A stretch of 64,000 nucleotides of DNA, taken from contig JAKOTR010000022.1 in the NCBI GenBank assembly GCA_029776225.1, forward strand, positions 186,001 through 250,000, given 5' to 3'. The position numbers were made by a program, and so were the translations under genes. Positions 1 to 64,000 of this stretch are shown one piece after another. Origin of the DNA: Acidobacteriota bacterium. Its GTDB lineage: Bacteria > Acidobacteriota > Terriglobia > Bryobacterales > Bryobacteraceae. How positions within the stretch are numbered: position 1 is the stretch's first letter; every line of letters starts with the position of its first letter. The notes below the pieces were generated by a model. That model was not told where the DNA came from. It ran no database searches and worked only from the letters and a program-made list of their open reading frames with translations.

Positions 1-1577
1 CAAGCAGGTATGGTCTGCGCGAACATGGCCTGCGGAACTTCAATATTGCCTACTGGAACCTGGGAACAGCACAACTCTTGGAGCGGTCCGTACAGCGCCA
101 CGAGGGACTGTTCGCCACCGGAGGGCCCTTCGTCGTACGGACGGGCCAGTTTACCGGGCGTTCTCCGAGAGACAAGTTTATTGTTCGGGACGACGTTACC
201 GAGTCCACGGTGAACTGGGGTCCGGTAAACCAGCCGATGTCGGCAGAACACTTCGACCTGCTGTACAGAAAGATGCTGGCGTACCTCCAGGGCCACGATC
301 TCTTCGTACACGATTGTTTTGCCGGCGCGGATCCCAGGTACACAATGCCCATACGGGTGATTACACAGCGCGCCTGGCATTGCCTGTTCGCGCGGCAACT
401 GTTTATCCGCCCCAACCCGCTGAAGACCGAGGACCACGTCCCCGAATTCACCATCTTCTTCCTGCCGGGCTTTCACGCCGACCCCGCCGAGGACGGCACC
501 AACTCGGAAACCGCCATCGTCATCAACTTCAAAAAGAAGGTGGTGCTGATCGCGGGCACCAGCTATGCCGGGGAGTTGAAAAAGTCCGTCTTCACGGTGC
601 TCAATTACCTCCTGCCCGAGCGCGGCATTCTGCCCATGCACTGTTCGGCCAATATGGGGGCGGACGGCAAAGTAGCGTTGTTCTTCGGGCTTTCCGGCAC
701 GGGCAAAACCACGCTATCCGCCGACCCGTCCCGGCGGCTGATCGGCGACGACGAGCACGGCTGGAGCGACGACGGCGTGTTCAATTTCGAGGGCGGGTGC
801 TACGCCAAGACGATCCGGCTCTCCCGCGAGAAGGAACCGCAGATCTGGAACGCCATACGGTTCGGAACCATTCTCGAAAACGTCGTAATCGACACCGAGA
901 CGCGGCTTCTGGACTACAACTCCGACGTGCACACCGAGAATACGCGCGCAGCGTTCCGGCTCGCCTTCATGAACAATGCGGTGCTCCCGAGTGTTGCCGG
1001 CCATCCCTCGCACGTTGTGTTTCTGACGGCCGATGCCTTCGGCGTGCTGCCGCCGATCGCGCGCATGGACCCGGACCAGGCCATGTACCACTTCTTGAGC
1101 GGCTACACGGCAAAAGTGGCGGGTACGGAGCGCGGGCTGGGCAAGGAACCCAAGGCAACGTTCAGCGCTGGGTTCGGCGAGCCGTTTCTGCCGCGCAGCC
1201 CGGATGTCTATGCGAAGATGCTCGGCGAACGGATTGCGCGCCACCGGGTATCGTGCTGGCTGGTGAACACGGGATGGAGCGGCGGTCCGTACGGAGTCGG
1301 GGAGCGCATTGAGCTCGAGTACACGCGCGCCATGGTGAGCGCGGCGGTAGAGGGGCACTTGGATAATGTGCCCACGAAGCCCGATCCGATTTTCCATGTG
1401 CACGTGCCCGAGAACGTTCCGGGCGTTCCGCCGGAGCTGCTGAATCCGCGCGGCATGTGGAAGGACAAGGCGGCCTACGACCGCTTCGCGCTCGAGTTGA
1501 GCGCACGTTTTCACGAGAACTTCAAACGCTTTTCGGGCGCTGCCGGCGGCGAGGTGCTTTCGGCCGCTCCGGGTTAG
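1..1577 (+). CDS. pckA: Phosphoenolpyruvate carboxykinase (ATP), 5'-partial
   Basis: This gene makes the cytosolic gluconeogenic enzyme that converts oxaloacetate and ATP to phosphoenolpyruvate, CO2 and ADP. The reading frame (first full codon at base 3) is open to the left edge, and the first residues (RNFNIAYWNL) already match the conserved N-terminal part of the family, so the true start lies outside the window. The TTG at 78 is not the start. Visible hallmarks are RTGQFTGRSPRDKFIV near the N-terminus, the kinase-1a P-loop GLSGTGKTT (about nt 688-714), the following metal/ATP site IGDDEHGW, and a C-terminal NTGWSGGPYG. The stop overlaps the stop of the convergent FAD oxidoreductase by 4 nt. 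Nothing in the visible part is degenerate. Confidence 0.96.
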   Translation, partial: SRYGLREHGLRNFNIAYWNLGTAQLLERSVQRHEGLFATGGPFVVRTGQFTGRSPRDKFIVRDDVTESTVNWGPVNQPMSAEHFDLLYRKMLAYLQGHDLFVHDCFAGADPRYTMPIRVITQRAWHCLFARQLFIRPNPLKTEDHVPEFTIFFLPGFHADPAEDGTNSETAIVINFKKKVVLIAGTSYAGELKKSVFTVLNYLLPERGILPMHCSANMGADGKVALFFGLSGTGKTTLSADPSRRLIGDDEHGWSDDGVFNFEGGCYAKTIRLSREKEPQIWNAIRFGTILENVVIDTETRLLDYNSDVHTENTRAAFRLAFMNNAVLPSVAGHPSHVVFLTADAFGVLPPIARMDPDQAMYHFLSGYTAKVAGTERGLGKEPKATFSAGFGEPFLPRSPDVYAKMLGERIARHRVSCWLVNTGWSGGPYGVGERIELEYTRAMVSAAVEGHLDNVPTKPDPIFHVHVPENVPGVPPELLNPRGMWKDKAAYDRFALELSARFHENFKRFSGAAGGEVLSAAPG

Positions 1578-3094
1578 ACGGAGTCCTCCTCCGCAACTCG
1601 CCGCGGCACGAGGGGCTGGGAAGCGTCCATCGCCTTCAGTTCCTCCTCGGTGACCATCGAGCCTTCCTCGTGATAGTCGGCTTCCACGTTCACCTGCCAG
1701 AGGTCGTAGCGCGCGCCCAGAATGTTGCGCGCGGCCAGCATGGCCGTCAGCATTGAGTGGTCCTGGTTGTTGTAGCGGTGCATGCCGTTCCGCCCGACGA
1801 GCTGAAGGTTCGGCACCACCCGGAGAAACTCGCGCACGGCGGCAAGGCCGCGGCGGTAAACGCCGTCGTAAATCGGGTAGGCCTTTTCAACCCGGAGGAC
1901 AGCGCCGTCCACGACGTTTTTCGGATCGACGAGCCCGAGCGTCTCCAGTTCCTTCTTCGCCATCGCGATCAGATCTGCGTCCGGCGTCGTCCAAAGGCCG
2001 TCTCCCTCGAAGCAGAAATACTCCAGGCCCAGGCAGCTCATGCCGGGTTCGGGCACCATCTCCGGGCTCCAGTTGCTGTAGTTCTGGATGCGCCCGACAG
2101 CGACGTTCGGATCGTGCACGTAAATCCAGTTGTCCGGGAAGAGGTTCGTCCCGCGCACCATGAGGGCGACGGTGAGGAAGTCGCGGTAGTGAAAATCGCC
2201 AGCGGCGCGGCGCACGTTTTCGGGAGGTTCGGGGTCCAGGCATTGGATCAACTCGCGGATCGGCATGCTGCTGATGAAGTGATCGCCGGTGTACAGGCGC
2301 CCGCCCGCGCGGACAGCTTTCACGCGTCCCGGCTCCCAGTAGATGCGCTCGATGGGCGCGTGAAACACCACGCGGCTTCCGCGCGCTTCCACGATCTCTT
2401 TCGTCTTCGTCCACATCATTCCCGGCCCGCGGCGCGGGTATTCGAACTCGTGGATCAGAGTCTTGATGACTTCCTGCTTGCTCTGCCTGCGCTTCGGCCG
2501 CAGCGCGTTCCAGATCACCGACGTAAACGAAAGTCCCCGGATGCGCTGTGCCGCCCACTCGGCCTGAATCTCGCGGCAGGGAATCCCCCAGACTTTTTCG
2601 GTGTAGGTTTTGAAAAATGTTTTGAACAGCCGCTTACCGAAACGGTTTGAAACCCATGCCTCGAGGTTTTCCTCGGGCTTTTCCGGAAACAGCCTTGCCC
2701 GGATATAGCTCAAGCCGCACAAGAACGATTCGAAGATGCCCAGGCCCATCAGCGCATTCACGGGCTCGAGGGGGTAGTGGAAGAATTTGGACTTGTAGTA
2801 GATGCGCGATAGCCGGGGACGCTTGATGAAATCGGGTCCCAGCACCTCGTGCCACATACGGTCCACCAGCGACACCTTGGTGAAGAACCGGTGTCCGCCG
2901 ATGTCGAACAGGTAGCCCTTGTAGTCGGCCGTGCGCGATAACCCGCCCACCACGGAATCCTTCTCCAGCACGACGCTGCGAACGGAGTTTTTCGAGAGTT
3001 CGTAGGCGGCAGTCAGTCCCGCCGGACCGGCCCCAATGATCACAACAGGATACTGCTCGCATTCGGGATTTTGTTCGTGCACGTGTGGCAGCAT
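1574..3094 (-). CDS. FAD-dependent amine-oxidase-like oxidoreductase (UDP-galactopyranose mutase/protoporphyrinogen oxidase fold)
   Basis: The 506-aa product opens with a dinucleotide-binding Rossmann motif (VVIIGAGPAGLTAAYELS, GxGxxG at residues 21-26). A glutamate follows in VVLEKDSVVGGLSR, and then GGHRFF, as in UDP-galactopyranose mutase-like and protoporphyrinogen-oxidase-like flavoproteins. The C-terminus carries LVGRNGMHRYNNQDHSM, a typical second FAD contact. It is probably a cytosolic flavoprotein acting on a sugar nucleotide or lipid, but the substrate cannot be read from the sequence. ATG at 3094 is preceded by GGAGG at very short spacing. A GTG five codons in, at 3082, has more normal spacing and is a real alternative start. 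The frame stays open much further upstream, but that part has no family similarity and antisenses the sugar epimerase, so it is not coding. Its stop overlaps that of pckA. Confidence 0.88.
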   Translation of the reverse strand: MLPHVHEQNPECEQYPVVIIGAGPAGLTAAYELSKNSVRSVVLEKDSVVGGLSRTADYKGYLFDIGGHRFFTKVSLVDRMWHEVLGPDFIKRPRLSRIYYKSKFFHYPLEPVNALMGLGIFESFLCGLSYIRARLFPEKPEENLEAWVSNRFGKRLFKTFFKTYTEKVWGIPCREIQAEWAAQRIRGLSFTSVIWNALRPKRRQSKQEVIKTLIHEFEYPRRGPGMMWTKTKEIVEARGSRVVFHAPIERIYWEPGRVKAVRAGGRLYTGDHFISSMPIRELIQCLDPEPPENVRRAAGDFHYRDFLTVALMVRGTNLFPDNWIYVHDPNVAVGRIQNYSNWSPEMVPEPGMSCLGLEYFCFEGDGLWTTPDADLIAMAKKELETLGLVDPKNVVDGAVLRVEKAYPIYDGVYRRGLAAVREFLRVVPNLQLVGRNGMHRYNNQDHSMLTAMLAARNILGARYDLWQVNVEADYHEEGSMVTEEELKAMDASQPLVPRRVAEEDSV

Positions 3095-3223
3095 ACCTCC
3101 CCAGATGGTACACCGGATCCGCCGGCCCCCTGATTTCCCGGCGGTGAATGCTTTGATTTTAGCATCCAGAGCAGGCCGCCCGTGAGCGGACTTGCCCTTC
3201 ACCGCGCGGCGGCGCGAGCTTGA

Positions 3224-3252
3224 TTGACTTCCCCTCCGGTGTTTGATGTAAT
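3224..3252 (+). promoter_or_regulatory. Sigma-70-type promoter with almost no leader
   Basis: A -35 element TTGACT (3224-3229) and a -10 element TGTAAT (3247-3252) are separated by exactly 17 nt. Each matches consensus at five of six positions. The expected start of transcription, about 3259, lies only a few bases before the ATG at 3263, and no Shine-Dalgarno sequence precedes that ATG. The transcript is therefore probably leaderless or nearly so. This is inferred from sequence only. Confidence 0.5.
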
Positions 3253-3262
3253 CTTCTCCGCC

Positions 3263-4117
3263 ATGAAATTCGGGGTGAACGCCTTTATCTGGACGGCGAA
3301 TTTCCGGCGCGAGAATCTTTCGCTGCTGCCCATCATCAAGGAATGCGGTTTCGACGGAATCGAAATCCCGTTTTTCCAGCGCAGCGAATTCGACGCCGCG
3401 GACATCCGCAAGGGACTCGAAGAGAACGGTCTGGAGTGCACCGTTTGCTCGGTGATGCCGGAGGGCCTGACGATTTTCAGCGAGGATGCCTCCGTGCGAC
3501 GGAAAGCTCTCGGGCATCTGGAAGACCTGGTCAAGGCGGCTGCCGAAGTCGGCTCGAAGCTGGTTGCCGGGCCGATGTACTCCCCGGTAGGTTTTCTGCC
3601 TGGCCGGCGCCGCACCGCCGATGAATGGGCGCGCGCGGTGGAAAGCTATCAGGCGCTGGCACCCACGCTGGCCAGCTACGGCGTCACCCTGGCCATCGAA
3701 CCGCTGAACCGCTTCGAAACCTTTTTCCTGAACACAGCCGCGGACGCTGCCGCGCTCTGCGCCGAGGTCAATCATCCCAACATCGGCGTGCTGATCGATA
3801 CTTTCCACGCCAACATCGAGGAGAAAAGCATTCCGGCCGCGTACCGGACGGCCGGCCGCTGGTTGAAGCACGTGCACACCTGCGAGAACGATCGCGGAAC
3901 CCCGGGCACGGGGCACGTGGACTGGCCCGGCGTTTTTGACGCCTTGCGCGAAGTACAATACGACGGCTGGCTGACGATCGAGAGCTTTGGGTTCGCGCTC
4001 GGCGGCATCTCCGCCGCAGCCTCGATCTGGCGCGATATCGAGCCGTCCCCCGAGTCCATCGCCTTCGACGGCGTTCGCTTCCTCAAGCAGAGGCTTGCCA
4101 TGGCGGCTGCAAAATAG
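3263..4117 (+). CDS. Sugar phosphate isomerase/epimerase (xylose-isomerase-like TIM barrel)
   Basis: The 284-aa product resembles D-tagatose/D-psicose 3-epimerases of the AP-endonuclease-2-like TIM-barrel family. These cytosolic enzymes use a metal ion held by two Glu, one Asp and one His. Candidate ligands in the expected order are Glu146 (AIEPLNRFE), Asp179 and His182 ([11 protein letters not shown]), His205 (KHVHTC) and Glu240 (LTIESFG). The frame continues 13 codons upstream to a TTG at 3224, but ATG 3263 begins the conserved strand MKFGVNAF and follows a good promoter, so it was chosen. Seven bases separate it from the secreted DUF1080 protein downstream. The two are probably co-transcribed and may act in one sugar-degradation route. 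The exact substrate is unknown. Confidence 0.85.
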
Positions 4118-4124
4118 AAGGTGT

Positions 4125-4757
4125 ATGAAGGTACTGGCCTGCTTCTTACTCACCGCCGCGATGGCCGTCTGCGCGGAGCCTGGTTTCACGCCGCTGTTCG
4201 ACGGCAAGACGCTTAAGGGCTGGACGCTGGTGGGTGGCCGCGGTCCTGGCTACATCGTGGAAGACGGCAAGATCGTCTGCCCGGCCGACGGCGGCGGCAA
4301 CCTGTTCACCGAACGCGAATACGCCAACTTCATCTTCCGTTTTGAATTCAGAATGGAGCCGGGAGGCAACAACGGCATCGGCATCCGCGCGCCGCTCAAA
4401 GGCGACGCCGCATATCAGGGGATGGAAATCCAGATCCTCGACGACCAGCACCCCAAGTACAAGAGCTGGATCAAGCCCGAACAGCACCACGGCTCGGTTT
4501 ACGGCCTCATCCCGGCGCGCACCGGTTTCCTGAAGCCGGCCGGCGAATGGAATGAGGAAGAGATTACGGCGGACGGCCGCCGGATCACCGTGAAGCTCAA
4601 CGGTGTCATCATTCTCGACGCCAACCTGGACATCATCAAGGAACCCGAACTGCTGAAGCGCCATCCCGGAGTCTTGCGCACCTCCGGCCACATCGGCTTT
4701 CTCGGCCACGGCACCCGGGTGGAGTTCCGCAACATACGCATCAAGACGCTGCCCTGA
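4125..4757 (+). CDS. Secreted DUF1080 (3-keto-disaccharide hydrolase-type) protein
   Basis: The 210-aa product starts with a clear signal peptide ([17 protein letters not shown], probable cleavage before EPG). It continues directly into the DUF1080 fold: [13 protein letters not shown], then [19 protein letters not shown] and the terminal VEFRNIRIK. Pfam calls this domain a 3-keto-disaccharide hydrolase. It is a concanavalin-like beta-sandwich, usually exported and common in Planctomycetes, Bacteroidetes and Acidobacteria. A Cys sits near the end of the signal, but the residues before it (MAV) are not a good lipobox, so ordinary signal peptidase cleavage is more likely. GAAGG lies upstream of the ATG. 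Pairing with the preceding epimerase suggests breakdown of an oxidised sugar or glycoside; that is inference. Confidence 0.88.
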
Positions 4758-4799
4758 TCCGGGCGGATTGGCACGCCGCATGCTCAGACGCAAAGTAGG

Positions 4800-5240
4800 G
4801 TGGCCGTTTCTCGTGTGCGCGGAAAGACCCGGGCGCTGATTGTGGCTGTAATCGCGCTCGAGGTTTTCGGCAACTTCTTTCTGAGTCTGGGGATGCGCGA
4901 CGTAGGCCGGCTGGTGGTTCTCTCGCCGCTGCCCTATCTGATGGCGCTGCTCAATCCGTGGGTGGCGTTTGGGTGCACGCTGCTGGCCGGCTGGATCGCC
5001 CTGCACCTGGTTCTGCTCAGCCGCGCCGACCTGAGCTACGTTCTGCCTGTCACCGCGATTTCCTATGTGTTTACGGCGCTCATGGGCGATGTTTTTCTGC
5101 GGGAGGCGGTATCGGCCTCGCGCTGGCTGGGAGTCGCCTTGATCACGGCGGGCGTGATGGCGGTGTCGCGGACCCGGCCGCGGACCACTCCGAGGATCCG
5201 CCGCGGCGGGCTGATCCATCCCGCATCGGGAGCCGATTGA
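4800..5240 (+). CDS. EamA/SMR-like small membrane transporter, first of a pair
   Basis: The 146-aa product has about four hydrophobic segments: ALIVAVIALEVFGNFFLSLG, the region around WVAFGCTLLAGWIALHLV, SYVLPVTAISYVFTALMG and WLGVALITAGVMAV. The motif LSYVLPVTAISYVFTALMGD with a following charged LREAVS is typical of the small drug/metabolite transporter superfamily. GTG at 4800 is the only reasonable in-frame start; a nearby ATG at 4780 is in another frame and stops quickly. The C-terminal tail is Arg/Pro rich. Another protein of the same fold follows after 3 nt, suggesting a two-subunit transporter. Substrate unknown; lipid-carrier-linked sugar flipping (ArnE/ArnF-like) or small-molecule efflux are both possible. 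Confidence 0.75.
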   Translation: MAVSRVRGKTRALIVAVIALEVFGNFFLSLGMRDVGRLVVLSPLPYLMALLNPWVAFGCTLLAGWIALHLVLLSRADLSYVLPVTAISYVFTALMGDVFLREAVSASRWLGVALITAGVMAVSRTRPRTTPRIRRGGLIHPASGAD

Positions 5241-5243
5241 TCC

Positions 5244-5606
5244 ATGAAATGGGTGCTCGTCGGGATGATCGTCGTCTCCAACACGGTCGGAGACATCCTC
5301 TGCACCTATGGGATGAAGCGCCGGGGCGAGGTCGACGACTTCCGGCCGACGGCCCTTGGCAGGTTGTTTGCCGAGATCAGCCGCGACCGCTACATCATCG
5401 GGGGATTCGTTGCGCTGGCGGCCGGCTTCTTCGCGCTTATGGCGCTGCTCTCGATAGCCGAACTCAGCTTCGCCATCCCGGCGACGGCGGCCAGCTACGT
5501 GGTGGAAACCATGCTTGCGAAAGCGATCCTGAAGGAGCGGGTGAACTGGGTCCGGTGGGCGGGCGTTTCGCTGGTGGCCTGCGGGGTTGCGCTCATCGCG
5601 TTCTGA
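5244..5606 (+). CDS. EamA/SMR-like small membrane transporter, second of a pair
   Basis: The 120-aa product has four predicted membrane helices and ends LVACGVALIAF. It contains the SMR/EamA-like stretch IAELSFAIPATAASYVVETM followed by a charged LKERVNWVRW, which matches the corresponding position of its upstream partner. The gene begins 3 nt after the previous stop, so the two are very likely translated together and may form a heterodimer, as in the ArnE/ArnF flippase or paired SMR proteins. No glutamate equivalent to the conserved EmrE Glu14 is evident in the first helix, so a drug/proton antiport role is not supported. Substrate unknown. Confidence 0.75.
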   Translation: MKWVLVGMIVVSNTVGDILCTYGMKRRGEVDDFRPTALGRLFAEISRDRYIIGGFVALAAGFFALMALLSIAELSFAIPATAASYVVETMLAKAILKERVNWVRWAGVSLVACGVALIAF

Positions 5607-5663
5607 TTCCGCGGAAAAGTAAAAGTTCCGGCGGCTCTGCCGATATGTCGTCATGGACCAATC

Positions 5664-6032
5664 GTGGAGACGCTGAACCCATCCAAGACTTTTGACGTTA
5701 CAGCCTTGCTCGACCGGCTCGGGGGCGACTGGGAGTTCCTGAAAGAAATCGCGGGCGTGTTCCTCGATGACTGCCCCAAACTGCTGGCCGATATCCATGA
5801 AGCCGTGCTCAACCGCGATTCCGAGCGGCTGGCGCACGCGGCTCACACGTTGAAAGGGGCGGTGTCGAATTTCGGCGCCGAATCCGCGCGGCGGGCGGCG
5901 CTTCAGCTGGAACAATTGGGAAGAGCAAAGAACCTGGTTCCCGCGACCGAGGCCTATGCGGCTCTGGAGCGCGAACTCGGCAGATTCACCGAAGAGCTCG
6001 CCAAGCTTTCCCGGGAGCTTTCGTCCCGTTAA
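5664..6032 (+). CDS. Hpt-domain phosphotransfer protein
   Basis: This 122-aa cytosolic protein is almost entirely one histidine phosphotransfer (Hpt) four-helix domain. The key motif HAAHTLKGAVSNFGA is present, with the phospho-accepting His in the HxLKG pattern. Such proteins relay phosphate between hybrid histidine kinases and response regulators. GTG at 5664 is the only in-frame start close to the domain; neighbouring ATGs at 5645 and 5653 are out of frame. No kinase or regulator gene lies next to it, so its partner is elsewhere. It lies 57 nt after the transporter pair and is followed by a 126-nt gap holding the mqnD promoter. Confidence 0.85.
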   Translation: METLNPSKTFDVTALLDRLGGDWEFLKEIAGVFLDDCPKLLADIHEAVLNRDSERLAHAAHTLKGAVSNFGAESARRAALQLEQLGRAKNLVPATEAYAALERELGRFTEELAKLSRELSSR

Positions 6033-6132
6033 TCTTGCGGTTGTCCAGACCCTTCGCGGTTTTCCGCGCCCCTCGCTGAAATTTCCGTGTAAAAAATTCC
6101 GCTGGGCGTACACAACTTCTGCGGAGCGGGTC

Positions 6133-6141
6133 TGCTATAGT
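6133..6141 (+). promoter_or_regulatory. Extended -10 promoter before mqnD
   Basis: The sequence TG-C-TATAGT matches the extended -10 pattern TGnTATAAT at all but one informative position. No good -35 hexamer lies 17 nt upstream. The ATG of mqnD is 17 nt after the -10 element, so the leader would be only about a dozen bases long, with at most a weak Shine-Dalgarno-like AAGAAG. Confidence 0.4.
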
Positions 6142-6158
6142 AAGAAGTTCCTCAACGT

Positions 6159-7001
6159 ATGACGGCCTCACCGTTGGAAATCGTGTGCGCCCACAGTCCG
6201 GATTCAGACGATGCGTATATGTTCTATGCGCTCGCGACGAAGAAAATCCGGTCGCGCCTGGTCTCGTTCCGGCATGTCCTCGAAGAAATCGAGGTGCTCA
6301 ATCGCAAGGCGCATGAAGGCTGTTACGCCCTGACCGCGATCTCGTACCACGCCTACCCGTATGTAGCGGACAAATATGTCCTGATGGCGAGCGGTTCGAG
6401 CGTCGGGGACGGTTACGGCCCGATGCTGGTATCGTCGCGGCCGCTGGCTCCGGAAGAGATCAAGGGGAAGAGGATCGCCGTTCCCGGCAAGCTCACCACG
6501 GCTTACCTGGCGCTGCAGATCTGCGAGCCCGATTTTGAAGCGCTGGTCGTTCCCTTCGACAAGGTCATCGATGCCGTGGCCGACCAAACGGCCGACCTGG
6601 GCCTGGTGATCCATGAGGGGCAATTGACTTATGTCAAAGGGGGCTTCCACAAGGTGCTCGATCTCGGGGCGTGGTGGAAGGCCCAGTTTGACCTGCCTCT
6701 GCCGCTCGGCGCCAACGCGCTGCTGCGGTCGCTTTCGCCCGAAGTGAGGACCGAGTGCTGCCGCCTGATGCGGGAGAGCATTCAGTACGCGCTCGACAAT
6801 CACGAGGAAGCGCTGAATTACGCCATGCAGTTTGCCCGCGACATGGATACGCGGCTGGCGGAAAGATTCATTGGCATGTACGTCAACCACTACACGGTGG
6901 ACGGCGGCGAACTCATCCCCCGGGCGGTGCAGAAACTCTTCGATTTGGGATTCGAGCGCGGCCTGATTCCGTTCCGCGCTACCGCCGAATTCATTCGCTA
7001 G
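6159..7001 (+). CDS. mqnD: 1,4-dihydroxy-6-naphthoate synthase-type protein (futalosine menaquinone pathway)
   Basis: The 280-aa product has the periplasmic-binding-protein-like fold of MqnD, which converts cyclic dehypoxanthine futalosine to 1,4-dihydroxy-6-naphthoate in the alternative menaquinone pathway. N-terminal AHSPDSDDAYMF (residues 11-22) stands where the better-known members have SPCPNDT. GPML (87-90), GKRIAVPGKLTTA and HEGQLTY, with the probable catalytic His152, follow at family-typical positions. There is no signal peptide, which fits an enzyme and not a transport protein. No mqnA, mqnB or mqnC is adjacent. The variant N-terminal motif leaves some room for a paralogue with another role. 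Confidence 0.85.
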   Translation: MTASPLEIVCAHSPDSDDAYMFYALATKKIRSRLVSFRHVLEEIEVLNRKAHEGCYALTAISYHAYPYVADKYVLMASGSSVGDGYGPMLVSSRPLAPEEIKGKRIAVPGKLTTAYLALQICEPDFEALVVPFDKVIDAVADQTADLGLVIHEGQLTYVKGGFHKVLDLGAWWKAQFDLPLPLGANALLRSLSPEVRTECCRLMRESIQYALDNHEEALNYAMQFARDMDTRLAERFIGMYVNHYTVDGGELIPRAVQKLFDLGFERGLIPFRATAEFIR

Positions 7002-7072
7002 CGCCCGCTTCACGCATTCAGCCGCGTCCCGATACCGGTGACGGGCCCGCAGCATGTCCAAGGCCATAGCCT

Positions 7073-7080
7073 GCCATAAT
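7073..7080 (+). promoter_or_regulatory. Possible extended -10 element abutting the HEAT-repeat gene
   Basis: CATAAT at 7075-7080 is preceded by TGC, giving an extended -10-like element. The ATG at 7087 lies just 6 nt downstream, about where transcription would start, so a leaderless message is possible. No -35 match is visible. Confidence 0.3.
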
Positions 7081-7086
7081 TGAGCT

Positions 7087-8427
7087 ATGGTTGATTGTGC
7101 AATTTGGCCGCGCCCTTCGGCCGGTTGGCTAAGGTTCGCGCAGGCCGCGCTAGCAGCTTGCGCGCTCGCTTCTTCGTGCCTGAGCCTTTACGGGCAGGCT
7201 CCGCAAGAATCCGACCCTAAAGAGCGTGTCAAAATCGCGCGTGAACTGGGAAAACAAGGTTCCGAGGCGATTGCCCGGCTCCAACCGATGCTCTCCGACC
7301 CCGTCGCCGAGGTCCGGATTGAAGCGGTCAAGTCGATCGTCAAGATCGGTACGCAGGCCAGCCTCGACCCCTTGATCCAGGCCACCCGCGATAACGATCC
7401 TGAAGTACAAATCCGGGCCACCGACGGCCTGGTGAACTTCTACTATCCCGGCTATGTGGAACAGGGGCTGAGCGCGTCGCTCCGGCGCGTGAGCAACTTT
7501 TTCAAACAGACATTCACCCAAGGCCCCGATGTCGTCATTCCGCCTTACGTGAAAGTGCGGCCGGAAGTGATCGAAGCGCTCGGCAAACTTGCGCGCGGAG
7601 GAGTGAACATGACGGTGCGGGCCAATGCCGCGCACGCCATCGGAATCCTTCGCGGGCAGGCTGCTCTCCCCGATCTCTACGAGGCCCTGCGCTCAAAAGA
7701 CGATGTGGTGATGTACGAAAGCCTGTACGCCATCCAGAAGATCCGCGACCCGAGCGCCGCTCCCCACATCGCCTATCTCCTCCGCGACCTGGATGAAAAA
7801 GTGCAGATTGCGGCTATCGAAACAACGGGACTGCTGCGCAACCAGGAGGCGCTGCCGGAGCTGCGGCGGGTGCTGGCCGACCCGCGGAGCAAGAAGGTGG
7901 CCCGCGCCGCGCTGACGGCCATTGCGATGATCCCGAACCAGGAAAACCACTCGCTCTTCCTCAAGTACCTGGAAGATAGGGACGAGCATATGCGCGCCGC
8001 CGCCGCCGAGGGCCTTGCCCGCCTGAAAAACGCCGAAGACATGGCAACGCTCGACAAGGCATTCAACGGGGAACAGAAAATGCCGGCGCGGCTTGCCGCC
8101 GCCTTTGCGCTGGTGATGCTCGGGAGAAACGAAATTACGGAATTCAGCCCGCTGCAGTACCTGATCAACAGCCTGAACAGCACCGCGTGGCGCGGGGTCG
8201 GCCGGGCTTATCTGATCGAGGCGGCCCGCGAGGTCAAGGTGCGCCGTACCCTGGAGGAGGCCACGCAGCGCGCAACCCGGGATGAGAAGATTGAACTCGC
8301 GCTGATTCTTTCGCGCAGCGGCGACAAGGATACGCTGCCGTGGCTGGAAAAACTCAGCCGTGACCCGGACACCAGGGTCGCTCAGGCGGCGCTGGATGCC
8401 TCGCGCACGCTGAAATCACAACTCTGA
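7087..8427 (+). CDS. Exported HEAT-repeat protein
   Basis: The 446-aa product begins with a long hydrophobic signal region (ALAACALASSCLSLYG, likely cleavage before QAPQ), so it is probably periplasmic or secreted. The rest consists of HEAT/PBS-lyase-like alpha-solenoid repeats. Examples are SDPVAEVRIEAVKSIVKIG, DNDPEVQIRATDGLVNF, DEKVQIAAIETTGLLRN and RDPDTRVAQAALDASRTL. Such repeats form protein-binding scaffolds and give no enzymatic clue. It stands alone between mqnD and a convergent small gene. A hairpin at 8448-8480 follows its stop. Exported HEAT proteins are common in Acidobacteria, but the partner is unknown. Confidence 0.85.
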   Translation: MVDCAIWPRPSAGWLRFAQAALAACALASSCLSLYGQAPQESDPKERVKIARELGKQGSEAIARLQPMLSDPVAEVRIEAVKSIVKIGTQASLDPLIQATRDNDPEVQIRATDGLVNFYYPGYVEQGLSASLRRVSNFFKQTFTQGPDVVIPPYVKVRPEVIEALGKLARGGVNMTVRANAAHAIGILRGQAALPDLYEALRSKDDVVMYESLYAIQKIRDPSAAPHIAYLLRDLDEKVQIAAIETTGLLRNQEALPELRRVLADPRSKKVARAALTAIAMIPNQENHSLFLKYLEDRDEHMRAAAAEGLARLKNAEDMATLDKAFNGEQKMPARLAAAFALVMLGRNEITEFSPLQYLINSLNSTAWRGVGRAYLIEAAREVKVRRTLEEATQRATRDEKIELALILSRSGDKDTLPWLEKLSRDPDTRVAQAALDASRTLKSQL

Positions 8428-8447
8428 GGAAGGCGCCGCACACGACA

Positions 8448-8480
8448 ACGGCGCTGCACGCCTTCGGGCGCCAGCGCCGT
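8448..8480. terminator. Hairpin between convergent genes
   Basis: ACGGCGCTG (8448-8456) pairs perfectly with CAGCGCCGT (8472-8480), and an inner GCC-TTCG-GGC extends the stem with a UUCG tetraloop. It lies between the stops of two converging genes and could end transcription in both directions. Neither side has a clear T-run, so intrinsic termination is uncertain. Confidence 0.45.
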
Positions 8481-8505
8481 CTGCAAAAACCTTTGGGGAA
8501 TACGC

Positions 8506-8715
8506 CTACTTGGCCTTGCGCTGCTTCTGCTGGCCGACACGAACCTTGAAGTGCTGCTGCTTGGCTTCCTGGAAAGCCTTGTGATCGTGCCGCGCGACGG
8601 CGTCAGCCAGGTAAGCGTTCACGTCCGCTTCCTTCGGCACCACGGCCATCAGCGTGAAATTCTCGTTGCAGACCGGGCAAAAGGGCCGGAATCGCTTTAC
8701 ATTCGGAATCGCCAT
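8506..8715 (-). CDS. Small CxxC protein, function unknown
   Basis: This 69-aa cytosolic protein has one CPVC pair near the N-terminus (RFRPFCPVCNENFTLMAVVP) and a basic C-terminal tail rich in Lys and Gln (QHFKVRVGQQKQRKAK). One CxxC with two nearby His (ARHDHKAF) could hold a metal ion in a dimer or make a redox pair, but a complete zinc ribbon is not present. Codon use is like its neighbours and the frame is closed at both ends by intergenic sequence. I do not recognise a family. It is probably a real small gene because nothing else explains the interval and a hairpin follows it. Confidence 0.6.
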   Translation of the reverse strand: MAIPNVKRFRPFCPVCNENFTLMAVVPKEADVNAYLADAVARHDHKAFQEAKQQHFKVRVGQQKQRKAK

Positions 8716-8901
8716 ACTTTCATCATGCTAGCACGGGGGCGATCTGGCCGGCAGCCGGGGACGGCAGCCTCAATTACGCCTCCCCGAATCCCTCCGTAAG
8801 CGGCGCGTCTTTCGGGGAGACCGGCACAGCGCTGGAAGCATCCACGTGACTGCTAAGATCAGAGTCTGACCAAAACGGTGCTTCGCCAATAAGGAACTGA
8901 G

Positions 8902-9888
8902 ATGAACGCCGCCAGACACTCTCTCGTTCGCAAAAGACAGATCACCGGCGCGGTCCGGCTGGCCCTGATCCTGTTGCTGGCCGGCTTTGTGCCTGCCACC
9001 GGCGGCCCCATCCCCGTTATTCTCGATACCGACATCGGCGACGATATCGATGACGCGCTGGCGCTGGCTTTTGCGCTCCGGTCGCCGGAACTGGACGTTC
9101 GGGCGGTGATCACGGTCTTTCAGAACCGCGAAGGCCGCGCCGACCTGGCCTGGAGAATATTGAAGCGCTACGGCCGTACCGGCATTCTCATCGGCATGGG
9201 CGCCGAAAAGCCCCTGCTTGCGCCCCCGCGCACCGGGCCTGTGCTCCAGACCCAGTTTCCAACTCCGGATGAGCGCATGCCCGACTCCCAGCGCCGCAAC
9301 GGGATCCAATTGCTGATCGACACCTGCCTGAAGTCGCCCGGCAAGGTCACTGTGGTGGCCTACGGGCCGCTCACCAACATCGCTCTTGCGCTGCGGGCCG
9401 AGCCGCGCATCAAAGACAAGATCGAACACCTGGTCGTGATGAATGGCCGCTTCTTCAGTCCGGGGACCGAGTACAACACGACGTGCGACCCGGAGGCCGC
9501 CGCCATCGTATTCGATTCCGGTATTCCGATCACCGCGGTGGGCCTCGATGTCACCATGCAGTGCGAGCTCGAACCTGCGGACATGGCCCGGATGGAGCGC
9601 GCCGAAGGGCCGGCGAAGTTCATCCGCGACCTGGTGGATTTCTGGTACCGGGGGCATCCCGAGCCCAAGCACCGCCCCATCCTCCACGATCCCCTCGCCG
9701 TCGCAGTTGTGTTCCAGCCCGGCCTGATTCGCACCGAAACCGGCCGTGTGGTTGTGGAAACGCGCGGGCAGCCCGGCAGGACTTATGGCATGACGCTCTT
9801 TCGCCCGGACCCCAAGGGAACCACGCGTGTCGCCGCGGCGGTCGAAGCGCGGCGCTTCATGGACCTGTTCATGGATCGCGTTTTCTAA
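8902..9888 (+). CDS. Exported nucleoside hydrolase (IUNH family)
   Basis: The 328-aa product has a hydrophobic N-terminal signal (LALILLLAGFVPATG). It then shows the diagnostic nucleoside-hydrolase motif LDTDIGDDIDDALAL (from residue 41), whose Asp residues bind calcium and the ribose. VVMNGRFF, NTTCDPEAAAIVFDSG and ILHDPLAVAV (with the last Asp ligand) complete the active site. The family cleaves the N-glycosidic bond of ribonucleosides; here export implies scavenging of nucleosides outside the cytoplasm. AAGGA stands before the ATG at good spacing. The ORF ends in a 4-nt convergent overlap with the Yip1-like gene. Specificity (purine, pyrimidine or other glycoside) cannot be decided. Confidence 0.9.
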   Translation: MNAARHSLVRKRQITGAVRLALILLLAGFVPATGGPIPVILDTDIGDDIDDALALAFALRSPELDVRAVITVFQNREGRADLAWRILKRYGRTGILIGMGAEKPLLAPPRTGPVLQTQFPTPDERMPDSQRRNGIQLLIDTCLKSPGKVTVVAYGPLTNIALALRAEPRIKDKIEHLVVMNGRFFSPGTEYNTTCDPEAAAIVFDSGIPITAVGLDVTMQCELEPADMARMERAEGPAKFIRDLVDFWYRGHPEPKHRPILHDPLAVAVVFQPGLIRTETGRVVVETRGQPGRTYGMTLFRPDPKGTTRVAAAVEARRFMDLFMDRVF

Positions 9889-10583
9889 AACAGACTGGCA
9901 ATCCCGGCCTTGCCCAGCACGTAGACAACCCACGGAATGATCACGACGACCAGGCCCTTGGTCAGGCTCATTCCCACCGATACCTTGGAGATTCCCAGGC
10001 CGAGCAGAAAGATCAGCCAGAAGCTGAGCAGGTCCAGCGACGAGGCGATGCTGTAGAGCGCTTTGGAGACGGAAGCCCTGTCCATGAACAGCGTGGGATT
10101 GAGTTTGATCAGGTTTGTCATCTCCGCGCCGCTGGGATCGCCCATCATCAAGATGACGATGAGTCCGCCGGCGCCCGCCACCAGCCCGTAGGCGAACAAG
10201 GAATACGCGGTCACCGCCACAACCTTCTTGTAGGTTGTCCCGGCGCTGACGACATGGGCGAGCCCGAAAAACACTCCGGCGACGATAAGCGCCACTAGGG
10301 CCGAGGAAATGGGCGCCACGATGCAAGCGCGGACCCTCGCCGCGGGGGAATTCGCTTCCCTCGCCATTTGATCGATTCGCTCCTGCCCCAGTTGTTCCGC
10401 AATGCGCGGGCTGGATTCCAGCTGGGCCCGGAGAACAGCGCCCTGATCGACGAGGCTGGTGTTCGCGATGGTCATGACCAGCGTCAGCAGAATATAGGCG
10501 ATGAAAGGCAGGCGCCAGGAAGCCGTCTTGCCCACGGCGGCGAACAGTTCTTCCGGAGCGTAGAACACCTGCAAGAGTTTCAT
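9885..10583 (-). CDS. Yip1-family integral membrane protein
   Basis: The 232-aa product has five or six hydrophobic segments. They include PFIAYILLTLVMTIANTSL, ISSALVALIVAGVFFGLAHV, SLFAYGLVAGAGGLIVILMM, SFWLIFLLGLGIS and VVVIIPWVVYVLGKAGI. The N-terminal FYAPEELFAAV and the polar loop followed by a helix bundle are typical of bacterial Yip1/YIP1-like membrane proteins of unknown function. GGGAGGGTGAGCA before the ATG is a strong ribosome binding site. It is the third gene of the operon with the CBS/MgtE-N protein and the NRAMP-like transporter, 29 nt after the latter, which suggests a link with metal transport but does not prove one. Confidence 0.75.
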   Translation of the reverse strand: MKLLQVFYAPEELFAAVGKTASWRLPFIAYILLTLVMTIANTSLVDQGAVLRAQLESSPRIAEQLGQERIDQMAREANSPAARVRACIVAPISSALVALIVAGVFFGLAHVVSAGTTYKKVVAVTAYSLFAYGLVAGAGGLIVILMMGDPSGAEMTNLIKLNPTLFMDRASVSKALYSIASSLDLLSFWLIFLLGLGISKVSVGMSLTKGLVVVIIPWVVYVLGKAGIASLF

Positions 10584-10612
10584 TGCTCACCCTCCCGGGG
10601 GACCAGTATATG

Positions 10613-11860
10613 CTAGTAACCCATCCCGCGCAGGGTAATTCCCACCAGCGCAAGGGTCAGTCCGATCAAGACCGCCACCGATGTCCAGGCGACGAAATTG
10701 TAGAAGCGCGAGTTGGTCCACTTGCCCATCAGCTCCGGTTTATTGACCAGCAAAACCATGAAGATGAGCACGACAGGCAGCAGCACTCCGTTGAGCACCT
10801 GGGACCAGAGAATCATTCGGATGAGCGGGAAATCCGGAAGGAGCACCAGGCCCGCGCCGATGACAATCAGCAGCGTGTAGAGCCAGTAGAAGATCGGCGC
10901 TTCGCGGAAGCGCTTGTTCACGCCGGCTTCAAAACCCAGGCCCTCGCAGACCGAGTAGGCGGTGGAGAGCGGCAGAATCGAAGCGGCAAACAGCGATGCG
11001 TTGAACAGTCCAGCGCCGAACAGTATGTAGGCGTATTCTCCGAAAGGCCGCAGGGCAAGAGCGGCGTCGGCGGCGTCCTCAATTTCCCGCGGGCCGTGCG
11101 CCCAGATTCCCTGCGCGCAGGCGACGATGATGAAGAACGCGATGACCGCCATCGCGATGCAGCCGACCACCACCTCAACCCGTGATTCCTTGTACTCTTT
11201 CTCCGATACCCCTTTCTCGACTACGGCCGCCTGGAGGTAGAACATCATCCAGGGCGCGATCGATGTGCCCACCATTCCAATCAGCATGGCGAGATAGCCG
11301 GGGTGCAGCATCAACTGCGGGTGGATGCTGTTGATCAGGGCTTCCTTCCAGTCGGGTTCAATCATCAGCGCCGAGGCGATATAGGACACATAAACCACGC
11401 ACGCGCCGAGAAAGATTTTTTCCACGCTGCGGTAAGTCCCTCTCACTACGAGAAGCCAGACGGCCGCCGCGCCGAGCGGCACCGAAATATAGCGGCTGAC
11501 TCCGAACAGACTCAGCGAACTCGCAACGCCGGCGAAATTCGCCATCACGTTGGAGAGGTTCGTCAGCACCAGGAGCACCATCAGCAGGAAGGTTTTTCTG
11601 AGGCCGAATTCTTCCCGGATGAGGTCGGAGAGACCTTTGCCCGTGACGGCGCCCATGCGGGCGTTCATCTCCTGCGTCACAACCAGAAGGACGGTGATCG
11701 GCAGCAGCGTCCACAGGGGCAGGTAGCCGAACATCGCGCCGGCCTGCGAGTAGGTGAAGATTCCGCCGGCGTCGTTGTCGACCATTGCGGTGACAAAGCC
11801 CGGCCCGATCACCGCGAAAAACACCCCGATGTGGTATCGGAAACGCTTCAGGATCCTCAT
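10613..11860 (-). CDS. NRAMP-related divalent cation transporter, probably the magnesium-type (NRMT) branch
   Basis: The 415-aa product has about eleven membrane helices and the NRAMP/SLC11 fold. Canonical Mn/Fe transporters carry DPGN in helix 1 and a metal-selective Met (MPH) in helix 6. Here helix 1 has GPGFVTAMVDNDAGGI (DND at residues 28-30), and helix 6 has GTSIAPWMMFYLQ (198-210) with no MPH motif. This pattern is that of the NRAMP-related branch, members of which move Mg2+. The gene lies 6 nt after the soluble MgtE-N/CBS protein, itself a known Mg2+-sensing module, which supports magnesium. The family call is firm; the ion is inferred. Confidence 0.85.
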   Translation of the reverse strand: MRILKRFRYHIGVFFAVIGPGFVTAMVDNDAGGIFTYSQAGAMFGYLPLWTLLPITVLLVVTQEMNARMGAVTGKGLSDLIREEFGLRKTFLLMVLLVLTNLSNVMANFAGVASSLSLFGVSRYISVPLGAAAVWLLVVRGTYRSVEKIFLGACVVYVSYIASALMIEPDWKEALINSIHPQLMLHPGYLAMLIGMVGTSIAPWMMFYLQAAVVEKGVSEKEYKESRVEVVVGCIAMAVIAFFIIVACAQGIWAHGPREIEDAADAALALRPFGEYAYILFGAGLFNASLFAASILPLSTAYSVCEGLGFEAGVNKRFREAPIFYWLYTLLIVIGAGLVLLPDFPLIRMILWSQVLNGVLLPVVLIFMVLLVNKPELMGKWTNSRFYNFVAWTSVAVLIGLTLALVGITLRGMGY

Positions 11861-11866
11861 CGCCGC

Positions 11867-13105
11867 TCACTTCTGCCGCAAAACCGAGATGATGTCGTCC
11901 GCGGTGATGATTCCCACCAGGTTGTCCTCCTCATCCACCACAGGCAAGGTCAGGATGTTGTATTTGTCGAAGATTTCCGTGACGCGGTCCCGCTTTTCGC
12001 GGACGGTCACTTTGATGAGAGTGCCCGCTGCAAGCTCGGCGACCGGGGTCTCGCTGCCGGCCACGAAAAGCCGGCCTATCGGAACCGCTCCCGCCAGTTT
12101 ACCTTCCTCGTCCACCAAAAACAGGGTGTTCAGATTCTCCAGCAGATCCTCGGCGCCGCGGATCGCTTCCATGGCGTCGGCGACGGTGGCCCGCTGGTGC
12201 AGCGCGACGTACTCCGTGTTCATCATGCCGCCGGCGGTGTCCTCGTCGTACTCGAGCAACTCGCGGACCTCGGTCTTCGGCTCCACGTCCATCTCCCCCA
12301 GAATTCCCTCCGAGGTCTCCTCTTCCAGTTCGGCCAGCACGTCCGCCGCCTGATCCGGCGCCATCTCCTCTATGATTTCGGCAGCCTTCCCGGTCGCCAG
12401 GGATTCCAGAATGCTGGCTTGCATCCTCGGCTCCACCTCCGAGAGCGTCTCGGCTGCGACTTCGCTGTCGATGGCTTCGAAGATGGCTTCCCGCTCCTCG
12501 GGGGTGAGTACCTCGACAATGTCGGCGAGGTCGGCCGGGTGCAGGGCTTCCAGCTTCTGGTGAGAGATGTTGAGGCGCAGCCGCCTTTGCGGGTCGGGCT
12601 CGATGATGTCGCAAAACTCCCAGCGTATCGAGTTGGGCGCGATCGGCCGCTGGATCGCGCGGATCCATCGCCTGGGAACCCAGCCCTGAAGAAGGCGCCT
12701 GAGGAAGCTCCTCAGCCCGACATCGACTTCGAGCACCCGCAAAATCTCGTTCTCGGGCTCTCTGCGGATCTCGAAGGTGACATCGTTGACGCGGACCACC
12801 TTCCTCCCGTTCACGTCAATGATCTGCTGATCGAGCAGGTCCCGCGCAATGCGGAGCATGTACTCGTCCTCGTGATACGGGGTGAGGATCTCCTCTCGAA
12901 GGTGAACGCCGTCGAGGCTGATCGAACGGATCTGATCCCAGCGCACCGTGAGCCATGTCCACCCGCCGCCGACCAGGTAACGGTCGACCCGGACCGGGTC
13001 AATCAGCGGAACCAGGGCAGCGTCTTCGATCCGGCCAATCCGGCGGCCCTTGAGATCGTAGACCTTGAGACCGACGATTTCCGTGAAGTACAGGAAGTCC
13101 GCCAT
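11867..13105 (-). CDS. PRC-barrel / MgtE N-domain / CBS protein without a channel
   Basis: The 412-aa cytosolic product has PRC-barrel-like sequence (about 8-75 and a second repeat 88-130). The MgtE intracellular N domain follows (HPADLADIVEVL at 189-200 through about 285, with EDTAGGMM at 288-295). Last comes a CBS pair (about 296-410, ending DNLVGIITADDIISVL). In full-length MgtE these N and CBS domains bind Mg2+ and close the channel. The five-helix MgtE channel is entirely absent here, and the stop is followed 6 nt later by the NRAMP-like transporter. The protein is therefore probably a separate Mg2+ sensor or gate for that transporter. The intergenic 283 nt upstream contains no riboswitch that I can recognise. 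Confidence 0.88.
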   Translation of the reverse strand: MADFLYFTEIVGLKVYDLKGRRIGRIEDAALVPLIDPVRVDRYLVGGGWTWLTVRWDQIRSISLDGVHLREEILTPYHEDEYMLRIARDLLDQQIIDVNGRKVVRVNDVTFEIRREPENEILRVLEVDVGLRSFLRRLLQGWVPRRWIRAIQRPIAPNSIRWEFCDIIEPDPQRRLRLNISHQKLEALHPADLADIVEVLTPEEREAIFEAIDSEVAAETLSEVEPRMQASILESLATGKAAEIIEEMAPDQAADVLAELEEETSEGILGEMDVEPKTEVRELLEYDEDTAGGMMNTEYVALHQRATVADAMEAIRGAEDLLENLNTLFLVDEEGKLAGAVPIGRLFVAGSETPVAELAAGTLIKVTVREKRDRVTEIFDKYNILTLPVVDEEDNLVGIITADDIISVLRQK

Positions 13106-13388
13106 CGAAAACGTCCTGGCCCATTGGGCATCCAGAGCGCGCCACGGAGCGTTTTAGACGGCAATTTGGGTGCGCTCTACATGGGATTGAGACCCGCTAG
13201 GGTTCATTTCCACTATGGCGCATCGCACGCGCGCGCCGCAACAAAAATGATACCGGAGCAAGTGGAGGACCCGGGCTGGCCGGGTGCTTTCCGCTCCCGG
13301 AGCACGGGCGGCAGGCGAGCCGGCTAATCCGTGGCGTAGCAACCCGAGCGGGTTGAACCACCGCGCCTGGATATCTCCTCCGGGCTGC
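13106..13388. other. Intergenic leader region upstream of the magnesium operon
   Basis: These 283 nt separate the broken VWFA-related gene from the start of the CBS/MgtE-N gene and would contain its promoter and leader. I looked on the minus strand for an M-box or other ion riboswitch and saw no recognisable conserved core. No convincing promoter or small gene is visible. Confidence 0.4.
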
Positions 13389-14290
13389 CTAGCTGAGCTG
13401 CACCTTGACTGAGCGGAATCCACCCTTTCCCGCATAAGGGGGGCGCTTGAAAGACAGGACGTACTGGTTCCGCAGCCGGTCGAGCAGCGTGCTCAGCGTT
13501 GTCCGGCAAGCGCTCGCCGACACCTGCTCTCCCCCCGTGCGGTTGACAACCCACGCCATGCCCAGGGACGGAGCTGCGGGCGGCGTCCGGCTGCGAATTT
13601 CGGGCCGCGGCAAAGGCCACGGTAGCCCAATTACGTAGACGCTGCCCCCGACGTTGTCGAGAATCGCGTGATAGACGCCCGCATTGGCTTTGAGAACCTC
13701 CTGGGCGGCTTCGTCCGGCGTCAACTGCGAGCCTCTCTCCCGATCATTGGGAGAGACGACGATTGCCCGCCCGGTGCAGGCGTCCAGGAGCTGGAGCCTT
13801 TCTGCAGCCTTGGCCAGGGCGTCGAATACCGGCTGCCATGCACTGTGGACCATTGGCCGCGCCTTGTCTCCCGTGAGAAGGTCCAGAATAGGTTTGGGAT
13901 TGCTGATGAAGTCGCAGAGCCACTGGATGTCGCCGTAGTCGAGCCTCAGCAGCGCCACACGGTCATTCTCGCCCAGGCCGGAGAGGGCCTTGTTCAGATC
14001 GTTCCAGAAGGCGCGCTCGCGCACAACCAACAGCGAGCCTCTGTCGGCAACGAGTATGATTTGCAAAGCCCCAAGAGGCTCGCAGGCGGCGATCTCTACC
14101 GCTCTACCGTTGTCATAGAGTTATAAATCGGCACGCGAAACCCCCGAATCGGCTCGCCGCCGGGCCCGTTCGTCACAGCCGCTTCCAAAAAGATCATTTC
14201 CGCGCCGCACCGGCCGGCGATGGTTTCATCCGGCTGCTGCCCGAACGCACTCACCCAGGCCAAAAGGATGCATAATGTTGGAACGCGCAT
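13389..14290 (-). pseudogene. VWFA-related (TIGR03436-like) exported protein, frameshifted by an 8-bp tandem duplication
   Basis: An N-terminal piece starting at ATG 14290 (MRVPTLCILLAWVSAFGQQP, a signal peptide) runs to a stop at 14096. A longer piece in another frame (IILVADRGSLLVVRERAFW onward, to 13389) carries the rest of a von-Willebrand-A-like acidobacterial protein, ending with LRNQYVLSFKRPPYAG. At the junction CTCTACCG occurs twice in tandem (14094-14101 and 14102-14109). Removing one copy joins the two pieces in one frame of 298 codons, reading NSMTTVEIAACEPLGALQI. The gene is thus interrupted by a simple slip-strand event. It could be dead, a rare phase-variable state, or a sequencing/assembly error. 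Its family is exported and of unknown function. A GTG at 14308 is a less likely start. Confidence 0.75.
14094..14109 (-). repeat. 8-bp tandem duplication causing a frameshift
   Basis: Two adjacent perfect copies of CTCTACCG (plus strand) lie exactly where the VWFA-related reading frame breaks. The unit length is not a multiple of three, so gain or loss of one copy switches the frame off or on. Confidence 0.85.
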
Positions 14291-14403
14291 ATCACGCCCG
14301 CCTCGCACAGCAACGGACGCGTGCTCGCGTTCGGCGGTTGCACACCCGCGCGGGCTTGCGCTGTGTAATCAGGATTTGTGCCAAAATGTAGGTTCGTCCC
14401 ACC

Positions 14404-16173
14404 ATGAGTCATCCCGAATTCATCCCAACTGATACCGAGCGCGAACCGCGCATGCTTGCCGAGCCCGGCCCAGAGGCGCCGGCCGGTGAGACCGATGACG
14501 TCCAGGCGTCTTCCGCCTCTAATGGAGAGTCGTTTGGAGCCATTCTCTCCGAGTTCGAGGAGTCGCACCGGCGTGCCGCCGAAGGTCAGGGAGAGAGCCG
14601 CCAGGGAACGGTGGTCGCCATCTCCTCGGAGTTCGTCTTCGTCGATATCGGATTCAAAACCGAAGGCGTGATCCCGGTAGAGGAGTTCCGCGACGCGTCC
14701 GGCAACCTGGACGTCAAGCAAGGCGATCAGCTCGTAGTCTCCATAAAGGGGCGGAACGCCGACGGCTATTACCTGCTGTCTAAGATCAAGGTCGAGCGGC
14801 CGAAAGACTGGTCCTCCCTGGAAACTGCGTTCGCCGAAAAGCGGACCATTGCCGGGGTGGTCACGGGCGTCGTCAAGGGCGGGCTGTCGGTGGATGTCGG
14901 CGTGCGCGCGTTTCTGCCCGCATCGCGGAGCGGCGTGCGCGAGGCGGCCGCCCTCGAACAGTTGGTCGGCCAGGAAATCACCTGCAAGATCATCAAGCTC
15001 GACGTGACGAACGAGGACGTCGTAGTGGACCGCCGCGCGGTGCTCGAAGAGGAAGAGGCCAGGGCCCGCCAGGAGGCGTTCGACGCGCTTCAGGAAGGCG
15101 CCGTGGTCCGCGGCACGGTGCGGACGCTGACCGATTTCGGCGCGTTCATAGACTTGGGCGGCGTGGACGGCCTGTTGCACGTCAGCGACATGTCGTGGGG
15201 ACGCGTCGGCAAGCCTGCCGACGTGCTGGCGGTGGGCGATTCCATCGAAGTCAAGGTCCTCAAGATCGACCGGCAGAGCCGGCGTATTTCGCTGGGAACG
15301 AAGCAGCTCCAGCCCGACCCGTGGTCTCTGGCCGCCGAGAAGTACCCGGTGGGCCAGCGCGTGCACGGCAAGGTGACCCGGGTGGCGGACTTCGGCGCGT
15401 TCGTTGAACTCGAGCCCGGCGTGGAGGGCCTCATCCGGCTGATCGACCTCACGTGGTCGAAAAAGGCGGTGAAGCCGAAGGACGTCGTCAAGCCCGGCGA
15501 ACTGGTCGAGGTAGTGGTTCTGAACGTGAATGCCGCGGAGCGCCGCATCGGGCTCGGGCTGAAGCAGGCCCTTGGCGATCCCTGGGACGAAGCCGCGCAG
15601 AAATTCCCGGCCGGCGCCATCGTGGAGGGCAAGATCGTCAACATGGCCAAATTCGGCGCATTCGTCGAGCTGGCTGAGGGCGTCGAGGGCATGATCCACG
15701 TCGGCGACATCACCGCCGAGAAGCGGATCGATCATCCGCAGGACGTGCTCAAGATCGGGCAGACCGTGCGCGCCGTGGTGCTGGAATTCGATCGCGAAAA
15801 GCGCCGGATCCGCCTCGGAATGAAGCAGCTTCAGCCGACTACCGCCGACGAATATATCGCCGAGCACAAGGCCGGGGACATCGTGACGGGGCGTGTTGTC
15901 GCCGTCGGGAAGAAGCACGCCGAAGTGGAGCTGGGTGAAGGGCTGAAGGCCCTCTGCACGCTCCCCAAGGAGACGGGCGAGCCCCGGGAGCAGGCGGCTC
16001 CGGCGAGCGTGGACGTGTCCTCGCTTTCCGCGATGCTGGCGGCCAAGTGGAAGCACGGCAAGACATTAAACGCCTCGCCGTCCGTGGAGCCGGTGCGGCA
16101 GGGACAGGTCCGGAGCTTCCGCATCACCGGGCTCGACCCCGCCCAAAAGCGCATCGAACTCGAACTCGCCTGA
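14404..16173 (+). CDS. rpsA: 30S ribosomal protein S1
   Basis: The 589-aa product contains a chain of S1 (OB-fold) RNA-binding domains at about residues 62-125, 145-215, 230-302, 317-390, 404-475 and a degenerate sixth near 490-560. Domains 3 to 5 show the classic pattern, for example DFGAFIDLGGVDGLLHVSDM, DFGAFVELEPGVEGLI and KFGAFVELAEGVEGMIHVGD. S1 binds mRNA leaders and delivers them to the 30S subunit. The N-terminal ~45 residues are acidic, Pro/Glu rich and poorly conserved. Domain number and length match bacterial S1 proteins. No cmk gene lies upstream, as it often does elsewhere; instead the broken VWFA-related gene is divergent. Confidence 0.92.
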   Translation: MSHPEFIPTDTEREPRMLAEPGPEAPAGETDDVQASSASNGESFGAILSEFEESHRRAAEGQGESRQGTVVAISSEFVFVDIGFKTEGVIPVEEFRDASGNLDVKQGDQLVVSIKGRNADGYYLLSKIKVERPKDWSSLETAFAEKRTIAGVVTGVVKGGLSVDVGVRAFLPASRSGVREAAALEQLVGQEITCKIIKLDVTNEDVVVDRRAVLEEEEARARQEAFDALQEGAVVRGTVRTLTDFGAFIDLGGVDGLLHVSDMSWGRVGKPADVLAVGDSIEVKVLKIDRQSRRISLGTKQLQPDPWSLAAEKYPVGQRVHGKVTRVADFGAFVELEPGVEGLIRLIDLTWSKKAVKPKDVVKPGELVEVVVLNVNAAERRIGLGLKQALGDPWDEAAQKFPAGAIVEGKIVNMAKFGAFVELAEGVEGMIHVGDITAEKRIDHPQDVLKIGQTVRAVVLEFDREKRRIRLGMKQLQPTTADEYIAEHKAGDIVTGRVVAVGKKHAEVELGEGLKALCTLPKETGEPREQAAPASVDVSSLSAMLAAKWKHGKTLNASPSVEPVRQGQVRSFRITGLDPAQKRIELELA

Positions 16174-16318
16174 CCGGCTGCCGCTCCGGCGGCGCACTGT
16201 CGGGAATTGCATCATAGCGTTGCAAACAGCCGCACACGGGAAGTCCCCGGTGTGCGCCTGCGCGTTGTTCCGCCTTAAGAAACGGATTGGCCCGCGAGTT
16301 GCTTCGCCCGTGCTCCGA

Positions 16319-16945
16319 ATGAGCACAACGTCTTGCGCAGCAACGCTTTCCGATGAGCGCCTCATCGAGAGAGTGCGGGCGGGAGAGAAGGCCGTCTACG
16401 GCGTCCTGATGAACCGCCATAGCCGGCGCCTGCACTCGGTGGCGAACCGGATCCTGCAGTGTCAGGCCGAAGCCGAGGATGCCGTGCAGGAGGCCCATCT
16501 GCAGGTACTCGCGCGCCTCGACCAGTTTGCGGGCCGCTCCAGCTTTCTCACCTGGCTCACCAGGATCGTCATCAACGAAGCCTTGATGCGGCTGCGCGCC
16601 CGCCGGCCTTCGGTAGCGCTCGATCACCCTTCGCCGGACGGCGGCGCGAGTATGGTTCTGATTTCACATTCCCTGGACCCCGAACAAGAGGCGTTACGGA
16701 AAGAGTTGGGCAGAGTGCTCCGGTCCGCTCTGAAAGCCCTCCCGGAGAAGTACCGCGTTGTATTCTGCATGCGGGAAATCGATGGAATCGACCTGCAAAC
16801 CATCGCCGCGAAGCTGAATCTCAGCCACGAGTGCGTAAAGACACGGTTGTACCGAGCCAGGTTCCTGCTTCGCAGGCGGCTCCGCCGGCGCTTGAAACCA
16901 GCCCGGCTGCCCGCCGGCGCGCTGCGAATCCATCCGGCGGTTTGA
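16319..16945 (+). CDS. ECF-type RNA polymerase sigma factor
   Basis: The 208-aa product has sigma region 2 (about residues 15-85: LIERVRAGEKAVYGVLMNRH, AEAEDAVQEAHLQVL, SFLTWLTRIVINEALMRLR). After a linker comes region 4 (about 140-190: LKALPEKYRVVFCMREIDG, and the helix-turn-helix LQTIAAKLNLSHECVKTRLY). Regions 1 and 3 are missing, as in extracytoplasmic-function sigmas. The frame extends 33 codons upstream, but ATG 16319 starts just before region 2 and was preferred. The C-terminus is unusually Arg rich. No anti-sigma gene is adjacent; rpsA precedes it and an M48 protease follows. The signal it answers to is unknown. Confidence 0.88.
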   Translation: MSTTSCAATLSDERLIERVRAGEKAVYGVLMNRHSRRLHSVANRILQCQAEAEDAVQEAHLQVLARLDQFAGRSSFLTWLTRIVINEALMRLRARRPSVALDHPSPDGGASMVLISHSLDPEQEALRKELGRVLRSALKALPEKYRVVFCMREIDGIDLQTIAAKLNLSHECVKTRLYRARFLLRRRLRRRLKPARLPAGALRIHPAV

Positions 16946-17040
16946 CCGCGTTTTTCCTTTAAGGCCCAGGCGTTTACCCCCGCACACGAAACCCTTTACT
17001 GGCCCGCCGCATATATGGAGGTAGAAGCGGGGGGCTGCTA

Positions 17041-18009
17041 ATGGGACGCAAAACCAAACAAAGCTTGGCGGTGTGGCTTGCCGTTTTTTTGGCCGCGCCG
17101 GCCCTCACCGCGTCCGACAAGTCCGATAAGAATGACCCGGAAAAAATCGGCCAGAGGGACGTCGGCAAGGGAATCAATTTTTACTCGATAGAGAAAGAAA
17201 TTCAGCTCGGCAAAGCCATGGCGGAGGAGGTGGAGCGCGACTCCAGGCTCCTCGACGACTTGGTCATCAACGAGTACGTGAACCGCCTCGGGCAAAACCT
17301 TGTGCGCAACTCGGACGCGAAAGTGCCGTTCACCATCAAAGTGATTGACTCGGACGAAGTGAACGCATTCGCGCTGCCGGGCGGGTTCTTCTTTGTCAAC
17401 TCGGGCCTGATTCTGAAAGCCGACAGCGAGGCCGAGCTGGCCGGCGTCATGGCTCATGAAATCGCGCACGTCGCCGCCCGCCACGGAACGCGCCAGGCCT
17501 CGCGCGGGCATCTCATCAATTACGGCAGCATCCCGCTGATTTTCATAGGCGGATGGGCCGGCTACGCGGTGCGCCAGGCTGCCAGCATCGCCATTCCGCT
17601 GGGCTTTTTGGAATTTTCCAGGGGCTTTGAACGCGAGGCCGATATGCTCGGCCTGCAGTACATGTACAAGGCCGGCTACGACCCGGTCGCCCTGGTCGAT
17701 TTCTTCGAAAAAATTCAGGCGATGGAAAAGAAGAAACCGGGCGCCATCGCCGCCGTCTTTTCAAGCCATCCGATGACGGGCAAGCGCATCAAGGCCGCAC
17801 AGAAGGAAATCCAGAAAGACTTGAAGCCCCAGCCGCAATATGTCGTGGATACTTCCGAGTTCCAGAAAGTGAAAGCCAGGCTCGAATGGCTCGAGAACCG
17901 CCGCAAAGGCGACTACAGGGACATGAACCGGCCGGTGCTGCGCCGCTCGACAACCGCCGGAAGCGACGACAGCGAAGAAGACGGGCGGCCCACGTTGAAG
18001 AGACGCTGA
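17041..18009 (+). CDS. Exported M48-family metalloprotease
   Basis: The 322-aa product has an N-terminal signal (LAVWLAVFLAAPALTA) and the M48 catalytic core. The zinc motif HEIAH is at residues 139-143 and the third ligand is in EREAD (197-201). FALPGGFFFVNSGLI before the active site is the usual substrate-edge strand. This arrangement resembles the periplasmic BepA/LoiP group, which edits outer-membrane proteins, and not membrane-embedded HtpX; a short hydrophobic loop (IPLIFIGGWAGYAV) lies between the two zinc motifs. The C-terminus is charged and lacks the TPR array of BepA. Likely role: periplasmic quality control of envelope proteins. GGAGG lies about 20 nt upstream of the ATG; the GGGGGG closer to it may serve as ribosome binding site. 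Confidence 0.9.
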   Translation: MGRKTKQSLAVWLAVFLAAPALTASDKSDKNDPEKIGQRDVGKGINFYSIEKEIQLGKAMAEEVERDSRLLDDLVINEYVNRLGQNLVRNSDAKVPFTIKVIDSDEVNAFALPGGFFFVNSGLILKADSEAELAGVMAHEIAHVAARHGTRQASRGHLINYGSIPLIFIGGWAGYAVRQAASIAIPLGFLEFSRGFEREADMLGLQYMYKAGYDPVALVDFFEKIQAMEKKKPGAIAAVFSSHPMTGKRIKAAQKEIQKDLKPQPQYVVDTSEFQKVKARLEWLENRRKGDYRDMNRPVLRRSTTAGSDDSEEDGRPTLKRR

Positions 18010-18052
18010 GAGACCGGAGATCCGCCTCCCCGCGCGCTATCATAGCTCCTGC

Positions 18053-18235
18053 ATGGATAAATGGAAGCTGATAGCCGCGGCGAGCCGCTTCGATATCCCC
18101 GAAGAGGAGCTGAACCGGATCGCCCCCGTGCTGGAGGCGCTGGAGGCCGCCTTCCGGCCGCTCGCAAAGAACATCCCCGTCGAGACGGAACCCGCGTTTA
18201 TCTTTCACGCCGGAAACGGGGAGCGGCAGTCATGA
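18053..18235 (+). CDS. AtzG-like small amidase partner (DUF4089-type)
   Basis: This 60-aa protein immediately precedes an amidase and overlaps its start by ATGA. Its pattern, a helix with ELNRIAPVLEALEAAFRPLA followed by a short tail NIPVETEPAFIFHA, resembles the AtzG/DUF4089 family. AtzG is a small GatC-like subunit that wraps around and stabilises the amidase AtzE of cyanuric-acid breakdown. GatC itself is longer (about 95 aa) and lacks the terminal EPAxxF motif, so AtzG-like is the better reading. TATCAT at 18038-18043 is a possible -10 box. Function proposed: assembly subunit of the amidase downstream. Recognition of such a short family by eye carries some risk. Confidence 0.65.
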   Translation: MDKWKLIAAASRFDIPEEELNRIAPVLEALEAAFRPLAKNIPVETEPAFIFHAGNGERQS

Positions 18236-19632
18236 CGCTGCTGGAGGCCGCCGCCGCGCTCCGGGCGAAAAGAGTTTCCTCCTCGGAGCTTGTATCCGCT
18301 TCGCTTGCACGCATCGCCGCGCTGGACGAAAGACTGAACAGCTTTATTACGGTGACCGGCGACAGCGCGCGGCGGGAAGCCGAACGCGCCGACCGGGAAC
18401 TGGCCGGCGGCATAGACCGCGGGCCTCTGCACGGCATTCCCATCGCGCTCAAGGATGTCTTTTGCACCAAGGGGGTCCGCACCACCTGCGGCTCGAAAAT
18501 TTTCGCCGATCACGTTCCTGCCCGCGACGCGGCGGTCGTGGAGAAACTCACCGCCGCCGGAGCCGTGCTGATCGGCAAGACCAACATGCACGAGCTGGCC
18601 TACGGCATCACTTCCAACAACCCGCATTGGGGAGCGGTGAGGAACCCGTGGGACCTTGAGCGGATCCCCGGCGGATCGAGCGGCGGTTCGGCCGCGGCGG
18701 TCGCCGCCGGAATGGTCTTTGCGGCCATGGGCAGCGACACCGGAGGCTCGATCCGTATCCCCGCCTCCTACTGCGGCTGCGTCGGGCTGAAACCCACCTT
18801 CGGCCGCGTGAGCCGGTTTGGCGTCTTGCCGCTGGATTTCACGCTCGATCACATGGGCCCGCTGGCGCGTTCCGTGCGCGACGCCGCCGCGGTGCTCAAC
18901 GCGATCGCGGGCTTCGATCCGCGAGATGAGAGCTCCAGCCGCGCTCCCGTGCCCGATTTCATGCCGCCCGAGCCGGCTTCCATCGCCGGTATCCGCATCG
19001 GCCTTCCCGAAAATCACTACTTCGATGCGGTGGACGAGGCGGTTGGCCGGGCGGTGCGCCGCGCTGCCGAGCTCGCCGAAACGCTGGGCGCGCGCGCGGT
19101 TCCGGTGCGCGTCCCCGACATCGCCGCGATCAACACGGTCGGACGGATCATTCTGCTGGCTGAAGCCACCGCGGCGATGACCCCCTATCTCGACGATCGC
19201 GCCAAGTTCGGGCCGGACGTGCTGGCGCTGCTCGATCAGGGCAGGTTCGTGACCGCCACCGACTACGTGAACGCGCAGCGGTTGCGCCGCCTCATGCGGC
19301 AGGAGTTCGACGCCATCTGGGAGCAAGCCGACTGCCTGTTCACCCCCACTACCCCCATCGCGGCGCCGCGAATCGGAGAGACCACTGTCGAAATCGACGG
19401 ACAGACCGAAGACGTGCGGCTGGCCTCGACGCGGCTGGTCCGCGCGCTCAACGTGCTCGGGCTGCCCGCCATATCCCTGCCCTGCGGATTCGACCCGCGC
19501 GGCTTGCCGCTCGGACTCCAGATCGTGGGGCCGGCCTTCCAGGAGGCGCGGCTGCTCCGTATCGCCGCCGCGATCGAGGACGCGCTGGGAATCCGGCCAT
19601 GCCCGCCTGAAGAAGGGCTCGCGCAGCGGTAA
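18232..19632 (+). CDS. Amidase-signature enzyme (AtzE/GatA-like)
   Basis: The 466-aa product contains the complete Ser-cisSer-Lys triad of the amidase signature family: Lys74 in [11 protein letters not shown], cis-Ser149 in [10 protein letters not shown] and nucleophile Ser173 in [13 protein letters not shown]. These enzymes hydrolyse C-N bonds of amides in the cytosol. The preceding small AtzG-like gene argues for an AtzE-type two-subunit amidohydrolase instead of the GatCAB aminoacyl-tRNA amidotransferase; no gatB is nearby. The start ATG 18232 overlaps the small gene's stop, which indicates translational coupling. The open frame further upstream (from 18061) antisenses nothing useful and overlaps the small gene, so it was not used. 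Substrate unknown. Confidence 0.9.
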
Positions 19633-19699
19633 GGGCCCGCCGGCACGCGCTCCGAGTCGCCTAAACATCCCCGGCTGTGCTGCCGATGAGTAATCGGGA

Positions 19700-20359
19700 A
19701 TGATAGCCGCACCTATTAGTGTGTTCGCCTGCGAGTCCCAGCCTGTGGTGGTGGAAGGGCTGCGAAGCGCACTGGAAGAGTGCGGCGATTTCATCTTCGC
19801 CGGAGCGGCGGCGCCGGAAGAGGCGATCGAAGCGATTCTGGCGAAGGCGCCCGATCTCACGGTTGTAGACCACATGGACGGGCCCGAGGCGGCGCTCGCG
19901 CTCGTCGAGCAGATTTCGGCGGCTGGCTCGAAAACGCAAGTGGTATTGTGGGTGAACAGCCCGGATGAAGTGCCCGCGGCTGCCGCGCTGGAAGCGGGAG
20001 CCCGCGGGGTGCTGGTGAAAAGCCGCCCGCTCAAAACCCTGCTCGAATGCCTGCGCGTGGTCGCCCGGGGGCACCTGTGGTTTGAAAGCTCGCCTTTGGA
20101 AGCCGTCGCAATCCCAGGCCGCATGCGCCGGCGGCCTCCCCGCCTCACACCCCGGGAACGCCAGGTAGTGGAACTCGTATCGCGGGGATTCAAAAACTCC
20201 GAGATCGCCCGGGCGCTGGCTATTTCTCCTGGCACGGTGAAGGTTCATCTCATGCACGTCTTCGAGAAAACCGGCGCGAGGGACCGCCACGAGCTGGCGG
20301 TGCGCTGCCGCAAGCTGCTCGCGGCGGGAGACGGAGCGCACCCCGGTGAGTTCGATTGA
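19700..20359 (+). CDS. LuxR/NarL-type response regulator with an altered acidic pocket
   Basis: The 219-aa product has a receiver domain (about 1-120) and a LuxR-type DNA-binding domain (about 148-205: LTPRERQVVELVSRGFKNSE, IARALAISPGTVKVHLMHVF). The phospho-acceptor Asp57 (TVVDHMD) and the conserved Lys107 (GVLVKS) are present. The usual pair of acidic residues after strand 1 is replaced by ACESQ, leaving only Glu12. Phosphorylation may be weak or regulated differently. No sensor kinase is adjacent. The last 14 nt overlap the start of the large membrane protein that follows, so the two are probably translated together. Confidence 0.88.
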   Translation: MIAAPISVFACESQPVVVEGLRSALEECGDFIFAGAAAPEEAIEAILAKAPDLTVVDHMDGPEAALALVEQISAAGSKTQVVLWVNSPDEVPAAAALEAGARGVLVKSRPLKTLLECLRVVARGHLWFESSPLEAVAIPGRMRRRPPRLTPRERQVVELVSRGFKNSEIARALAISPGTVKVHLMHVFEKTGARDRHELAVRCRKLLAAGDGAHPGEFD

Positions 20360-21872
20360 AGCCGTCCGCCGCCTGCCCCTGCCCTCATTTTCCGACTGGC
20401 TGTTCGCCGCGCTGATCGCGTGGCTCTTCATCGCCGGCAGCGGCTGGAGCACCCTGCTCGCCGACGGCGACACAGGCTGGCACATACGCACCGGAGAGTA
20501 CATTCTGGACAACCGCCGGCTGCCGGAGGAGGACTTGTTCTCCTTCAGCTGCGCCGGCGAGCGCTGGTACGCCTGGGAATGGCTCGCCGATGTCGCCTTC
20601 GCCGCCTGCTACCGCCAACTGGGCCTGAAGGGCGTGGTCCTGCTGGCCGGGACCGTGATCGCGCTCTACCTCACGGTGCTGTTCCGCCATATGCTCTGGA
20701 GCGGCGCGAATGCGTTCATCGCGCTGGCGGTGTGTTTGCTTTGCGCGGGCGCTTCCGGCATCCATTTTCTCGCGCGGCCGCACATTTTTACACTGCTGCT
20801 GCTGGCGGTCTCGCTCTGGCTGCTCGAAAGGGATGCGCGCAATCCGGGGCGCGCCGTCTGGATCCTGGCGCCGCTGGCAGCGCTTTGGGCGAACCTGCAC
20901 GCCGGGTTTCCGGCGCTGCTGGCATGTATTGGTCTCCACATCGCGGGCTCGGCGGTTGAGGCTTTTCGAGACACCCGCTCGCTCCGCGCAGTGTGGTTCC
21001 GGGTGCGGCGAAGAATGGCTCTGCTGGCGGCCTGTGCCGCGGCCACGCTCGCCAACCCGTACGGCATCGGCCTGCACCTGCACATCGCCGGATACCTGCA
21101 ATCGAGCTGGATCCGGGAGGCGGTAGACGAATTCCAGTCGCCGCGGTTCCGGTCCGAAAGTGCTTTGCATTTTGAAATCCTTCTGTTCGCCGGCATTCTG
21201 ATCGTGCCCTGGCTGGTGCGGAACCGCCGGACCGGCGACGCGCTCATGGTGTTGTTCTGGAGCCACGCAGCGCTGGTCTCCGTGCGGCATGTGCCTGTGT
21301 ATGCCGTGGCGGCCGGCCCGGTAATTGCCGCCGCGGCGGGTAGGGCCTGGGTGCGGTGGGTGCGGAGCAAGTCGCGGGCTTCCATTGCGGGCACACTCGA
21401 CGCCATCGCCGCCGACTTGACGCCCGGCTTCCGCCGCAACACGCTCTGGCCGGCTGCTCTGGTCGCCGCACTGGTCTTCTTGGAGGCGCCGCTCAGGTGG
21501 CCGCAGGACTTTCCGGAAGCGAAATTTCCCACCGGCCTCATAGGGCGGCAGGACAGCAAACTCGCGGGGGCGCGCGTATTCACCTCAGATGAATGGGGGG
21601 ACTATCTCATATACCGGTTTCACCCGCACCAGAAAGTTTTTATTGACGGCCGGAGCGATTTCTACGGGCCGGAAATCGGCAAGCTCTATCTGCGGATCGC
21701 GTATGGCGATCCGGAATGGCGCAGCGCGCTGGCGCGGTATTCGTTCACCTATGTGCTTGCGCCGCCCCAGTGGCCGCTGGTGAGTCTGCTGAGGCGGGAT
21801 CCGGCCTGGCGCCTCGTGGAGGAAGACCGTACGGCCGTCCTTTTCGAGCGCGCCGAGGCGCCCTCCTCTTAA
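20346..21872 (+). CDS. Polytopic membrane protein, glycosyltransferase-C-like architecture, function unknown
   Basis: The 508-aa product has roughly ten membrane helices in its first 400 residues and a soluble C-terminal portion of about 130 residues (from ARVFTSDEWGDYLIYRF to the end). An Asp/His-containing extracytoplasmic loop follows helix 1 (DGDTGWHIRTGEYIL), and a second Asp/Glu region is LPEEDLFSFS. This resembles membrane glycosyltransferases of the GT-C class and a family of uncharacterised acidobacterial and cyanobacterial membrane proteins. I cannot assign a donor or acceptor. GTG at 20346 overlaps the regulator gene by 14 nt. The Tad pilus operon begins 66 nt after its stop, so a link with pilin modification is conceivable but unsupported. 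Confidence 0.7.
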   Translation: MSSIEAVRRLPLPSFSDWLFAALIAWLFIAGSGWSTLLADGDTGWHIRTGEYILDNRRLPEEDLFSFSCAGERWYAWEWLADVAFAACYRQLGLKGVVLLAGTVIALYLTVLFRHMLWSGANAFIALAVCLLCAGASGIHFLARPHIFTLLLLAVSLWLLERDARNPGRAVWILAPLAALWANLHAGFPALLACIGLHIAGSAVEAFRDTRSLRAVWFRVRRRMALLAACAAATLANPYGIGLHLHIAGYLQSSWIREAVDEFQSPRFRSESALHFEILLFAGILIVPWLVRNRRTGDALMVLFWSHAALVSVRHVPVYAVAAGPVIAAAAGRAWVRWVRSKSRASIAGTLDAIAADLTPGFRRNTLWPAALVAALVFLEAPLRWPQDFPEAKFPTGLIGRQDSKLAGARVFTSDEWGDYLIYRFHPHQKVFIDGRSDFYGPEIGKLYLRIAYGDPEWRSALARYSFTYVLAPPQWPLVSLLRRDPAWRLVEEDRTAVLFERAEAPSS

Positions 21873-21938
21873 GCCGCCGTACTTCCGGTTAAAGAAAGAC
21901 TCTCATCTTGTCGAAATAACCTCAGGAGGGCTGCGTAG

Positions 21939-22151
21939 ATGAAAGGACGCACACGGGGGCGGTCGACGTCTCCGGACTGCCGCCGGCGCCGCCCGGTGGA
22001 GGCGGACGACCGGGGATGGCGGCTGCCATCCGGCCAGACCCTGGGCGAGTTCGCGATGCGGTCGGGCGTGCTGGCGCCGCGGCTGCTGGTCGCCGCGGGC
22101 GCTTCTGTCGAGCCGCTCCAAAGCCTCCTGCGGCGGTCCGCAGAGGATTAG
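21939..22151 (+). CDS. Small basic protein at the head of the Tad operon, function unknown
   Basis: A perfect AGGAGG (21924-21929) lies 9 nt before this ATG, the best Shine-Dalgarno of the region, and the stop is only 3 nt before cpaB. These signals argue for a real 70-aa gene. The first 30 residues are Arg/Asp rich and look disordered. The rest contains a weakly hydrophobic stretch (LAPRLLVAAGASVEPLQSLL). It has no prepilin peptidase site (Gly followed by a hydrophobic helix with Glu+5), so it is not a Flp pilin, although a pilin gene would be expected here. I do not recognise a family. Confidence 0.5.
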   Translation: MKGRTRGRSTSPDCRRRRPVEADDRGWRLPSGQTLGEFAMRSGVLAPRLLVAAGASVEPLQSLLRRSAED

Positions 22152-22154
22152 CGT

Positions 22155-23015
22155 ATGGACCGCAGACTCGTGACGGTAATGGGGACCAGCCTGCTCTTCG
22201 CGCTGGTGCTGTCCGCCGTTTTCTACCAGATGGTTGTCGGGGCGCGCAAAGGCGCGGCCAAATCACCCGAGCCGGCTCTGCGGGACGTAGTGGTGGCGGC
22301 GCGCGCTCTGCCGGTCGGGGTAACGCTCAAGGCGGACGACGTCAAACTGGCCAAAGTGCCCGTGGATCAGTTCCCCAACGGCGGCTTCGAAAAGATCGAG
22401 GACGTGCTGGACCGCCCGGTGGTATCGACCATTCTGCCTGAAGAACCGGTGCGGGAGGGCCGCCTGGCGGCGCGCGGCAGCGGCTTCGGACTGGCGCCGA
22501 TCATCCCGCCGGGCATGCGCGCCGTTGCGGTGCGGGTGAACGAAGTGGTGGGGGTGGCTGGATTCGTCCTCCCCGGCATGCGCGTGGACGTGCTTGTCAC
22601 GGGGCGGCCCACGGACCAGAACACGACGGTCACCAAAACGATCCTGCAGGACATACAGGTGCTCTCGGCGGGGCAGACCATCGAACCCGATGCGCGCGGG
22701 CAAGCCATCAACGCGCCGGTGGTAACGCTTCTGGTAACTCCTGAGCAGGCCGAGATCCTCACTCTGGCCACCGAGGGCCGCATACAGCTCGTGCTGAGAA
22801 ACAGCGGCGACCGCGGGGTGAAAAAGACTCCGGGCCGCATGCTCTCCGAGCTTTATGGCACCGCCGCCCCGAGACCCGCGGCCGCACCGCCGAGGCCGCG
22901 CCCGCAGCCGGTTACGGCTCCTCCGCCTCCGCCAGTTCAAACCACCAGCGAGGTCGTGGTGATCCGCGGGAATCAGAGGACGGTGGAACAGGTGGCGATC
23001 AAGAAACCGGAATAG
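22155..23015 (+). CDS. cpaB: Flp pilus assembly protein CpaB/RcpC
   Basis: The 286-aa product has an N-terminal membrane anchor (LLFALVLSAVFYQMVVGA). An SAF domain follows (about 45-110: VVVAARALPVGVTLKADDVK, with FPNGGFEKIEDVLDRPV), and then the RcpC domain (VAVRVNEVVGVAGFVLPGMR, VDVLVTGRP). CpaB sits in the periplasm next to the secretin in the Tad (tight adherence) type IVc pilus machine. The C-terminal 60 residues are Pro/Arg rich (APRPAAAPPRPRPQP) and probably flexible, perhaps touching peptidoglycan. It starts the recognised part of the operon and is separated from cpaC by 3 nt. Confidence 0.92.
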   Translation: MDRRLVTVMGTSLLFALVLSAVFYQMVVGARKGAAKSPEPALRDVVVAARALPVGVTLKADDVKLAKVPVDQFPNGGFEKIEDVLDRPVVSTILPEEPVREGRLAARGSGFGLAPIIPPGMRAVAVRVNEVVGVAGFVLPGMRVDVLVTGRPTDQNTTVTKTILQDIQVLSAGQTIEPDARGQAINAPVVTLLVTPEQAEILTLATEGRIQLVLRNSGDRGVKKTPGRMLSELYGTAAPRPAAAPPRPRPQPVTAPPPPPVQTTSEVVVIRGNQRTVEQVAIKKPE

Positions 23016-23018
23016 GTC

Positions 23019-24377
23019 ATGAAAACACGACGCCCCGGATTGCTGTGCCTTGGGCTCCTGCTATCGAGCCCGGCGTTCCCGGCCGCCCAGGCCGCTGAGG
23101 AGATGCGGCTGGCGGCGGGCAAGAGCATCGTCATCGACTATGCGGTAGACGTCGGGCGCATCTCCACCAGCAACGCGGATATTGTCGATGCGGTCGCGGT
23201 TTCCACGCGGGAGGTCCTGCTGCACGCCAAGGCGCCGGGGACCTCGACGGTCATCATCTGGCCGAAGCAGGGCACGCGCAGCGTCTACAGCATCGTCGTG
23301 GAGCAGGACCTTGAGCCGGCGCGCCGCCTCCTCAAGGAGACGTTCCCCAACGAGAACATCGAGGTCCAGGCGGCGAGGGACTCGCTCTCTTTGGTCGGCG
23401 TGGTTTCCAGCCCTGCGGTGGCCGAGCGCGCGGCGGCGCTGATGGCCCCGTTCGCCAAGGTGGTGGTGAACAATCTCCAGGTGCCCTCGGCGGGCCCGGA
23501 AAAGCAGGTGCTGCTCAAGGTGAAATTTGCGGAGCTGAACCGGGCGGCGGCCGACGCATTCGGCGTCAACCTGATCTCCACCGGCGCGGCCAATACCATC
23601 GGGAGCACGACCACCGGGCAGTTCTCGCCGCCGCGGCCCGCCGAGCTGAGGGGAGCGATCGGAGCCGGAACCTTTGGAGCCACGAGCGAGTTCTCGATCG
23701 CGGACGCGCTGAACGTGTTCGCGTTCCGGCCGGACCTGAACTTAGCAGCATTCATCCGCGCGCTCGAAAGCAAGCAGTTGTTGCAGATCCTGGCGGAGCC
23801 GAACCTGGTCGCCACCAACGGCAAGGACGCCAGTTTCCTGGTAGGCGGCGAGTTTCCGCTGCCTGTCGTGCAGGGCGGCGCGAACGTGGGCGCCGTCACC
23901 ATCATGTTCAAGGAATTCGGCATCCGGCTGACGTTCAAACCGGAAATCACCGGGCACGACACGATCCGGATGTACGTGAAGCCGGAGGTCTCCACCATTG
24001 ATCTTGCGAACTCCGTGACGATCGCCGGTTTTACCATTCCGGCGCTCTCCACCCGCCGCATGGAGACCTTTGTCGAGCTGGGCAACGGGCAGACTTTCGT
24101 GATCGCGGGGCTGATCGACGACCGCGTGACGGAAACCCTGTCAAGAATTCCGGGACTGTCGCACATCCCGATCCTCGGCGAACTGTTCAAGAGCCGCATG
24201 GAAAACCGGACCAAGACCGAGCTGATCGTGATGGTGACGCCGGAGATCACCGAGCCCGTAAACACGGCGGATGTCAAACCGCTGGGGCGCCTGAAGGAGC
24301 CGCTTCCGAACGCTCTGCTGGCGCCTTCCGGGATGGCGCCGGCCGAGGCGCCCGGCAATCGGAAGGGGAAGAAATAG
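23019..24377 (+). CDS. cpaC: Tad pilus outer-membrane secretin CpaC/RcpA
   Basis: The 452-aa product has a signal peptide (LLCLGLLLSSPAFPAAQA). A pilus-specific N domain follows (LAAGKSIVIDYAVDVGRIS, then STVIIWPKQGTRSVYSIVV), then a BON-like domain (DSLSLVGVVSSPAVAERAAA) and the secretin core (LLQILAEPNLVATNGKDASF; VSTIDLANSV; FVIAGLIDDRV; FKSRMENRTKTELIVMVTPE). It forms the ring through which the Flp pilus crosses the outer membrane. Length and domain order are usual. It lies 10 nt before cpaE. Confidence 0.93.
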   Translation: MKTRRPGLLCLGLLLSSPAFPAAQAAEEMRLAAGKSIVIDYAVDVGRISTSNADIVDAVAVSTREVLLHAKAPGTSTVIIWPKQGTRSVYSIVVEQDLEPARRLLKETFPNENIEVQAARDSLSLVGVVSSPAVAERAAALMAPFAKVVVNNLQVPSAGPEKQVLLKVKFAELNRAAADAFGVNLISTGAANTIGSTTTGQFSPPRPAELRGAIGAGTFGATSEFSIADALNVFAFRPDLNLAAFIRALESKQLLQILAEPNLVATNGKDASFLVGGEFPLPVVQGGANVGAVTIMFKEFGIRLTFKPEITGHDTIRMYVKPEVSTIDLANSVTIAGFTIPALSTRRMETFVELGNGQTFVIAGLIDDRVTETLSRIPGLSHIPILGELFKSRMENRTKTELIVMVTPEITEPVNTADVKPLGRLKEPLPNALLAPSGMAPAEAPGNRKGKK

Positions 24378-24387
24378 CGTTTGAGAG

Positions 24388-25584
24388 ATGGATCAGCACA
24401 GCCGAGCCGCGGCCCAACTGACGGCGCTCATGATCGCGCCCAGCCGCGATCTGTCCCGGCAGTTCACCGCGAGCCTGGCCGCGTCGCGGGCCTTCCAGAT
24501 CCTGGCGGAACTGAAAACGTACCCCACGCAGCAGGTGATCGAGATGCGGCTGCGCCAGTTGCGGCCCGATGTCGTGCTGCTCGACCTGGAGACGGATCTG
24601 GACCGCGCCTGCGAATTGATCCGCTTCATCACAAGCCTGACTCCGCTGGTCCACGTCATCGGCCTGCACACGCGCAACGACTCGGATGCGATCGTGCGGT
24701 CGCTGCGGCTCGGAGCGAGCGAGTTCTTGCATTCACCGTTCGATCCGGCGATTCAGGAGCAGGCGGTGGCGCGGATACGGCGGCTCCTCGGGCCGCAGGC
24801 TGCCGAGCCCAAGGAGGCGGGAAAGATCGTACTGTTTGCGAGCGCGAAACCGGGCTCGGGCGCTTCGCTGCTGGCTGCGCAGTCGTCGCTGGCGCTGCGC
24901 CGGCTGACGAACGCGAAGGTGCTGCTGGCGGACCTCGATCTGATGGGCGGCTGCCTGGGGTTTTATTTGAAGCTGGCCCCGAGGGGCTCTCTGCTGGATG
25001 CCGTCGAGGGAGAGGGCGCCGCCGCGTTGCCGTCCCTGGTGGCGAGTACGAACGGGGTACACCTGCTGGCGTCGCCCGCGGAGCCTGAAACCGATTTCGT
25101 CGAGCCCGCGCGGCTGCACCTGTTTCTGGAGCAGGCGCGGCAGCTTTATGACTGGGTGATCCTGGATGCGCCCTCGATTTTTCACCGCATGAGTCTGCTG
25201 GCGCTTTCGGAATCCGACCATGCGTTTCTGGTCTCGACTTCCGACCTGGCCAGCCTTCACCTGGCGCGGAGGGCCGCGGCGCTGCTGGCGCAGCTTGGTT
25301 TCGGCCAGGAGCGCTACCAGGTGCTGATCAATCGCGTGGACAAGCGCGATGGTTTGAAGGAATCCGATCTGGGCAAGATCGTCAATTGCCCGGTAGCTGA
25401 AAGTTTCCCGAACGACATTATTTCGGTCGACCGCGCCATCGCCATGGGCGCGCCGCTCGATGAAGGCTCGGAGCTGGGCCGCACAGTGGCCGCATTCGCC
25501 GGGCGCATGGCCGGAGTCGCAGCCGGAGAGAAGCGCAGGGCCTCGCCGGTAATGAGCGCGCGGCCCGTGTTTTCCGAGACCTGA
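24388..25584 (+). CDS. cpaE: Tad pilus localisation ATPase CpaE/TadZ
   Basis: The 398-aa cytosolic product has a receiver-like N-terminal half (LTALMIAPSRDLSRQF, with Asp66 in VVLLDLETD) and a MinD/ParA-like C-terminal half. The deviant Walker A is KPGSGAS (154-160). The signature first Lys is kept, but the usual GKT/S lysine is Ala, as in many CpaE/TadZ proteins, so ATP hydrolysis may be weak or absent. Walker-like LLADLDLMGG and DWVILDAPSIF follow. TadZ-type proteins mark the cell pole where the pilus is built. The C-terminus ends in a short basic tail. Confidence 0.88.
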   Translation: MDQHSRAAAQLTALMIAPSRDLSRQFTASLAASRAFQILAELKTYPTQQVIEMRLRQLRPDVVLLDLETDLDRACELIRFITSLTPLVHVIGLHTRNDSDAIVRSLRLGASEFLHSPFDPAIQEQAVARIRRLLGPQAAEPKEAGKIVLFASAKPGSGASLLAAQSSLALRRLTNAKVLLADLDLMGGCLGFYLKLAPRGSLLDAVEGEGAAALPSLVASTNGVHLLASPAEPETDFVEPARLHLFLEQARQLYDWVILDAPSIFHRMSLLALSESDHAFLVSTSDLASLHLARRAAALLAQLGFGQERYQVLINRVDKRDGLKESDLGKIVNCPVAESFPNDIISVDRAIAMGAPLDEGSELGRTVAAFAGRMAGVAAGEKRRASPVMSARPVFSET

Positions 25585-25600
25585 GTAAGGACAAACGCAT

Positions 25601-26962
25601 ATGCAGCCATTTGCCGATCGCATGGTTTCGCCGCAACCGCTGTCCTGGGACCAGCGCATTCTGCAGAACGCCGCCGCGCGAAAAACGCTCAAGCCGGAGT
25701 GCCAGGAACTCAAGTTCACGCTGCACCGCAAGCTGCTTGACCAGATCAACCTCGAGGCGCTGGCCTCCATCGACAACCAGCGCGTGCGCACCGAGGTGCG
25801 GCAGGCCCTGGTTGCGCTGATGGAAGAGGAATCGACGCTGCTCAGCTCGGCCGACAAGCAGCAGGTAATCGACGAGGTGCTCGACGAGGTATTCGGCCTG
25901 GGGCCGCTCGAACCGCTGCTGGCCGACCCCACCATCTCGGACATCCTTGTGAACGGGCCCCGGCAGGTCTACGTGGAGCGGAAGGGGATTCTGGAACTCA
26001 CCAACGTAGTCTTTCGCGACAACGCGCACCTGCTGCGCATCATCGACAAGATCGTCTCGCAGGTGGGACGGCGCATCGACGAATCGACTCCTATGGTGGA
26101 CGCGCGGCTGGCCGACGGCTCGCGCGTCAACGCCATCATTCCCCCGCTGGCGATCGATGGGCCGGTGCTTTCGATCCGGCGCTTCTCGACCGACAAGCTG
26201 ATGCCGAAGGACCTGGTGGAGCGCAAGGCGATGACGCCCGGCATGATGGAGTTGCTCGAAGCGGCTGTCAAGGCGCGGCTGAACATCATCATCTCGGGCG
26301 GAACGGGCGCCGGCAAAACGACTCTGCTCAACGCGCTCTCGGCCTTTATTTCACCGAAGGAGCGCATCATCACCATCGAGGACGCGGCCGAGCTTCAGTT
26401 GAAGCAGCCGCACGTGGTGCGTCTGGAGACGCGCCCGCCCAACCTCGAAGGGCAAGGCGCGGTGCGGCAGCGGGAACTGCTGATCAACAGCCTGCGTATG
26501 CGCCCGGACCGCATCGTCTGCGGCGAGGTGCGCGGCGAGGAAGCGCTCGACATGCTCCAGGCGATGAACACCGGCCACGAGGGGTCGCTGACCACCATCC
26601 ACGCCAACAGCCCGCGGGACGCGACGGCGCGGCTCGAGGTCATGGTGACCTGGGCGGCGGCCAACATGCCGATGGTCTCCATCCGCCAGCAGATCGCCTC
26701 GGCCGTACACCTGATCGTGCAGGCGGCACGGCTGAGCGACGGTTCGCGCCGCGTGGTCAACATCACCGAGGTGACCGGCATGGAGGGCGAGATCATCACG
26801 CTCCAGGACCTCTTCGTGTTCGAGAAGCGGGGACTCTCGCCCGAGGGCAGGGTGCTGGGACGGTTTGCGGCCACCGGGATCCGCCCCAAGTTTTACGAAA
26901 AATTGCTGGCCGCTGGCATCCGCCTCAGCCCGGATTTGTTCGATGAGGTCATGGAGGTCTGA
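25601..26962 (+). CDS. cpaF: Tad pilus motor ATPase CpaF/TadA
   Basis: The 453-aa product is a type II/IV secretion ATPase that powers Flp pilus polymerisation from the cytoplasmic face. It shows the N-terminal docking part ([20 protein letters not shown]), Walker A GGTGAGKT (233-240), the Asp-box [12 protein letters not shown], Walker [21 protein letters not shown] and the His box [19 protein letters not shown]. All catalytic positions are intact. It begins 16 nt after cpaE and is followed by tadB after 22 nt. Confidence 0.95.
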
Positions 26963-26984
26963 AAACGGGCCGGAGTATTGACGA

Positions 26985-27953
26985 ATGATGCTCTTCGTCA
27001 TTTTGCTGGTGACATGCTGGTTGGGCAGCCTGGCGATCTGGTGGGCGTGGTCGCGCGGCGGCCAGAAGGCCGATATCAAACGCGTGAGGGCGCGTCTGGT
27101 CGGCGCCGCCGAGCCGAAAAAGGCGCCGCGCCAGGCGCCGGCGCTGATCCGGAGCGATGACCCGTCCCAGGGCAAGTTCGTTCTGGAACTGCTGCGGCGG
27201 CTCGACCTCAACCGGCAGTTGAAGGCGCTGATCGAACAGGCCGGGCTGAAGTGGAGCGTGGCGCGCACGGCTCACGGTTCGCTGGCTCTCTTTCTGGTGG
27301 GATTCACCATATCCTGGCACGCCGCGCCGCTCTACCGCGAGTTTGCCGTGATCCCGGGTCTGCTGCTGGGAGCGGCGCCTTTTCTCCACATTGTGCAGAA
27401 GCGCCGCGCGCGGCTCAGAAAGTTCGAGGAGCAGTTCCCGGAGAGTCTGGAATTTCTTTCGCGGTCGATGCGGGCGGGCCACGCCTTTTCGGTCGCGCTT
27501 GAAATGCTCCACATGGAATTTCAGGACCCGCTGGCCAGCGAGTTCCGCCGTGTTTTCGACGAACAGAACCTCGGGATGCCGCTGGACGTGGCGCTGGAGA
27601 AGCTGGCCCAGCGCGTGCCGCTCATGGATGTGCATTTCTTCGTCTCGGCCGTGCTGCTGCAAAAGCGCACGGGCGGCAATCTGGCGGAAGTGCTGGACAA
27701 GCTCGCCCACCTGATTCGCGAACGCTTCAAGCTGCGCGGGCGGATCAGGGCCATCAGCGCGCACGGCCGCATGACCGGCATGGCGCTGACGGCTATCCCC
27801 GTGGCGGTGGGCGCGATCATGTTCACCATCAGTCCGGATTACGCGCGGTTTTTCGCGCAGGACGAGACGGGGCGAATGATGATTCTGGGCGCCGCGGGAT
27901 TGCAAGTACTCGGCTACGGAATCATCAAGAAAATCGTTTCGATCGAGGTTTGA
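26985..27953 (+). CDS. tadB: Tad pilus inner-membrane platform protein TadB
   Basis: The 322-aa product has an N-terminal helix (MLFVILLVTCWLGSLAIWWAW) and one GspF/T2SF domain (about 130-290). Characteristic residues are FEEQFPESLEFLSRSMRAGH, VFDEQNLGMPLDVALEKLA and FFVSAVLLQKRTGGNLAEVL. Membrane helices lie around MALTAIPVAVGAIMFTIS and at the C-terminus. With TadC it forms the platform in the inner membrane on which the motor ATPase acts. Only 3 nt separate it from tadC. Confidence 0.93.
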   Translation: MMLFVILLVTCWLGSLAIWWAWSRGGQKADIKRVRARLVGAAEPKKAPRQAPALIRSDDPSQGKFVLELLRRLDLNRQLKALIEQAGLKWSVARTAHGSLALFLVGFTISWHAAPLYREFAVIPGLLLGAAPFLHIVQKRRARLRKFEEQFPESLEFLSRSMRAGHAFSVALEMLHMEFQDPLASEFRRVFDEQNLGMPLDVALEKLAQRVPLMDVHFFVSAVLLQKRTGGNLAEVLDKLAHLIRERFKLRGRIRAISAHGRMTGMALTAIPVAVGAIMFTISPDYARFFAQDETGRMMILGAAGLQVLGYGIIKKIVSIEV

Positions 27954-27956
27954 GCG

Positions 27957-28874
27957 ATGGAGCTGACAGCAACGGTGCTGCTGTTTGTGACCGTGTCCAC
28001 GGTGATGAGTTTCCTCGGCGCGAAATTCTGGGCGCGGCCGAAGGCGGCCATCGACCGCGTGACGCGCTCCGGCGCCGAAGCCGCCCAGATCCCTACCCAT
28101 CCCAGCCTGGTCTTCCACGATCTGGTGAAGCGGCTGGGAACCCTGCTTCCCCAATCGCCCAAGGACGTGACCATCATGCAGCGGCGCCTGATCCGGGCGG
28201 GATTCCGCGGCCCGCACGCTTTGAAGATGCTCTACGGCTCGAAGCTCGCCCTGGGCATCTTGCTGCCCGTGGCCACTGCCCTGGCGGTTCTGGGAATGGA
28301 TCTCGACCCGAATCGCAAGCTGCTGCTGATCGTGCTGGCCGCGGCGGCCGGATTTATTGCCCCCAACGAGTACGTGCGGATGGCGGCTCAGCGTCGCCAG
28401 AAGCAGATCCGGCGCGCGCTGCCCAACGCGCTCGACCTGCTGGTGGTGTGCGTGGAATCCGGCCTCGGCCTCGATCAGGCGATCGTGCAGGCGGCTAAGG
28501 AGCTCGTACACGCTCACCCGGAAATCGCTCAGGAGTTCGCGATGGTCAACCTGGAGCTGAAGGCCGGCAAGCGGCGCGCCGAGGCGCTGCGCAACCTGGC
28601 CGACCGCACGGCGGTTGAGGAGCTCAAAAAACTCGTGGCCGTACTGATTCAGGCGGACCGCTTCGGCACCGGAGTGGCCCAGAGCCTCCGCGCGCACTCC
28701 GAATACATGCGGGTGCAGGCACGGCAGGCCGCCGAGGAGAAGGCCGCCAAGCTCGGCGTCAAGCTGGTGTTCCCGATTTTCTTTTGCATTTTGCCATCGC
28801 TTTTCGTAGTCACGGTGGGTCCGGTAATGGTGCGAATCAGCCGGGAGCTGCTGCCGATGATGATGAATCTTTGA
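27957..28874 (+). CDS. tadC: Tad pilus inner-membrane platform protein TadC
   Basis: The 305-aa product has an N-terminal helix (TVLLFVTVSTVMSFLGAKFW), a central pair of helices (LALGILLPVATALAVLG) and a GspF/T2SF domain. Key stretches are QIRRALPNALDLLVVCVESG, GLGLDQAIVQAAKELV and LIQADRFGTGVAQSLRAHSE, with a C-terminal hydrophobic segment LVFPIFFCILPSLFVVTVGP. It partners TadB. It is the last recognisable Tad gene here: pilin (flp), prepilin peptidase (TadV/CpaA) and minor pilins (TadE/F) are not in the window. Confidence 0.93.
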   Translation: MELTATVLLFVTVSTVMSFLGAKFWARPKAAIDRVTRSGAEAAQIPTHPSLVFHDLVKRLGTLLPQSPKDVTIMQRRLIRAGFRGPHALKMLYGSKLALGILLPVATALAVLGMDLDPNRKLLLIVLAAAAGFIAPNEYVRMAAQRRQKQIRRALPNALDLLVVCVESGLGLDQAIVQAAKELVHAHPEIAQEFAMVNLELKAGKRRAEALRNLADRTAVEELKKLVAVLIQADRFGTGVAQSLRAHSEYMRVQARQAAEEKAAKLGVKLVFPIFFCILPSLFVVTVGPVMVRISRELLPMMMNL

Positions 28875-28889
28875 GAAAGGAGAAAGGCC

Positions 28890-28982
28890 ATGGATTCCGG
28901 AACGATACGGATAATCTGCGCGATTCTTGCCGTGGTGTTGCTCGGCATCATCGTGATGCGCCGCCGCAGGCACGCCGAATAG
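28890..28982 (+). CDS. 30-residue single-span membrane microprotein
   Basis: A strong Shine-Dalgarno (AAAGGAGAAAGG) precedes an ATG that opens a 30-codon gene 15 nt after tadC. The product is a short polar start (MDSGTIRI), one hydrophobic helix (ICAILAVVLLGIIVM) and a basic tail (RRRRHAE), which predicts one membrane span with the C-terminus in the cytoplasm. A terminator-like hairpin follows. It is too short for most gene callers. Possible roles are a small subunit or regulator of the Tad platform. It does not contain a prepilin cleavage motif. I know of no named family. Confidence 0.55.
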   Translation: MDSGTIRIICAILAVVLLGIIVMRRRRHAE

Positions 28983-29004
28983 CGCGGCAGGCGAGGCGGA
29001 ACTG

Positions 29005-29037
29005 GGAGGGCGCCGGAGTACCGTCCGCGCGCCCTCC
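29005..29037 (+). terminator. Hairpin at the end of the Tad operon
   Basis: GGAGGGCGC (29005-29013) pairs perfectly with GCGCCCTCC (29029-29037), with an inner CGGA/TCCG continuation around a small loop. It follows the last gene of the Tad operon. No long T-run follows, so it may be a Rho-independent terminator of weak type or an mRNA-stabilising 3' stem. Confidence 0.5.
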
Positions 29038-29086
29038 ATTCACGTGAACGCGGTCTGCGTGCCGGGCAGGCGCTCGCGGAGAACTT

Positions 29087-29118
29087 ATGACGGAGGGCGT
29101 ATGACGGAGGGCATATGA
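29087..29118 (+). promoter_or_regulatory. Two tandem five-codon reading frames coupled to the TIGR03437 gene
   Basis: A 14-nt unit (ATGACGGAGGGC plus GT or AT) occurs twice, at 29087-29100 and 29101-29114. Each unit holds an ATG and a GGAGGG. The first frame encodes MTEGV and stops at a TGA that overlaps the second ATG. The second encodes MTEGI and stops at a TGA that overlaps the ATG of the main gene at 29115. The GGAGGG of each unit also serves as the Shine-Dalgarno for the next start. This looks like a duplicated start region that creates a chain of coupled starts. Whether the pentapeptides are made is unknown. Confidence 0.55.
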
Positions 29119-32072
29119 AACTGAGGTTCTGTTTCCACTTGTGGCTGGCCGGCGTGTGTTGGGCCGGCACTTTCGGAAAAGTCGTGGAGATCGGCGGCCA
29201 GGCGTCGGATCTGGCGCTGGATGAAGCGCGCGGAGTCGTCTACGTAGCGAATTTTGGCGCCAACCGCATCGAAGTGATCTCGACGGCAGACCTCTCCCTG
29301 CGCTCGTCGCTGAGCGTGGCCGCGCAACCTTCGTCGCTGGCGCTCTCACCGGACAACCGCTACCTGCTCGTGGCGCACTACGGCAACTTCGAGCCGCCGG
29401 ACACCGCATTCAACCTTCTCACCCTGATCACCCTCGATTCGGGCACGCGGCGGACGTTCCCGCTGGAAGCGCCGCCCCTGGGCGTGGCGTTCGGCTTCGA
29501 TAACCGCGCCCTGGTAGTGACCGCAACCGCTTTTCTGATCTTTGACCCCGTCTCAGGCACATTCCAGCAACTGGCCACCATTGCGGAGGTAACGGCGAAT
29601 ACGCTCCCTGCCCCGCCCGAAGATTTTCCGGCGCAGATTGTGGCCGCTTCCGTGGCTGCGTCCGGAGACCGCCGGTTCATCTACGGCCTCGCGGATACGA
29701 TCCGCTTCAAGTACGACGTGTCCCGGCAGCGCGTAACCTCGCTCGGCTACACGGCCACGCCGCCGCTGGGCCCGCGCGTGGTCAGCGTGAGCCAGGACGG
29801 CACGTACTACGCCGCCGGATGGGCGCTGTTTGACAGCGAGGGCGTGCTCACCGCGCAGTTTCCCAACCCGCTCGGTCTGCTGCACGTGGGCAGTCACGCG
29901 ATCGACTCGGGCCGCGGTTTCATCTACGCGCAAATTCCGGACGGCCGGTCCCAAGACCCCGGTCCGCCCACGCTGATGGTGGCCGATGCCGACAACCTCA
30001 CCGTGCGGGAGCGGGTCAAATTGCCTGAAAACCTGACGGGCAAGAGCGTGCTGTCGAGCGATGGCTCGATGATGTACTCGGTCTCGGACAGCGGTCTGAT
30101 GGCGCTTCCGGTCGGTTCCCTTTCCCAGGCGCGCCGGATCGCCGTTTCGCGGGAGGACGTATTTTTCCACGCAAATTTCTGCAATCCCGGCACGGCGTCT
30201 CAGACCATAGAAGTTACGGATCCGAGCGGAGCAGCTACGGATTTCACCCTCACGGCATCCATTCCGGGCATCACCCTGTCCCCTTCCGCCGGCACAACCC
30301 CCGCGCTGGTGCAGATCAGCGTGGACCCGGCGGTGTTCCAGAACCGCAAGGGCACCATCGTGGCTGAGATCGCAATCAGCTCAACCGCCGCCGTGAATCT
30401 CCCCCCGCCCATTCGCGTGCTCATCAACAACCGCGGGCCCGACCAGCGCGGCACGGTGGTGAACGTCCCCGGCGTGCTCGTGGACATTCTGGCCGACCCC
30501 ATCCGCGACCGGTTCTACATCCTGCGGCAGGACAAAAACCAGGTCCTGGTTTTCGAGGGGAACACGTACACCCAGGTGGCAACCCTGCGGACCGGCAACA
30601 CGCCGACCCAAATGGCTATCAGCTTCGACCGGCGTCTTCTGCTGGTGGGAAACGACAACTCACAGATCGCCAACGTGTACGATCTCGAAACGCTCCAACC
30701 GTTACGGCCCGTGCGTTTCCCGCAGGGGCACTATCCGCGGTCGCTGGCCGCTACCGGCCGCGCGATTCTGGCGGCTGTCCGCTCGGCGGACGGTCCGGTG
30801 CACAAGATCGACCGCGTGGATATCTGGGAGCGCACCGCCGTGGAACTGCCCAGTCTCGGCCCGTGGGAAAACAACGTGGATGTCGACACCGTGCTGGTGG
30901 CCGCGGACAACGGCGCGTCGATCATGGCCGCGCAGGCCCAGGGCGGCGTGCTGCTGTATGATTCCGACGCCGGAGCGTTCACGACCTGGCGCAAGGATTT
31001 TCCGGCGCTCGCGGGCGCGTACGCCGCCTCAAGCCACGGCCGCTTTTTCGTGGACAACCACCTGCTCAACTCCTCACTGGTTCCGATTCACAGCTTTGAA
31101 ACCGGAGCCGGGCCTTCCTCCGGCTTCGCGTTCGTGGATCAGCTCGGCCTGCGCGCGATGGCGCCCGATGCAGCCGGCCCCGCAGTGATCGCGCGCGTGG
31201 ATCTGGAAAATTACGAGCTGTTGTGGCCGGCCCTCATGGCCGAGGCGCCTGCGCCGCCCGCCCCAACCAGTGTCTTCGCGCGGAGGCTCGCGCCGCTGGC
31301 CAATCGCAACGCAATCGTGGCGCTCACGATTTCGGGACTCACGGTACTGGAGTGGAACTACGAAGCGGAGGTCGCAGCGCCGCGCATCGACCACATCGTG
31401 AATGCGGCGGACTACACCGGGGCGCTTGCTCCAGGCAGCCTGATCTCGGTGTTGGGAAGCAATCTCAGCCCGGTCAACATGGCCACGAACGAAATGCCTC
31501 TGCCGGCGGTGATTGGCGAAAGCTGCCTGACGGTGAACGGGGCGCCGGCGCCTTTGCTGTTCATCTCGCCCACGCAGGTGAACGCCCAGTTGCCGTTCTT
31601 CCAGGGCGGCAAGGCGACCCTGCGCCTGCACACGCCGGCCGGAAGCAGCAATAGCGTGACCATCGACGTAGCACCCGCCGCGCCGGCAGTGTTCCGCACC
31701 GTGCTGGAAGAGGGAATCGAGGCGCCCACGGTAATCCGCGCCGCGAACAACCTGCCGGCAACGCTGGCCAACCCAGTGCATCGCGGCGACATTCTGGTGA
31801 TCTACGCCGCCGGCCTCGGGCGCACCTCGCCCCCGGTCGAAGCGGGAATGCCGGCGCCGTTCGAACCGCTGGCGCTGACCGAAATCCAGCCCGAAGTGGA
31901 GCTGGGAGGCGTGCCGCTGGCGGTCTTCTACTCGGGACTTACGCCCGGATGCGCCGGCGTGTACCAAATCAACGCGCACGTGCCCGGCTGGGTTCCAACG
32001 GGAAGAAACGTCCCGCTCACCATCCGCCAGGGCGGCGCTTCCACAACGCTCAACCTGAGGGTAGTCGAATGA
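29115..32072 (+). CDS. Large exported beta-propeller protein with TIGR03437 C-terminal domain
   Basis: The 985-aa product has a signal peptide (LRFCFHLWLAGVCWA). Two stretches of YVTN/NHL-like beta-propeller repeats follow, for example DLALDEARGVVYVANFGANR and PTQMAISFDRRLLLVGNDN, with a middle immunoglobulin-like segment near residues 360-440. The last ~230 residues (from HIVNAADYTGALAPGSLISV) form the Solibacter-type C-terminal domain TIGR03437: LPFFQGGKATLRLHTPAG, GDILVIYAAGLGRTSPPV, GVYQINAHVPGWVPTGRN. This domain is nearly confined to Bryobacterales acidobacteria and probably acts in cell-surface display or secretion; its function is not established. The stop overlaps the next ATG. Confidence 0.9.
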   Translation: MKLRFCFHLWLAGVCWAGTFGKVVEIGGQASDLALDEARGVVYVANFGANRIEVISTADLSLRSSLSVAAQPSSLALSPDNRYLLVAHYGNFEPPDTAFNLLTLITLDSGTRRTFPLEAPPLGVAFGFDNRALVVTATAFLIFDPVSGTFQQLATIAEVTANTLPAPPEDFPAQIVAASVAASGDRRFIYGLADTIRFKYDVSRQRVTSLGYTATPPLGPRVVSVSQDGTYYAAGWALFDSEGVLTAQFPNPLGLLHVGSHAIDSGRGFIYAQIPDGRSQDPGPPTLMVADADNLTVRERVKLPENLTGKSVLSSDGSMMYSVSDSGLMALPVGSLSQARRIAVSREDVFFHANFCNPGTASQTIEVTDPSGAATDFTLTASIPGITLSPSAGTTPALVQISVDPAVFQNRKGTIVAEIAISSTAAVNLPPPIRVLINNRGPDQRGTVVNVPGVLVDILADPIRDRFYILRQDKNQVLVFEGNTYTQVATLRTGNTPTQMAISFDRRLLLVGNDNSQIANVYDLETLQPLRPVRFPQGHYPRSLAATGRAILAAVRSADGPVHKIDRVDIWERTAVELPSLGPWENNVDVDTVLVAADNGASIMAAQAQGGVLLYDSDAGAFTTWRKDFPALAGAYAASSHGRFFVDNHLLNSSLVPIHSFETGAGPSSGFAFVDQLGLRAMAPDAAGPAVIARVDLENYELLWPALMAEAPAPPAPTSVFARRLAPLANRNAIVALTISGLTVLEWNYEAEVAAPRIDHIVNAADYTGALAPGSLISVLGSNLSPVNMATNEMPLPAVIGESCLTVNGAPAPLLFISPTQVNAQLPFFQGGKATLRLHTPAGSSNSVTIDVAPAAPAVFRTVLEEGIEAPTVIRAANNLPATLANPVHRGDILVIYAAGLGRTSPPVEAGMPAPFEPLALTEIQPEVELGGVPLAVFYSGLTPGCAGVYQINAHVPGWVPTGRNVPLTIRQGGASTTLNLRVVE

Positions 32073-32692
32073 AAGTCGCCGCGCTTCTTCTCGCATTTGC
32101 GTCGGCGGCTTTCGCCCAGACCTGGGAGGCCGGCGTGCTCGGCGGATTCGGCGTGTACGCGAACCGCCCTAAGCTCACCAGTCCGGCGGGATCGGCTGAG
32201 GCGGGCCTGGGAGACGGCCCGGTCGCCGGCGCGTTCCTCACCCAGAACCTCTACCGGTATGTGAGCGGCCAGATCCGCTATAGCTGGCAGCGCGGCGACA
32301 TGAGCCTGTCTTCGGGCAGCCGCAAGGCGACATTTAGCGGCGATTCGCACGCCATCCACTACGACTGGTTGATTTACGCGCTTGCGGACGAGGCCAAAGT
32401 CCGGCCGTTCGCGGCCGCGGGCGCTGGATTCAAGCTCTACCGCGGCACAGGCAGTGAGACCGCGGTGCAGCCGCTTCAGGAAGTAGCGCTGCTGACCCGC
32501 ACGAGCGAGTGGAAACCGCTGGTGAGCCTGGGCGCGGGGGTGGTCTGGAACGCCACCCCGTGGGCGCGGTTGTGCATCGAATTCCGCGACTACATGACGC
32601 CGTTCCCGACACGCGTGATCGAACCCATCGAGGGCGGCGGCGGGTGGGTCCACGACCTGGTCCCGGCTCTCTCGTTCGGATTCCGGTTCTGA
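32069..32692 (+). CDS. Outer-membrane beta-barrel protein
   Basis: The 207-aa product has a clean signal peptide (MKVAALLLAFASAAFA, cleaved before QTW). Alternating strands typical of an eight-stranded OmpA/OmpW-like barrel follow: WEAGVLGGFGVYAN, YVSGQIRYSWQRGD, VRPFAAAGAGFKLYRG, PLVSLGAGVVWNATPWARL. It ends with an aromatic residue (LSFGFRF), the usual signal for insertion by the BAM complex. Its ATG overlaps the stop of the TIGR03437 gene (ATGA), so the two are translationally coupled and may act together at the cell surface. The open frame upstream from 31949 lies inside the previous gene and is not used. Confidence 0.85.
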   Translation: MKVAALLLAFASAAFAQTWEAGVLGGFGVYANRPKLTSPAGSAEAGLGDGPVAGAFLTQNLYRYVSGQIRYSWQRGDMSLSSGSRKATFSGDSHAIHYDWLIYALADEAKVRPFAAAGAGFKLYRGTGSETAVQPLQEVALLTRTSEWKPLVSLGAGVVWNATPWARLCIEFRDYMTPFPTRVIEPIEGGGGWVHDLVPALSFGFRF

Positions 32693-32728
32693 ATTTCCGG
32701 CGGGCCGTGATATTGTCGTTTGGACCGT

Positions 32729-33049
32729 ATGTATTTCCGGTTCACGCTTTTCAACTCGCTGACGCTGCTCGTAATGGCGCTGACGATCGGGATGATTTAC
32801 GCCCGCTTCCGCTGCCGCCTGGAAAACACCTGGCTGCTTGCTTACTACGTGTTCATCGCCGGCTTCTGGCTGGCTTTTGAAGGGTCGCTGGCCACCCCGT
32901 GGGTTATCGGCGGGCTCGCCTGCGGCGTGCTGCTGCGATTCGAGTTCATGGGCGGGTTCGTCCTGAACAGCGTGCGCGTTCTGGAAATGGTGTTTTTCGG
33001 ATACGTGCTCTGGCGCTGTCTTGCCCTGCTTCTGCTCTGGCCGTGGTGA
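32729..33049 (+). CDS. Small integral membrane protein, function unknown
   Basis: The 106-aa product has three or four hydrophobic helices: LTLLVMALTIGMIYARF, WLLAYYVFIAGFWLAF, WVIGGLACGVLLRFEF and MVFFGYVLWRCLALLLLW. There are few polar residues inside the helices and no recognisable motif. ATG 32729 was preferred over an in-frame TTG at 32720. A TGATATTGT sequence about 12-20 nt upstream could be an extended -10 element. Its place after the surface-protein pair suggests no clear role. Confidence 0.6.
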   Translation: MYFRFTLFNSLTLLVMALTIGMIYARFRCRLENTWLLAYYVFIAGFWLAFEGSLATPWVIGGLACGVLLRFEFMGGFVLNSVRVLEMVFFGYVLWRCLALLLLWPW

Positions 33050-33092
33050 AGGCCACTCGTGGGGCGATGCGGAATCGCGGCGCCCTCAAAGT

Positions 33093-34592
33093 TCAGCGGC
33101 TCCTGATCCTCAGCGCGATGTCTGCGTGGTGTTCCGGTGAGGCCGCCAGCTTCACCTTGCCCCCGGGATACCTGGTAAGAGTCTGGCTGCCGAGCACCGC
33201 CAAATCGGTTGGCCGGACCCACTCCACGCGGTAGCTTCCAGCCGGCAAGTCGAGCTCCAGGTTCAAAGTCCTGGGCTCCTCGTTCGGCTCATAGTAATTC
33301 CTGCCGCGCGCCGCCTTGCTGTGATGGATGTAAATCGCGTACTGCCGGCCGGGTTCGCCGAGGGCGCGGCCGGTGCTTCCTGCGGGCAGGCCGCCGGCGA
33401 GCACGCCACGATCCGGACGCATCCGCACAAAATCGAAAGAGGTCAAAAACTCTTTCAAATTCCGCATGTATTGCTTGAACTCGTCGCTTTCCGGGCTGGC
33501 GCCCCTTTCGTTGCCGGGCTGGTAAGCAAAATTCAGGTTGCTATACACCGCTCCGCCGCCCATCATGAATTCCCAGGCTTCCACACGGCCGGAGGCCGGC
33601 TTCATCGTGTTGCCGTACTCACCGAAACGGGGGTGCGCGATCCAGCGGGTTTCGTCGAACGCTACGGCTCTCCCTTTGCCGGCTTCGGCCAGCAGGTCCT
33701 CCATTTTCCAGAGATAGTGCCCGTTCAGAATGTGGACCGATTGCGGCCGCGGGATTGGTCCGATACCCGGCCCCGGCGCGTAGTGATCGTTATAGGCGAT
33801 CATGTGCCTGGATTCCGGCGGCAGCGCGGCCTCGGCGCTCACGATTTCGTCGATGATTGCTTCGTGCCAGGCGTGGACATCTTTGGCGAAGGCGCTGTCG
33901 TGCCGTCCTGAAGCCGGTTCGTTCGCAACTTCGAAGTAGACATTGGGGACGTCCCTCAACTCCGAAACGATCTTGCGCACGAAGGCGCGCTGGCGCTCCA
34001 CAAGCTCCTTGCTGTCCAGCGTCATGAACCGCCTGTAGGAGAGCCCGCGCCACGCTTCGCCCTGAAGGTTGTTGTCGGGATGAAGCGGCGAGACCTTCCA
34101 GTGGTTCTCGTCGGTGTACATGCGGCAGAACAGGACAAGCTCCACGATCACGCCGCGCTCCTCGGCCCGCCGCAGGAAATCCTTGAGGCGCTGGAAGTAG
34201 GCCGGGTTCCAGCGGTCCAGGTCGTACTTCTTCCCGTCGTAGCCGCCGTCGACGTTGCTGAGGGCCCAGGGGGCGATGAAGTTTTCAGGCCCTCGTCCCG
34301 GCGAAAGGGGAGTTTTTCCGTGCGGATCCACCGCCGCCTCGCGGTACGTGCCGGAGAAGGTCCGGGTGAGGTTCAGCCCGTGGCGCTTCAGTTCGTCGAG
34401 GTACGTCACGTAGTCGAAGTTGAGATTCAGCACGGAGCCGTAGTGCTCCCCGGAAGTGATCAGCACCAGCGGCTTGGATTTATACAGGAAATACTGCGGG
34501 TTGGCGGGATGCAGCCGGATCGGTACTTCCGCCGCCGCAAGGAACGGTGTACACAGAATTGCCAGCGCAACTGGAAGAAGTGTTTTCCCCAT
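33093..34592 (-). CDS. Exported cellulase-like glycoside hydrolase (clan GH-A type)
   Basis: The 499-aa product has a signal peptide (LLPVALAILCTPFLAAA). A TIM-barrel glycosidase follows: LVLITSGEHYGSVLNLNFDY, LNLTRTFSG, then the probable acid/base Glu in VYFEVANEP (NEP motif) and the probable nucleophile Glu in AVAFDETRW. This NEP-then-E order is typical of clan GH-A enzymes. A C-terminal beta domain (about 410-499) carries LDLPAGSYRVEWVRPTDLAV, common in acidobacterial and planctomycete glycosidases. It probably works on plant or microbial polysaccharide in the periplasm or outside the cell. The GH family number cannot be fixed from sequence reading alone. Confidence 0.85.
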   Translation of the reverse strand: MGKTLLPVALAILCTPFLAAAEVPIRLHPANPQYFLYKSKPLVLITSGEHYGSVLNLNFDYVTYLDELKRHGLNLTRTFSGTYREAAVDPHGKTPLSPGRGPENFIAPWALSNVDGGYDGKKYDLDRWNPAYFQRLKDFLRRAEERGVIVELVLFCRMYTDENHWKVSPLHPDNNLQGEAWRGLSYRRFMTLDSKELVERQRAFVRKIVSELRDVPNVYFEVANEPASGRHDSAFAKDVHAWHEAIIDEIVSAEAALPPESRHMIAYNDHYAPGPGIGPIPRPQSVHILNGHYLWKMEDLLAEAGKGRAVAFDETRWIAHPRFGEYGNTMKPASGRVEAWEFMMGGGAVYSNLNFAYQPGNERGASPESDEFKQYMRNLKEFLTSFDFVRMRPDRGVLAGGLPAGSTGRALGEPGRQYAIYIHHSKAARGRNYYEPNEEPRTLNLELDLPAGSYRVEWVRPTDLAVLGSQTLTRYPGGKVKLAASPEHHADIALRIRSR

Positions 34593-34623
34593 TACTGGGC
34601 CAAGATAACACCTCTGCCGGGTC

Positions 34624-35880
34624 TTATCGGATCCTGCGGATGCTGGCGCCTACCTGCTGAAGTCTCTCCTCGATTTTTTCGTATCCCCGGTCAATGTGAT
34701 ACACGCGATCGATCACCGTCTCGCCGCTCGCCACCAGCGCCGCGAGCACGAGGGACGCGCTGGCGCGCAGGTCGGAGGCGATCACCGCCGCTCCCGTGAG
34801 CTGCGACGGCCCGGCCACGATGGCCTGCCGCCCCTCCAGCCGGATGTTGGCGCCCATGCGCATCAGTTCGAGCGCGTGCATGAAGCGGTTCTCGAAAATC
34901 GTCTCGGTGATCAGCGAGATGCCCTGCGCCTGCGTCATGAGGGCCATGTACTGCGCCTGAAGGTCGGTGGCAAAGCCGGGATACTCTTCGGTGGTGACGT
35001 CGATTGAGCGAAGCTTGCCCGGCGCGCACACGCGCAGCGAATCCGGGCCGGTCTCTTCGATCCTGACGCCCGCCTGCCGCAGCTTCGAAATCAGCGCGCT
35101 CAGGTGCTCTGGAACGCAGCGGGTTACCAGCAGGTCGCCGCGGGTGATGGCCCCGGCGATCAGGAAGGTGCCAGCCTCAATGCGGTCGGGAATAATCGTA
35201 TGCTCAGCCCCATGGAGGCGCGGGACGCCGCGGACCCGGATCGTCGAAGTCCCGGCACCTTCAATTTGCGCTCCCATCTTGGTGAGCAACTCGGCGAGGT
35301 CCGCCACTTCGGGCTCCTGCGCGGCGTTCTCGATCACTGTTTCGCCTTCGGCCAGCACGGCGGCCATCAGCAGGTCCTCGGTGCCGGTCACGGTGATGCG
35401 GTCGAACGTAATCAAGGCGCCGTGCAGCCCGTTGGGGGTTTCCGCCTCGATATAGCCGTGCTCCTGGCGAATGCGCGCCCCGAGTTGTTCGAGCCCGGCC
35501 AGGTGCAAATTGATCGGGCGCGCGCCGATCGCGCAGCCCCCGGGGAGTGACACACGGGCGCGTCCGGTTCGGGCCACTAGCGGTCCCAGCACCAGGCTCG
35601 ACGCGCGCATGGTCTTCACCAGCTCGTAGGGCGCTTCCGGGCGCACTACCTCCCGCGCTTCCACGCGAATTGTGTGCCCGTCCACCTCGACGTTCGCGCC
35701 CGTGCTCCGCAGGAGCGTTTCCATCGTCACGATGTCACGGACGTCGGGGATGCGGTGGAGGATAACCGGTTCTTCGGTCAACAGGCAGGCGGCCAGCGCT
35801 GGCAGCGCGGAGTTTTTCGCGCCGTTGACCGCAATTTCACCTCTGAGCGGCGCGCCGCCGCGAATGACAAATTTATCCAT
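34624..35880 (-). CDS. murA: UDP-N-acetylglucosamine 1-carboxyvinyltransferase
   Basis: The 418-aa cytosolic enzyme performs the first committed step of peptidoglycan synthesis, adding enolpyruvate from PEP to UDP-GlcNAc. Lys22 ([10 protein letters not shown]), Arg92 ([10 protein letters not shown]) and the active-site Cys116 ([15 protein letters not shown]), the target of fosfomycin, are all in place. The C-terminal half has [12 protein letters not shown] and [17 protein letters not shown] 35880 begins MDKFVIRGG, the normal MurA start, so the 18-residue upstream extension was rejected. The start overlaps the end of murQ by 8 nt, which couples cell-wall synthesis to recycling. Confidence 0.96.
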
Positions 35881-36766
35881 TCTTGAGCGCTTCGGAAACC
35901 CGTCCTCCGGCGGCGCGAAGACGCGCTTCGGCATCCTCGCGGCTTATGCCCAGGCGGGCCATCACGATGGCAACTTTCACTTTACCACCCGCGCTGTCCA
36001 GATACCCCGCAGCGCGCTCGTAATCCACTCCCGCCGCTGCGGAAATGATGCGCCGCGCGCGGTCCAACAACTTGGAGTTTTTCGGCTGGACGTTCACCAT
36101 CAGGTTGCCGTAAACGTGGCCCAGGCGGATCATGACCGCGGTCGAGAGCATGTTCAGCACCAGCTTGGTTGCGGTGCCGGCTTTCATGCGGGTGGATCCA
36201 GTCAGAATTTCAGGCCCTGGCAGCGGCTCGATGGGGATCTCCACCGCGCGGGAAAGCTCCGAGTTCGGAGTGCAACTGATGCCGATGGTGAGCGCGCCCA
36301 GTTCCCTCGCTTTGGCAACCGCGCCCAAAACGTACGGGGTACGGCCGCTGGCGGCGATTCCCACCAGCACGTCGGCCGCCGTGAAGCCGCGCTCCATCAA
36401 GTCGCGGGCGCCGAGCGCCGGGTCGTCCTCGCTGGCTTCGGTAGCGCGCGCCAGCGCCCTTTCGCCTCCGGCGATGATCCCCTGCACGAGGTCCGGCGGA
36501 ACGTTGAAAGTGGGCGGGCACTCCGCGGCGTCGAGCACGCCGAGGCGGCCGCTTGTCCCGGCCCCGATGTAGAACAGGCGGCCGCCGCGGCCCAGGCGCT
36601 CCGCCACCGCATCCACGGCCTGGGCGATGCGCGGTATCTCGCGCTCCACCGCAAGGGCCACCTTCTGGTCCTCCGCGTTGATAATCCGGAGGATCTGCTC
36701 GGCCGGCAGCGCGTCGATGCCCTCCGAGGCGGGATTTCGCTGCTCGGTAAGGAGGTTTTCCAGCAT
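35873..36766 (-). CDS. murQ: N-acetylmuramic acid 6-phosphate etherase
   Basis: The 297-aa SIS-domain enzyme cleaves the lactyl ether of MurNAc-6-phosphate to GlcNAc-6-phosphate and D-lactate in peptidoglycan recycling. It opens with LLTEQRNPASEGID, the standard MurQ N-terminus. The SIS signature FYIGAGTSGRLGVLDAAECP, GERALARATEASEDD and LTGSTRMKAGTATKLVLNM follow. All motifs of the family are present. It overlaps the upstream epimerase gene by 1 nt (TGATG) and murA by 8 nt, so the four minus-strand genes from 38920 to 34624 probably form an operon. Confidence 0.95.
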   Translation of the reverse strand: MLENLLTEQRNPASEGIDALPAEQILRIINAEDQKVALAVEREIPRIAQAVDAVAERLGRGGRLFYIGAGTSGRLGVLDAAECPPTFNVPPDLVQGIIAGGERALARATEASEDDPALGARDLMERGFTAADVLVGIAASGRTPYVLGAVAKARELGALTIGISCTPNSELSRAVEIPIEPLPGPEILTGSTRMKAGTATKLVLNMLSTAVMIRLGHVYGNLMVNVQPKNSKLLDRARRIISAAAGVDYERAAGYLDSAGGKVKVAIVMARLGISREDAEARLRAAGGRVSEALKNG

Positions 36767-37599
36767 CAGGACTGCTTCAACCCGGCCAAAGCCATCACTT
36801 TGAGCGAACCCGCAAGGGCCGCCCGCGCCGCTTCCTCAGGCGGCTTGCCTCTCAGCGCGCCGAAAATCTCCGGGCTGCAGCCGTCCTCGTATCCGATCTG
36901 CTTCAGCGCGCCAAGAAAACCTTTCCAATCGATGACGCCGTCGCCGGGCACCAGCCGCGCGTTGTCGCGGATCTTTTCGGGCGGCAGGTCGGGCGAGTCA
37001 GCAAAATGCACGTGGACGATGCGCTCCTTGCCGGCGGCGATGATGTCCTGCGGAGTGGCGCCCGCATGGTGCCAGTGCCAGGAATCGAGCAGCAGGCCCA
37101 CGTTCGGGCCGCACTCCTTTGCCAGCTCGAGCATCTCGTCCATCCGGTAGATGAACTCGTGCGGAGCGGACTTGCGGATGTGGAGCGGGCCCAGAAACTC
37201 CAGCCCCAGCCGCACGTTGGATTTCGCCAGGACTTCGGCGGCCGCCTGGAAACGGTCTTTGTAAATTTTGCGCTGCTCGGGCTTGGGAAGCGTGCTCGAC
37301 GACATCACCCAGGTCGTCATTCGGGGACACCCGATGGCTTCGGCGAACTGCGCGGCCGCTGGGAGTTTCTTGAGCCCGGCCTGAAATGTCGCTTCGTCCT
37401 TGCGGAACTCGACCGGAAATGGAAGAGCAGCCGGTTTGATTTTGAGCTCCAGGAAGAGCGCCCGGGTGCTGTCGAGCCCCTCTTCCATGGCCTTCCCGAG
37501 ATCGACATCCACGCCGCCGTAACCGGTCCGGCGCGCCAGATGGGCAAACTCGGGCCAGGCCACGCCGGGGACCGTCACGGAATTCATCGAGACATACAT
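36766..37599 (-). CDS. Sugar phosphate isomerase/epimerase (xylose-isomerase-like TIM barrel)
   Basis: The 277-aa product is a second member of the AP-endonuclease-2-like TIM-barrel family in the window. Candidate metal ligands are the Glu in RLGLEFLGPLHIR, Asp and His in LLLDSWHWHHAG, His in IVHVHFADSP and the late Glu in CSPEIFG. It differs in length and motifs from the epimerase at 3263-4117 and is not a recent duplicate. It lies between a DegT-type aminotransferase and murQ with tiny gaps, so its substrate may be an amino-sugar or related compound. No precise reaction can be assigned. Confidence 0.82.
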   Translation of the reverse strand: MYVSMNSVTVPGVAWPEFAHLARRTGYGGVDVDLGKAMEEGLDSTRALFLELKIKPAALPFPVEFRKDEATFQAGLKKLPAAAQFAEAIGCPRMTTWVMSSSTLPKPEQRKIYKDRFQAAAEVLAKSNVRLGLEFLGPLHIRKSAPHEFIYRMDEMLELAKECGPNVGLLLDSWHWHHAGATPQDIIAAGKERIVHVHFADSPDLPPEKIRDNARLVPGDGVIDWKGFLGALKQIGYEDGCSPEIFGALRGKPPEEAARAALAGSLKVMALAGLKQS

Positions 37600-37609
37600 G
37601 GGAGTTCTC

Positions 37610-38920
37610 CTAATAATTCTTATGTTTCTCGAACTTTGGCCGCTCGGCCCGGCTCATGCTTTTCAGCTCGGCCAAGCCGCTTCCGGCCGCCGCCAGCTCA
37701 TCGCGCCCGGCAACGACTTTCGCGACCGCCCGGGCGATATCCTCTACATCCTGTTCATCGCCGAGCAGCAGGAACTGCGGCAGCCAGACCGACTCGTGAT
37801 AGGCGGCGCGCTCGGCAACCGGACAGTAGCAACGGCTGTAATCGACAGGCTCGTCGCGCCCGATCCGGAGCTGCGGGAAGTCCGGCTGTGCCGGGAACAG
37901 GTCGCTGCGGTACACGGCCTCGTAAAACCGGCCGTCGCAGGGGATGCCTTCGGCTTCCAGCGCGGCCACGAACACGTCGCGGTGGACTCTGTCGTCCGGC
38001 GGCCGGTACTGGAATACGTAGTTGTAAATTGTGTCCCGCGTCAGGCTGGGTTGCGGCGGGAGGGGGCGGACACCCTCAATTCCACACAGGGCTTGTGTCA
38101 GCAGGGCGGCGTTGCGGGAACGCCTTTCGGCCCAGTAGTCCAGTTGCTCGAGCTGGCCCAGCAGCAAGGCTGCCTGGAACTCCGTTATCCGGTAGTTGCA
38201 GCCCACGATCCTACGCCGGAACTGGTCGGTGGCACTGGCCCGCCCGCAATTCGTAAGCGATTGAAGGAGTTCGAAATAGTCCAGCCGCGAGGTGGTCACG
38301 ATTCCGCCCTCGCCCGAAGTCATCAGCTTGCTGGATTGGAAGCTGAAGCAGCCGAGGTCGCCCATGGAGCCGGCGCCGCGGCCCTTGTATTCGCCGCCGT
38401 GTGCATGGGCGCAGTCCTCAATAACAATGAGATCGCGCTCGGCGGCCAGATCGATCAGGGGGTCCATCTCGGTAAACCTCATGGCGAGGTGGACCGCGAT
38501 CACCGCCTTGGTCCGCGGCGTGATTGCCTCGCGCACCGCGTTCACATCGAGGCAATAAGTGTCCGGGTCAATGTCGGCGAACACCGGGACAGCGCCGGCG
38601 AACAGCACGGCGGCCGCCGTTCCCTCCCAGGTGTAGGCCGGGACGATCACCTCATCGCCGAATCCAACGCCGGAAGCCTGAAGCGCTGCCACCAGCGCGA
38701 TGGTTCCGTTCGCGACGCAGCACCCATATTTCGCGCCGTGCCGGCTGGCAAACTTCCGGGCGAATTCGTCCGCCAGAGTGTTGGGAAACGGGTAGCCGCC
38801 CCAGTTGCGGCTTTCAAGCACCGACTGGAGCCGGCGGGCATCGGATTCCGTGAACTGTGGCCACAGTGTGAACGGGCGGCAACGCACCGGTTCGCCGCCG
38901 AGGATCGCTAGCGCACTCAT
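37610..38920 (-). CDS. DegT/DnrJ/EryC1-family PLP-dependent sugar aminotransferase
   Basis: The 436-aa product belongs to the DegT/DnrJ/EryC1/StrS aminotransferases that form amino-sugars from keto-sugar nucleotides, or act as PLP-dependent dehydratases. Visible features are the N-terminal CCVANGTIALVAALQASGV, DEVIVPAYTWEGTAAAVLFA, the PLP phosphate/ring Asp in VIEDCAHAHGGEYKG, and the Schiff-base Lys in FSFQSSKLMTSGEGG. GCNYRITEFQAALLLGQLEQ is the usual dimer segment. The catalytic Lys is present, which favours aminotransferase over the His-bearing dehydratases. ATG 38920 (MSALAILGG) is slightly preferred over ATG 38932 because a TAGG precedes it. It appears to head the operon ending with murA. 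Confidence 0.9.
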   Translation of the reverse strand: MSALAILGGEPVRCRPFTLWPQFTESDARRLQSVLESRNWGGYPFPNTLADEFARKFASRHGAKYGCCVANGTIALVAALQASGVGFGDEVIVPAYTWEGTAAAVLFAGAVPVFADIDPDTYCLDVNAVREAITPRTKAVIAVHLAMRFTEMDPLIDLAAERDLIVIEDCAHAHGGEYKGRGAGSMGDLGCFSFQSSKLMTSGEGGIVTTSRLDYFELLQSLTNCGRASATDQFRRRIVGCNYRITEFQAALLLGQLEQLDYWAERRSRNAALLTQALCGIEGVRPLPPQPSLTRDTIYNYVFQYRPPDDRVHRDVFVAALEAEGIPCDGRFYEAVYRSDLFPAQPDFPQLRIGRDEPVDYSRCYCPVAERAAYHESVWLPQFLLLGDEQDVEDIARAVAKVVAGRDELAAAGSGLAELKSMSRAERPKFEKHKNY

Positions 38921-39051
38921 GGCGCCTACCATCTTAATGGAAGAGCGATCTGGCCGGGACTGGAAAAGCTTTTCCGCGGCAATGGTACTCGGGTGCCTTC
39001 ATACCCCCGGTAGATCTAGTACTGGATCGTTGACAAGTGTGTGCTTTTTGA

Positions 39052-39080
39052 TTGACATACGCGGGTCCCACCCGTATCCC
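39052..39080 (+). promoter_or_regulatory. Candidate promoter of the PEP-CTERM gene
   Basis: A perfect TTGACA (39052-39057) is followed after 17 nt by TATCCC (39075-39080). Another perfect TTGACA lies at 39030-39035. The downstream gene starts at 39177, giving a leader of about 90 nt that is G-rich and contains a poly-G Shine-Dalgarno-like stretch. The rest of the 256-nt intergenic region shows no other structure I can name. Confidence 0.4.
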
Positions 39081-39176
39081 GAAAAGTGCTCAGGAGGGGG
39101 AGGAGTGCGGTATCAGAGTGGGGTAGTGCGCGAGCGCAGGAGTGGTAGTCCGATGCGCTTGGAGGAGATAAATTGG

Positions 39177-39818
39177 ATGTGGAAGTGCCTGTTCTTGGCG
39201 GCGATGATAGTGGCTGTGGCGGCTGTTCCGGCGGCGGCCCTCCCCGTTTGCAACGAAGGGTATGACGCCGGCGTGGACGTCACAACCATCACACAATGTA
39301 CTGTCGGACCCTTTATTTTCAGTAATTTCTCGGTCAGTTCCGGACTGAATATGGCAGGCGCCCAGGTGGGGCTGTCCGAGGCTTGGTACGACGAAGCCTC
39401 CGGTACCTACTATTTAACTTTTGGCACCAACTTCAACGTGCTTGATAATCAAGATAAGTACAGGGATGTGATCTTTTCGTACCAGATCACAGGCCCGCTC
39501 TACGGTATCGACGGCGGCCTCGGCGGTTCCGGAACGAGATCGATTGTGGAAACGGTCTGCGCACAGCCCTTCGTTGGCACTGGTTGCGCACCGGAATCGA
39601 CGCTAGCTACTCTGGTGCTGAATTCCCAAAACACCGTAGCATGGGCACCGCTAAACGGGATGAACGGCACGTACTACGTGGTGAAGGACATCAGTCTGGC
39701 GCCCGGTGCCACACTCTCCGACTTCACCCAGAGTTACCATGTTCCCGAACCGGCGGCGCTCGTGCTGATTGGCTCGGGACTCATCGCGCTGGGCTTGCTC
39801 CGGCGGCGCAAGGCCTGA
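39177..39818 (+). CDS. PEP-CTERM exported protein
   Basis: The 213-aa product has a signal peptide (CLFLAAMIVAVAAVPAAA), a beta-rich middle with four Cys, and a C-terminal PEP-CTERM signal: VPEPAALVLIGSGLIALGL followed by RRRKA. Such signals are cut by exosortase (EpsH/XrtA) for export to the surface or extracellular matrix in exopolysaccharide-producing bacteria. No exosortase gene is in the window. GGAGG at 39161-39165 gives ATG 39177 good spacing; the in-frame ATG at 39153 is less likely. A strong terminator follows. The mature function is unknown. Confidence 0.85.
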   Translation: MWKCLFLAAMIVAVAAVPAAALPVCNEGYDAGVDVTTITQCTVGPFIFSNFSVSSGLNMAGAQVGLSEAWYDEASGTYYLTFGTNFNVLDNQDKYRDVIFSYQITGPLYGIDGGLGGSGTRSIVETVCAQPFVGTGCAPESTLATLVLNSQNTVAWAPLNGMNGTYYVVKDISLAPGATLSDFTQSYHVPEPAALVLIGSGLIALGLLRRRKA

Positions 39819-39839
39819 TTTCATTCCAGCAAAGACAAG

Positions 39840-39871
39840 AAAGCCGGAACCCTGAGGGTTCCGGCTTTTTC
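39840..39871 (+). terminator. Rho-independent terminator after the PEP-CTERM gene
   Basis: A perfect 13-bp stem (AAAGCCGGAACCC, 39840-39852, with its complement 39856-39868) encloses a 3-nt loop and ends in a run of five T. This is the best intrinsic terminator in the window. It lies between convergent genes and may also stop the Fe-S carrier transcript from the other side. Confidence 0.9.
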
Positions 39872-39891
39872 ATTTCTATGGGCGCGCGCGG

Positions 39892-40215
39892 CTAGGCGCT
39901 GAACGAGCTGCCGCAGCCGCAAGTGGACTTCACGTTCGGGTTATCGAACTTAAACCCCGAGCCCTCAAGGGTTTCGACGTAATCCACGCTGGCGCCGTCC
40001 AGGTAAAGCATGCTGGCCTGATCGATGAAAACCTTCAAACCATCAAAGTTGTAGGTCTTGTCCAACATGTTCGGGTTGTTTTCGAAGGCCATCGAGTAGT
40101 TAAATCCCGAGCAGCCGCCGCCTACCACGGCGATCCGCAGCCCAGCCGGTTTGGGATCCTGCGCGTTGAGAATCTCCTTCACCTTTTCGATGGCTCGAGG
40201 CGTGAGTTGAATCAT
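39892..40215 (-). CDS. A-type iron-sulfur carrier protein (HesB/IscA/ErpA family)
   Basis: The 107-aa cytosolic protein carries the three conserved Cys of A-type carriers: Cys35 in VGGGCSGFNY and Cys99/Cys101 in STCGCGSSFSA. These proteins hold or transfer Fe-S clusters to apoenzymes. Length and spacing are exact for the family. I cannot separate IscA from ErpA or SufA; no isc or suf genes are adjacent. GGGAG precedes the ATG, and a promoter is visible at 40255-40284. Confidence 0.93.
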   Translation of the reverse strand: MIQLTPRAIEKVKEILNAQDPKPAGLRIAVVGGGCSGFNYSMAFENNPNMLDKTYNFDGLKVFIDQASMLYLDGASVDYVETLEGSGFKFDNPNVKSTCGCGSSFSA

Positions 40216-40254
40216 AGGGTAGCTCCCAGTTTACGAAATTCCCTTTCTCAGTTA

Positions 40255-40284
40255 ATTTTACCGGGACCGGCGAGATTTTTCCAA
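40255..40284 (-). promoter_or_regulatory. Sigma-70-type promoter of the Fe-S carrier gene
   Basis: On the minus strand TTGGAA (40284-40279) and TAAAAT (40260-40255) are 18 nt apart. The predicted transcript would start near 40248, leaving a leader of about 33 nt with a GGGAG Shine-Dalgarno. The remainder of the gap to the sigma-factor gene at 40418 shows no further clear signal. Confidence 0.5.
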
Positions 40285-40417
40285 CTGCCCAGAGTTGGCT
40301 GCAACCGCCGGGATCTGTTATTGTTGATCAGGCCGGTGGCTTCGGAGCCGGTGAGCGCGGATCGGGCTGCTACAAATTGCTGAAACCATTGAAATCCGGT
40401 CCGCGTCGGAAAACTGT

Positions 40418-41083
40418 ATGAGCAGCGTGAGCGGAACTCTCCCGTTTCCCGCTTCCGGCGAGAGGATTGCAGTGAAGAGGAGAGTGGACTACAAGAACAC
40501 CGAAGAGGCCGCTCTAGTGAAACGCGCTCAGGCGGGCGATCAGACGGCGTTCCGCGAAGTTGTCGAGCGTTATCAATCCAAGGTGTTCTCCATCATCTAC
40601 GGCATTCTCCGCAACCATAATGATGCGGAAGATATTGCTCAGCAGGTGTTTACAAAAGTCTACTTCTCCATCCGGAATTTCGACTTCCGGAGTTCGCTGC
40701 TTACCTGGATCTACAAGATCACGGTCAATGAGTGCTACGACTACTTGCGCAAGAAGAAGGTTCGGAAGCTGGTCTATGAAAGCGACTTCAGCGAAGAAGA
40801 CACGTTACGAATGGAAAATTCCGAACCTGCCAGGGACCAGCGGCCCCCTGTCGATGTAGCCCTCGCCCAACGGGACCTCGCTCTTAAGCTGCTCGCAAAG
40901 CTTCCCGTGGAGGAGCGGCAACTGCTCCTGCTCAAGGAAGTGGAAGGTCATTCGGTCGAAGAACTGGCCGAGATGACCGGAATCAACGAGAATACGATAA
41001 AGGTGAAGCTGTTCCGCGCCCGGCAGAAGCTGCTGAAGGTGGCGCAGCGTCTGAGCCGGTCGCCCGGCCTGGTGACGGCCTGA
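40418..41083 (+). CDS. ECF-type sigma factor (RpoE-like), module 1
   Basis: The 221-aa product has sigma region 2 (about 30-100: LVKRAQAGDQTAFREVVERY, HNDAEDIAQQVFTKVYFSI, SLLTWIYKITVNECYDYLRK). Region 4 follows (about 150-205: LLAKLPVEERQLLLLKEVEG, SVEELAEMTGINENTIKVKL). This is the classic RpoE-type layout. The first ~25 residues are not conserved, so the true start could be a little downstream. A zinc-finger anti-sigma gene follows after 90 nt, and a Spy-like and a VWFA-related envelope gene come next. The group probably responds to envelope stress. Confidence 0.92.
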   Translation: MSSVSGTLPFPASGERIAVKRRVDYKNTEEAALVKRAQAGDQTAFREVVERYQSKVFSIIYGILRNHNDAEDIAQQVFTKVYFSIRNFDFRSSLLTWIYKITVNECYDYLRKKKVRKLVYESDFSEEDTLRMENSEPARDQRPPVDVALAQRDLALKLLAKLPVEERQLLLLKEVEGHSVEELAEMTGINENTIKVKLFRARQKLLKVAQRLSRSPGLVTA

Positions 41084-41173
41084 GCGGGAGCTGCCGCTGA
41101 GAGGTCATGGAAGCGGGCGTAGATCCGCGGCCTTTCTGCGGGAGAAGAGTTGAGGTTTTTTGAGGGAAACCGT

Positions 41174-41644
41174 ATGCATGGGCTCATCAGGGACCACCTG
41201 GAGGATTACCTCGGGGGCGGTCCGGACAAAAAGAGGGTTTCTACGGAATTCGAGCAGCATATCCGCGAGTGCGAAACGTGCCGGGAAGAGGTGAGCTGGA
41301 TGCAGGAGCAGTCCCAGGTCCTTCGCTCGCTGGCGGGGCCCAGGGACATCGGCCCGGCGCCGGGCTTCTATCACAGGGTGATGAGTCGGATCGAGGCGCA
41401 ACAGAACGCATCGATCTGGAGCGTATTTCTGGATCCGATTTTCGGCCCCCGCCTGGTTGCAACCTCGCTCACCCTTGCCATTCTGCTGGCTGGATTCGTG
41501 GCCTTCCGGGAAGTCGCCTATCCGCCTTCGGCGAACGATGATGAAGTCATCATGGCGATCCAGGAGCATTCCCCTGCACTCGGGCAGGACAGACAGCGGG
41601 ACCGGGACACGATTCTGGTCACGCTGGCTACTTACAGCGACTAG
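41174..41644 (+). CDS. Zinc-finger anti-sigma factor, module 1
   Basis: The 156-aa product has the anti-sigma zinc motif HIRECETCREE (His29, Cys33, Cys36; the HxxxCxxC of ZAS proteins) near the N-terminus. A single membrane helix (LVATSLTLAILLAGFVAF, about 96-113) and a short exported tail follow. It should bind and hold the sigma factor encoded just upstream. GAGGG stands 7 nt before ATG 41174; the in-frame start at 41150 is less well placed. The exported tail is short and lacks a sensor domain, so the signal may come through partner proteins. Confidence 0.85.
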   Translation: MHGLIRDHLEDYLGGGPDKKRVSTEFEQHIRECETCREEVSWMQEQSQVLRSLAGPRDIGPAPGFYHRVMSRIEAQQNASIWSVFLDPIFGPRLVATSLTLAILLAGFVAFREVAYPPSANDDEVIMAIQEHSPALGQDRQRDRDTILVTLATYSD

Positions 41645-41650
41645 GCGCCA

Positions 41651-42037
41651 ATGACTCGCACCAAAGCCGTATCGTGGCAGAATCCGCGCATTCTACTCAC
41701 ACTCCTCATCGTTTTCCTTTGCGGCGTCAGCACCGGAATGCTGGTGATGTCTCTCACCTCCCCCCGCCGGTTGACCTCGTTGCAGCAACCCGCCCTAAAG
41801 GGGAGCAAGGAAATTACCCTGGAACGCTTCAAGAAGGAACTCGATCTCACCCCTCAGCAGACCGAGCAGCTTGAGCTGATCCTGGACGACTTTTTCACCT
41901 ATTACCACACCCTTCAGGCGCAACTCGACGACGTGCGCGCAAACGGTAAGAACCGCATTGTCCGTATCCTGAACCCGGAGCAGAAGCGCAAGTTCGACAA
42001 GCTCCTGTTTGATTTCCAAGACAAGCAGTTGCGATAG
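41651..42037 (+). CDS. Membrane-anchored Spy/CpxP-like periplasmic protein
   Basis: The 128-aa product has an N-terminal anchor (ILLTLLIVFLCGVSTGMLVM) and an all-helical region. Its LTPQQTEQLELILDDFF and LNPEQKRKFDKLLFDFQDK are the paired LTxxQ motifs of Spy/CpxP and zinc-resistance-associated proteins. These sense metal or misfolded proteins and act as periplasmic chaperones. It begins 6 nt after the anti-sigma gene and may feed a signal to it. It is shorter than Spy and anchored, not free. Stop at 42037. Confidence 0.75.
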   Translation: MTRTKAVSWQNPRILLTLLIVFLCGVSTGMLVMSLTSPRRLTSLQQPALKGSKEITLERFKKELDLTPQQTEQLELILDDFFTYYHTLQAQLDDVRANGKNRIVRILNPEQKRKFDKLLFDFQDKQLR

Positions 42038-42125
42038 GCTCGCGCGTTTTTCCATTCACACAGGCGGCCCGCAACGCCATTGGCCGGACATTTGCTCCCT
42101 TGAGGTCAAGGGGTGCAGGGGATGC

Positions 42126-43040
42126 CTGAAGCGGAGACTCCTGGCGGCATGTCTGGCGTTGGCTGCAGCGCCGCAACTCGGTGCGCATCAGCTCACACCG
42201 GGCGAGCCCGTCTCGCTCTACCTCACCGTTGAGCAGGGAGACAAGCTGGTCCGGGGACTCGGCCCGCAAAACTTCCGCCTGCGGGAGGACGGCGAGGCCG
42301 TGCCCTTCCGCCTTGAGCAGCCCGAAACACCGGTTTCCATCGCTCTGCTCGTGGAAGACAGCAGGGCAGCCGGGTACTACTATTGGGACGACCTCCGCGC
42401 GGCTCTCGACGGCTTCTTGAGCAACGCTCCCGCGGGCAACTGGTACGCCCTCGGGTCGTTCGCCAACGAACTCGAAATCAACCAGGATTTCACCCAAGAA
42501 ATCCCTAAACTCCGGAATGCCTTCGCCGCTCTGGGGTACGGCGCCTGGAACGAAAGCAACACCTACGATGCCGTCTACGAAATGCTCGACAAGCTGGGCC
42601 GGCTGCCCGGCAGGAAGGCGCTCATTTTCATTGGATCGGGAATCGACACCTTCAGCGGCCGTACGCTGGACGACGTTCAAAAGAAAGCAGAGCAAGTCAA
42701 CGTCACCGTTTACGCCGTCGCGCTGGGCTCCCTTTTTCGCGGCCGGCTAGATCCCTACCTGGGCACGGAGGCCCGCATGGACCTGCTTCAGGCCCGCGCG
42801 TTCCTCCAGATGCTGGCGGATAAAACGGGCGGCGAGGCGTGGTTTCCCAACCTCGAAGGCGCTTATCCGGATGTCATGAAGGGCATTTTCCAGAGCCTCG
42901 AAAGCCAGTACCGCCTGGTGTATTTCCCGAATCTCCCCCGGGACGGAGAATTCCACAAGATCGAGGTTGAAGCCTTCGTGATCGCGGACGACGAGCGGAA
43001 AGACTTCAAGGTGCGGGTGCGCGAAGGATGGCGGCAGTGA
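42126..43040 (+). CDS. VWFA-related (TIGR03436-like) exported protein with an irregular start
   Basis: The ~304-aa product has a signal peptide (LKRRLLAACLALAAAPQLGA) and the acidobacterial VWFA-related fold: VSLYLTVEQGDKLVRGLGPQ, VSIALLVEDSRAAGYYYWDD, KALIFIGSGIDTFSGRTLDD, SQYRLVYFPNLPRDGEFHKI. The Ser-containing MIDAS (DxSxS) is only partly kept (EDSRA). No ATG, GTG or TTG is in frame just before the signal peptide; the nearest in-frame candidate is CTG at 42126. An ATG at 42122 is out of frame by one base: removing one C from ATGCCTG gives MLKRRLLAAC with AAGGGG 8 nt upstream. The gene is therefore either CTG-initiated or frameshifted at its start. An in-frame TTG far upstream (42009) overlaps the Spy-like gene and is unlikely. 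Confidence 0.7.
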   Translation: MKRRLLAACLALAAAPQLGAHQLTPGEPVSLYLTVEQGDKLVRGLGPQNFRLREDGEAVPFRLEQPETPVSIALLVEDSRAAGYYYWDDLRAALDGFLSNAPAGNWYALGSFANELEINQDFTQEIPKLRNAFAALGYGAWNESNTYDAVYEMLDKLGRLPGRKALIFIGSGIDTFSGRTLDDVQKKAEQVNVTVYAVALGSLFRGRLDPYLGTEARMDLLQARAFLQMLADKTGGEAWFPNLEGAYPDVMKGIFQSLESQYRLVYFPNLPRDGEFHKIEVEAFVIADDERKDFKVRVREGWRQ

Positions 43041-43107
43041 GGATTCGGCTCGGGCCCGCCGTTACGCTTCCGATCTGACTGCGTCTAACATTCCTGGTAG
43101 CCACCCC

Positions 43108-43725
43108 GTGACCAGTCAGGCCACATCGGACCTGGACGGAGGTCCGGTCCCGCGAGTCGACGAGGCGGTACTGATCCGGGCGGCTCAACGAGGCGATCAG
43201 GACGCCTTCGAGCAGCTCGTGCGCGCCTATGACCGCAGTGTGCTTCGCCTGGCGCTAAACCTGCTTCGGTCGCCGGAGGACGCTTATGACGTCTACCAGG
43301 AAGCTTTTCTCCGGGTTTTCAAGAACTTACACACCTTCCGGTTCGATTGCAGCTTCCACACCTGGCTCTACCGCATTGTCACCAATCTCTGTCTGGATCA
43401 TCTCAGAAAGCGCAAGGTGCGGCGGGAGGAGCCCAGCGTGATCGAAACCGAGGAAGGGCTGCTCGACCGCACGGACAGCATTCAGGAGGAGAGGGCCCTG
43501 GGCGATCCACAAAGGAACCTGATCAATCGCGAGTTGGGCGAGCGCATCGAAGCGGTTCTGAGGCAGCTCACGGCCAAGGAGCGGATCGTGTTCGAGTTGC
43601 GGCACTACCAGGGTTTACGGCTCAAAGCGATCGGAGAGGTGCTCGGCACTAGCGAGGAAGCCGCAAAAACCTGCCTGTTTCGGGCCACCCGGAAGTTGCG
43701 GGTCGCCCTGGAGGATTTCGTATGA
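43108..43725 (+). CDS. ECF-type sigma factor, module 2
   Basis: The 205-aa product has region 2 (about 20-95: LIRAAQRGDQDAFEQLVRAY, EDAYDVYQEAFLRVFKNLH, SFHTWLYRIVTNLCLDHLRK) and region 4 (about 140-195: LRQLTAKERIVFELRHYQGL, LKAIGEVLGTSEEAAKTCLF). It is similar in layout to the sigma of module 1 but clearly a separate protein. GTG at 43108 is the only suitable start. Its stop overlaps the start of the zinc-finger/HEAT anti-sigma gene by ATGA, so the pair is made in fixed ratio. Confidence 0.92.
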   Translation: MTSQATSDLDGGPVPRVDEAVLIRAAQRGDQDAFEQLVRAYDRSVLRLALNLLRSPEDAYDVYQEAFLRVFKNLHTFRFDCSFHTWLYRIVTNLCLDHLRKRKVRREEPSVIETEEGLLDRTDSIQEERALGDPQRNLINRELGERIEAVLRQLTAKERIVFELRHYQGLRLKAIGEVLGTSEEAAKTCLFRATRKLRVALEDFV

Positions 43726-44636
43726 ACTGCGACTGGGCCACAAGGAATTTCTCGCTCTTTCTTTACGACGAGCTTTCGCTGGACGAGGAGCAGGCCCTAC
43801 AGGAACACTTGGAGGCCTGTCCAGCATGCCGGAAGGCGTTCGAGGCGGAGCAGGCGCTGCACGAGTTGCTCGACCGCCGGGAACAGACGCCCTCGGCGGT
43901 TCTGCTCGCGCGCTGCCGCCGCGATTTGAGCCTGCGGCTCCAGGCCGAAGCGGCGCGGCCGTCTGGCTGGAGGGCATGGTTCAGCAACCCGTTCGCGGCA
44001 TTGCGGATTTCACCGGCGTTCGCCCGCCCCCTCGGAGCCCTCGCGCTGGTTGCCATCGGGTTCTTCGCCGCCCGCTTGACGGCTCCGGCTCCCTCTGGCG
44101 AGACGGCGGATGGCTTTCTCGACCCGCCTGTCGCCCGCGTTCGCTACGTCCAGGCGCAGCCTTCGGGCCAGGTGCGGGTTGTCGTCGAGGAAACACGCCA
44201 GCGCCTGCTGACCGGCGATCTGGCGGACGAGCAGATCCATCGCCTGCTGCTTGCCGCGGCCCGGGAATCGGCGGACCCCGGTCTGCGCGCCGAATCCGTT
44301 GAGCTGCTGCGCAGCCGGCCGGTCTCCGACGAGGTGCGATCCGCGCTGATCCACGCGCTCCAGCACGACCCCAATCCCGGAGTCCGCCTGAAGGCGCTCG
44401 ATGCCTTGAAAGCGTACGCCGGTGAGAGCGATGTCCGGAACACGCTGGCGCAGGTGCTGCTGGTTGACGATAATCCCGGCGTGCGGACCCAAGCGATAGA
44501 CCTGCTGATCCAGCACATGGAGCATGCCATCGTGGGCGTGCTCCAGGAGGTCGTGCAGCGGGAGAGCAACCCGTACATTCGCATGCAATGCCAGCGCGCG
44601 TTGCAGGAGATGAATGCCTCTGTAGGGACGTTCTGA
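43722..44636 (+). CDS. Zinc-finger anti-sigma factor fused to exported HEAT repeats, module 2
   Basis: The 304-aa product starts with a ZAS anti-sigma motif (HLEACPACRKAF: His29, Cys33, Cys36). A membrane helix follows (LGALALVAIGFFAARL, about 102-117), and then a periplasmic part of HEAT-like repeats (LRAESVELLRSRPVSDEVRS, NPGVRLKALDALKAYAG, NPGVRTQAIDLLIQHMEH, NPYIRMQCQRALQEM). The HEAT region is a plausible protein-binding sensor outside the membrane. The N-terminal domain should hold the sigma factor whose gene it overlaps. The next gene starts 1 nt inside its stop (TGATG). Confidence 0.85.
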   Translation: MNCDWATRNFSLFLYDELSLDEEQALQEHLEACPACRKAFEAEQALHELLDRREQTPSAVLLARCRRDLSLRLQAEAARPSGWRAWFSNPFAALRISPAFARPLGALALVAIGFFAARLTAPAPSGETADGFLDPPVARVRYVQAQPSGQVRVVVEETRQRLLTGDLADEQIHRLLLAAARESADPGLRAESVELLRSRPVSDEVRSALIHALQHDPNPGVRLKALDALKAYAGESDVRNTLAQVLLVDDNPGVRTQAIDLLIQHMEHAIVGVLQEVVQRESNPYIRMQCQRALQEMNASVGTF

Positions 44637-45808
44637 TGAGAAGTTGTCGTCTGCGGCTTTGCGCGGTCCTGGCGGCCGCCGCCTTTTCCTGCGCCGCACA
44701 GACCGATTCCGGCATGGTCCGGGAAGGCGCTTACTGGGTCCAGACGGTGACCGGGACGGCGCCGGTGTCTCCATCCGGAATACTCAGGGTTTCCACCCGC
44801 GGCCCAATTTCGCTCCAAGGGGAAGCCAGAAAAGACATCGCCTACGAGTTACAGAAGCGCGCCCGGGTTAGCACCGAAGCCGCCGCACGCACGCTGCTCG
44901 AGAAGATCTCGTTAAAAACGGGAAAACGCGCCGGCGGCCTGCTGCTGGAAGTAAGCCTGCCGCCCGTCTGGACGGCTTCGGCAACGCTCCGTTTGAAAGT
45001 CCCGCGGGACCTGCACCAAACCATTCTTCAGACACAGGGCGATGAGATCGAGGCCTCGGATCTGGACGGAATGCTGCGCGCCGAGAGTGGGGGCGGCCGC
45101 GTTCGTGTGGACAGAGTCCGCGGGAAAGTGACCGTACGCACGGAGGGCGGAGAGTTGCACTTGCGCGAAATCGGCGGAGGGGTCGAGTGCTTTTCCGGAG
45201 GCGGCCAGATCATCGCCGAGGAGATCGCCGGCGAGTCCAGCCTGAACAGCGAGGGGGGCGAAATTATCGTCAGGCGGGCGAGAGGCCCGGTGCGCGCCTC
45301 GACCGCCGGCGGGAACATCACAATCGAGGAGGCGGATCAGGGTGTGACCGCGTCGGCAAAGGCAGGCCTGATTCATGTGGTGCACTCGGCCGGACCGGTC
45401 GTTGCGCAGACGGGTTCGGGAGCCATCAAGATCCGCTCGGCAGGCGATATCGAGTGCCAGGCGGGCACCGGAGCGATCGCGCTGGAGAGGGTTTTTGGCG
45501 GTCTGCGAGTCTCCACGCAGTCCGGCAGCATCCTGGCCGACCTGGCTGAAAAACCGCTGAGAGATTCCGCGCTAACCACAGGCGCCGGTGACATTACGGT
45601 GCTCATCCCGTCTAACCTTTCGGTGACGGTGCAGGCCATCAGCGCTTCTCCCGGCGGCCGCCGGATCGTTTCGGATTTCCCCGAAATCCGCACCCGGGAA
45701 CTACCGGCCGGGGCGCGCGTGGAAGCGGAGGGCGCTCTGAATGGAGGCGGGCCGCTATTGCGGCTGACGGCTCTGGGAGGCTCCATTTACCTGCGCCGGC
45801 AGCAGTGA
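44636..45808 (+). CDS. Exported DUF4097-type beta-helix protein
   Basis: The 390-aa product has a signal peptide (LRLCAVLAAAAFSCAAQ) and a long run of short Gly-rich beta repeats. Examples are GKVTVRTEGGELHLREIGGG, SSLNSEGGEIIVRRARGPVR and TGSGAIKIRSAGDIECQAGT. The pattern is typical of the DUF4097 putative adhesin family, which folds as a right-handed beta-helix. Such genes often follow sigma/anti-sigma pairs in Acidobacteria. The ATG overlaps the previous stop, so it belongs to the module 2 operon. It is probably periplasmic or surface-located; the ligand is unknown. Confidence 0.82.
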   Translation: MRSCRLRLCAVLAAAAFSCAAQTDSGMVREGAYWVQTVTGTAPVSPSGILRVSTRGPISLQGEARKDIAYELQKRARVSTEAAARTLLEKISLKTGKRAGGLLLEVSLPPVWTASATLRLKVPRDLHQTILQTQGDEIEASDLDGMLRAESGGGRVRVDRVRGKVTVRTEGGELHLREIGGGVECFSGGGQIIAEEIAGESSLNSEGGEIIVRRARGPVRASTAGGNITIEEADQGVTASAKAGLIHVVHSAGPVVAQTGSGAIKIRSAGDIECQAGTGAIALERVFGGLRVSTQSGSILADLAEKPLRDSALTTGAGDITVLIPSNLSVTVQAISASPGGRRIVSDFPEIRTRELPAGARVEAEGALNGGGPLLRLTALGGSIYLRRQQ

Positions 45809-45817
45809 GGTAATGCC

Positions 45818-46858
45818 ATGAGACAGCTTCTCACAATAGCGATGGCGGCGGCCGCCGGCGCTGCGCTCGCAGCGGCTCCGGAAGTCGTAGTGGCGCCGGG
45901 GCCCGTTCCGCAGGTTGGGGTGGTAGTCACGCAGGCCGCGCCCCCACAGCCCCCGGCCCCGCCCAGGGTATCCGAGGTGCGCGTTCTTAACCTCGGGCCT
46001 GCAAGCGGGAGTTACCTGGGCATTGGAGTGCAGGAGATCGACGCCGAACGCGCCAAGGAATTGAAACTGCCGGAAGTGCACGGCGTGGAAGTGACCAGAG
46101 TGGAGGAGGACAGTCCTGCCGCCAAGGCGGGACTCATGAAGGGCGACGTGGTCCTGCAATACAACGGGCAGCGGGTCGAAGGCACCGAGCAGTTTGTTCG
46201 CCTGGTCAGGGAAACGCCCCCGGGGCGCCAGGCGACATTGGTGATCAGCAGGAACGGCGTTACCCAGACCCTTACCGCCACGATAGGCGAGCGTAAGAGC
46301 GTTGCCTACCGCGTGCGGCCCGATTCCCGGGAATTGGAGGACCTGCGGGAGAGATTGAGAAGCATGTGGCCCGACCCCAAGTTCCAGGAGGACATGGCCA
46401 GACTTCAGGAAGATATGTGGAGGCTGCAGCTCAGGCCGCCCGACATGCCCGGGGTGTTCGTGGCGATTCGGGGCGGCCTGCTGGGGATCGAAGCGGAAAC
46501 GCTGAACACGCAACTGGCCGAATTTTTCGGCGTGAAGCAAGGCGTGCTGGTGCGCTCGGTGGCCAAGGATTCCGCGGCGGAGAAGGCTGGGCTTAAAGCC
46601 GGCGACGTCATTGTGCGCATCGACAACGAAGAGGTTGCGACGGCATCGGCCTTGAGCAGGCGGGTCCGCGAAATGGAATCGCGGGGAAGCTTTTCTCTCA
46701 CCGTGGTTCGAAACCGGCAGGAAATGGTTTTCAACGTCGAACTGGAGAAGCCGTCAGGCTCGATCCAGCGGCGTGAGGTCAAGCCCTCGCCGGCGCCGAG
46801 CCGGGGGCCTCGAGCGGTGCGCGTGGGGAATCCGTTCGCGGCGTCTCCCATCCTTTAG
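45818..46858 (+). CDS. Exported protein with two PDZ domains and no protease domain
   Basis: The 346-aa product has a signal peptide (LLTIAMAAAAGAALAA), a Pro-rich linker, PDZ1 (about 65-150: SYLGIGVQEIDAERAKELKL, SPAAKAGLMKGDVVLQYNGQ) and PDZ2 (about 225-310: GLLGIEAETLNTQLAEFFGV, AEKAGLKAGDVIVRIDNEE). The trypsin-like protease domain of DegP/HtrA is missing, so this is a binding protein only. It may help gather unfolded envelope proteins or regulate a protease. It is the last gene of module 2. Its final 80 nt overlap, tail to tail, the SwrB-like gene on the other strand. Confidence 0.85.
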   Translation: MRQLLTIAMAAAAGAALAAAPEVVVAPGPVPQVGVVVTQAAPPQPPAPPRVSEVRVLNLGPASGSYLGIGVQEIDAERAKELKLPEVHGVEVTRVEEDSPAAKAGLMKGDVVLQYNGQRVEGTEQFVRLVRETPPGRQATLVISRNGVTQTLTATIGERKSVAYRVRPDSRELEDLRERLRSMWPDPKFQEDMARLQEDMWRLQLRPPDMPGVFVAIRGGLLGIEAETLNTQLAEFFGVKQGVLVRSVAKDSAAEKAGLKAGDVIVRIDNEEVATASALSRRVREMESRGSFSLTVVRNRQEMVFNVELEKPSGSIQRREVKPSPAPSRGPRAVRVGNPFAASPIL

Positions 46859-47279
46859 GCTGCGTTTTGGCGGGGCCGGAGTCGGTGAGCGGCCCCGTCG
46901 TGGCTTCCATTACGATGCGCTGCACTTTCACCAGCAGCTCCACTTCTTTTTCCGGAATTCCCAGAGCGGCCGCGATCTGCTGAGGCGTATGTCCGCGGCG
47001 CCACATCCGGAGCGCCTGCGAGCGCGTTCCAATGTTCATGCCGGCCCGGGGCGGAGGAGGCGCCACCAATTGCAGAGTGCGCTCCTCGGTTTCCGCCAGT
47101 TTCGACGATACCTCTCCGATGCCGGAGTGCACGCGGCTGAGCTCCGCTTCGAGCGCCGCCTGCTTTCTGCGCCCGGCCTGAATCTCCCGCTTCAGCGTGA
47201 CGAACAGGTATAGGCACAGCCCAAGGCTCACCGCCAACAGCGTGTAAAAGGTGAGTGCGTTACTTACGATGGCTTCCAT
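46779..47279 (-). CDS. SwrB-like flagellar-locus protein (membrane anchor, coiled coil, DUF6115/DUF2802-like helix-turn-helix)
   Basis: The 166-aa product has one N-terminal membrane helix (LTFYTLLAVSLGLCLYLFV, about 8-27) and a coiled coil (about 30-65: REIQAGRRKQAALEAELSRV). A helix-turn-helix-like segment follows (about 90-118: ALRMWRRGHTPQQIAAALGI, PEKEVELLVKVQRIV), of the kind seen in DUF6115/DUF2802 proteins and at the C-terminus of Bacillus SwrB. In B. subtilis swrB follows sigD and helps switch on flagellar export. Here it follows fliA and a FliY-like gene. ATG 47279 starts just before the anchor; the open frame further upstream is not conserved in character. A SwrB-type role is inferred from layout and position. 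Confidence 0.65.
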   Translation of the reverse strand: MEAIVSNALTFYTLLAVSLGLCLYLFVTLKREIQAGRRKQAALEAELSRVHSGIGEVSSKLAETEERTLQLVAPPPPRAGMNIGTRSQALRMWRRGHTPQQIAAALGIPEKEVELLVKVQRIVMEATTGPLTDSGPAKTQPKGWETPRTDSPRAPLEAPGSAPARA

Positions 47280-47347
47280 AATTTCTCTCCGTTGCCGTTC
47301 CGCCTGCCAGCTTGATGCCCGCCTTGAAGGCGCCATGCCGGCGGCAG

Positions 47348-48196
47348 TCAGTTCAGCGTCCTCAGCCTTTTCTCGCGGCTGATGATCTCCTGAATCCTTA
47401 CCCCGTAATTGCCCTCGACCACGACCACTTCTCCACGCGCGACAACGCAGTTATTCACGATCACCTCGACGGGCTCGTTGAGCGTGCGGTTCAGCTCGAC
47501 AATGGACCCGACGCTCAGTTTCAGCACGTCCTTAAGCGGAAGCTGAGCGCGGCCAAACGAGACGCTCACTGGGAGGTCGACCTCCATCAGCACATCGAGC
47601 GTGGGCGGCGTCTTGTCCAGCGCCGGCCGCTCGGGTTCAGGCTGGGGAGCGATTTTGGAAAGCGGCGCCTGAACTGCCGGGACGCGCGCGACTTCCGTTT
47701 GCGAGAGTTCGCTCAGACCGGGATGGAAACACAGGCAGAGCGAGGGAATCTTTACGCCGCCCATTGTCACCCCGATCTCGAAGGCGAGCGCATCCGCCGG
47801 CGCGCCGTCCCGCTCGGCGCCGGATTCGCAAGTGACTTCCGCCTTGACGCGCCGTCCAATCGCTTGGGCGAGCCCCGAGCAGGCCTGGCTCACGATTTCC
47901 AAATACGTATTGCGGGCATCCTGCTGGCCGGTGACTTCGATTCCCGCGCCGCGCAGGATCTGAGACCCGATCTCAACCCAGGCCTCCTCCGGCGCTCCGA
48001 TCCAGAAAACCGCGTTCTGGTGCAGGCTCAGCGGCTGCTCCCACCAGAGCGCTTCCCCTGTCCAGCTCGGCGCGCTGGAGGCTTGCCAGCTCGTCTGCGG
48101 ACGCTCACCCGTCATGCCCTCCAGGGCATCGGCCAGGCGGGCGGTCCAGTTCTCAGCCAGCCATTGGAATGTTTCTCCGGGACCCGTTTCGCTCAT
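47348..48196 (-). CDS. fliY: Flagellar motor switch protein FliN/FliY with long N-terminal domain
   Basis: The 282-aa product ends with a FliN/SpoA domain (about 205-280: LDVLMEVDLPVSVSFGRAQL, LKLSVGSIVELNRTLNEPVE, VVVEGNYGVRIQEIISREKR). That domain sits in the C-ring at the base of the flagellum. The preceding ~195 residues resemble the CheC-like part of FliY (YLEIVSQACSGLAQAIGRRV), but the phosphatase pair ExxN of CheC is not seen (the Asn position is Ser or Gln). It may thus be structural only. A second, minimal FliN lies at 55440-55688. Its ATG overlaps the fliA stop. The symbol fliY is used because of the long N-terminus. Confidence 0.8.
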   Translation of the reverse strand: MSETGPGETFQWLAENWTARLADALEGMTGERPQTSWQASSAPSWTGEALWWEQPLSLHQNAVFWIGAPEEAWVEIGSQILRGAGIEVTGQQDARNTYLEIVSQACSGLAQAIGRRVKAEVTCESGAERDGAPADALAFEIGVTMGGVKIPSLCLCFHPGLSELSQTEVARVPAVQAPLSKIAPQPEPERPALDKTPPTLDVLMEVDLPVSVSFGRAQLPLKDVLKLSVGSIVELNRTLNEPVEVIVNNCVVARGEVVVVEGNYGVRIQEIISREKRLRTLN

Positions 48197-48996
48197 GATG
48201 CTCCGCCTTTGGTCGGCCACCGCTTCTCGATGTAACTGCGCAGCCGCAGGATGGCCTGCGTTTTGAGTTGCGAGACGCGCGACTCGTGCAGCTCCACCAC
48301 CTTGGCGATTTCGCGCAGCGTCAATTCCTCGTGGTAATAAAGGCTGATCACCGTGCGCTCGACGTACGGCATTTTCGAAATCGCTTCTGCCAGCAGGCGC
48401 TCCAGTTCCGACCGCTCGAGAATCCGCGAAGGCCACTTCTCCTCGCTATCGGAGATGTACTTCAGCAGATCCCGGCCGCTGTCCTCGCCGCCGGCGTGTT
48501 CCAGGCTTCCCAGATTCACCCCACGTACCTCGACAAGCCACGAGTGGTACGTTTCCATGTCGATATTCAGTTCCTGGGCAATCTCCTCCTCGGTGGGGGC
48601 CCTGTGCAGGCGCTGTTCCGCCGCCGCAACGGCCGCTTCAATCATCTTGGCCTTCTTGCGTTTTTGCCGCGGCGCCCAGTCGAGGCCGCGCAGGCTGTCC
48701 AGGATCGCGCCCCGAATCTTGTATTCCGCGTATGTCTTCAGCTTGAAATTAAGGCTCGGATCGAAATTGTCGATGGCCGAGATGAGGCCCACGATGCCGG
48801 CGGAGATCAGATCTTCCAGGCTTACGCTGCCCGGAAGCCGCTCGTGAATCCGCCGGGCGATCAGGCGGACCTGAGGCAGGTGCTCCATAATGAGCCGCTC
48901 GCGTTCCGCCGCGGGCGTTTCCTCAGTCGTTTGATAGTAGTCGGCCACTGCTCGATCCTTGTACCGGCCTGGTGCGGCCGCCGCCGTCGCGCTCAT
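48193..48996 (-). CDS. fliA: Flagellar sigma-28 factor
   Basis: The 267-aa product is an RNA polymerase sigma factor of the FliA/WhiG group. It has region 2 (about 40-105: HLPQVRLIARRIHERLPGSV, LISAGIVGLISAIDNFDP, FKLKTYAEYKIRGAILDSLR), region 3 (PRQKRKKAKMIEAAVAAAEQ) and region 4 (about 205-260: ISKMPYVERTVISLYYHEEL, LREIAKVVELHESRVSQLKT). It directs late flagellar genes. It overlaps flhF and fliY by ATGA at both ends, so it is translated with them. A probable anti-sigma FlgM lies at the right end of the window. Confidence 0.95.
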   Translation of the reverse strand: MSATAAAAPGRYKDRAVADYYQTTEETPAAERERLIMEHLPQVRLIARRIHERLPGSVSLEDLISAGIVGLISAIDNFDPSLNFKLKTYAEYKIRGAILDSLRGLDWAPRQKRKKAKMIEAAVAAAEQRLHRAPTEEEIAQELNIDMETYHSWLVEVRGVNLGSLEHAGGEDSGRDLLKYISDSEEKWPSRILERSELERLLAEAISKMPYVERTVISLYYHEELTLREIAKVVELHESRVSQLKTQAILRLRSYIEKRWPTKGGAS

Positions 48997-50096
48997 GCCG
49001 CCGCCGCTGCCGCCGCTCGCCGGATGCTGCGCTCCAGCACCAGGCTCACGATTCGTTCCTTGTCCGCCGGCTCCAGGTCCTCAGGGATCTGCTGTCCCGT
49101 CGACAGGAAGGAAACCGGTTTACCCGTGCGGGCCGCCTCGTTGAAAATCGGCCCGAAGGCTTCGGTCTCGTCCAGCTTGGTGAAAATGAGCTTCCGAGGC
49201 CTGAAAATCTCGAAGCGGTCCACCACACGGGATAGATCGGCGGATTTCATCGAAGCCGATAGAACCAAGTGGGTGTCGATATCGCGCCGGCCCGCAAGAA
49301 ACGCCGCCAGATCCGAGGAATCCACCAGGTCGTTCGGTCCGTGGCCGGGGGTATCGATCAATATCAGGTCCTTGGTGCGATGCTCCTCGATGGCCTGCGA
49401 GAGCGCTCCGGGGGTCTCCAGGGCCAGGAAGCCCACGCCCAGGATGGCGGCGAACGACCGCAACTGGTCCGCCGCGGCGATGCGGTAGTTATCCATCGAG
49501 ATGATCTGCGTCGGCCGCCTGCACGTCAGCCCGTAGCGGACAGCGAGTTTCACCAGGGTCGTGGTCTTGCCACAGCCGCACGGGCCGACCAGCGCAACGA
49601 TTCGCGGGTGCCCGCCGCGCCCCAACTGCGTATCGCAGCGGATGCGAGACGCAAGTTCGGCCGCCAGCGCGCGGTCCACCGATCCCTCTACGTCCGCTTC
49701 TCTGAGCCGCTGCAGGATATCGTGCGCCAGCGCCGGATCCACTTCCGCTTCCACGAGCGAGGAGAAGACCTCGGCCAGCTCCGGCTTCGGCAACTCGCGC
49801 GCCGAGGCCATCGCGCTCGACCGGCTCAACGCCGCGGCCATTCGCTCCAACTGCTTGCGCATCTCCGCGATGTCGGCCGAAAGGCGCGCGTAGTCCTGCT
49901 GCCCGGGGGCGTGCCGGGAACCGTCCGCCGTGCGGTCCGAGGGCGGAAGCGCCATGACCACTTCGTATTCGCCCATATGCCGCGCTTCCGGCGGGGCCTT
50001 GCGCGACTGGATCAGCATGGCGTCCGGCCCCAATTCAATCCGCGCCATTTCCAGCGCGGCTTTTACGTCGTTGGCGAAGTACGATTTCAATCTCAC
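48993..50096 (-). CDS. flhF: Flagellar biosynthesis GTPase FlhF
   Basis: The 367-aa product is an SRP-type GTPase that places the flagellum and recruits early basal-body parts. The N-terminal MRLKSYFANDVKAALEMARI is typical. The G domain has GPCGCGKTTT (171-180), DNYRIAAADQLRSFA, LILIDTPGHGPND and FTKLDETEAFGPIFNEA. The C-terminus ends in an Ala run that overlaps the fliA start by 4 nt. The partner ATPase FlhG (FleN), normally adjacent, is missing at this place, so number control may be encoded elsewhere or differ. Confidence 0.95.
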   Translation of the reverse strand: MRLKSYFANDVKAALEMARIELGPDAMLIQSRKAPPEARHMGEYEVVMALPPSDRTADGSRHAPGQQDYARLSADIAEMRKQLERMAAALSRSSAMASARELPKPELAEVFSSLVEAEVDPALAHDILQRLREADVEGSVDRALAAELASRIRCDTQLGRGGHPRIVALVGPCGCGKTTTLVKLAVRYGLTCRRPTQIISMDNYRIAAADQLRSFAAILGVGFLALETPGALSQAIEEHRTKDLILIDTPGHGPNDLVDSSDLAAFLAGRRDIDTHLVLSASMKSADLSRVVDRFEIFRPRKLIFTKLDETEAFGPIFNEAARTGKPVSFLSTGQQIPEDLEPADKERIVSLVLERSIRRAAAAAAA

Positions 50097-50117
50097 TCCC
50101 GGTTCTCCTTGGACGTA

Positions 50118-52196
50118 TTACTGAATGACTCCCAGCGACACCACCTTCACCCCGGATGGAATCTCGCCGTGCGACAGAAAATACACGTTGCTGATCGACG
50201 TTTCTACAAGCTGCCTCAAGAAGGGCCGTGCGCCGGAACTCGCCAGCACCACCACCGGCGATTCCGGACTCCCCACAACTCGCCGGATGCGGTCGAGAAT
50301 GTCGCGCACCGCCTGCGGCGAGACGTTCCAATGGCTCGTGAATTCGCCGTGCTCAACCGAGGACTCCACCATTTGCTCGAGCGCCGGGTCGAGGAAATAC
50401 GCGGGCAGCTCGCCATTCGCGTTCAGATACGGCTTCACCACGACCCGCCGGATCGACTGCCTCACGTATTCGGTCAGCAGCGTCGGGTTCTTGGTGATCT
50501 GCGCTGCCTCACCCAGCGCTTCCAAAATCGAGACCGCGTCGCGAATCGACACCCGTTCCCGAAGCAGGTTCTGTAGAACACGCTGCACAGCGGCAAGGGA
50601 AAGCAATTTCGGAACCAAATCCTCCACCACGCGCGGGTTCTCTTCCGACACGCGGTCCAGCAGCTTTTTCGCATCCTGGCGCGAAAACAGTTCGTGGGCG
50701 TGACGGCGGATGACTTCCGAAAGGTGTGTGCCCAGGATGCTGGGGGCATCCACCACCGTGTAGCCCGCGCTCCGCGCCGCTTCCACGCGGTCGGAACTGA
50801 TCCACACCGCCGGAATCCCGAAGGCCGGTTCGCGTGTCTCGATACCCTCGATCGGCTCGGCAGGCTTGCCCGGATGGATCGCAAGTTCGCAGCCCTGAGG
50901 CATATCGAAGCGCGCCACCTCCAGGCCTTTGATCAGGATGACGTACTCGCGCGGGCGCAGCGACAGATTGTCGGTGACGCGCACCGGCGGGAGCAGATAT
51001 CCCATTTCGGTGGCCAGTTGCCGGCGGATCGCCGCGATTCTCCGGAGCAGCGGCGAGTTCTTTCCTCCCTCGACCAGCCGCACCAGCCCGAGGCCCACCT
51101 CCACCGACATCGGATCCACTTTGAGCAGCGCCTCCAGGTTCTCCTTAGGCGGAGGAGGCTGCGCGACTGACGTTTTTTCGGCTCTGACAACCTTTTGTCG
51201 CATCCGCCACGCCACTACGCCGATCCCGGCGCTCAGGATGACAAAAGGCATTCCCGGCAGCCCGGGGAACGCGGCCAGCGCCAGCAGGACCCCCGATGCC
51301 AGCAGCAACGGCTCCGGCTTCCCAAAAACCTGTTTGCGGAACTCGGCGCCAAGCTGGCTGTCCGCGCCCGCGCGCGTCACCACCAGGCCGCCGGAGATGG
51401 AGATCATGAGCGCGGGCACCACCGTCACCAGGCCGTCGCCGATGGTGAGCACGGTGTAGGTTTCAAGCGCGCGGCGCAAATCCATTCCGTGCTGCAGCAC
51501 GCCGATCAAGAAACCCGCGATGATGTTGATGCCCGTGATCAGAATGCTCGCCACGGCGTCGCGCTGCGTGAACCGCGAAGCGCCGTCCATGGCGCCGTAG
51601 AACTCGGCTTCGGCGGCCAGCCTCCGGCGGCGCTCCCTCGCTTCGGCTTCGTCGATCAGCCCGGCGTTGAGATCCGAATCGATCGACATCTGTTTTCCGG
51701 GCAGCGCATCCAGAGTGAACCGGGCGGTGACTTCCGAGATGCGGACCGCGCCGTGGTTGATGACCACGTACTGTATGGCGATCAGAACAAGAAAAATCAC
51801 CGCCCCGACGATGTAGTTGCCGCCCACCACAAACGTGCCGAACGCCTCGATCACGTGGCCCGCCGCCGCCGTGCCGGTGTTGCCATTCAGCAGAATCAGC
51901 CGCGAGGAGGAGATGTTCAAGCCCAGCCGGAACAGCGTCATCAACAGCAGCGTGGTGGGAAAGACGCTGAACTCGACCGGCTTCAAGATGTACATCGCCA
52001 CCAGGAGCACGATCACCGAAAGCGTGATGTTCGTTGCGATCAGGATGTCGAGCAGGAAAGCGGGCATCGGCGCCACCATCGCCAGCACGATGGCGAGAAC
52101 GCCGAGAGGGACAGCGAGCTCCACCACCTTCGTGCGGGCGGGCTGATTTCCGCGTCCCGGTTGAGCCTGAGCGAGTGCGATTGCCTTCGAAGCCAT
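50118..52196 (-). CDS. flhA: Flagellar export gate protein FlhA
   Basis: The 692-aa product has eight membrane helices in its first ~330 residues (PLGVLAIVLAMVAPMPAFLL, NITLSVIVLLVAMYIL, GDGLVTVVPALMISISGGLV). The FHIPEP signature region includes FPTTLLLMTLFRLGLNISSS. The large cytosolic domain binds chaperones and cargo (PPVRVTDNLSLRPREYVILI, LSEVIRRHAHELFSRQDAKK). It is part of the flagellar type III export apparatus. Only 3 nt separate it from flhB. The gene neighbourhood (hook, rod, rings) shows that this is a flagellar and not a virulence secretion system. Confidence 0.97.
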   Translation of the reverse strand: MASKAIALAQAQPGRGNQPARTKVVELAVPLGVLAIVLAMVAPMPAFLLDILIATNITLSVIVLLVAMYILKPVEFSVFPTTLLLMTLFRLGLNISSSRLILLNGNTGTAAAGHVIEAFGTFVVGGNYIVGAVIFLVLIAIQYVVINHGAVRISEVTARFTLDALPGKQMSIDSDLNAGLIDEAEARERRRRLAAEAEFYGAMDGASRFTQRDAVASILITGINIIAGFLIGVLQHGMDLRRALETYTVLTIGDGLVTVVPALMISISGGLVVTRAGADSQLGAEFRKQVFGKPEPLLLASGVLLALAAFPGLPGMPFVILSAGIGVVAWRMRQKVVRAEKTSVAQPPPPKENLEALLKVDPMSVEVGLGLVRLVEGGKNSPLLRRIAAIRRQLATEMGYLLPPVRVTDNLSLRPREYVILIKGLEVARFDMPQGCELAIHPGKPAEPIEGIETREPAFGIPAVWISSDRVEAARSAGYTVVDAPSILGTHLSEVIRRHAHELFSRQDAKKLLDRVSEENPRVVEDLVPKLLSLAAVQRVLQNLLRERVSIRDAVSILEALGEAAQITKNPTLLTEYVRQSIRRVVVKPYLNANGELPAYFLDPALEQMVESSVEHGEFTSHWNVSPQAVRDILDRIRRVVGSPESPVVVLASSGARPFLRQLVETSISNVYFLSHGEIPSGVKVVSLGVIQ

Positions 52197-52199
52197 TCT

Positions 52200-53264
52200 C
52201 TATGCCGGCAAACGGCCTCCCATAATGCGGTAAATGTAGGCCAGGATTTCAGCCACCGCGCGGTAAAGATGCGCGGGGATTTCCTGCCCCACTTCAGCCG
52301 ACTTGTAAAGCGCCTGGGCCAGGGGAGGATTCTCCACAATGGGCACCTGGTGCTCGACGGCTTTCTTCCGGATGCGAAGCGCCAGATAGTTCTTGCCCTT
52401 GGCGACGACCACCGGCGCGGCCATCGAATCCATCACGTAGCGGATGGCCACCGCGTAATGCGTGGGGTTCACAATGACCGCCGTGGCCTTGGGCACCTGC
52501 GCCATCATGCGCCTGCGCAGCCATTCACGCCGCAACTGGCGCACACGCGCGCGCACCTGCGGGTTGCCTTCGGTTTCCTTGGCTTCATCGCGGAGTTCCT
52601 GCCTGCTCATCCGCAAGTCCGCCATGTAGCGCCGCTTTTGCCGCACCAGGTCGATGGCCCCCATCACTATGAATGCAGCGGCGCCCTTCCAGATCAGATC
52701 CTGGATCGAGGCGGCCATCTGATACGAGCTTTTCTGCACGCCCTGAAGCGGCATGGCGACGAGCGCGTCCCAGTTGTCCTTCACGATGCCGTAGACCGCT
52801 CCGGCGAACAGCGGCAGCAGCACGGCCGCCTGCACGAGCGAGGGAATGTTCTGCCGGGGCAGTTCCTGCAGCCTCGTGACTATGTTCAGCCGCTTGAAAT
52901 TCGGCGTCAGTCCCTTTGCGGAAAACCCAAACTGCGTGACAGAAAGGTGAGCGCCTAAGGTCACCGCGAGCAGCACTCCGCCGGCGAGGCCCAGCGGCAG
53001 AAAATCGCGGACGAGCAGCACGCGCGCCAGCCGCTCCAGTTCCGCCGCGGTGACTTCGGCGGAAAAGGCGATGCGGAACACGTACCGGGTGGTCTCCATA
53101 AGGCGCGAGCAGTAGCTGGTTCCAAACCATCCGAGCAGCGCCGCGAACGCGGCAAACTGAAGCGCTCCGACCGCCTCGCGGCTGACCGGGAAACGGCCCT
53201 CGCGGCGCGCCTGCTGGATGCGCCGCGGCGTCGCTTTTTCCGTCTGCTGGCTCTTGTCAGCCAT
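52200..53264 (-). CDS. flhB: Flagellar export switch protein FlhB
   Basis: The 354-aa product has the basic cytosolic N-terminus (EKATPRRIQQARREG), four membrane helices, and the autocleavage site NPTH (266-269) in AVIVNPTHYAVAIRY. Cleavage there changes export from hook to filament substrates. The C-terminal cytosolic part is complete (GKNYLALRIRKKAVEHQVPI). It is separated from fliR by a 126-nt gap that holds a direct repeat of the fliR 3' end. Confidence 0.96.
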   Translation of the reverse strand: MADKSQQTEKATPRRIQQARREGRFPVSREAVGALQFAAFAALLGWFGTSYCSRLMETTRYVFRIAFSAEVTAAELERLARVLLVRDFLPLGLAGGVLLAVTLGAHLSVTQFGFSAKGLTPNFKRLNIVTRLQELPRQNIPSLVQAAVLLPLFAGAVYGIVKDNWDALVAMPLQGVQKSSYQMAASIQDLIWKGAAAFIVMGAIDLVRQKRRYMADLRMSRQELRDEAKETEGNPQVRARVRQLRREWLRRRMMAQVPKATAVIVNPTHYAVAIRYVMDSMAAPVVVAKGKNYLALRIRKKAVEHQVPIVENPPLAQALYKSAEVGQEIPAHLYRAVAEILAYIYRIMGGRLPA

Positions 53265-53302
53265 GGACTCGGCACCTTCCGCAAATCACGCGATAGTGGC
53301 CT

Positions 53303-53411
53303 TTCCTGCAGGGCACTTCAAAATGCCTCCCCGCAGCACCCGTGACAGAGAGCGGAGTTCCCGCATACCAGATGCTTCCTGCAAGGCACCTCACATGCCT
53401 CCCCGCAGCAC
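53303..53411 (-). repeat. Imperfect direct repeat duplicating the 3' end of fliR
   Basis: Two copies of a 36-37 nt sequence lie at 53303-53339 and 53376-53411, 73 nt apart. Both contain TTCCTGCA and ATGCCTCCCCGCAGCAC. The copy at 53376-53411 includes the last codons of fliR and its stop; the other lies in the gap before flhB. It looks like a local duplication of the gene end. No other copy was noticed in the window. Confidence 0.7.
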
Positions 53412-54158
53412 GGCTACCGTGCGCTCAGCGGCGTCGCGGAACACGGGCACGAAAAACGCCGTCACCACGGCAAAAAATGCCAGCGTCGCCAGCATCTTCA
53501 CCGGAAAAGCCAGCGTGAGCAGTTGCAGTTGCATGTGTATGCGGCCGAGCAGCGCCAGGGCGATGTCCACCAGCATCAGCAGCACGATCACGGGCATGGC
53601 CAGCCGCAGCCCGGTGGTGAACATCGCGCCGCCCAGTTTCAAAACCGCTTCGACTCCCCCCGGGTACAACTGGTAGGTTCCCGGAGGATAGACGGCGAGG
53701 CTCCGGGCGAACACGGCAAGCACCTGGCGGTCCAGCCCGAGCGCGAAAAACAGCAGCCCGGCGGTCAGATGCGCAAAGACCACCAGCACGTTGCTGTCGG
53801 CCTGGGTCGTGGGATCGATCGTGGACGCGTATGAGTAGCCCGCTTGCACCGCGAACGCCTGTGCAGCCAAAATCAGCGTCTCGACCAGGAACGCCACCGC
53901 CACCCCGGCGGTTACGCCGAATGCCGCCTCGGAAATCATCCACACAAGCAGTTGCCCTATGCCGATTCCGGCCACCGGCACTTCGGGCCATACCGGAAAC
54001 AGCGCGATTGTGGCGCTTACGGCCAGCACCGCGCGCACCATCTGCGGTCCCTGGTTCACGCCTGGCAGCGGCACAAAAACGAACGCGCCGCCTACGCGCG
54101 CCAGTACAAGCAGAAAGCCGAGCAGCAGGCCAAGCGGCGCCGTGACCTCACCGGGCAT
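53391..54158 (-). CDS. fliR: Flagellar export gate protein FliR
   Basis: The 255-aa product has six hydrophobic segments (LLLGFLLVLARVGGAFVFVP, MVRAVLAVSATIALFPVWPE, LLVWMISEAAFGVTAGVAVA, LTAGLLFFALGLDRQVLAVF, LAMPVIVLLMLVDIALALLG, KMLATLAFFAVVTAFFVPVF) as in FliR. The LVET and YSYASTIDPTTQADS stretches in the middle fit the family. It forms the export gate with FliP and FliQ. It overlaps fliQ by 11 nt. Its 3' end is duplicated downstream. Confidence 0.93.
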   Translation of the reverse strand: MPGEVTAPLGLLLGFLLVLARVGGAFVFVPLPGVNQGPQMVRAVLAVSATIALFPVWPEVPVAGIGIGQLLVWMISEAAFGVTAGVAVAFLVETLILAAQAFAVQAGYSYASTIDPTTQADSNVLVVFAHLTAGLLFFALGLDRQVLAVFARSLAVYPPGTYQLYPGGVEAVLKLGGAMFTTGLRLAMPVIVLLMLVDIALALLGRIHMQLQLLTLAFPVKMLATLAFFAVVTAFFVPVFRDAAERTVAVLRGGM

Positions 54159-54417
54159 AGCGGCCTAAGTCGCCCAAGATCGAGGAGGCGTAGGTCATCA
54201 TCTGCCGCAGGATCCAGGGCAAAGAGATCAGCAGCGCCAGAAGGAACGCCGCCAGCCGCGGAATCGTGCTGAACGCCGAATCCTGCATGGAGGTCACCAC
54301 CTGCACGAGACTGATCGCCACGCCAGCGACGAAACCTACAATGAGCAGCGGCGCGCTGACCCAGAAAGCCATCATCAGCATCTGCCGCACGGTCTGCATG
54401 ACGAATTCGGGTGTCAT
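54148..54417 (-). CDS. fliQ: Flagellar export gate protein FliQ
   Basis: The 89-aa product has two membrane helices (MMAFWVSAPLLIVGFVAGVA and LAAFLLALLISLPWILRQMM) joined by the conserved loop ISLVQVVTSMQDSAFSTIPR, which is diagnostic for FliQ. It lies 7 nt after fliP and overlaps fliR by 11 nt. Confidence 0.95.
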   Translation of the reverse strand: MTPEFVMQTVRQMLMMAFWVSAPLLIVGFVAGVAISLVQVVTSMQDSAFSTIPRLAAFLLALLISLPWILRQMMTYASSILGDLGRYAR

Positions 54418-54424
54418 TCTGTCG

Positions 54425-55138
54425 CTAATAAAAACTTTTCACCAGGGAGCCCACGACGAGATTCCAACCGTCCACCAGCACAAACAGCAGCAGCTTGAAC
54501 GGCGCCGACAACATTACCGGCGGCAGTTGGATCATTCCGACCGAGAGCGTGACCGAGGCCACCACGAGGTCGATCACCAAGAAAGGCAAAAACAGAACCG
54601 CCCCGATCTGAAATGCCGTCTTGAGCTCGGAGAGAATATAGGCCGGCACCAGCACCGCAAGGTCGAGGTCCGCGGGCGTACGCGGCGCTGGGCGACGTGT
54701 GATCTCCACCAGCAGCTTGATGTCCTTTTCCCGCGCGAATCGCGCCAGAAACGCTTTCAGCGGCTGGCTACCCTGCTCGAATCCCTGCCCCAGCGTGAGC
54801 TGCCCTTTTTCCACGGGCACCCAACCCTTGTTGTACATCTCCATCGCCACCGGCTGCATGATCAGGATGGTCAGAAACAGCGCCAACCCGATCAGCACCT
54901 GGTTCGAGGGGGTCGCTTGCGTGCCCAGCGCCTGCCTGAGAAAGTGCAGCACCACGACGATGCGGAGAAACGGCGTCACCGATACGATCACCGCCGGCAG
55001 CAGCGTCAGCAGCGTCAGCACCACCACGATCTGCAGAGGGACGCTGAGCGAGGCGCCGCGCACGGTTCCCAGCGGCAGCGACTGGGCGGCAGATAGCGCC
55101 GGCGCCAGGAGCGCGAAAGCGATCGGAAGCAGTCTCAC
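54425..55138 (-). CDS. fliP: Flagellar export gate protein FliP
   Basis: The 237-aa product has a signal-like first helix (LLPIAFALLAPALSAAQ). The FliP core follows: LLPAVIVSVTPFLRIVVVLH, FLRQALGTQATPSNQVLIGL, FLILTILIMQP-type helix, then VPAYILSELKTAFQIGAVLF, LPFLVIDLVVASVTLSVGMI and QLPPVMLSAPFKLLLFVLVD. The start is a GTG at 55138 that overlaps the fliO stop (GTGA). The longer open frame upstream lies over fliO and lacks similarity. FliP forms the core of the export pore. Confidence 0.95.
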   Translation of the reverse strand: MRLLPIAFALLAPALSAAQSLPLGTVRGASLSVPLQIVVVLTLLTLLPAVIVSVTPFLRIVVVLHFLRQALGTQATPSNQVLIGLALFLTILIMQPVAMEMYNKGWVPVEKGQLTLGQGFEQGSQPLKAFLARFAREKDIKLLVEITRRPAPRTPADLDLAVLVPAYILSELKTAFQIGAVLFLPFLVIDLVVASVTLSVGMIQLPPVMLSAPFKLLLFVLVDGWNLVVGSLVKSFY

Positions 55139-55428
55139 TTCGGCGCGCCCTCCAGAGTCTCGACCGCAGCCAGCGGTACGGAATCCAGCAGCGTGCAGCC
55201 GGCCGAGTGCGCCCCAATCAGCAGAGCGCGGTCCGCCAGCCGCACCAGGTGCAGCGTGTGCTGCGGCGTGAGCGCGAGGCGGGCCAGCGGCTCGAGCCGG
55301 CCGGGAATGCCGCGGCTGCGCACGATCCCGCTGCTGGAGATCAGCCCGCGCCGCCGCAGCGCCCACAGCGCCGCCCCCATCAGCCCCAACACCAGCGCCA
55401 CCGCGCTCAACTGATAAAAGAGTTCCAT
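55135..55428 (-). CDS. fliO: Flagellar export assembly protein FliO
   Basis: This 97-aa product has one N-terminal membrane helix (ELFYQLSAVALVLGLMGAAL) and a short cytosolic beta domain (LEPLARLALTPQHTLHLVRL, ADRALLIGAHSAGCTLLD). That is the usual FliO/FliZ pattern, and the place directly before fliP is diagnostic. FliO helps FliP assemble into its ring. GAGGA precedes the ATG. Confidence 0.85.
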   Translation of the reverse strand: MELFYQLSAVALVLGLMGAALWALRRRGLISSSGIVRSRGIPGRLEPLARLALTPQHTLHLVRLADRALLIGAHSAGCTLLDSVPLAAVETLEGAPK

Positions 55429-55439
55429 CGATCGATCCT

Positions 55440-55688
55440 CTATGCCGGCCAGTTGAAATCGGTGAGCCGGATGCCGAACGAGTTGCCGATAATCACGATC
55501 TCCGCGGAGCCGAGCAGCGTCCCGCCGACGTAAACGTCCAGGTTTTCGCCCGCCGACCGCGCCAGCCGGACGACACTGCCGACTTCCCAATTCAGGATTT
55601 CGGCAAACGGAGTGGTTTTCCGGTCCAGCTCGATTTCAAGCTGGAGGGGAACGTCGGCGAGATGCCCGATTTGCTCCTGAACGGTCAT
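55440..55688 (-). CDS. fliN: Flagellar motor switch protein FliN (minimal)
   Basis: The 82-aa product is a single SpoA domain (VPLQLEIELDRKTTPFAEIL, WEVGSVVRLARSAGENLDVY, VGGTLLGSAEIVIIGNSFGI). Together with the FliY-like protein at 47348-48196 it would supply two different C-ring subunits. No FliM or FliG is in the window. It lies 11 nt before fliO and 15 nt after flgE. Confidence 0.92.
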   Translation of the reverse strand: MTVQEQIGHLADVPLQLEIELDRKTTPFAEILNWEVGSVVRLARSAGENLDVYVGGTLLGSAEIVIIGNSFGIRLTDFNWPA

Positions 55689-55703
55689 GGCCGGCTATCG
55701 CGA

Positions 55704-56963
55704 TTACCGCTTGAGATTGATCGTCTCCTGGCTCATCTCGTCGGCAGTGGTGAGCACGCGCGAGTTGGCCTGGTAGCCGCGCTGGTAGACGATGAGGTTC
55801 GTAAATTCCCGCGCGATGTCTACGGTCGAGGCCTCCAGAGAGCCGCCCAGTATAATGCCCCGGCCGCCGGTCCCCGGTACGCCGATGGCCGGCATAGCGG
55901 TCTTGGCGCTTGCCTGAAAATTGTTGTTGCCTGCTGCGATCAGCGTATCGGAGTTGCGGATCGAGGCCAGCGCCACCTGCCCGACAATACGCTGCAGCCC
56001 GTTGGAGTACTGCGCGACGATTTTGCCGCCGTCAGCCAGGCCGACGCGGATCAGCGATGCGGATGTCGAGCCGTCCTGCGAGTTGGCCGAGACCGCGGAG
56101 GGCTGGGCGAACTGCGTTAGCCGCGGCGCTCCGTTCGGATGGTAGAGCGACCATTTGAGAGACATGTCGCTGGCCCCGTCGGCCAGCCCGGTGATGTTGA
56201 TGTCCACCGTCGGAGAACTCGGGTCCGGCGTGAGCAGCTTGCCGTCCGAATCGAAGGTGATGGTTCCCGTGGCGAGCGGCACCGGCGGATCGGGCGGCGA
56301 GGCAAGGTCCGCGGACGGAATCGTCACTTCGTACTGCCACTCGCCTGCTGCCGTCTTGGTGAACGTGATGGTCAACACATGGGTGGCGCCGAGAGAATCC
56401 ACTACCTCCATCGGGGTTGAGAACGTCGCATCCAACGTGCCGACGGTAGCGGCGGCGTTCAGGTTGAGATCCAGCGAGAAGTTCGTGGTCGCGATCGGAG
56501 TCTGGAGCGTTCCAACCGGAACCACAATGTCGGTGATGGCGCCAGTCGGGTTCACCGTTCCGTCGGGCCCTTCCATCCAGCCCTGGACTCTCTCTCCCGT
56601 CAGGGTCGTCAGGTAGCCCTGACCGTCCACCTTGAAGTTGCCTGCCCGGGTGTAGAGCGTCCCGCCGCGCTCGTCGCGCAAGATGAAAAAGCCGTCGCCT
56701 TGAATGGCGGCATCCAGCAGACCCGTGCTGCTCTGAATCGCACCCTGCGTGAACTGGCGCGTCGTAAATGGACGGCCCGTTCCGAAGCCGACCTGCGTCT
56801 CGCCCAGGCCCGCTCCGAGCGATTGCGTCACCAGGTCGCGAAAGGACACTGTACTGGTCTTGTAACCCGGCGTGTTGAGGTTCGCCAGATTGTTACCAAC
56901 CACGTCAACGGCGGTAACATGGGCGTTCAAAGCCGAGAGCGCTGTCGAGAAAGATGCAAACAT
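55704..56963 (-). CDS. flgE: Flagellar hook protein FlgE
   Basis: The 419-aa product starts FASFSTALSALNAHVTAVDV and VGNNLANLNTPGYKTSTVSF, the rod/hook N-terminal motif. It has the IQGDGFFILRDERGGTLYTR strand and the C-terminal ASTVDIAREFTNLIVYQRGY motif, ending MSQETINLKR. The middle contains the hook D1/D2 beta domains. It builds the flexible joint outside the cell. ATG 56963 is chosen because the family begins there; a 14-residue extension is rejected. Confidence 0.95.
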   Translation of the reverse strand: MFASFSTALSALNAHVTAVDVVGNNLANLNTPGYKTSTVSFRDLVTQSLGAGLGETQVGFGTGRPFTTRQFTQGAIQSSTGLLDAAIQGDGFFILRDERGGTLYTRAGNFKVDGQGYLTTLTGERVQGWMEGPDGTVNPTGAITDIVVPVGTLQTPIATTNFSLDLNLNAAATVGTLDATFSTPMEVVDSLGATHVLTITFTKTAAGEWQYEVTIPSADLASPPDPPVPLATGTITFDSDGKLLTPDPSSPTVDINITGLADGASDMSLKWSLYHPNGAPRLTQFAQPSAVSANSQDGSTSASLIRVGLADGGKIVAQYSNGLQRIVGQVALASIRNSDTLIAAGNNNFQASAKTAMPAIGVPGTGGRGIILGGSLEASTVDIAREFTNLIVYQRGYQANSRVLTTADEMSQETINLKR

Positions 56964-56964
56964 A

Positions 56965-57264
56965 CTAGTTCTCCTGGGTTGAATCTGTTGCCCGGGCGGA
57001 TTCAAGGGCCGCGTTGATGTCAGCGCGGAGCGCCTCGATCTCGGCCCGGACCAGTGTCATCTGCTCCAGCTCGCTGAACTGAGCCAGTTGCGTAAGAAAC
57101 TGCGTACCGTCAACCGGATTCAGCGGGTTCTGGTGTCTGATTTGGGTCACCAGCAGCTTGAGGAACATGTCCTTGTCGGACAGCTTGTCCTTCTGTGTGG
57201 TGGCCTGTGTTGCGGAATTCTCAGCGGCCGTACTCTGGGTTGCGCTGCTCACTCCTGTTGTCAT
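56965..57264 (-). CDS. flgD: Hook-capping protein FlgD, minimal form
   Basis: The 99-aa product has the FlgD N-terminal domain only: [53 protein letters not shown]. The C-terminal Tudor/Ig-like cap domains of E. coli FlgD (about 230 aa) are absent. FlgD guides hook assembly. It overlaps the fliK stop by 4 nt and lies 1 nt from the flgE start. No frameshift is visible after its stop, so the short length appears natural. Confidence 0.9.
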
Positions 57265-59135
57265 GCGAAGGTGCTCCTGATGGGATTGTCATTGCGGCCG
57301 CGGAATGCGCCTTCGAGCATTTCCAGCCACTCCGGGCGTGCCTCGTCCTGTCTGCGCCGCTGCTGCTGTTCCGGCGATCCTTCTCCGGCGGCGTCCTGGC
57401 GCCCGCGGCCGAATTCCTGAGCGCTTTCATTTCCGGCGCCAGGATTCAGAGGCTGCGCCTGGCTGTCGGAGAGGGCGGCGGTCAGGCCGGCGTGAGCGCC
57501 GGACCCCTGGGGCCTCCAGGTCTCCGTTACGTACCCGCGATTTTCCAGATTCGCCACCAGCTCGCCCAAATTCTCGGCGAGCGATTGGTTGAGCCGCGCA
57601 TCCGCGGAACGGACGGCTACGTGGACCTGCCCCGCCCGTTCGACGACCTTCACCTCAACCCGTTCCGGCTCCCGGTCGCCTGCCCCCTGGCCCGGCACCA
57701 GCATCGACAGCTCGCGAAGCGGCTGCGGGGCGGCATCAGTCCGAACAGGCTCGAAATCCGCCCGCGCGGCCGGCATAACGGGGACGGCGCGTTCCGGCGG
57801 TGTCGCAGGCTTCAGCACCGCGGGGGCGGCCGGTGCTGACGCGGCCACCGCCTGCTCTAAAGCGGGCGCGGCCGTTTCCGAAGCTGGCGCGACGTGCGGC
57901 GTAGCCGGTTCTACCTGAATGCGCGGCCCAGCCGGTTCCACGTGAACGCGCGGTGGCGCAGTTGGTTCTGCTTGATCGCTAGAGGCAGCCGGTTTTATCT
58001 GAGCGCTGAAGGCCGCCTGTCTGGACGCTGCGGAAATGTTGTTTTCTGGCTGTAGGTCCGGGGCTGGCACGCGCGCTTCGGAAGCTTTGGCCGGCGCAGG
58101 CTGCACCGGATCTACCGGGGCTGGCCGCGCCGGAGCAAGCGCCTGTCGATTGGAACCCGCAGGCGCGGGCCTTGGAACTGTGGTAGCCTCACCGCGCTCG
58201 CTCAAGCGGACGGCGAATGCCACTTCTGTTTCGGTTGCCGGCCGGGTCTGCCCGGAAATGGTTTCAGTGTTTCCGGGTTGGGCCTGAACGGTTGTTTTGA
58301 CGGGGTTCTTGTTTTCGGATGTCCCAAAAATGTTGAGCGGCTGCGTGGGCCGGGGAGCGGCTGCATCGCGCGCGGCCGCAGCTTCAGCGGCCGGGGCGGG
58401 CGCTGGGTCCGCCATGGGAGCGGCGGCCGGCGCGGGAGACGGGGCTTCCGCACGATGATGAGCCGGAGGGGGAACCGGCGTTTCTGCCTCCTCGGCTGTC
58501 TGCGCCGGCTTTGCAGCCTGCCGGACCGGTTCGGATTTCTCTTCGTCTCCTTCTTCGATTGCGCGAGCCGCCAACGAGGCGGGTGCTGCCTCGGTTGCGG
58601 GCGCTTCTTCAGGAATTAGAGTCTCGAACTCCGCGGTGACAAAAGCCTCTAACTCCGCGGCGCCCATTGGTTGCGGCGGTAAATTTGGTTGCGCCGGCAA
58701 GTCCTGGAAGTCAGCCTGCGCGAGCGGCGGAGTGATCTCCGTGGCAGCGGGCTGGGGCTCGGATGGGGCCATCACTTCGAAGCCCCAGTCCGGCTTCGCC
58801 TGAGGCTCAGCCAACGGAACAAAGGTTTGGACCGGAAACAAGAACGCAGCCGGTTGTTCTTTTGTCTTCCGTTCTTCTCTTATTTGAGATGCGCTGTTTT
58901 GAAATTCGCCGTCTTCCGCTGCTTCGGGTTTTTCGGCGGCGTGGCCGGCGCTTTCAGGCGCCGCTGCGAGTTCCGGGGCGCCCGGAGGATTTTCAGGCGC
59001 CGTCCCGGGAATCAACTGGGACATCAGAGCCGAAAACTCCTCGGCGGCCGGAGAGTCTGCCTCGACGCGGGCCGGGGCACCCTCCGCCGGCGGCGCCATC
59101 GAGGCGAGAGGAAACGGCAGACATGCAGCAGTCAC
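57261..59135 (-). CDS. fliK: Flagellar hook-length control protein FliK
   Basis: The 624-aa product is mostly low-complexity Pro/Ala/Glu sequence, as in export-ruler proteins. It has one folded C-terminal domain (about 480-570: [60 protein letters not shown]) matching the Flg_hook domain of FliK. FliK measures the hook and acts on FlhB. GTG at 59135 is the annotated start; an ATG 12 codons downstream (59099) is equally possible. It heads the minus-strand flagellar arm and overlaps flgD by 4 nt. Confidence 0.85.
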
Positions 59136-59343
59136 GCCGCGGATGAGTGCAGTTCGATTGCCGCGATGCCCCGCCCCGTTTTCAGCGATTTAGCGGCGCG
59201 CCGTGGTACGAGATTTTGGCACGCCGCCTCAAGTGACCGGATTTTGTCGCAGCCGGAACATCTCCGTTTCAGCTTTTTGGTTCATTTATCTCGAATTTGA
59301 GCCGCGGACCGCAAATTGCACGGAGGCTCCCGGGAGATTATCC
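59136..59343. other. Divergent control region between the two flagellar arms
   Basis: These 208 nt separate fliK (minus) from flgF (plus) and should contain promoters for both arms. I looked for sigma-54 (TGGC-N8-TTGC) and sigma-28 (TAAA-N15-GCCGATAA) elements and found no good match. The part near flgF is AT-richer than the surroundings, consistent with a promoter. Confidence 0.4.
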
Positions 59344-60093
59344 ATGGATTCTCTGATGATTTCCGCCGCCAGTGGCATGCGTGCCCGAATGGAGTCGCTG
59401 GATATGCTGGCGAACAACCTGGCCAACGCCGCCACTGCTGGATACAAATCGGATCGCGAAATGTACAGCCTGTACGTCGCTCCGGAAGCGCTCGACCCCG
59501 CGCTGGCCGGCGAGAGTCCGCTGCCGTCGACTTTGCCGGTGGTGGAGCGCCGCTGGACGGATTTCAGCCAGGGCAATCTCACGCCGACTGGCAATCCGCT
59601 CGATTTTGCCCTCGCATCCGAAGGTTTTTTCGTCGTGAACGGGCCGAACGGTCCTCTTTATACGCGAAATGGCAGTTTCAGAATTTCCCCCACCGGAGTG
59701 CTGACCACGCACGAAGGCTACGCCGTACGCGGCGTGGACGGCCAGGTGATCCAAACCGTGGGATCGGAGCCGCTTGAAGTCTCGCGCGACGGCACCGTCC
59801 GGCAGGGCGGGATCGTGTTGGGACAGATTGCCGTGGTTGCTCCCGACAAAGCCAACCTGGAGAAGGCAGGCCGGAACTACTACCGCGCCGTGGATCCGGC
59901 CGTGACTCCGGCGCTGGTGGCGGACGCGGAGGTGCATCAGGGCAAGCTCGAAGCCTCGAATGTCAGCACGCCTGAAACCGCGGTGCGGCTGATCAACATT
60001 CTGAGGCAGTTCGAGATGCTTCAGAAGGCCGCTATGCTGGGCGGCGAGATGAACCGCCGCGCAATCGAGGAAGTGGCGCGGGTAAATCCGTAG
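59344..60093 (+). CDS. flgF: Flagellar proximal rod protein FlgF
   Basis: The 249-aa product has the rod N-terminal motif (SLMISAASGMRARMESLDML, ANNLANAATAGYKSDREMYS), LASEGFFVVNGPNGPLYTRN and the C-terminal EASNVSTPETAVRLINILRQ with FEMLQKAAM. It is a rod protein close to FlgG; the position directly before flgG favours FlgF. GGGAG precedes ATG 59344. It begins the plus-strand operon flgF-flgG-flgA-flgH-flgI-flgJ-flgM. Confidence 0.9.
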   Translation: MDSLMISAASGMRARMESLDMLANNLANAATAGYKSDREMYSLYVAPEALDPALAGESPLPSTLPVVERRWTDFSQGNLTPTGNPLDFALASEGFFVVNGPNGPLYTRNGSFRISPTGVLTTHEGYAVRGVDGQVIQTVGSEPLEVSRDGTVRQGGIVLGQIAVVAPDKANLEKAGRNYYRAVDPAVTPALVADAEVHQGKLEASNVSTPETAVRLINILRQFEMLQKAAMLGGEMNRRAIEEVARVNP

Positions 60094-60106
60094 GAAGGAG
60101 CTTCAG

Positions 60107-60898
60107 ATGATACGAGCCCTTTACAGCGCTGCGAGCGGCATGACCGCGCAGCAGATGAACGTGGACAACATCGCTCACAACCTGGCCAATGCCAATACGG
60201 CCGGATTCAAAGCGCGGCGAACGCAGTTCCAGGACCTGCTCTATCAGAACTTCGTTCAGCCGGGCGCCTCAGCCGGGACGCAGACGGTGGTGCCCAGCGG
60301 GCTTCAGCTTGGCCTGGGCACGCGGCCGGCGTCCAACGAAATCATTTTCACCCAGGGGAACTTCGAAATGACCAACAATCCCCTGGACATCGTCATCCAG
60401 GGGCGCGGCTTCTTCCAGGTGCGCCGGCCGTCGGGCGAGCTCGCTTACACGCGGGCGGGGACGTTCCATCTGGACCGTGACGGAAACGTGGTCACGGCCG
60501 ACGGGGATCCGCTCGAACCGCAAATAACCATCCCGCCCGAGGCGCAATCCATCACGATTGCGCCGGACGGCACCGTGAGCTACACCCGGCCAGGCGACAC
60601 ATCCGCGCAGATTGCCGGACAGATCCTGCTCGCCAACTTCGCGAACCCGGCGGGTCTGAACAGCATCGGGCACAACCTTTATCTGCCGACGGATGCCTCG
60701 GGAGATCCGACTATCGGCGAACCCGGCGGGCAGGAGGGCCTGGGCACGCTGCAACAGTACTTCATCGAGCAATCGAATGTCAGCGTGGTGGAAGAATTCA
60801 TCAACCTGATCGTCAGCCAGCGCGCCTATGAGGCCAATTCGAAAGTGGTGAAGGCGGCTGACGACATGTACCAGCAGGTCAACCAGCTAGCGCGATGA
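60107..60898 (+). CDS. flgG: Flagellar distal rod protein FlgG
   Basis: The 263-aa product shows the full FlgG sequence pattern: MIRALYSAASGMTAQQMNVD, NIAHNLANANTAGFKARRTQ, FTQGNFEMTNNPLDIVIQGR, GFFQVRRPSGELAYTRAGTF and IEQSNVSVVEEFINLIVSQR followed by AYEANSKVVKAADDM. It forms the outer rod that passes through the P and L rings. GGAAGGAG is a strong ribosome binding site. Overlap ATGA with flgA. Confidence 0.96.
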   Translation: MIRALYSAASGMTAQQMNVDNIAHNLANANTAGFKARRTQFQDLLYQNFVQPGASAGTQTVVPSGLQLGLGTRPASNEIIFTQGNFEMTNNPLDIVIQGRGFFQVRRPSGELAYTRAGTFHLDRDGNVVTADGDPLEPQITIPPEAQSITIAPDGTVSYTRPGDTSAQIAGQILLANFANPAGLNSIGHNLYLPTDASGDPTIGEPGGQEGLGTLQQYFIEQSNVSVVEEFINLIVSQRAYEANSKVVKAADDMYQQVNQLAR

Positions 60899-61764
60899 TC
60901 ATTCTGGCGGCGGCGCTAGCTGCAGGTTGCATTTCCGTGGAAGGGGATCGCATCCGCGCGGCTGATCTGGCCGCGGCGGTTCCGGCGTTTGCCGCCCTGG
61001 CGCCCGATGCGGAACTGGGATACACGCCCGCGCCCGGGGCGCACCGCATGCTGAGCCCGGGGGAGGTGGCGCGCATGGCCGCACGGCACGGGATCGCGCT
61101 TGAGACGGCACCCGGCTTGTGTATCGAGCGGGCGATGGAGCACCTGACGGAAGAGCGCGTGCTGGCTGCGCTGCGCGCGGCGGTGGGCAACCCCGAAGCC
61201 CGGATCGAACTGCTGGACTTCAGCCGTTACAAAGTGCCGCGCGGCGAACTGGAATTTGCCCGGAGCGGATACACGCCGCCTCCCGAGGGCGCTGACGTCC
61301 CGGTTGTGTGGCGGGGAAAACTCAAGTACGCGGGAAACCGCAGCATGCCGGTTTGGGCGCGGGTGCGGATAGGCATTCCGGGAAAAAGGCTGGTCGCGGC
61401 GGAGGACTTGCCGGCTGGCCTGCCCATTCAGGCCTCGCAGGTTCGGGTCGAGACAACCGAAATGCCGCTGTTCGCTGCCGCGCCAACGCAGTCCGTGGAG
61501 GACGTTGTCGGGCGCGTGCCGAAGCGCACGATCCGTGCGGGCGAAGCGGTGCCGGCAGGTGTTCTCGAAGCTCCGCTCGAGGTCGAGCGCGGGGAGACGG
61601 TCACCGTGAAGGTGAACAGCGGCGCGGCTCAGCTCAGCCTGAAGGCGAAGGCGGTAACCCCGGGACGCAAGGGCGATTTGATCATGCTGCGCAATCCCGA
61701 TAACGGCCGGAGATTCCAGGGCCGTGTGGAAGGTCAAGGAAGGGTCATCGTCGATGCGAAATAG
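60895..61764 (+). CDS. flgA: P-ring assembly chaperone FlgA
   Basis: The 289-aa product has a short hydrophobic N-terminus (MIILAAALAAGC). The FlgA SAF domain and C-terminal domain include RLVAAEDLPAGLPIQASQVR, VGRVPKRTIRAGEAVPAGVL and GETVTVKVNSGAAQLSLKAK. FlgA helps FlgI build the periplasmic ring. Cys12 follows a Gly and looks like a weak lipobox, which would be unusual for FlgA; the start may also be cut short. It overlaps flgG by 4 nt and flgH by 11 nt. Confidence 0.9.
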   Translation: MIILAAALAAGCISVEGDRIRAADLAAAVPAFAALAPDAELGYTPAPGAHRMLSPGEVARMAARHGIALETAPGLCIERAMEHLTEERVLAALRAAVGNPEARIELLDFSRYKVPRGELEFARSGYTPPPEGADVPVVWRGKLKYAGNRSMPVWARVRIGIPGKRLVAAEDLPAGLPIQASQVRVETTEMPLFAAAPTQSVEDVVGRVPKRTIRAGEAVPAGVLEAPLEVERGETVTVKVNSGAAQLSLKAKAVTPGRKGDLIMLRNPDNGRRFQGRVEGQGRVIVDAK

Positions 61765-62440
61765 CTTTTTTTGGGCGGCTTTGCTCGCCATCGCGGCACA
61801 GGCCGCCGACAAAGACAAGACGCTGTCGCCGCTCGATCAGTATGTACAGCAGGCGGTGGCAAACGCGGAGCGCGCGGCGGGGCGCGAATCCGCGCCTGGC
61901 TCCATCTGGCAGCCGGGAGCGCTGCTCGGGAACCTGGCGAGCGACCCGAAAGCTTCGCAGGTGGACGATCTGGTGACGATTATCGTGACCGAGCGCGCCT
62001 CGGCCATCGCCAAGGGGACCACGAAAAGCGCGCGGGCCTCGAAAGCCAATTACTCGGTGGGAGCGGCATTCGGGAGGACGAACCCGTCCGGTCCGCTGGC
62101 CAACATGCTTTCGGCGGCGGGCGAGCAGTCGCTGGCGGGTGAGGGGGCCACGACGCGGGAAACCGTGCTGACGACAACCATATCGGCGCGGGTCGCGGCG
62201 GTACTGCCGAACGGCTATTTGGTGCTGGAGGGCTCCAAGAACGTTGCAGTGAACTCGGAAAACCAGATCGTCACGGTGCGCGGGGTGGCGCGGCCGCTGG
62301 ACATCGCGCCGGATAACACGATTTTTTCGGACCGCCTGGCGCAGCTTGAAGTCCTCATCAACGGCAAGGGAGTCGTGAACGACGCCATAAGGCGCCCGTT
62401 CTTCCTCTACCGGCTCCTGCTCGGACTGCTTCCGTTTTAG
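61754..62440 (+). CDS. flgH: Flagellar L-ring protein FlgH
   Basis: The 228-aa product has an N-terminal signal (SFFWAALLAIAAQA) and the FlgH core: DLVTIIVTERASAIAKGTT, GEGATTRETVLTTTISARVA, LPNGYLVLEGSKNVAVNSEN and QIVTVRGVARPLDIAPDNTI. It ends with helical DAIRRPFFLYRLLLGLLPF, a variant of the normal GWLSRFFL-type end. FlgH is usually an outer-membrane lipoprotein with an N-terminal Cys, but this protein contains no Cys at all, so it cannot be lipid-modified. It forms the outer-membrane bushing. Confidence 0.92.
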   Translation: MRNSFFWAALLAIAAQAADKDKTLSPLDQYVQQAVANAERAAGRESAPGSIWQPGALLGNLASDPKASQVDDLVTIIVTERASAIAKGTTKSARASKANYSVGAAFGRTNPSGPLANMLSAAGEQSLAGEGATTRETVLTTTISARVAAVLPNGYLVLEGSKNVAVNSENQIVTVRGVARPLDIAPDNTIFSDRLAQLEVLINGKGVVNDAIRRPFFLYRLLLGLLPF

Positions 62441-62443
62441 ACC

Positions 62444-63538
62444 ATGCACAACCGGATTCTGGCAATCACGCTGTTGATCACAAGTTCGCTGAGCGCGGCC
62501 GCGCGCCTGAAGGAACTGGCCGCCGTGGAAGGCGTGCGGGACAACCAGTTGGTCGGCTACGGGCTGGTGGTCGGACTGGCGGGCACGGGCGACCGCCGGC
62601 AGACGATCTTTTCCGCACAGAGTCTGACGAACATGCTGGAGCGTATGGGAATCTCGGTGCCGCCGGAGGCCATACGGGTTAGCAACACCGCGGCGGTGAT
62701 GGTGACGGCGACGCTGCCCCCGTTCGCGCAGCCGGGCGCCCGGATCGATGCGACCGTGGCGGCGATCGGCGATGCCACGAACCTGCAGGGCGGCCTGCTG
62801 GTCCTCACGTCGCTGCGCGGCGCCGACGGGCGTGTTTTTGCGGTGGCCCAGGGGCCGGTGGTCACGGGAGGCTTCGCCGCGGGGCGCGCCGGCACGCAGC
62901 AGACTTTGAACCATCCCACCGTGGGGCGCATTCCCAACGGCGCAATCGTCGAACGAGCCGCGCCGACGCCGGCGCCGGGAAGCCGGTTCCGCTTGCAGCT
63001 CCGGCAGGCGGATTTCACTACCGCCGCTCGCGTGGCCGCCGCCATCAACAAGAAATTCGCCGCCGGCGGAACCCCGGTGGCGCGCGCGGAGAACTCGGCG
63101 CTGGTCAGTGTTGATATTCCCCCTTCTTATAGCGAGCGCGCGACGGAATTCGTGGCCGAGCTGGAAAACCTGACGGTTGAGGCGGACCGCCCGGCCAAGG
63201 TGGCGATCAACGAGCGCACCGGAACGGTGGCCATAGGCAAGGAGGTGCGCATCTCGCCGGTGGCGGTGATGCACGGCAATCTGGCGGTCGAGATCCAGAC
63301 GACCTATCAGGTGTCCCAGCCCGCTCCCTTTACGAGCGGGACCACGGCGGTGGTGCCGCAAGTAGACGTTGCCGTGCAACAGGAAAAAGCGCGCACGATC
63401 ATGCTGAAGGAGGGCGCGACGGTGGAGGAACTAGTGCGCGCGCTGATGGCCATCGGCGCTACGCCGCGCGACATCATCGCGATTCTCCAGAACCTGCGGG
63501 CCGTGGGAGCGCTGGAAGCCGAACTGGAGGTGATCTGA
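62444..63538 (+). CDS. flgI: Flagellar P-ring protein FlgI
   Basis: The 364-aa product has a signal peptide (ILAITLLITSSLSAAA) and the FlgI sequence: RLKELAAVEGVRDNQLVGYG, LVVGLAGTGDRRQTIFSAQS, AVMVTATLPPFAQPGARIDA, NERTGTVAIGKEVRISPVAV and MLKEGATVEELVRALMAIGA. It builds the periplasmic ring in peptidoglycan. Its presence with FlgH confirms a diderm envelope. Its last base is the first of the flgJ ATG (TGATG). Confidence 0.97.
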   Translation: MHNRILAITLLITSSLSAAARLKELAAVEGVRDNQLVGYGLVVGLAGTGDRRQTIFSAQSLTNMLERMGISVPPEAIRVSNTAAVMVTATLPPFAQPGARIDATVAAIGDATNLQGGLLVLTSLRGADGRVFAVAQGPVVTGGFAAGRAGTQQTLNHPTVGRIPNGAIVERAAPTPAPGSRFRLQLRQADFTTAARVAAAINKKFAAGGTPVARAENSALVSVDIPPSYSERATEFVAELENLTVEADRPAKVAINERTGTVAIGKEVRISPVAVMHGNLAVEIQTTYQVSQPAPFTSGTTAVVPQVDVAVQQEKARTIMLKEGATVEELVRALMAIGATPRDIIAILQNLRAVGALEAELEVI

Positions 63539-63849
63539 TGCGGATTGATGCGCTGGGCGCCGCTCCGGCCGGTGATGCCCGGCCGCGGGCCGAAAATGTC
63601 CGGGATGCGGCGGCGCAGTTCGAAGCGCTGCTGATTGCGCAGTTGCTCAAGTGCATGCGCGGATCGGATGGCGAGGGATGGTTGGGAACCGGCGGCGACC
63701 AGGCCGGGGACACCATGATGGAAGTAGCCGAGGAACATCTTGCCCGCGTGCTGGCTTCTCAGGGCGGGCTCGGGCTGGCGAAGCTGGTGGTGGAAGGACT
63801 GGAGCGTACGTCCATGGCGGCTCAAGAAAGTGGTACCCAGGTTCGATAA
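63538..63849 (+). CDS. flgJ: Rod-cap protein FlgJ, rod-binding domain only
   Basis: The 103-aa product matches the N-terminal rod-binding domain of FlgJ (VRDAAAQFEALLIAQLLKCM, GDQAGDTMMEVAEEHLARVL, ASQGGLGLAKLVVEGLE). The C-terminal muramidase of enterobacterial FlgJ is absent, as in many bacteria where a separate hydrolase opens the peptidoglycan. Overlaps flgI by 1 nt. Confidence 0.9.
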   Translation: MRIDALGAAPAGDARPRAENVRDAAAQFEALLIAQLLKCMRGSDGEGWLGTGGDQAGDTMMEVAEEHLARVLASQGGLGLAKLVVEGLERTSMAAQESGTQVR

Positions 63850-63862
63850 GATCTAAGAGACA

Positions 63863-64000
63863 ATGCGGATCGGCGACCTGAATACGGCACCCGTCAATCC
63901 GGCCGGCTCCCCGGCTATTGACAAGCACAAGGGACATGAAACGCCAGCCGAGTCTAAAGATGCCGTGGAGTTATCGCGGCTGTCGCGGGCGGTGATGGCT
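63863..64000 (+). CDS. flgM: Probable anti-sigma-28 factor FlgM, 3'-partial
   Basis: An ATG at 63863, 13 nt after flgJ, opens a frame that continues past the window end; 46 codons are visible. The start MRIGDLN, a Pro/Gly-rich linker and then KDAVELSRLSRAVM resemble the N-terminal half of FlgM (short disordered part, then a V-x-L-S-x-L-S-R helix). FlgM holds FliA until the hook is finished and is then exported. The assignment relies on this motif and on position after flgJ. The C-terminal sigma-binding helices are beyond the window. Confidence 0.7.
   Translation, partial: MRIGDLNTAPVNPAGSPAIDKHKGHETPAESKDAVELSRLSRAVMA

Follow-up and report, generated by a model that had tools for sequence, protein, structure and literature searches.

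A detached MgtE-type sensor paired with an NRAMP-related magnesium transporter in Acidobacteriota: a possible two-protein Mg2+ uptake unit

The window, a stretch of 64,000 nt from an Acidobacteriota bacterium of the family Bryobacteraceae (assembly GCA_029776225.1, contig JAKOTR010000022.1, positions 186,001 to 250,000), encodes two proteins in direct succession on its reverse strand: a soluble protein of 412 residues (11867..13105), characterized as a detached MgtE-type sensor through the list of open reading frames, Pfam, alignment and a predicted model, and an NRAMP-related magnesium transporter (NRMT) of 415 residues (10613..11860), assigned from its open reading frame, Pfam, phmmer and a tree. 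The sensor gene comes first, and 6 nt separate its TGA from the ATG of the NRMT gene. The source of the pair is a soil bacterium. A preliminary description of this DNA had read the first protein as MgtE N and CBS domains with PRC barrels and no channel, followed 6 nt later by an NRAMP-family transporter with the helix motifs DNDAGG and GTSIAPWMM; all of this is borne out by the analyses below. No promoter-like site was found in 9700-13700, where 0.9 would be expected, so that the absence carries no information. Overlapping long frames (e.g., L112) were considered as a sensor-NRMT fusion and dismissed, as they lie in different reading frames; a natural fusion of the two was not encountered among the related loci surveyed (27 + 88), where the adjacency of sensor and NRMT occurs in both gene orders.

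The same description had named a Yip1-like membrane protein as a third partner. The respective ORF is real (9885-10583, reverse strand; Pfam Yip1, 39 bits), but blastp returned no relative at E ≤ 1e-3 from the 27 + 88 loci, several of which lie on contigs that end early, and by Pfam none of nine chosen ORFs downstream of NRMT in Bryobacterales relatives is a Yip1; these encode DUF5995, histidine-kinase-like proteins (two, one below cut-off), PP2C (two), a sugar-binding kinase, a carboxyltransferase and ABC-2 (on the opposite strand), or belong to no family. The Yip1-like gene is an unconserved neighbour.

The transporter matches Pfam Nramp with 311 bits. Its best solved relative is EleNRMT (7qia), to which it is 46% identical and which phmmer finds at E = 2e-109 and 369.5 bits, other NRAMP structures reaching at most 79.8 bits. 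The helix 1 site DNDAGG (residues 28-33; 11762..11779, reverse strand) and the helix 6 site GTSIAPWMM (residues 198-206; 11243..11269, reverse strand) align with GNDAGG and GTTIAPWMM of EleNRMT and carry the NRMT signature as given in the text of PMC8806188, DAGG being DxxG in helix 1 and TSIA being TxxA/T in helix 6. The first histidine of helix 6b is lost, a tryptophan standing in its place as in EleNRMT; unlike EleNRMT, which has Glu133 in helix 3, the window NRMT has an asparagine there, as do 18 of the 25 loci with more than 65% identity. In a tree of 35 proteins it groups with known NRMTs and not with MntH, in one clade with EleNRMT and the NRMT of an Alicyclobacillus plasmid (local support 0.94). 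EleNRMT carries Mg2+ and Mn2+ without H+ coupling, according to the text of PMC8806188; by analogy, proton coupling is probably lacking in the window NRMT as well. Its main substrate would be Mg2+.

The sensor is laid out as a tandem PRC barrel followed by an MgtE N domain and a CBS pair. The N domain (residues 188-289; 12239..12544, reverse strand) scores 96 bits with Pfam MgtE_N, and the CBS pair (residues 291-411; 11873..12235, reverse strand) 52 bits in two stretches; both were also delimited by phmmer against 2yvx/2yvy and by residue mapping, and the model superimposes on Mg2+-bound MgtE (2yvy) with Z 23.1 over 239 aligned residues (rmsd 2.2). The MgtE transmembrane domain (PF01769) is absent from the sensor in Pfam and from the window's genome, in which the sensor is the sole MgtE_N match; therefore, the protein is not an MgtE. 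The first PRC barrel (residues 1-80; 12866..13105, reverse strand) is recognized by Pfam (residues 3-28, 35.5 bits), by the model and by fold search. The second, interrupted by a helical hairpin (about residues 84-178; 12572..12856, reverse strand), has no Pfam match in the window sensor and was delimited with alignments, the model and 8qzo; it is assigned from a model of residues 1-183 (pLDDT 89.6) and from a single match, that to the CdpB1/CdpB2 tandem PRC-barrel pair of Archaeoglobus (8qzo), the best solved match to this model (VIA Z 12.2, 127 aligned residues, rmsd 2.7, spanning residues 3-169; Foldseek E 1.7e-5). The likeness is one of fold over the first 170 residues, at 14% identity, and does not imply a common role. 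Among 44 aligned sensors, MgtE_N and CBS match in all and PRC in 37. The best-conserved part of the N-terminal half lies in the predicted second barrel, with D89, L91, D92, Q94, D97, K102-V106 and D108 invariant in the 44 sequences.

Mapping onto MgtE of T. thermophilus (2yvx/2yvy) by phmmer alignment shows which of its Mg2+ sites are represented. E219 of the sensor corresponds to E59 (Mg7), D251 to D91 (Mg4), D255 to D95 (Mg6), and D404 to D247 (Mg4), while Mg5 is lost, N383 and S407 standing in place of D226 and D250. The plug helix (MgtE residues 246-263) is cut off as well, the sensor ending at residue 412 within its first turns. The Mg6 position of D95 is Asp in 74 of 76 sensors; conservation of Mg4 is incomplete, with Asp at the equivalent of Asp91 in 49 and of Asp247 in 59 of the 76. 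The sensor thus resembles the MgtE channel (2yvx/2zy9) in its N and CBS domains and in residues of Mg4, Mg6 and Mg7, and differs from it in having a tandem PRC barrel in front and neither channel, plug helix nor Mg5 residues. We infer that it binds Mg2+.

That the detached sensor and the NRMT belong together, as the preliminary description had supposed, was followed up in the survey of co-occurrence that it had proposed, and is strengthened by it. In 80 genomes of the phylum, NRMT was called at E ≤ 1e-60, and a match was taken as a sensor if it extended into the PRC half. NRMT is present in 21 genomes, each of which also has the sensor, and the 59 genomes without NRMT all lack the sensor (Fisher p 1e-19, uncorrected for shared ancestry). 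In four of the 21 the two genes are unlinked, yet both are kept. The cultured acidobacteria Granulicella rosea and Terriglobus roseus have the sensor near NRMT; Edaphobacter modestus has both genes, the sensor lying away from NRMT. At 57 of 80 named NRMT loci the flank holds a sensor or part of one; for the remaining 23 a sensor is found elsewhere in the genome in 21, which leaves two of the 80 in whose genomes none was found. The sensor and NRMT trees have cross-phylum sister pairs in common and differ in their deep nodes; the mirror-tree correlation (r 0.78 for 28 pairs, 0.76 for 17 pairs, reached by 0 of 2000 permutations) was counted only for the cross-phylum sister pairs because shared descent alone would give it. 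A functional link far beyond chance is supported by these data, and the near-constant co-occurrence therefore suggests that the two work as one machine. In Tsukamurella, the gene after a relative of the sensor encodes a DUF1003 membrane protein, not an NRMT.

Pairs also occur on plasmids. All nine records with an NRMT match at E ≤ 1e-30 were opened, two of them via the sensor search; from the 83 sensor-matching records seven were opened, and picking by sensor biases the count of pairs. Genes with the NRMT signature and an adjoining sensor were found in Alicyclobacillus, Citrobacter, Arthrobacter, Cellulomonas, Leifsonia and Mycolicibacterium, the sensor matches covering query residues 5-409 (Alicyclobacillus), 5-408, 15-406, 81-406, 79-409 and 162-406 (Leifsonia). 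Those of A. caldus and Acidiphilium have no sensor within 3-4 kb on either side; four further matches bear a different signature, DDDPS, and are likewise without a sensor, and one more has neither motif. An M-box (RF00380) precedes the pair at three of the five plasmid loci scanned, in Alicyclobacillus (a 51% identical pair), Leifsonia and Arthrobacter, and is absent at those of Citrobacter and Cellulomonas. The plasmid pairs behind Mg2+ riboswitches belong to Bacillota and Actinomycetota. In the window, no M-box was matched at E up to 5 between 8500 and 16500, and none was present in the 20 acidobacterial loci scanned.

The distribution of other transporters bears on the substrate. The MgtE channel domain is encoded in three of the 21 NRMT genomes versus 49 of the 59 others (p 3e-8), and both MgtE and CorA are absent from eight of the 21 versus three of the 59 (p 7e-4). 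A search of the window's genome revealed no MgtE channel, no CorA and no MgtA-type ATPase above cut-off; a 944-residue frame with two stretches of 223 and 214 bits against the MgtA cut-off of 610.75, which none of 11 genomes searched passed, was read as another P-type ATPase. Two MgtC domains match there, one with stops, and a CNNM/CorC protein is present (156 bits). CNNM proteins are encoded in seven of the eight genomes that lack both MgtE and CorA, so other routes for Mg2+ may exist; relatives of CNNM/CorC in S. aureus are Mg2+ exporters, however, and in our judgement the family was therefore left out of the count of importers. The window's genome further encodes a separate MntH-Usp protein of the DPGN/MPH type, relatives of which are found in 10 of the 21 genomes with NRMT versus five of the 59 without (p 3e-4). 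The other 11 NRMT genomes have none at E ≤ 1e-60, so a role in Mn2+ uptake is possible for NRMT in these.

Neither the pairing nor the idea of control is new; both are in Shin et al. 2014 (PMC4072509), who reported MgtE-like genes adjoining nrmT genes and proposed feedback control. The window pair consists of the same two genes as those operons, with no difference in kind shown in the text of that paper. Closest is the pair of A. capsulatum, which is of the same phylum and likewise has the MgtE-like gene directly upstream of nrmT and no riboswitch; the M-box is optional in such operons, only some members having one. The main text of the paper, supplements aside, does not mention "PRC". A search of titles and abstracts that covered few subscription journals gave no later test of the MgtE-like partner.

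Our preferred reading, to which we would give a probability of somewhat under 60%, is that NRMT carries Mg2+ without coupling and is held in check by a detached subunit that senses Mg2+, the two genes forming one Mg2+ uptake unit. NRMT would admit hydrated Mg2+, and probably Mn2+ too, down the electrochemical gradient of the ion and uncoupled from protons. Thermodynamics alone does not halt such uptake at a cytosolic concentration useful to the cell, so a brake would be needed, and the neighbouring sensor would be it. Cytosolic Mg2+ bound in sites of the Mg4, Mg6 and Mg7 type would bring its N and CBS domains close together, as in MgtE; with neither plug helix nor channel left, the sensor in its closed state would act through a different surface, for which the tandem PRC barrel, docked to NRMT from the cytosolic side, is the likeliest candidate. 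Direct docking, with the PRC barrels as the site, is perhaps the case, and the sign of the action is presumably inhibitory. Weighing against this reading are the A. capsulatum rescue results and the sensor's dispensability for transport, both described below, together with the lack of an M-box at the acidobacterial, Citrobacter and Cellulomonas loci, the exceptions to co-occurrence, the incomplete conservation of Mg4, the 11 NRMT genomes without an MntH relative, the Tsukamurella neighbourhood and the CNNM proteins.

One alternative concerns the substrate. NRMT of acidobacteria may mainly import Mn2+, with the sensor answering to Mn2+ or to the balance of Mg2+ and Mn2+, and several observations lean that way: EleNRMT carries Mn2+ also (PMC8806188), no M-box lies at the window locus, relatives of the MntH encoded in the window's genome are missing from 11 NRMT genomes at the above threshold, and, in the text of PMC4072509, NrmT of A. 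capsulatum fully rescued a Mn-transport mutant of B. subtilis and only partly a Mg-transport mutant, Mg2+ deficiency being rescued only at low millimolar Mg2+. However, Mn2+ was supplied at micromolar and Mg2+ at millimolar levels in these tests, so in our judgement they do not rank the substrates. Further, the MgtE channel is missing from most NRMT genomes, and CorA too from eight, so that Mg2+ must enter through a different protein; MntH is commoner alongside NRMT, the reverse of substitution, and the Alicyclobacillus pair sits behind an M-box. We consider the manganese alternative unlikely.

The nature of the sensor's action is a separate matter. PRC barrels are general docking domains, which, together with the Tsukamurella relative preceding a DUF1003 protein, would fit a sensor acting elsewhere, as Mg2+ buffer or chaperone, or by binding a transcription factor or a different membrane protein. 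Chaperone activity was an alternative offered by Shin et al. for the MgtE-like protein (PMC4072509), but the sensor is found in no surveyed genome of the phylum that does not have NRMT, and adjacency is kept in both gene orders; action elsewhere appears improbable to us. Near-obligate co-occurrence, even of unlinked genes, would equally be expected of an activator or assembly factor. In B. subtilis, NrmT from either C. acetobutylicum or A. capsulatum is functional in the absence of an MgtE-like gene (PMC4072509), so the sensor is dispensable for transport; co-expression of the A. capsulatum MgtE-like gene did not improve the Mg2+ rescue in that paper's account, and EleNRMT, expressed and purified alone, still transports (PMC8806188). 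An activating or assembly role appears equally improbable to us. The same co-expression result is no evidence against a brake, because rescue of a Mg2+ defect was tested, a state in which the brake would be off.

The braked carrier bears on how uncoupled Mg2+ importers of the NRAMP type avoid overfilling the cell. Added here to the 2014 proposal are the phylum-wide co-occurrence without linkage, the loss of the channel form of MgtE from most NRMT genomes, the account of which Mg2+ sites the sensor retains and which it lacks, and the plasmid M-boxes; the first three of these turn what was speculation into a testable two-protein model. The broader notion of a "split MgtE," to which we assign an even chance, holds that the switch was cut from its channel and joined to a tandem PRC docking module, so that it now inhibits in trans, as an almost obligatory subunit, a carrier of the unrelated LeuT fold, with perhaps a third partner in DUF1003. 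If true, a single allosteric Mg2+ sensor would serve at least two unrelated transport folds.

The putative transporter and its neighbour lie on the reverse strand in an apparent operon of three genes: a detached, soluble MgtE-type protein, hereafter the sensor (11867–13105, an ORF of 412 residues); beginning 6 nt after it, a membrane protein of 415 residues (10613–11860); and, 29 nt further on, a Yip1-domain membrane protein (9885–10583), which also resembles the YknW family below the cut-off and has no equivalent at the corresponding place in the related loci examined. The second of these is almost certainly an NRAMP-related magnesium transporter (NRMT). Its closest solved relative is the NRMT of Eggerthella lenta, EleNRMT (7qia, E 2e-109), other NRAMP structures following from 1.9e-21, and in a FastTree phylogeny of 35 proteins it falls inside the EleNRMT clade (local support 0.94). 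Its site residues are DAGG and TSIA; the signature described for NRMTs is DxxG-TxxA/T, as opposed to DxxN-A/CxxM in Mn/Fe NRAMPs, and EleNRMT is reported to transport Mg2+ and Mn2+ without proton coupling (PMC8806188). In contrast to EleNRMT, which keeps a helix-3 Glu, the protein has Asn there (residue 108), a replacement found in 18 of 25 loci with more than 65% identity to it; of the 62 matches more distant than these, 58 have Glu. The closest named relatives, at most 78% identical, carry Bryobacterales/Bryobacteraceae (Acidobacteriota) in their record titles. Besides the NRMT and an MntH (see below), the genome (5.18 Mb, 97.7% complete) encodes a further NRAMP-like protein with the motif DNDPSAIG.

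Pfam assigns an MgtE N domain and a CBS pair to the sensor, the channel being absent, and the N-terminal 180 residues are predicted to fold as a tandem PRC barrel, with archaeal CdpB1/B2 as the top match (8qzo, Z 12.2). In the model of the complete protein (mean pLDDT 85.3, pTM 0.49) residues ~183–412 superpose on the Mg2+-bound cytosolic domain of MgtE (2yvy; Z 23.1, rmsd 2.2, 239 aligned); the pTM being low, the model does not give the placement of the PRC half relative to the sensor half. Alignment with Thermus thermophilus MgtE, for sites whose residues are named in PMC5882242 (Mg4–Mg7), finds E59 (Mg7) kept as E219, D91 and D247 (Mg4) as D251 and D404, and D95 (Mg6) as D255; the Mg5 residues D226 and D250 are replaced by N383 and S407. 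In a set of 76 sensor sequences, taken from the window and from acidobacterial and plasmid loci, the E59 position holds E or D in 68, and the D91, D95 and D247 positions hold D in 49, 74 and 59, respectively; the D226 and D250 positions do so in 3 each. The C-terminus falls in the first turns of the segment corresponding to the MgtE plug helix. It is therefore mostly the part closing the N domain onto the CBS pair that is retained, and the link to the channel that is gone, as one would expect if a switch had been given a new output. In the genome of locus L153 (G096, contig C41), and also at L114, the sensor is encoded in two overlapping frames, a split likewise reported for the Clostridium acetobutylicum Ca_c0685 operon (PMC4072509).

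The two proteins are functional partners with a probability of about 0.9. Of 80 genomes sampled evenly across the phylum, 21 contain NRMT (E ≤ 1e-60), and a sensor match (E ≤ 1e-20) reaching into the PRC half is present in 21/21 of these and 0/59 of the others; in two of the 21 (G061, G072) the genome-search match starts only at residue 75–76, the ORFs at the loci covering residues 10–412 and 2–408. Among the 59 genomes lacking NRMT, 47 match the sensor from residue 167 onward only, like ordinary MgtE, and 12 not at all. The pair is spaced by at most 1.3 kb in 17/21 genomes and is far apart or on different contigs in four (G007, G038, G061, G073). Two gene orders occur in the phylum, sensor before NRMT in the type found here and the reverse in a type 32–36% identical to it, and two of the families sampled (f4, f25) contain genomes with both genes and another with neither. 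A second sample, the top 80 among at least 583 named NRMT loci, may share species with the first; a sensor lies in the available flank of 57 (50 full, 7 partial), and 21 of the other 23 genomes carry one elsewhere (including one contig-edge fragment, one split in two frames and one matched from residue 64), so that it was found neither in flank nor genome in two (G087, G102).

Outside the phylum, NRMT adjoins a sensor-like gene on plasmids of Alicyclobacillus, Citrobacter, Arthrobacter, Cellulomonas, Leifsonia and Mycolicibacterium. The Alicyclobacillus NRMT is 51% identical to the one described here and shares its clade, those of Actinomycetota and Citrobacter being of a more distant type (29–33%). 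An Mg2+ riboswitch (M-box) precedes the pair at three of five plasmid loci scanned (Alicyclobacillus, where it heads the operon with 145 bits, Leifsonia and Arthrobacter; none at Citrobacter and Cellulomonas). As the sensor and NRMT trees have sister relations in common (for example Alicyclobacillus with acidobacterium G062, Citrobacter with G072), the pairs appear to move together. On Citrobacter pPSV (L165) and Cellulomonas p110066 (L167) they adjoin a heavy-metal P-type ATPase and an ArsR regulator; one might speculate that Mg2+ entry less open to toxic metals travels there with metal resistance. A Tsukamurella plasmid (L170, 3461–5274) encodes a CBS protein (sensor query residues 185–409) followed, with overlapping ends, by a DUF1003 membrane protein, possibly another partner of detached MgtE-type sensors. 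Transporters with the NRMT signature and no nearby sensor occur in A. caldus (L171), close to cadR/CDF genes, and Acidiphilium (L174), close to a metal/formaldehyde-sensitive repressor. Four loci titled Bifidobacterium breve, Rhodanobacteraceae or Nitrospirae (L121, L129, L159, L161; NRMTs 57–63% identical) are probably mislabelled or misbinned acidobacterial contigs.

Shin et al. (PMC4072509) described in 2014 a neighbour homologous to the N-terminal cytoplasmic domain of MgtE beside most nrmT genes and suggested feedback regulation or chaperoning as its role. The present pair is of the same kind as that of Acidobacterium capsulatum in their study, from the same phylum and with its genes in the same order, so neither the type nor the pairing is new. 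As far as literature searches show, the present analysis adds the tandem PRC barrel, the pattern of retained and lost Mg2+ sites, the finding that the two genes nearly always co-occur, and the connection with loss of MgtE. Mg2+ is probably the main physiological substrate of the transporter, its main rival being manganese, because the A. capsulatum NrmT (Acp2977) was reported to give partial rescue for Mg2+ and full rescue for Mn2+ (PMC4072509). Acp2977 likely belongs to the same branch, judged from gene order and from the 58–59% identity of the Granulicella, Terriglobus and Edaphobacter proteins to the NRMT described here. The MgtE-like gene gave no improvement in that study; a test for improved rescue cannot reveal a brake, so this result does not decide, and we lean slightly towards the sensor acting as a direct, Mg2+-dependent brake.

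An MgtE channel domain was detected in 3/21 genomes with NRMT (one of them, G032, weakly, at 71 bits) as opposed to 49/59 without. When CorA is searched for in all 80 as well, counting a partial match in G002 as present, neither is found in 8/21 NRMT genomes, including the present one, as against 3/59 others, a genome just 77% complete being among these three. Of the eight, seven encode a CNNM protein. The present genome also encodes a classical MntH that carries a fused universal stress protein domain (DPGN/MPH; contig C62, L082:4305–6200); relatives of this MntH (E ≤ 1e-60) occur in 10/21 NRMT genomes versus 5/59 others. The simplest reading is that NRMT together with the sensor replaces MgtE as the regulated entry for Mg2+.
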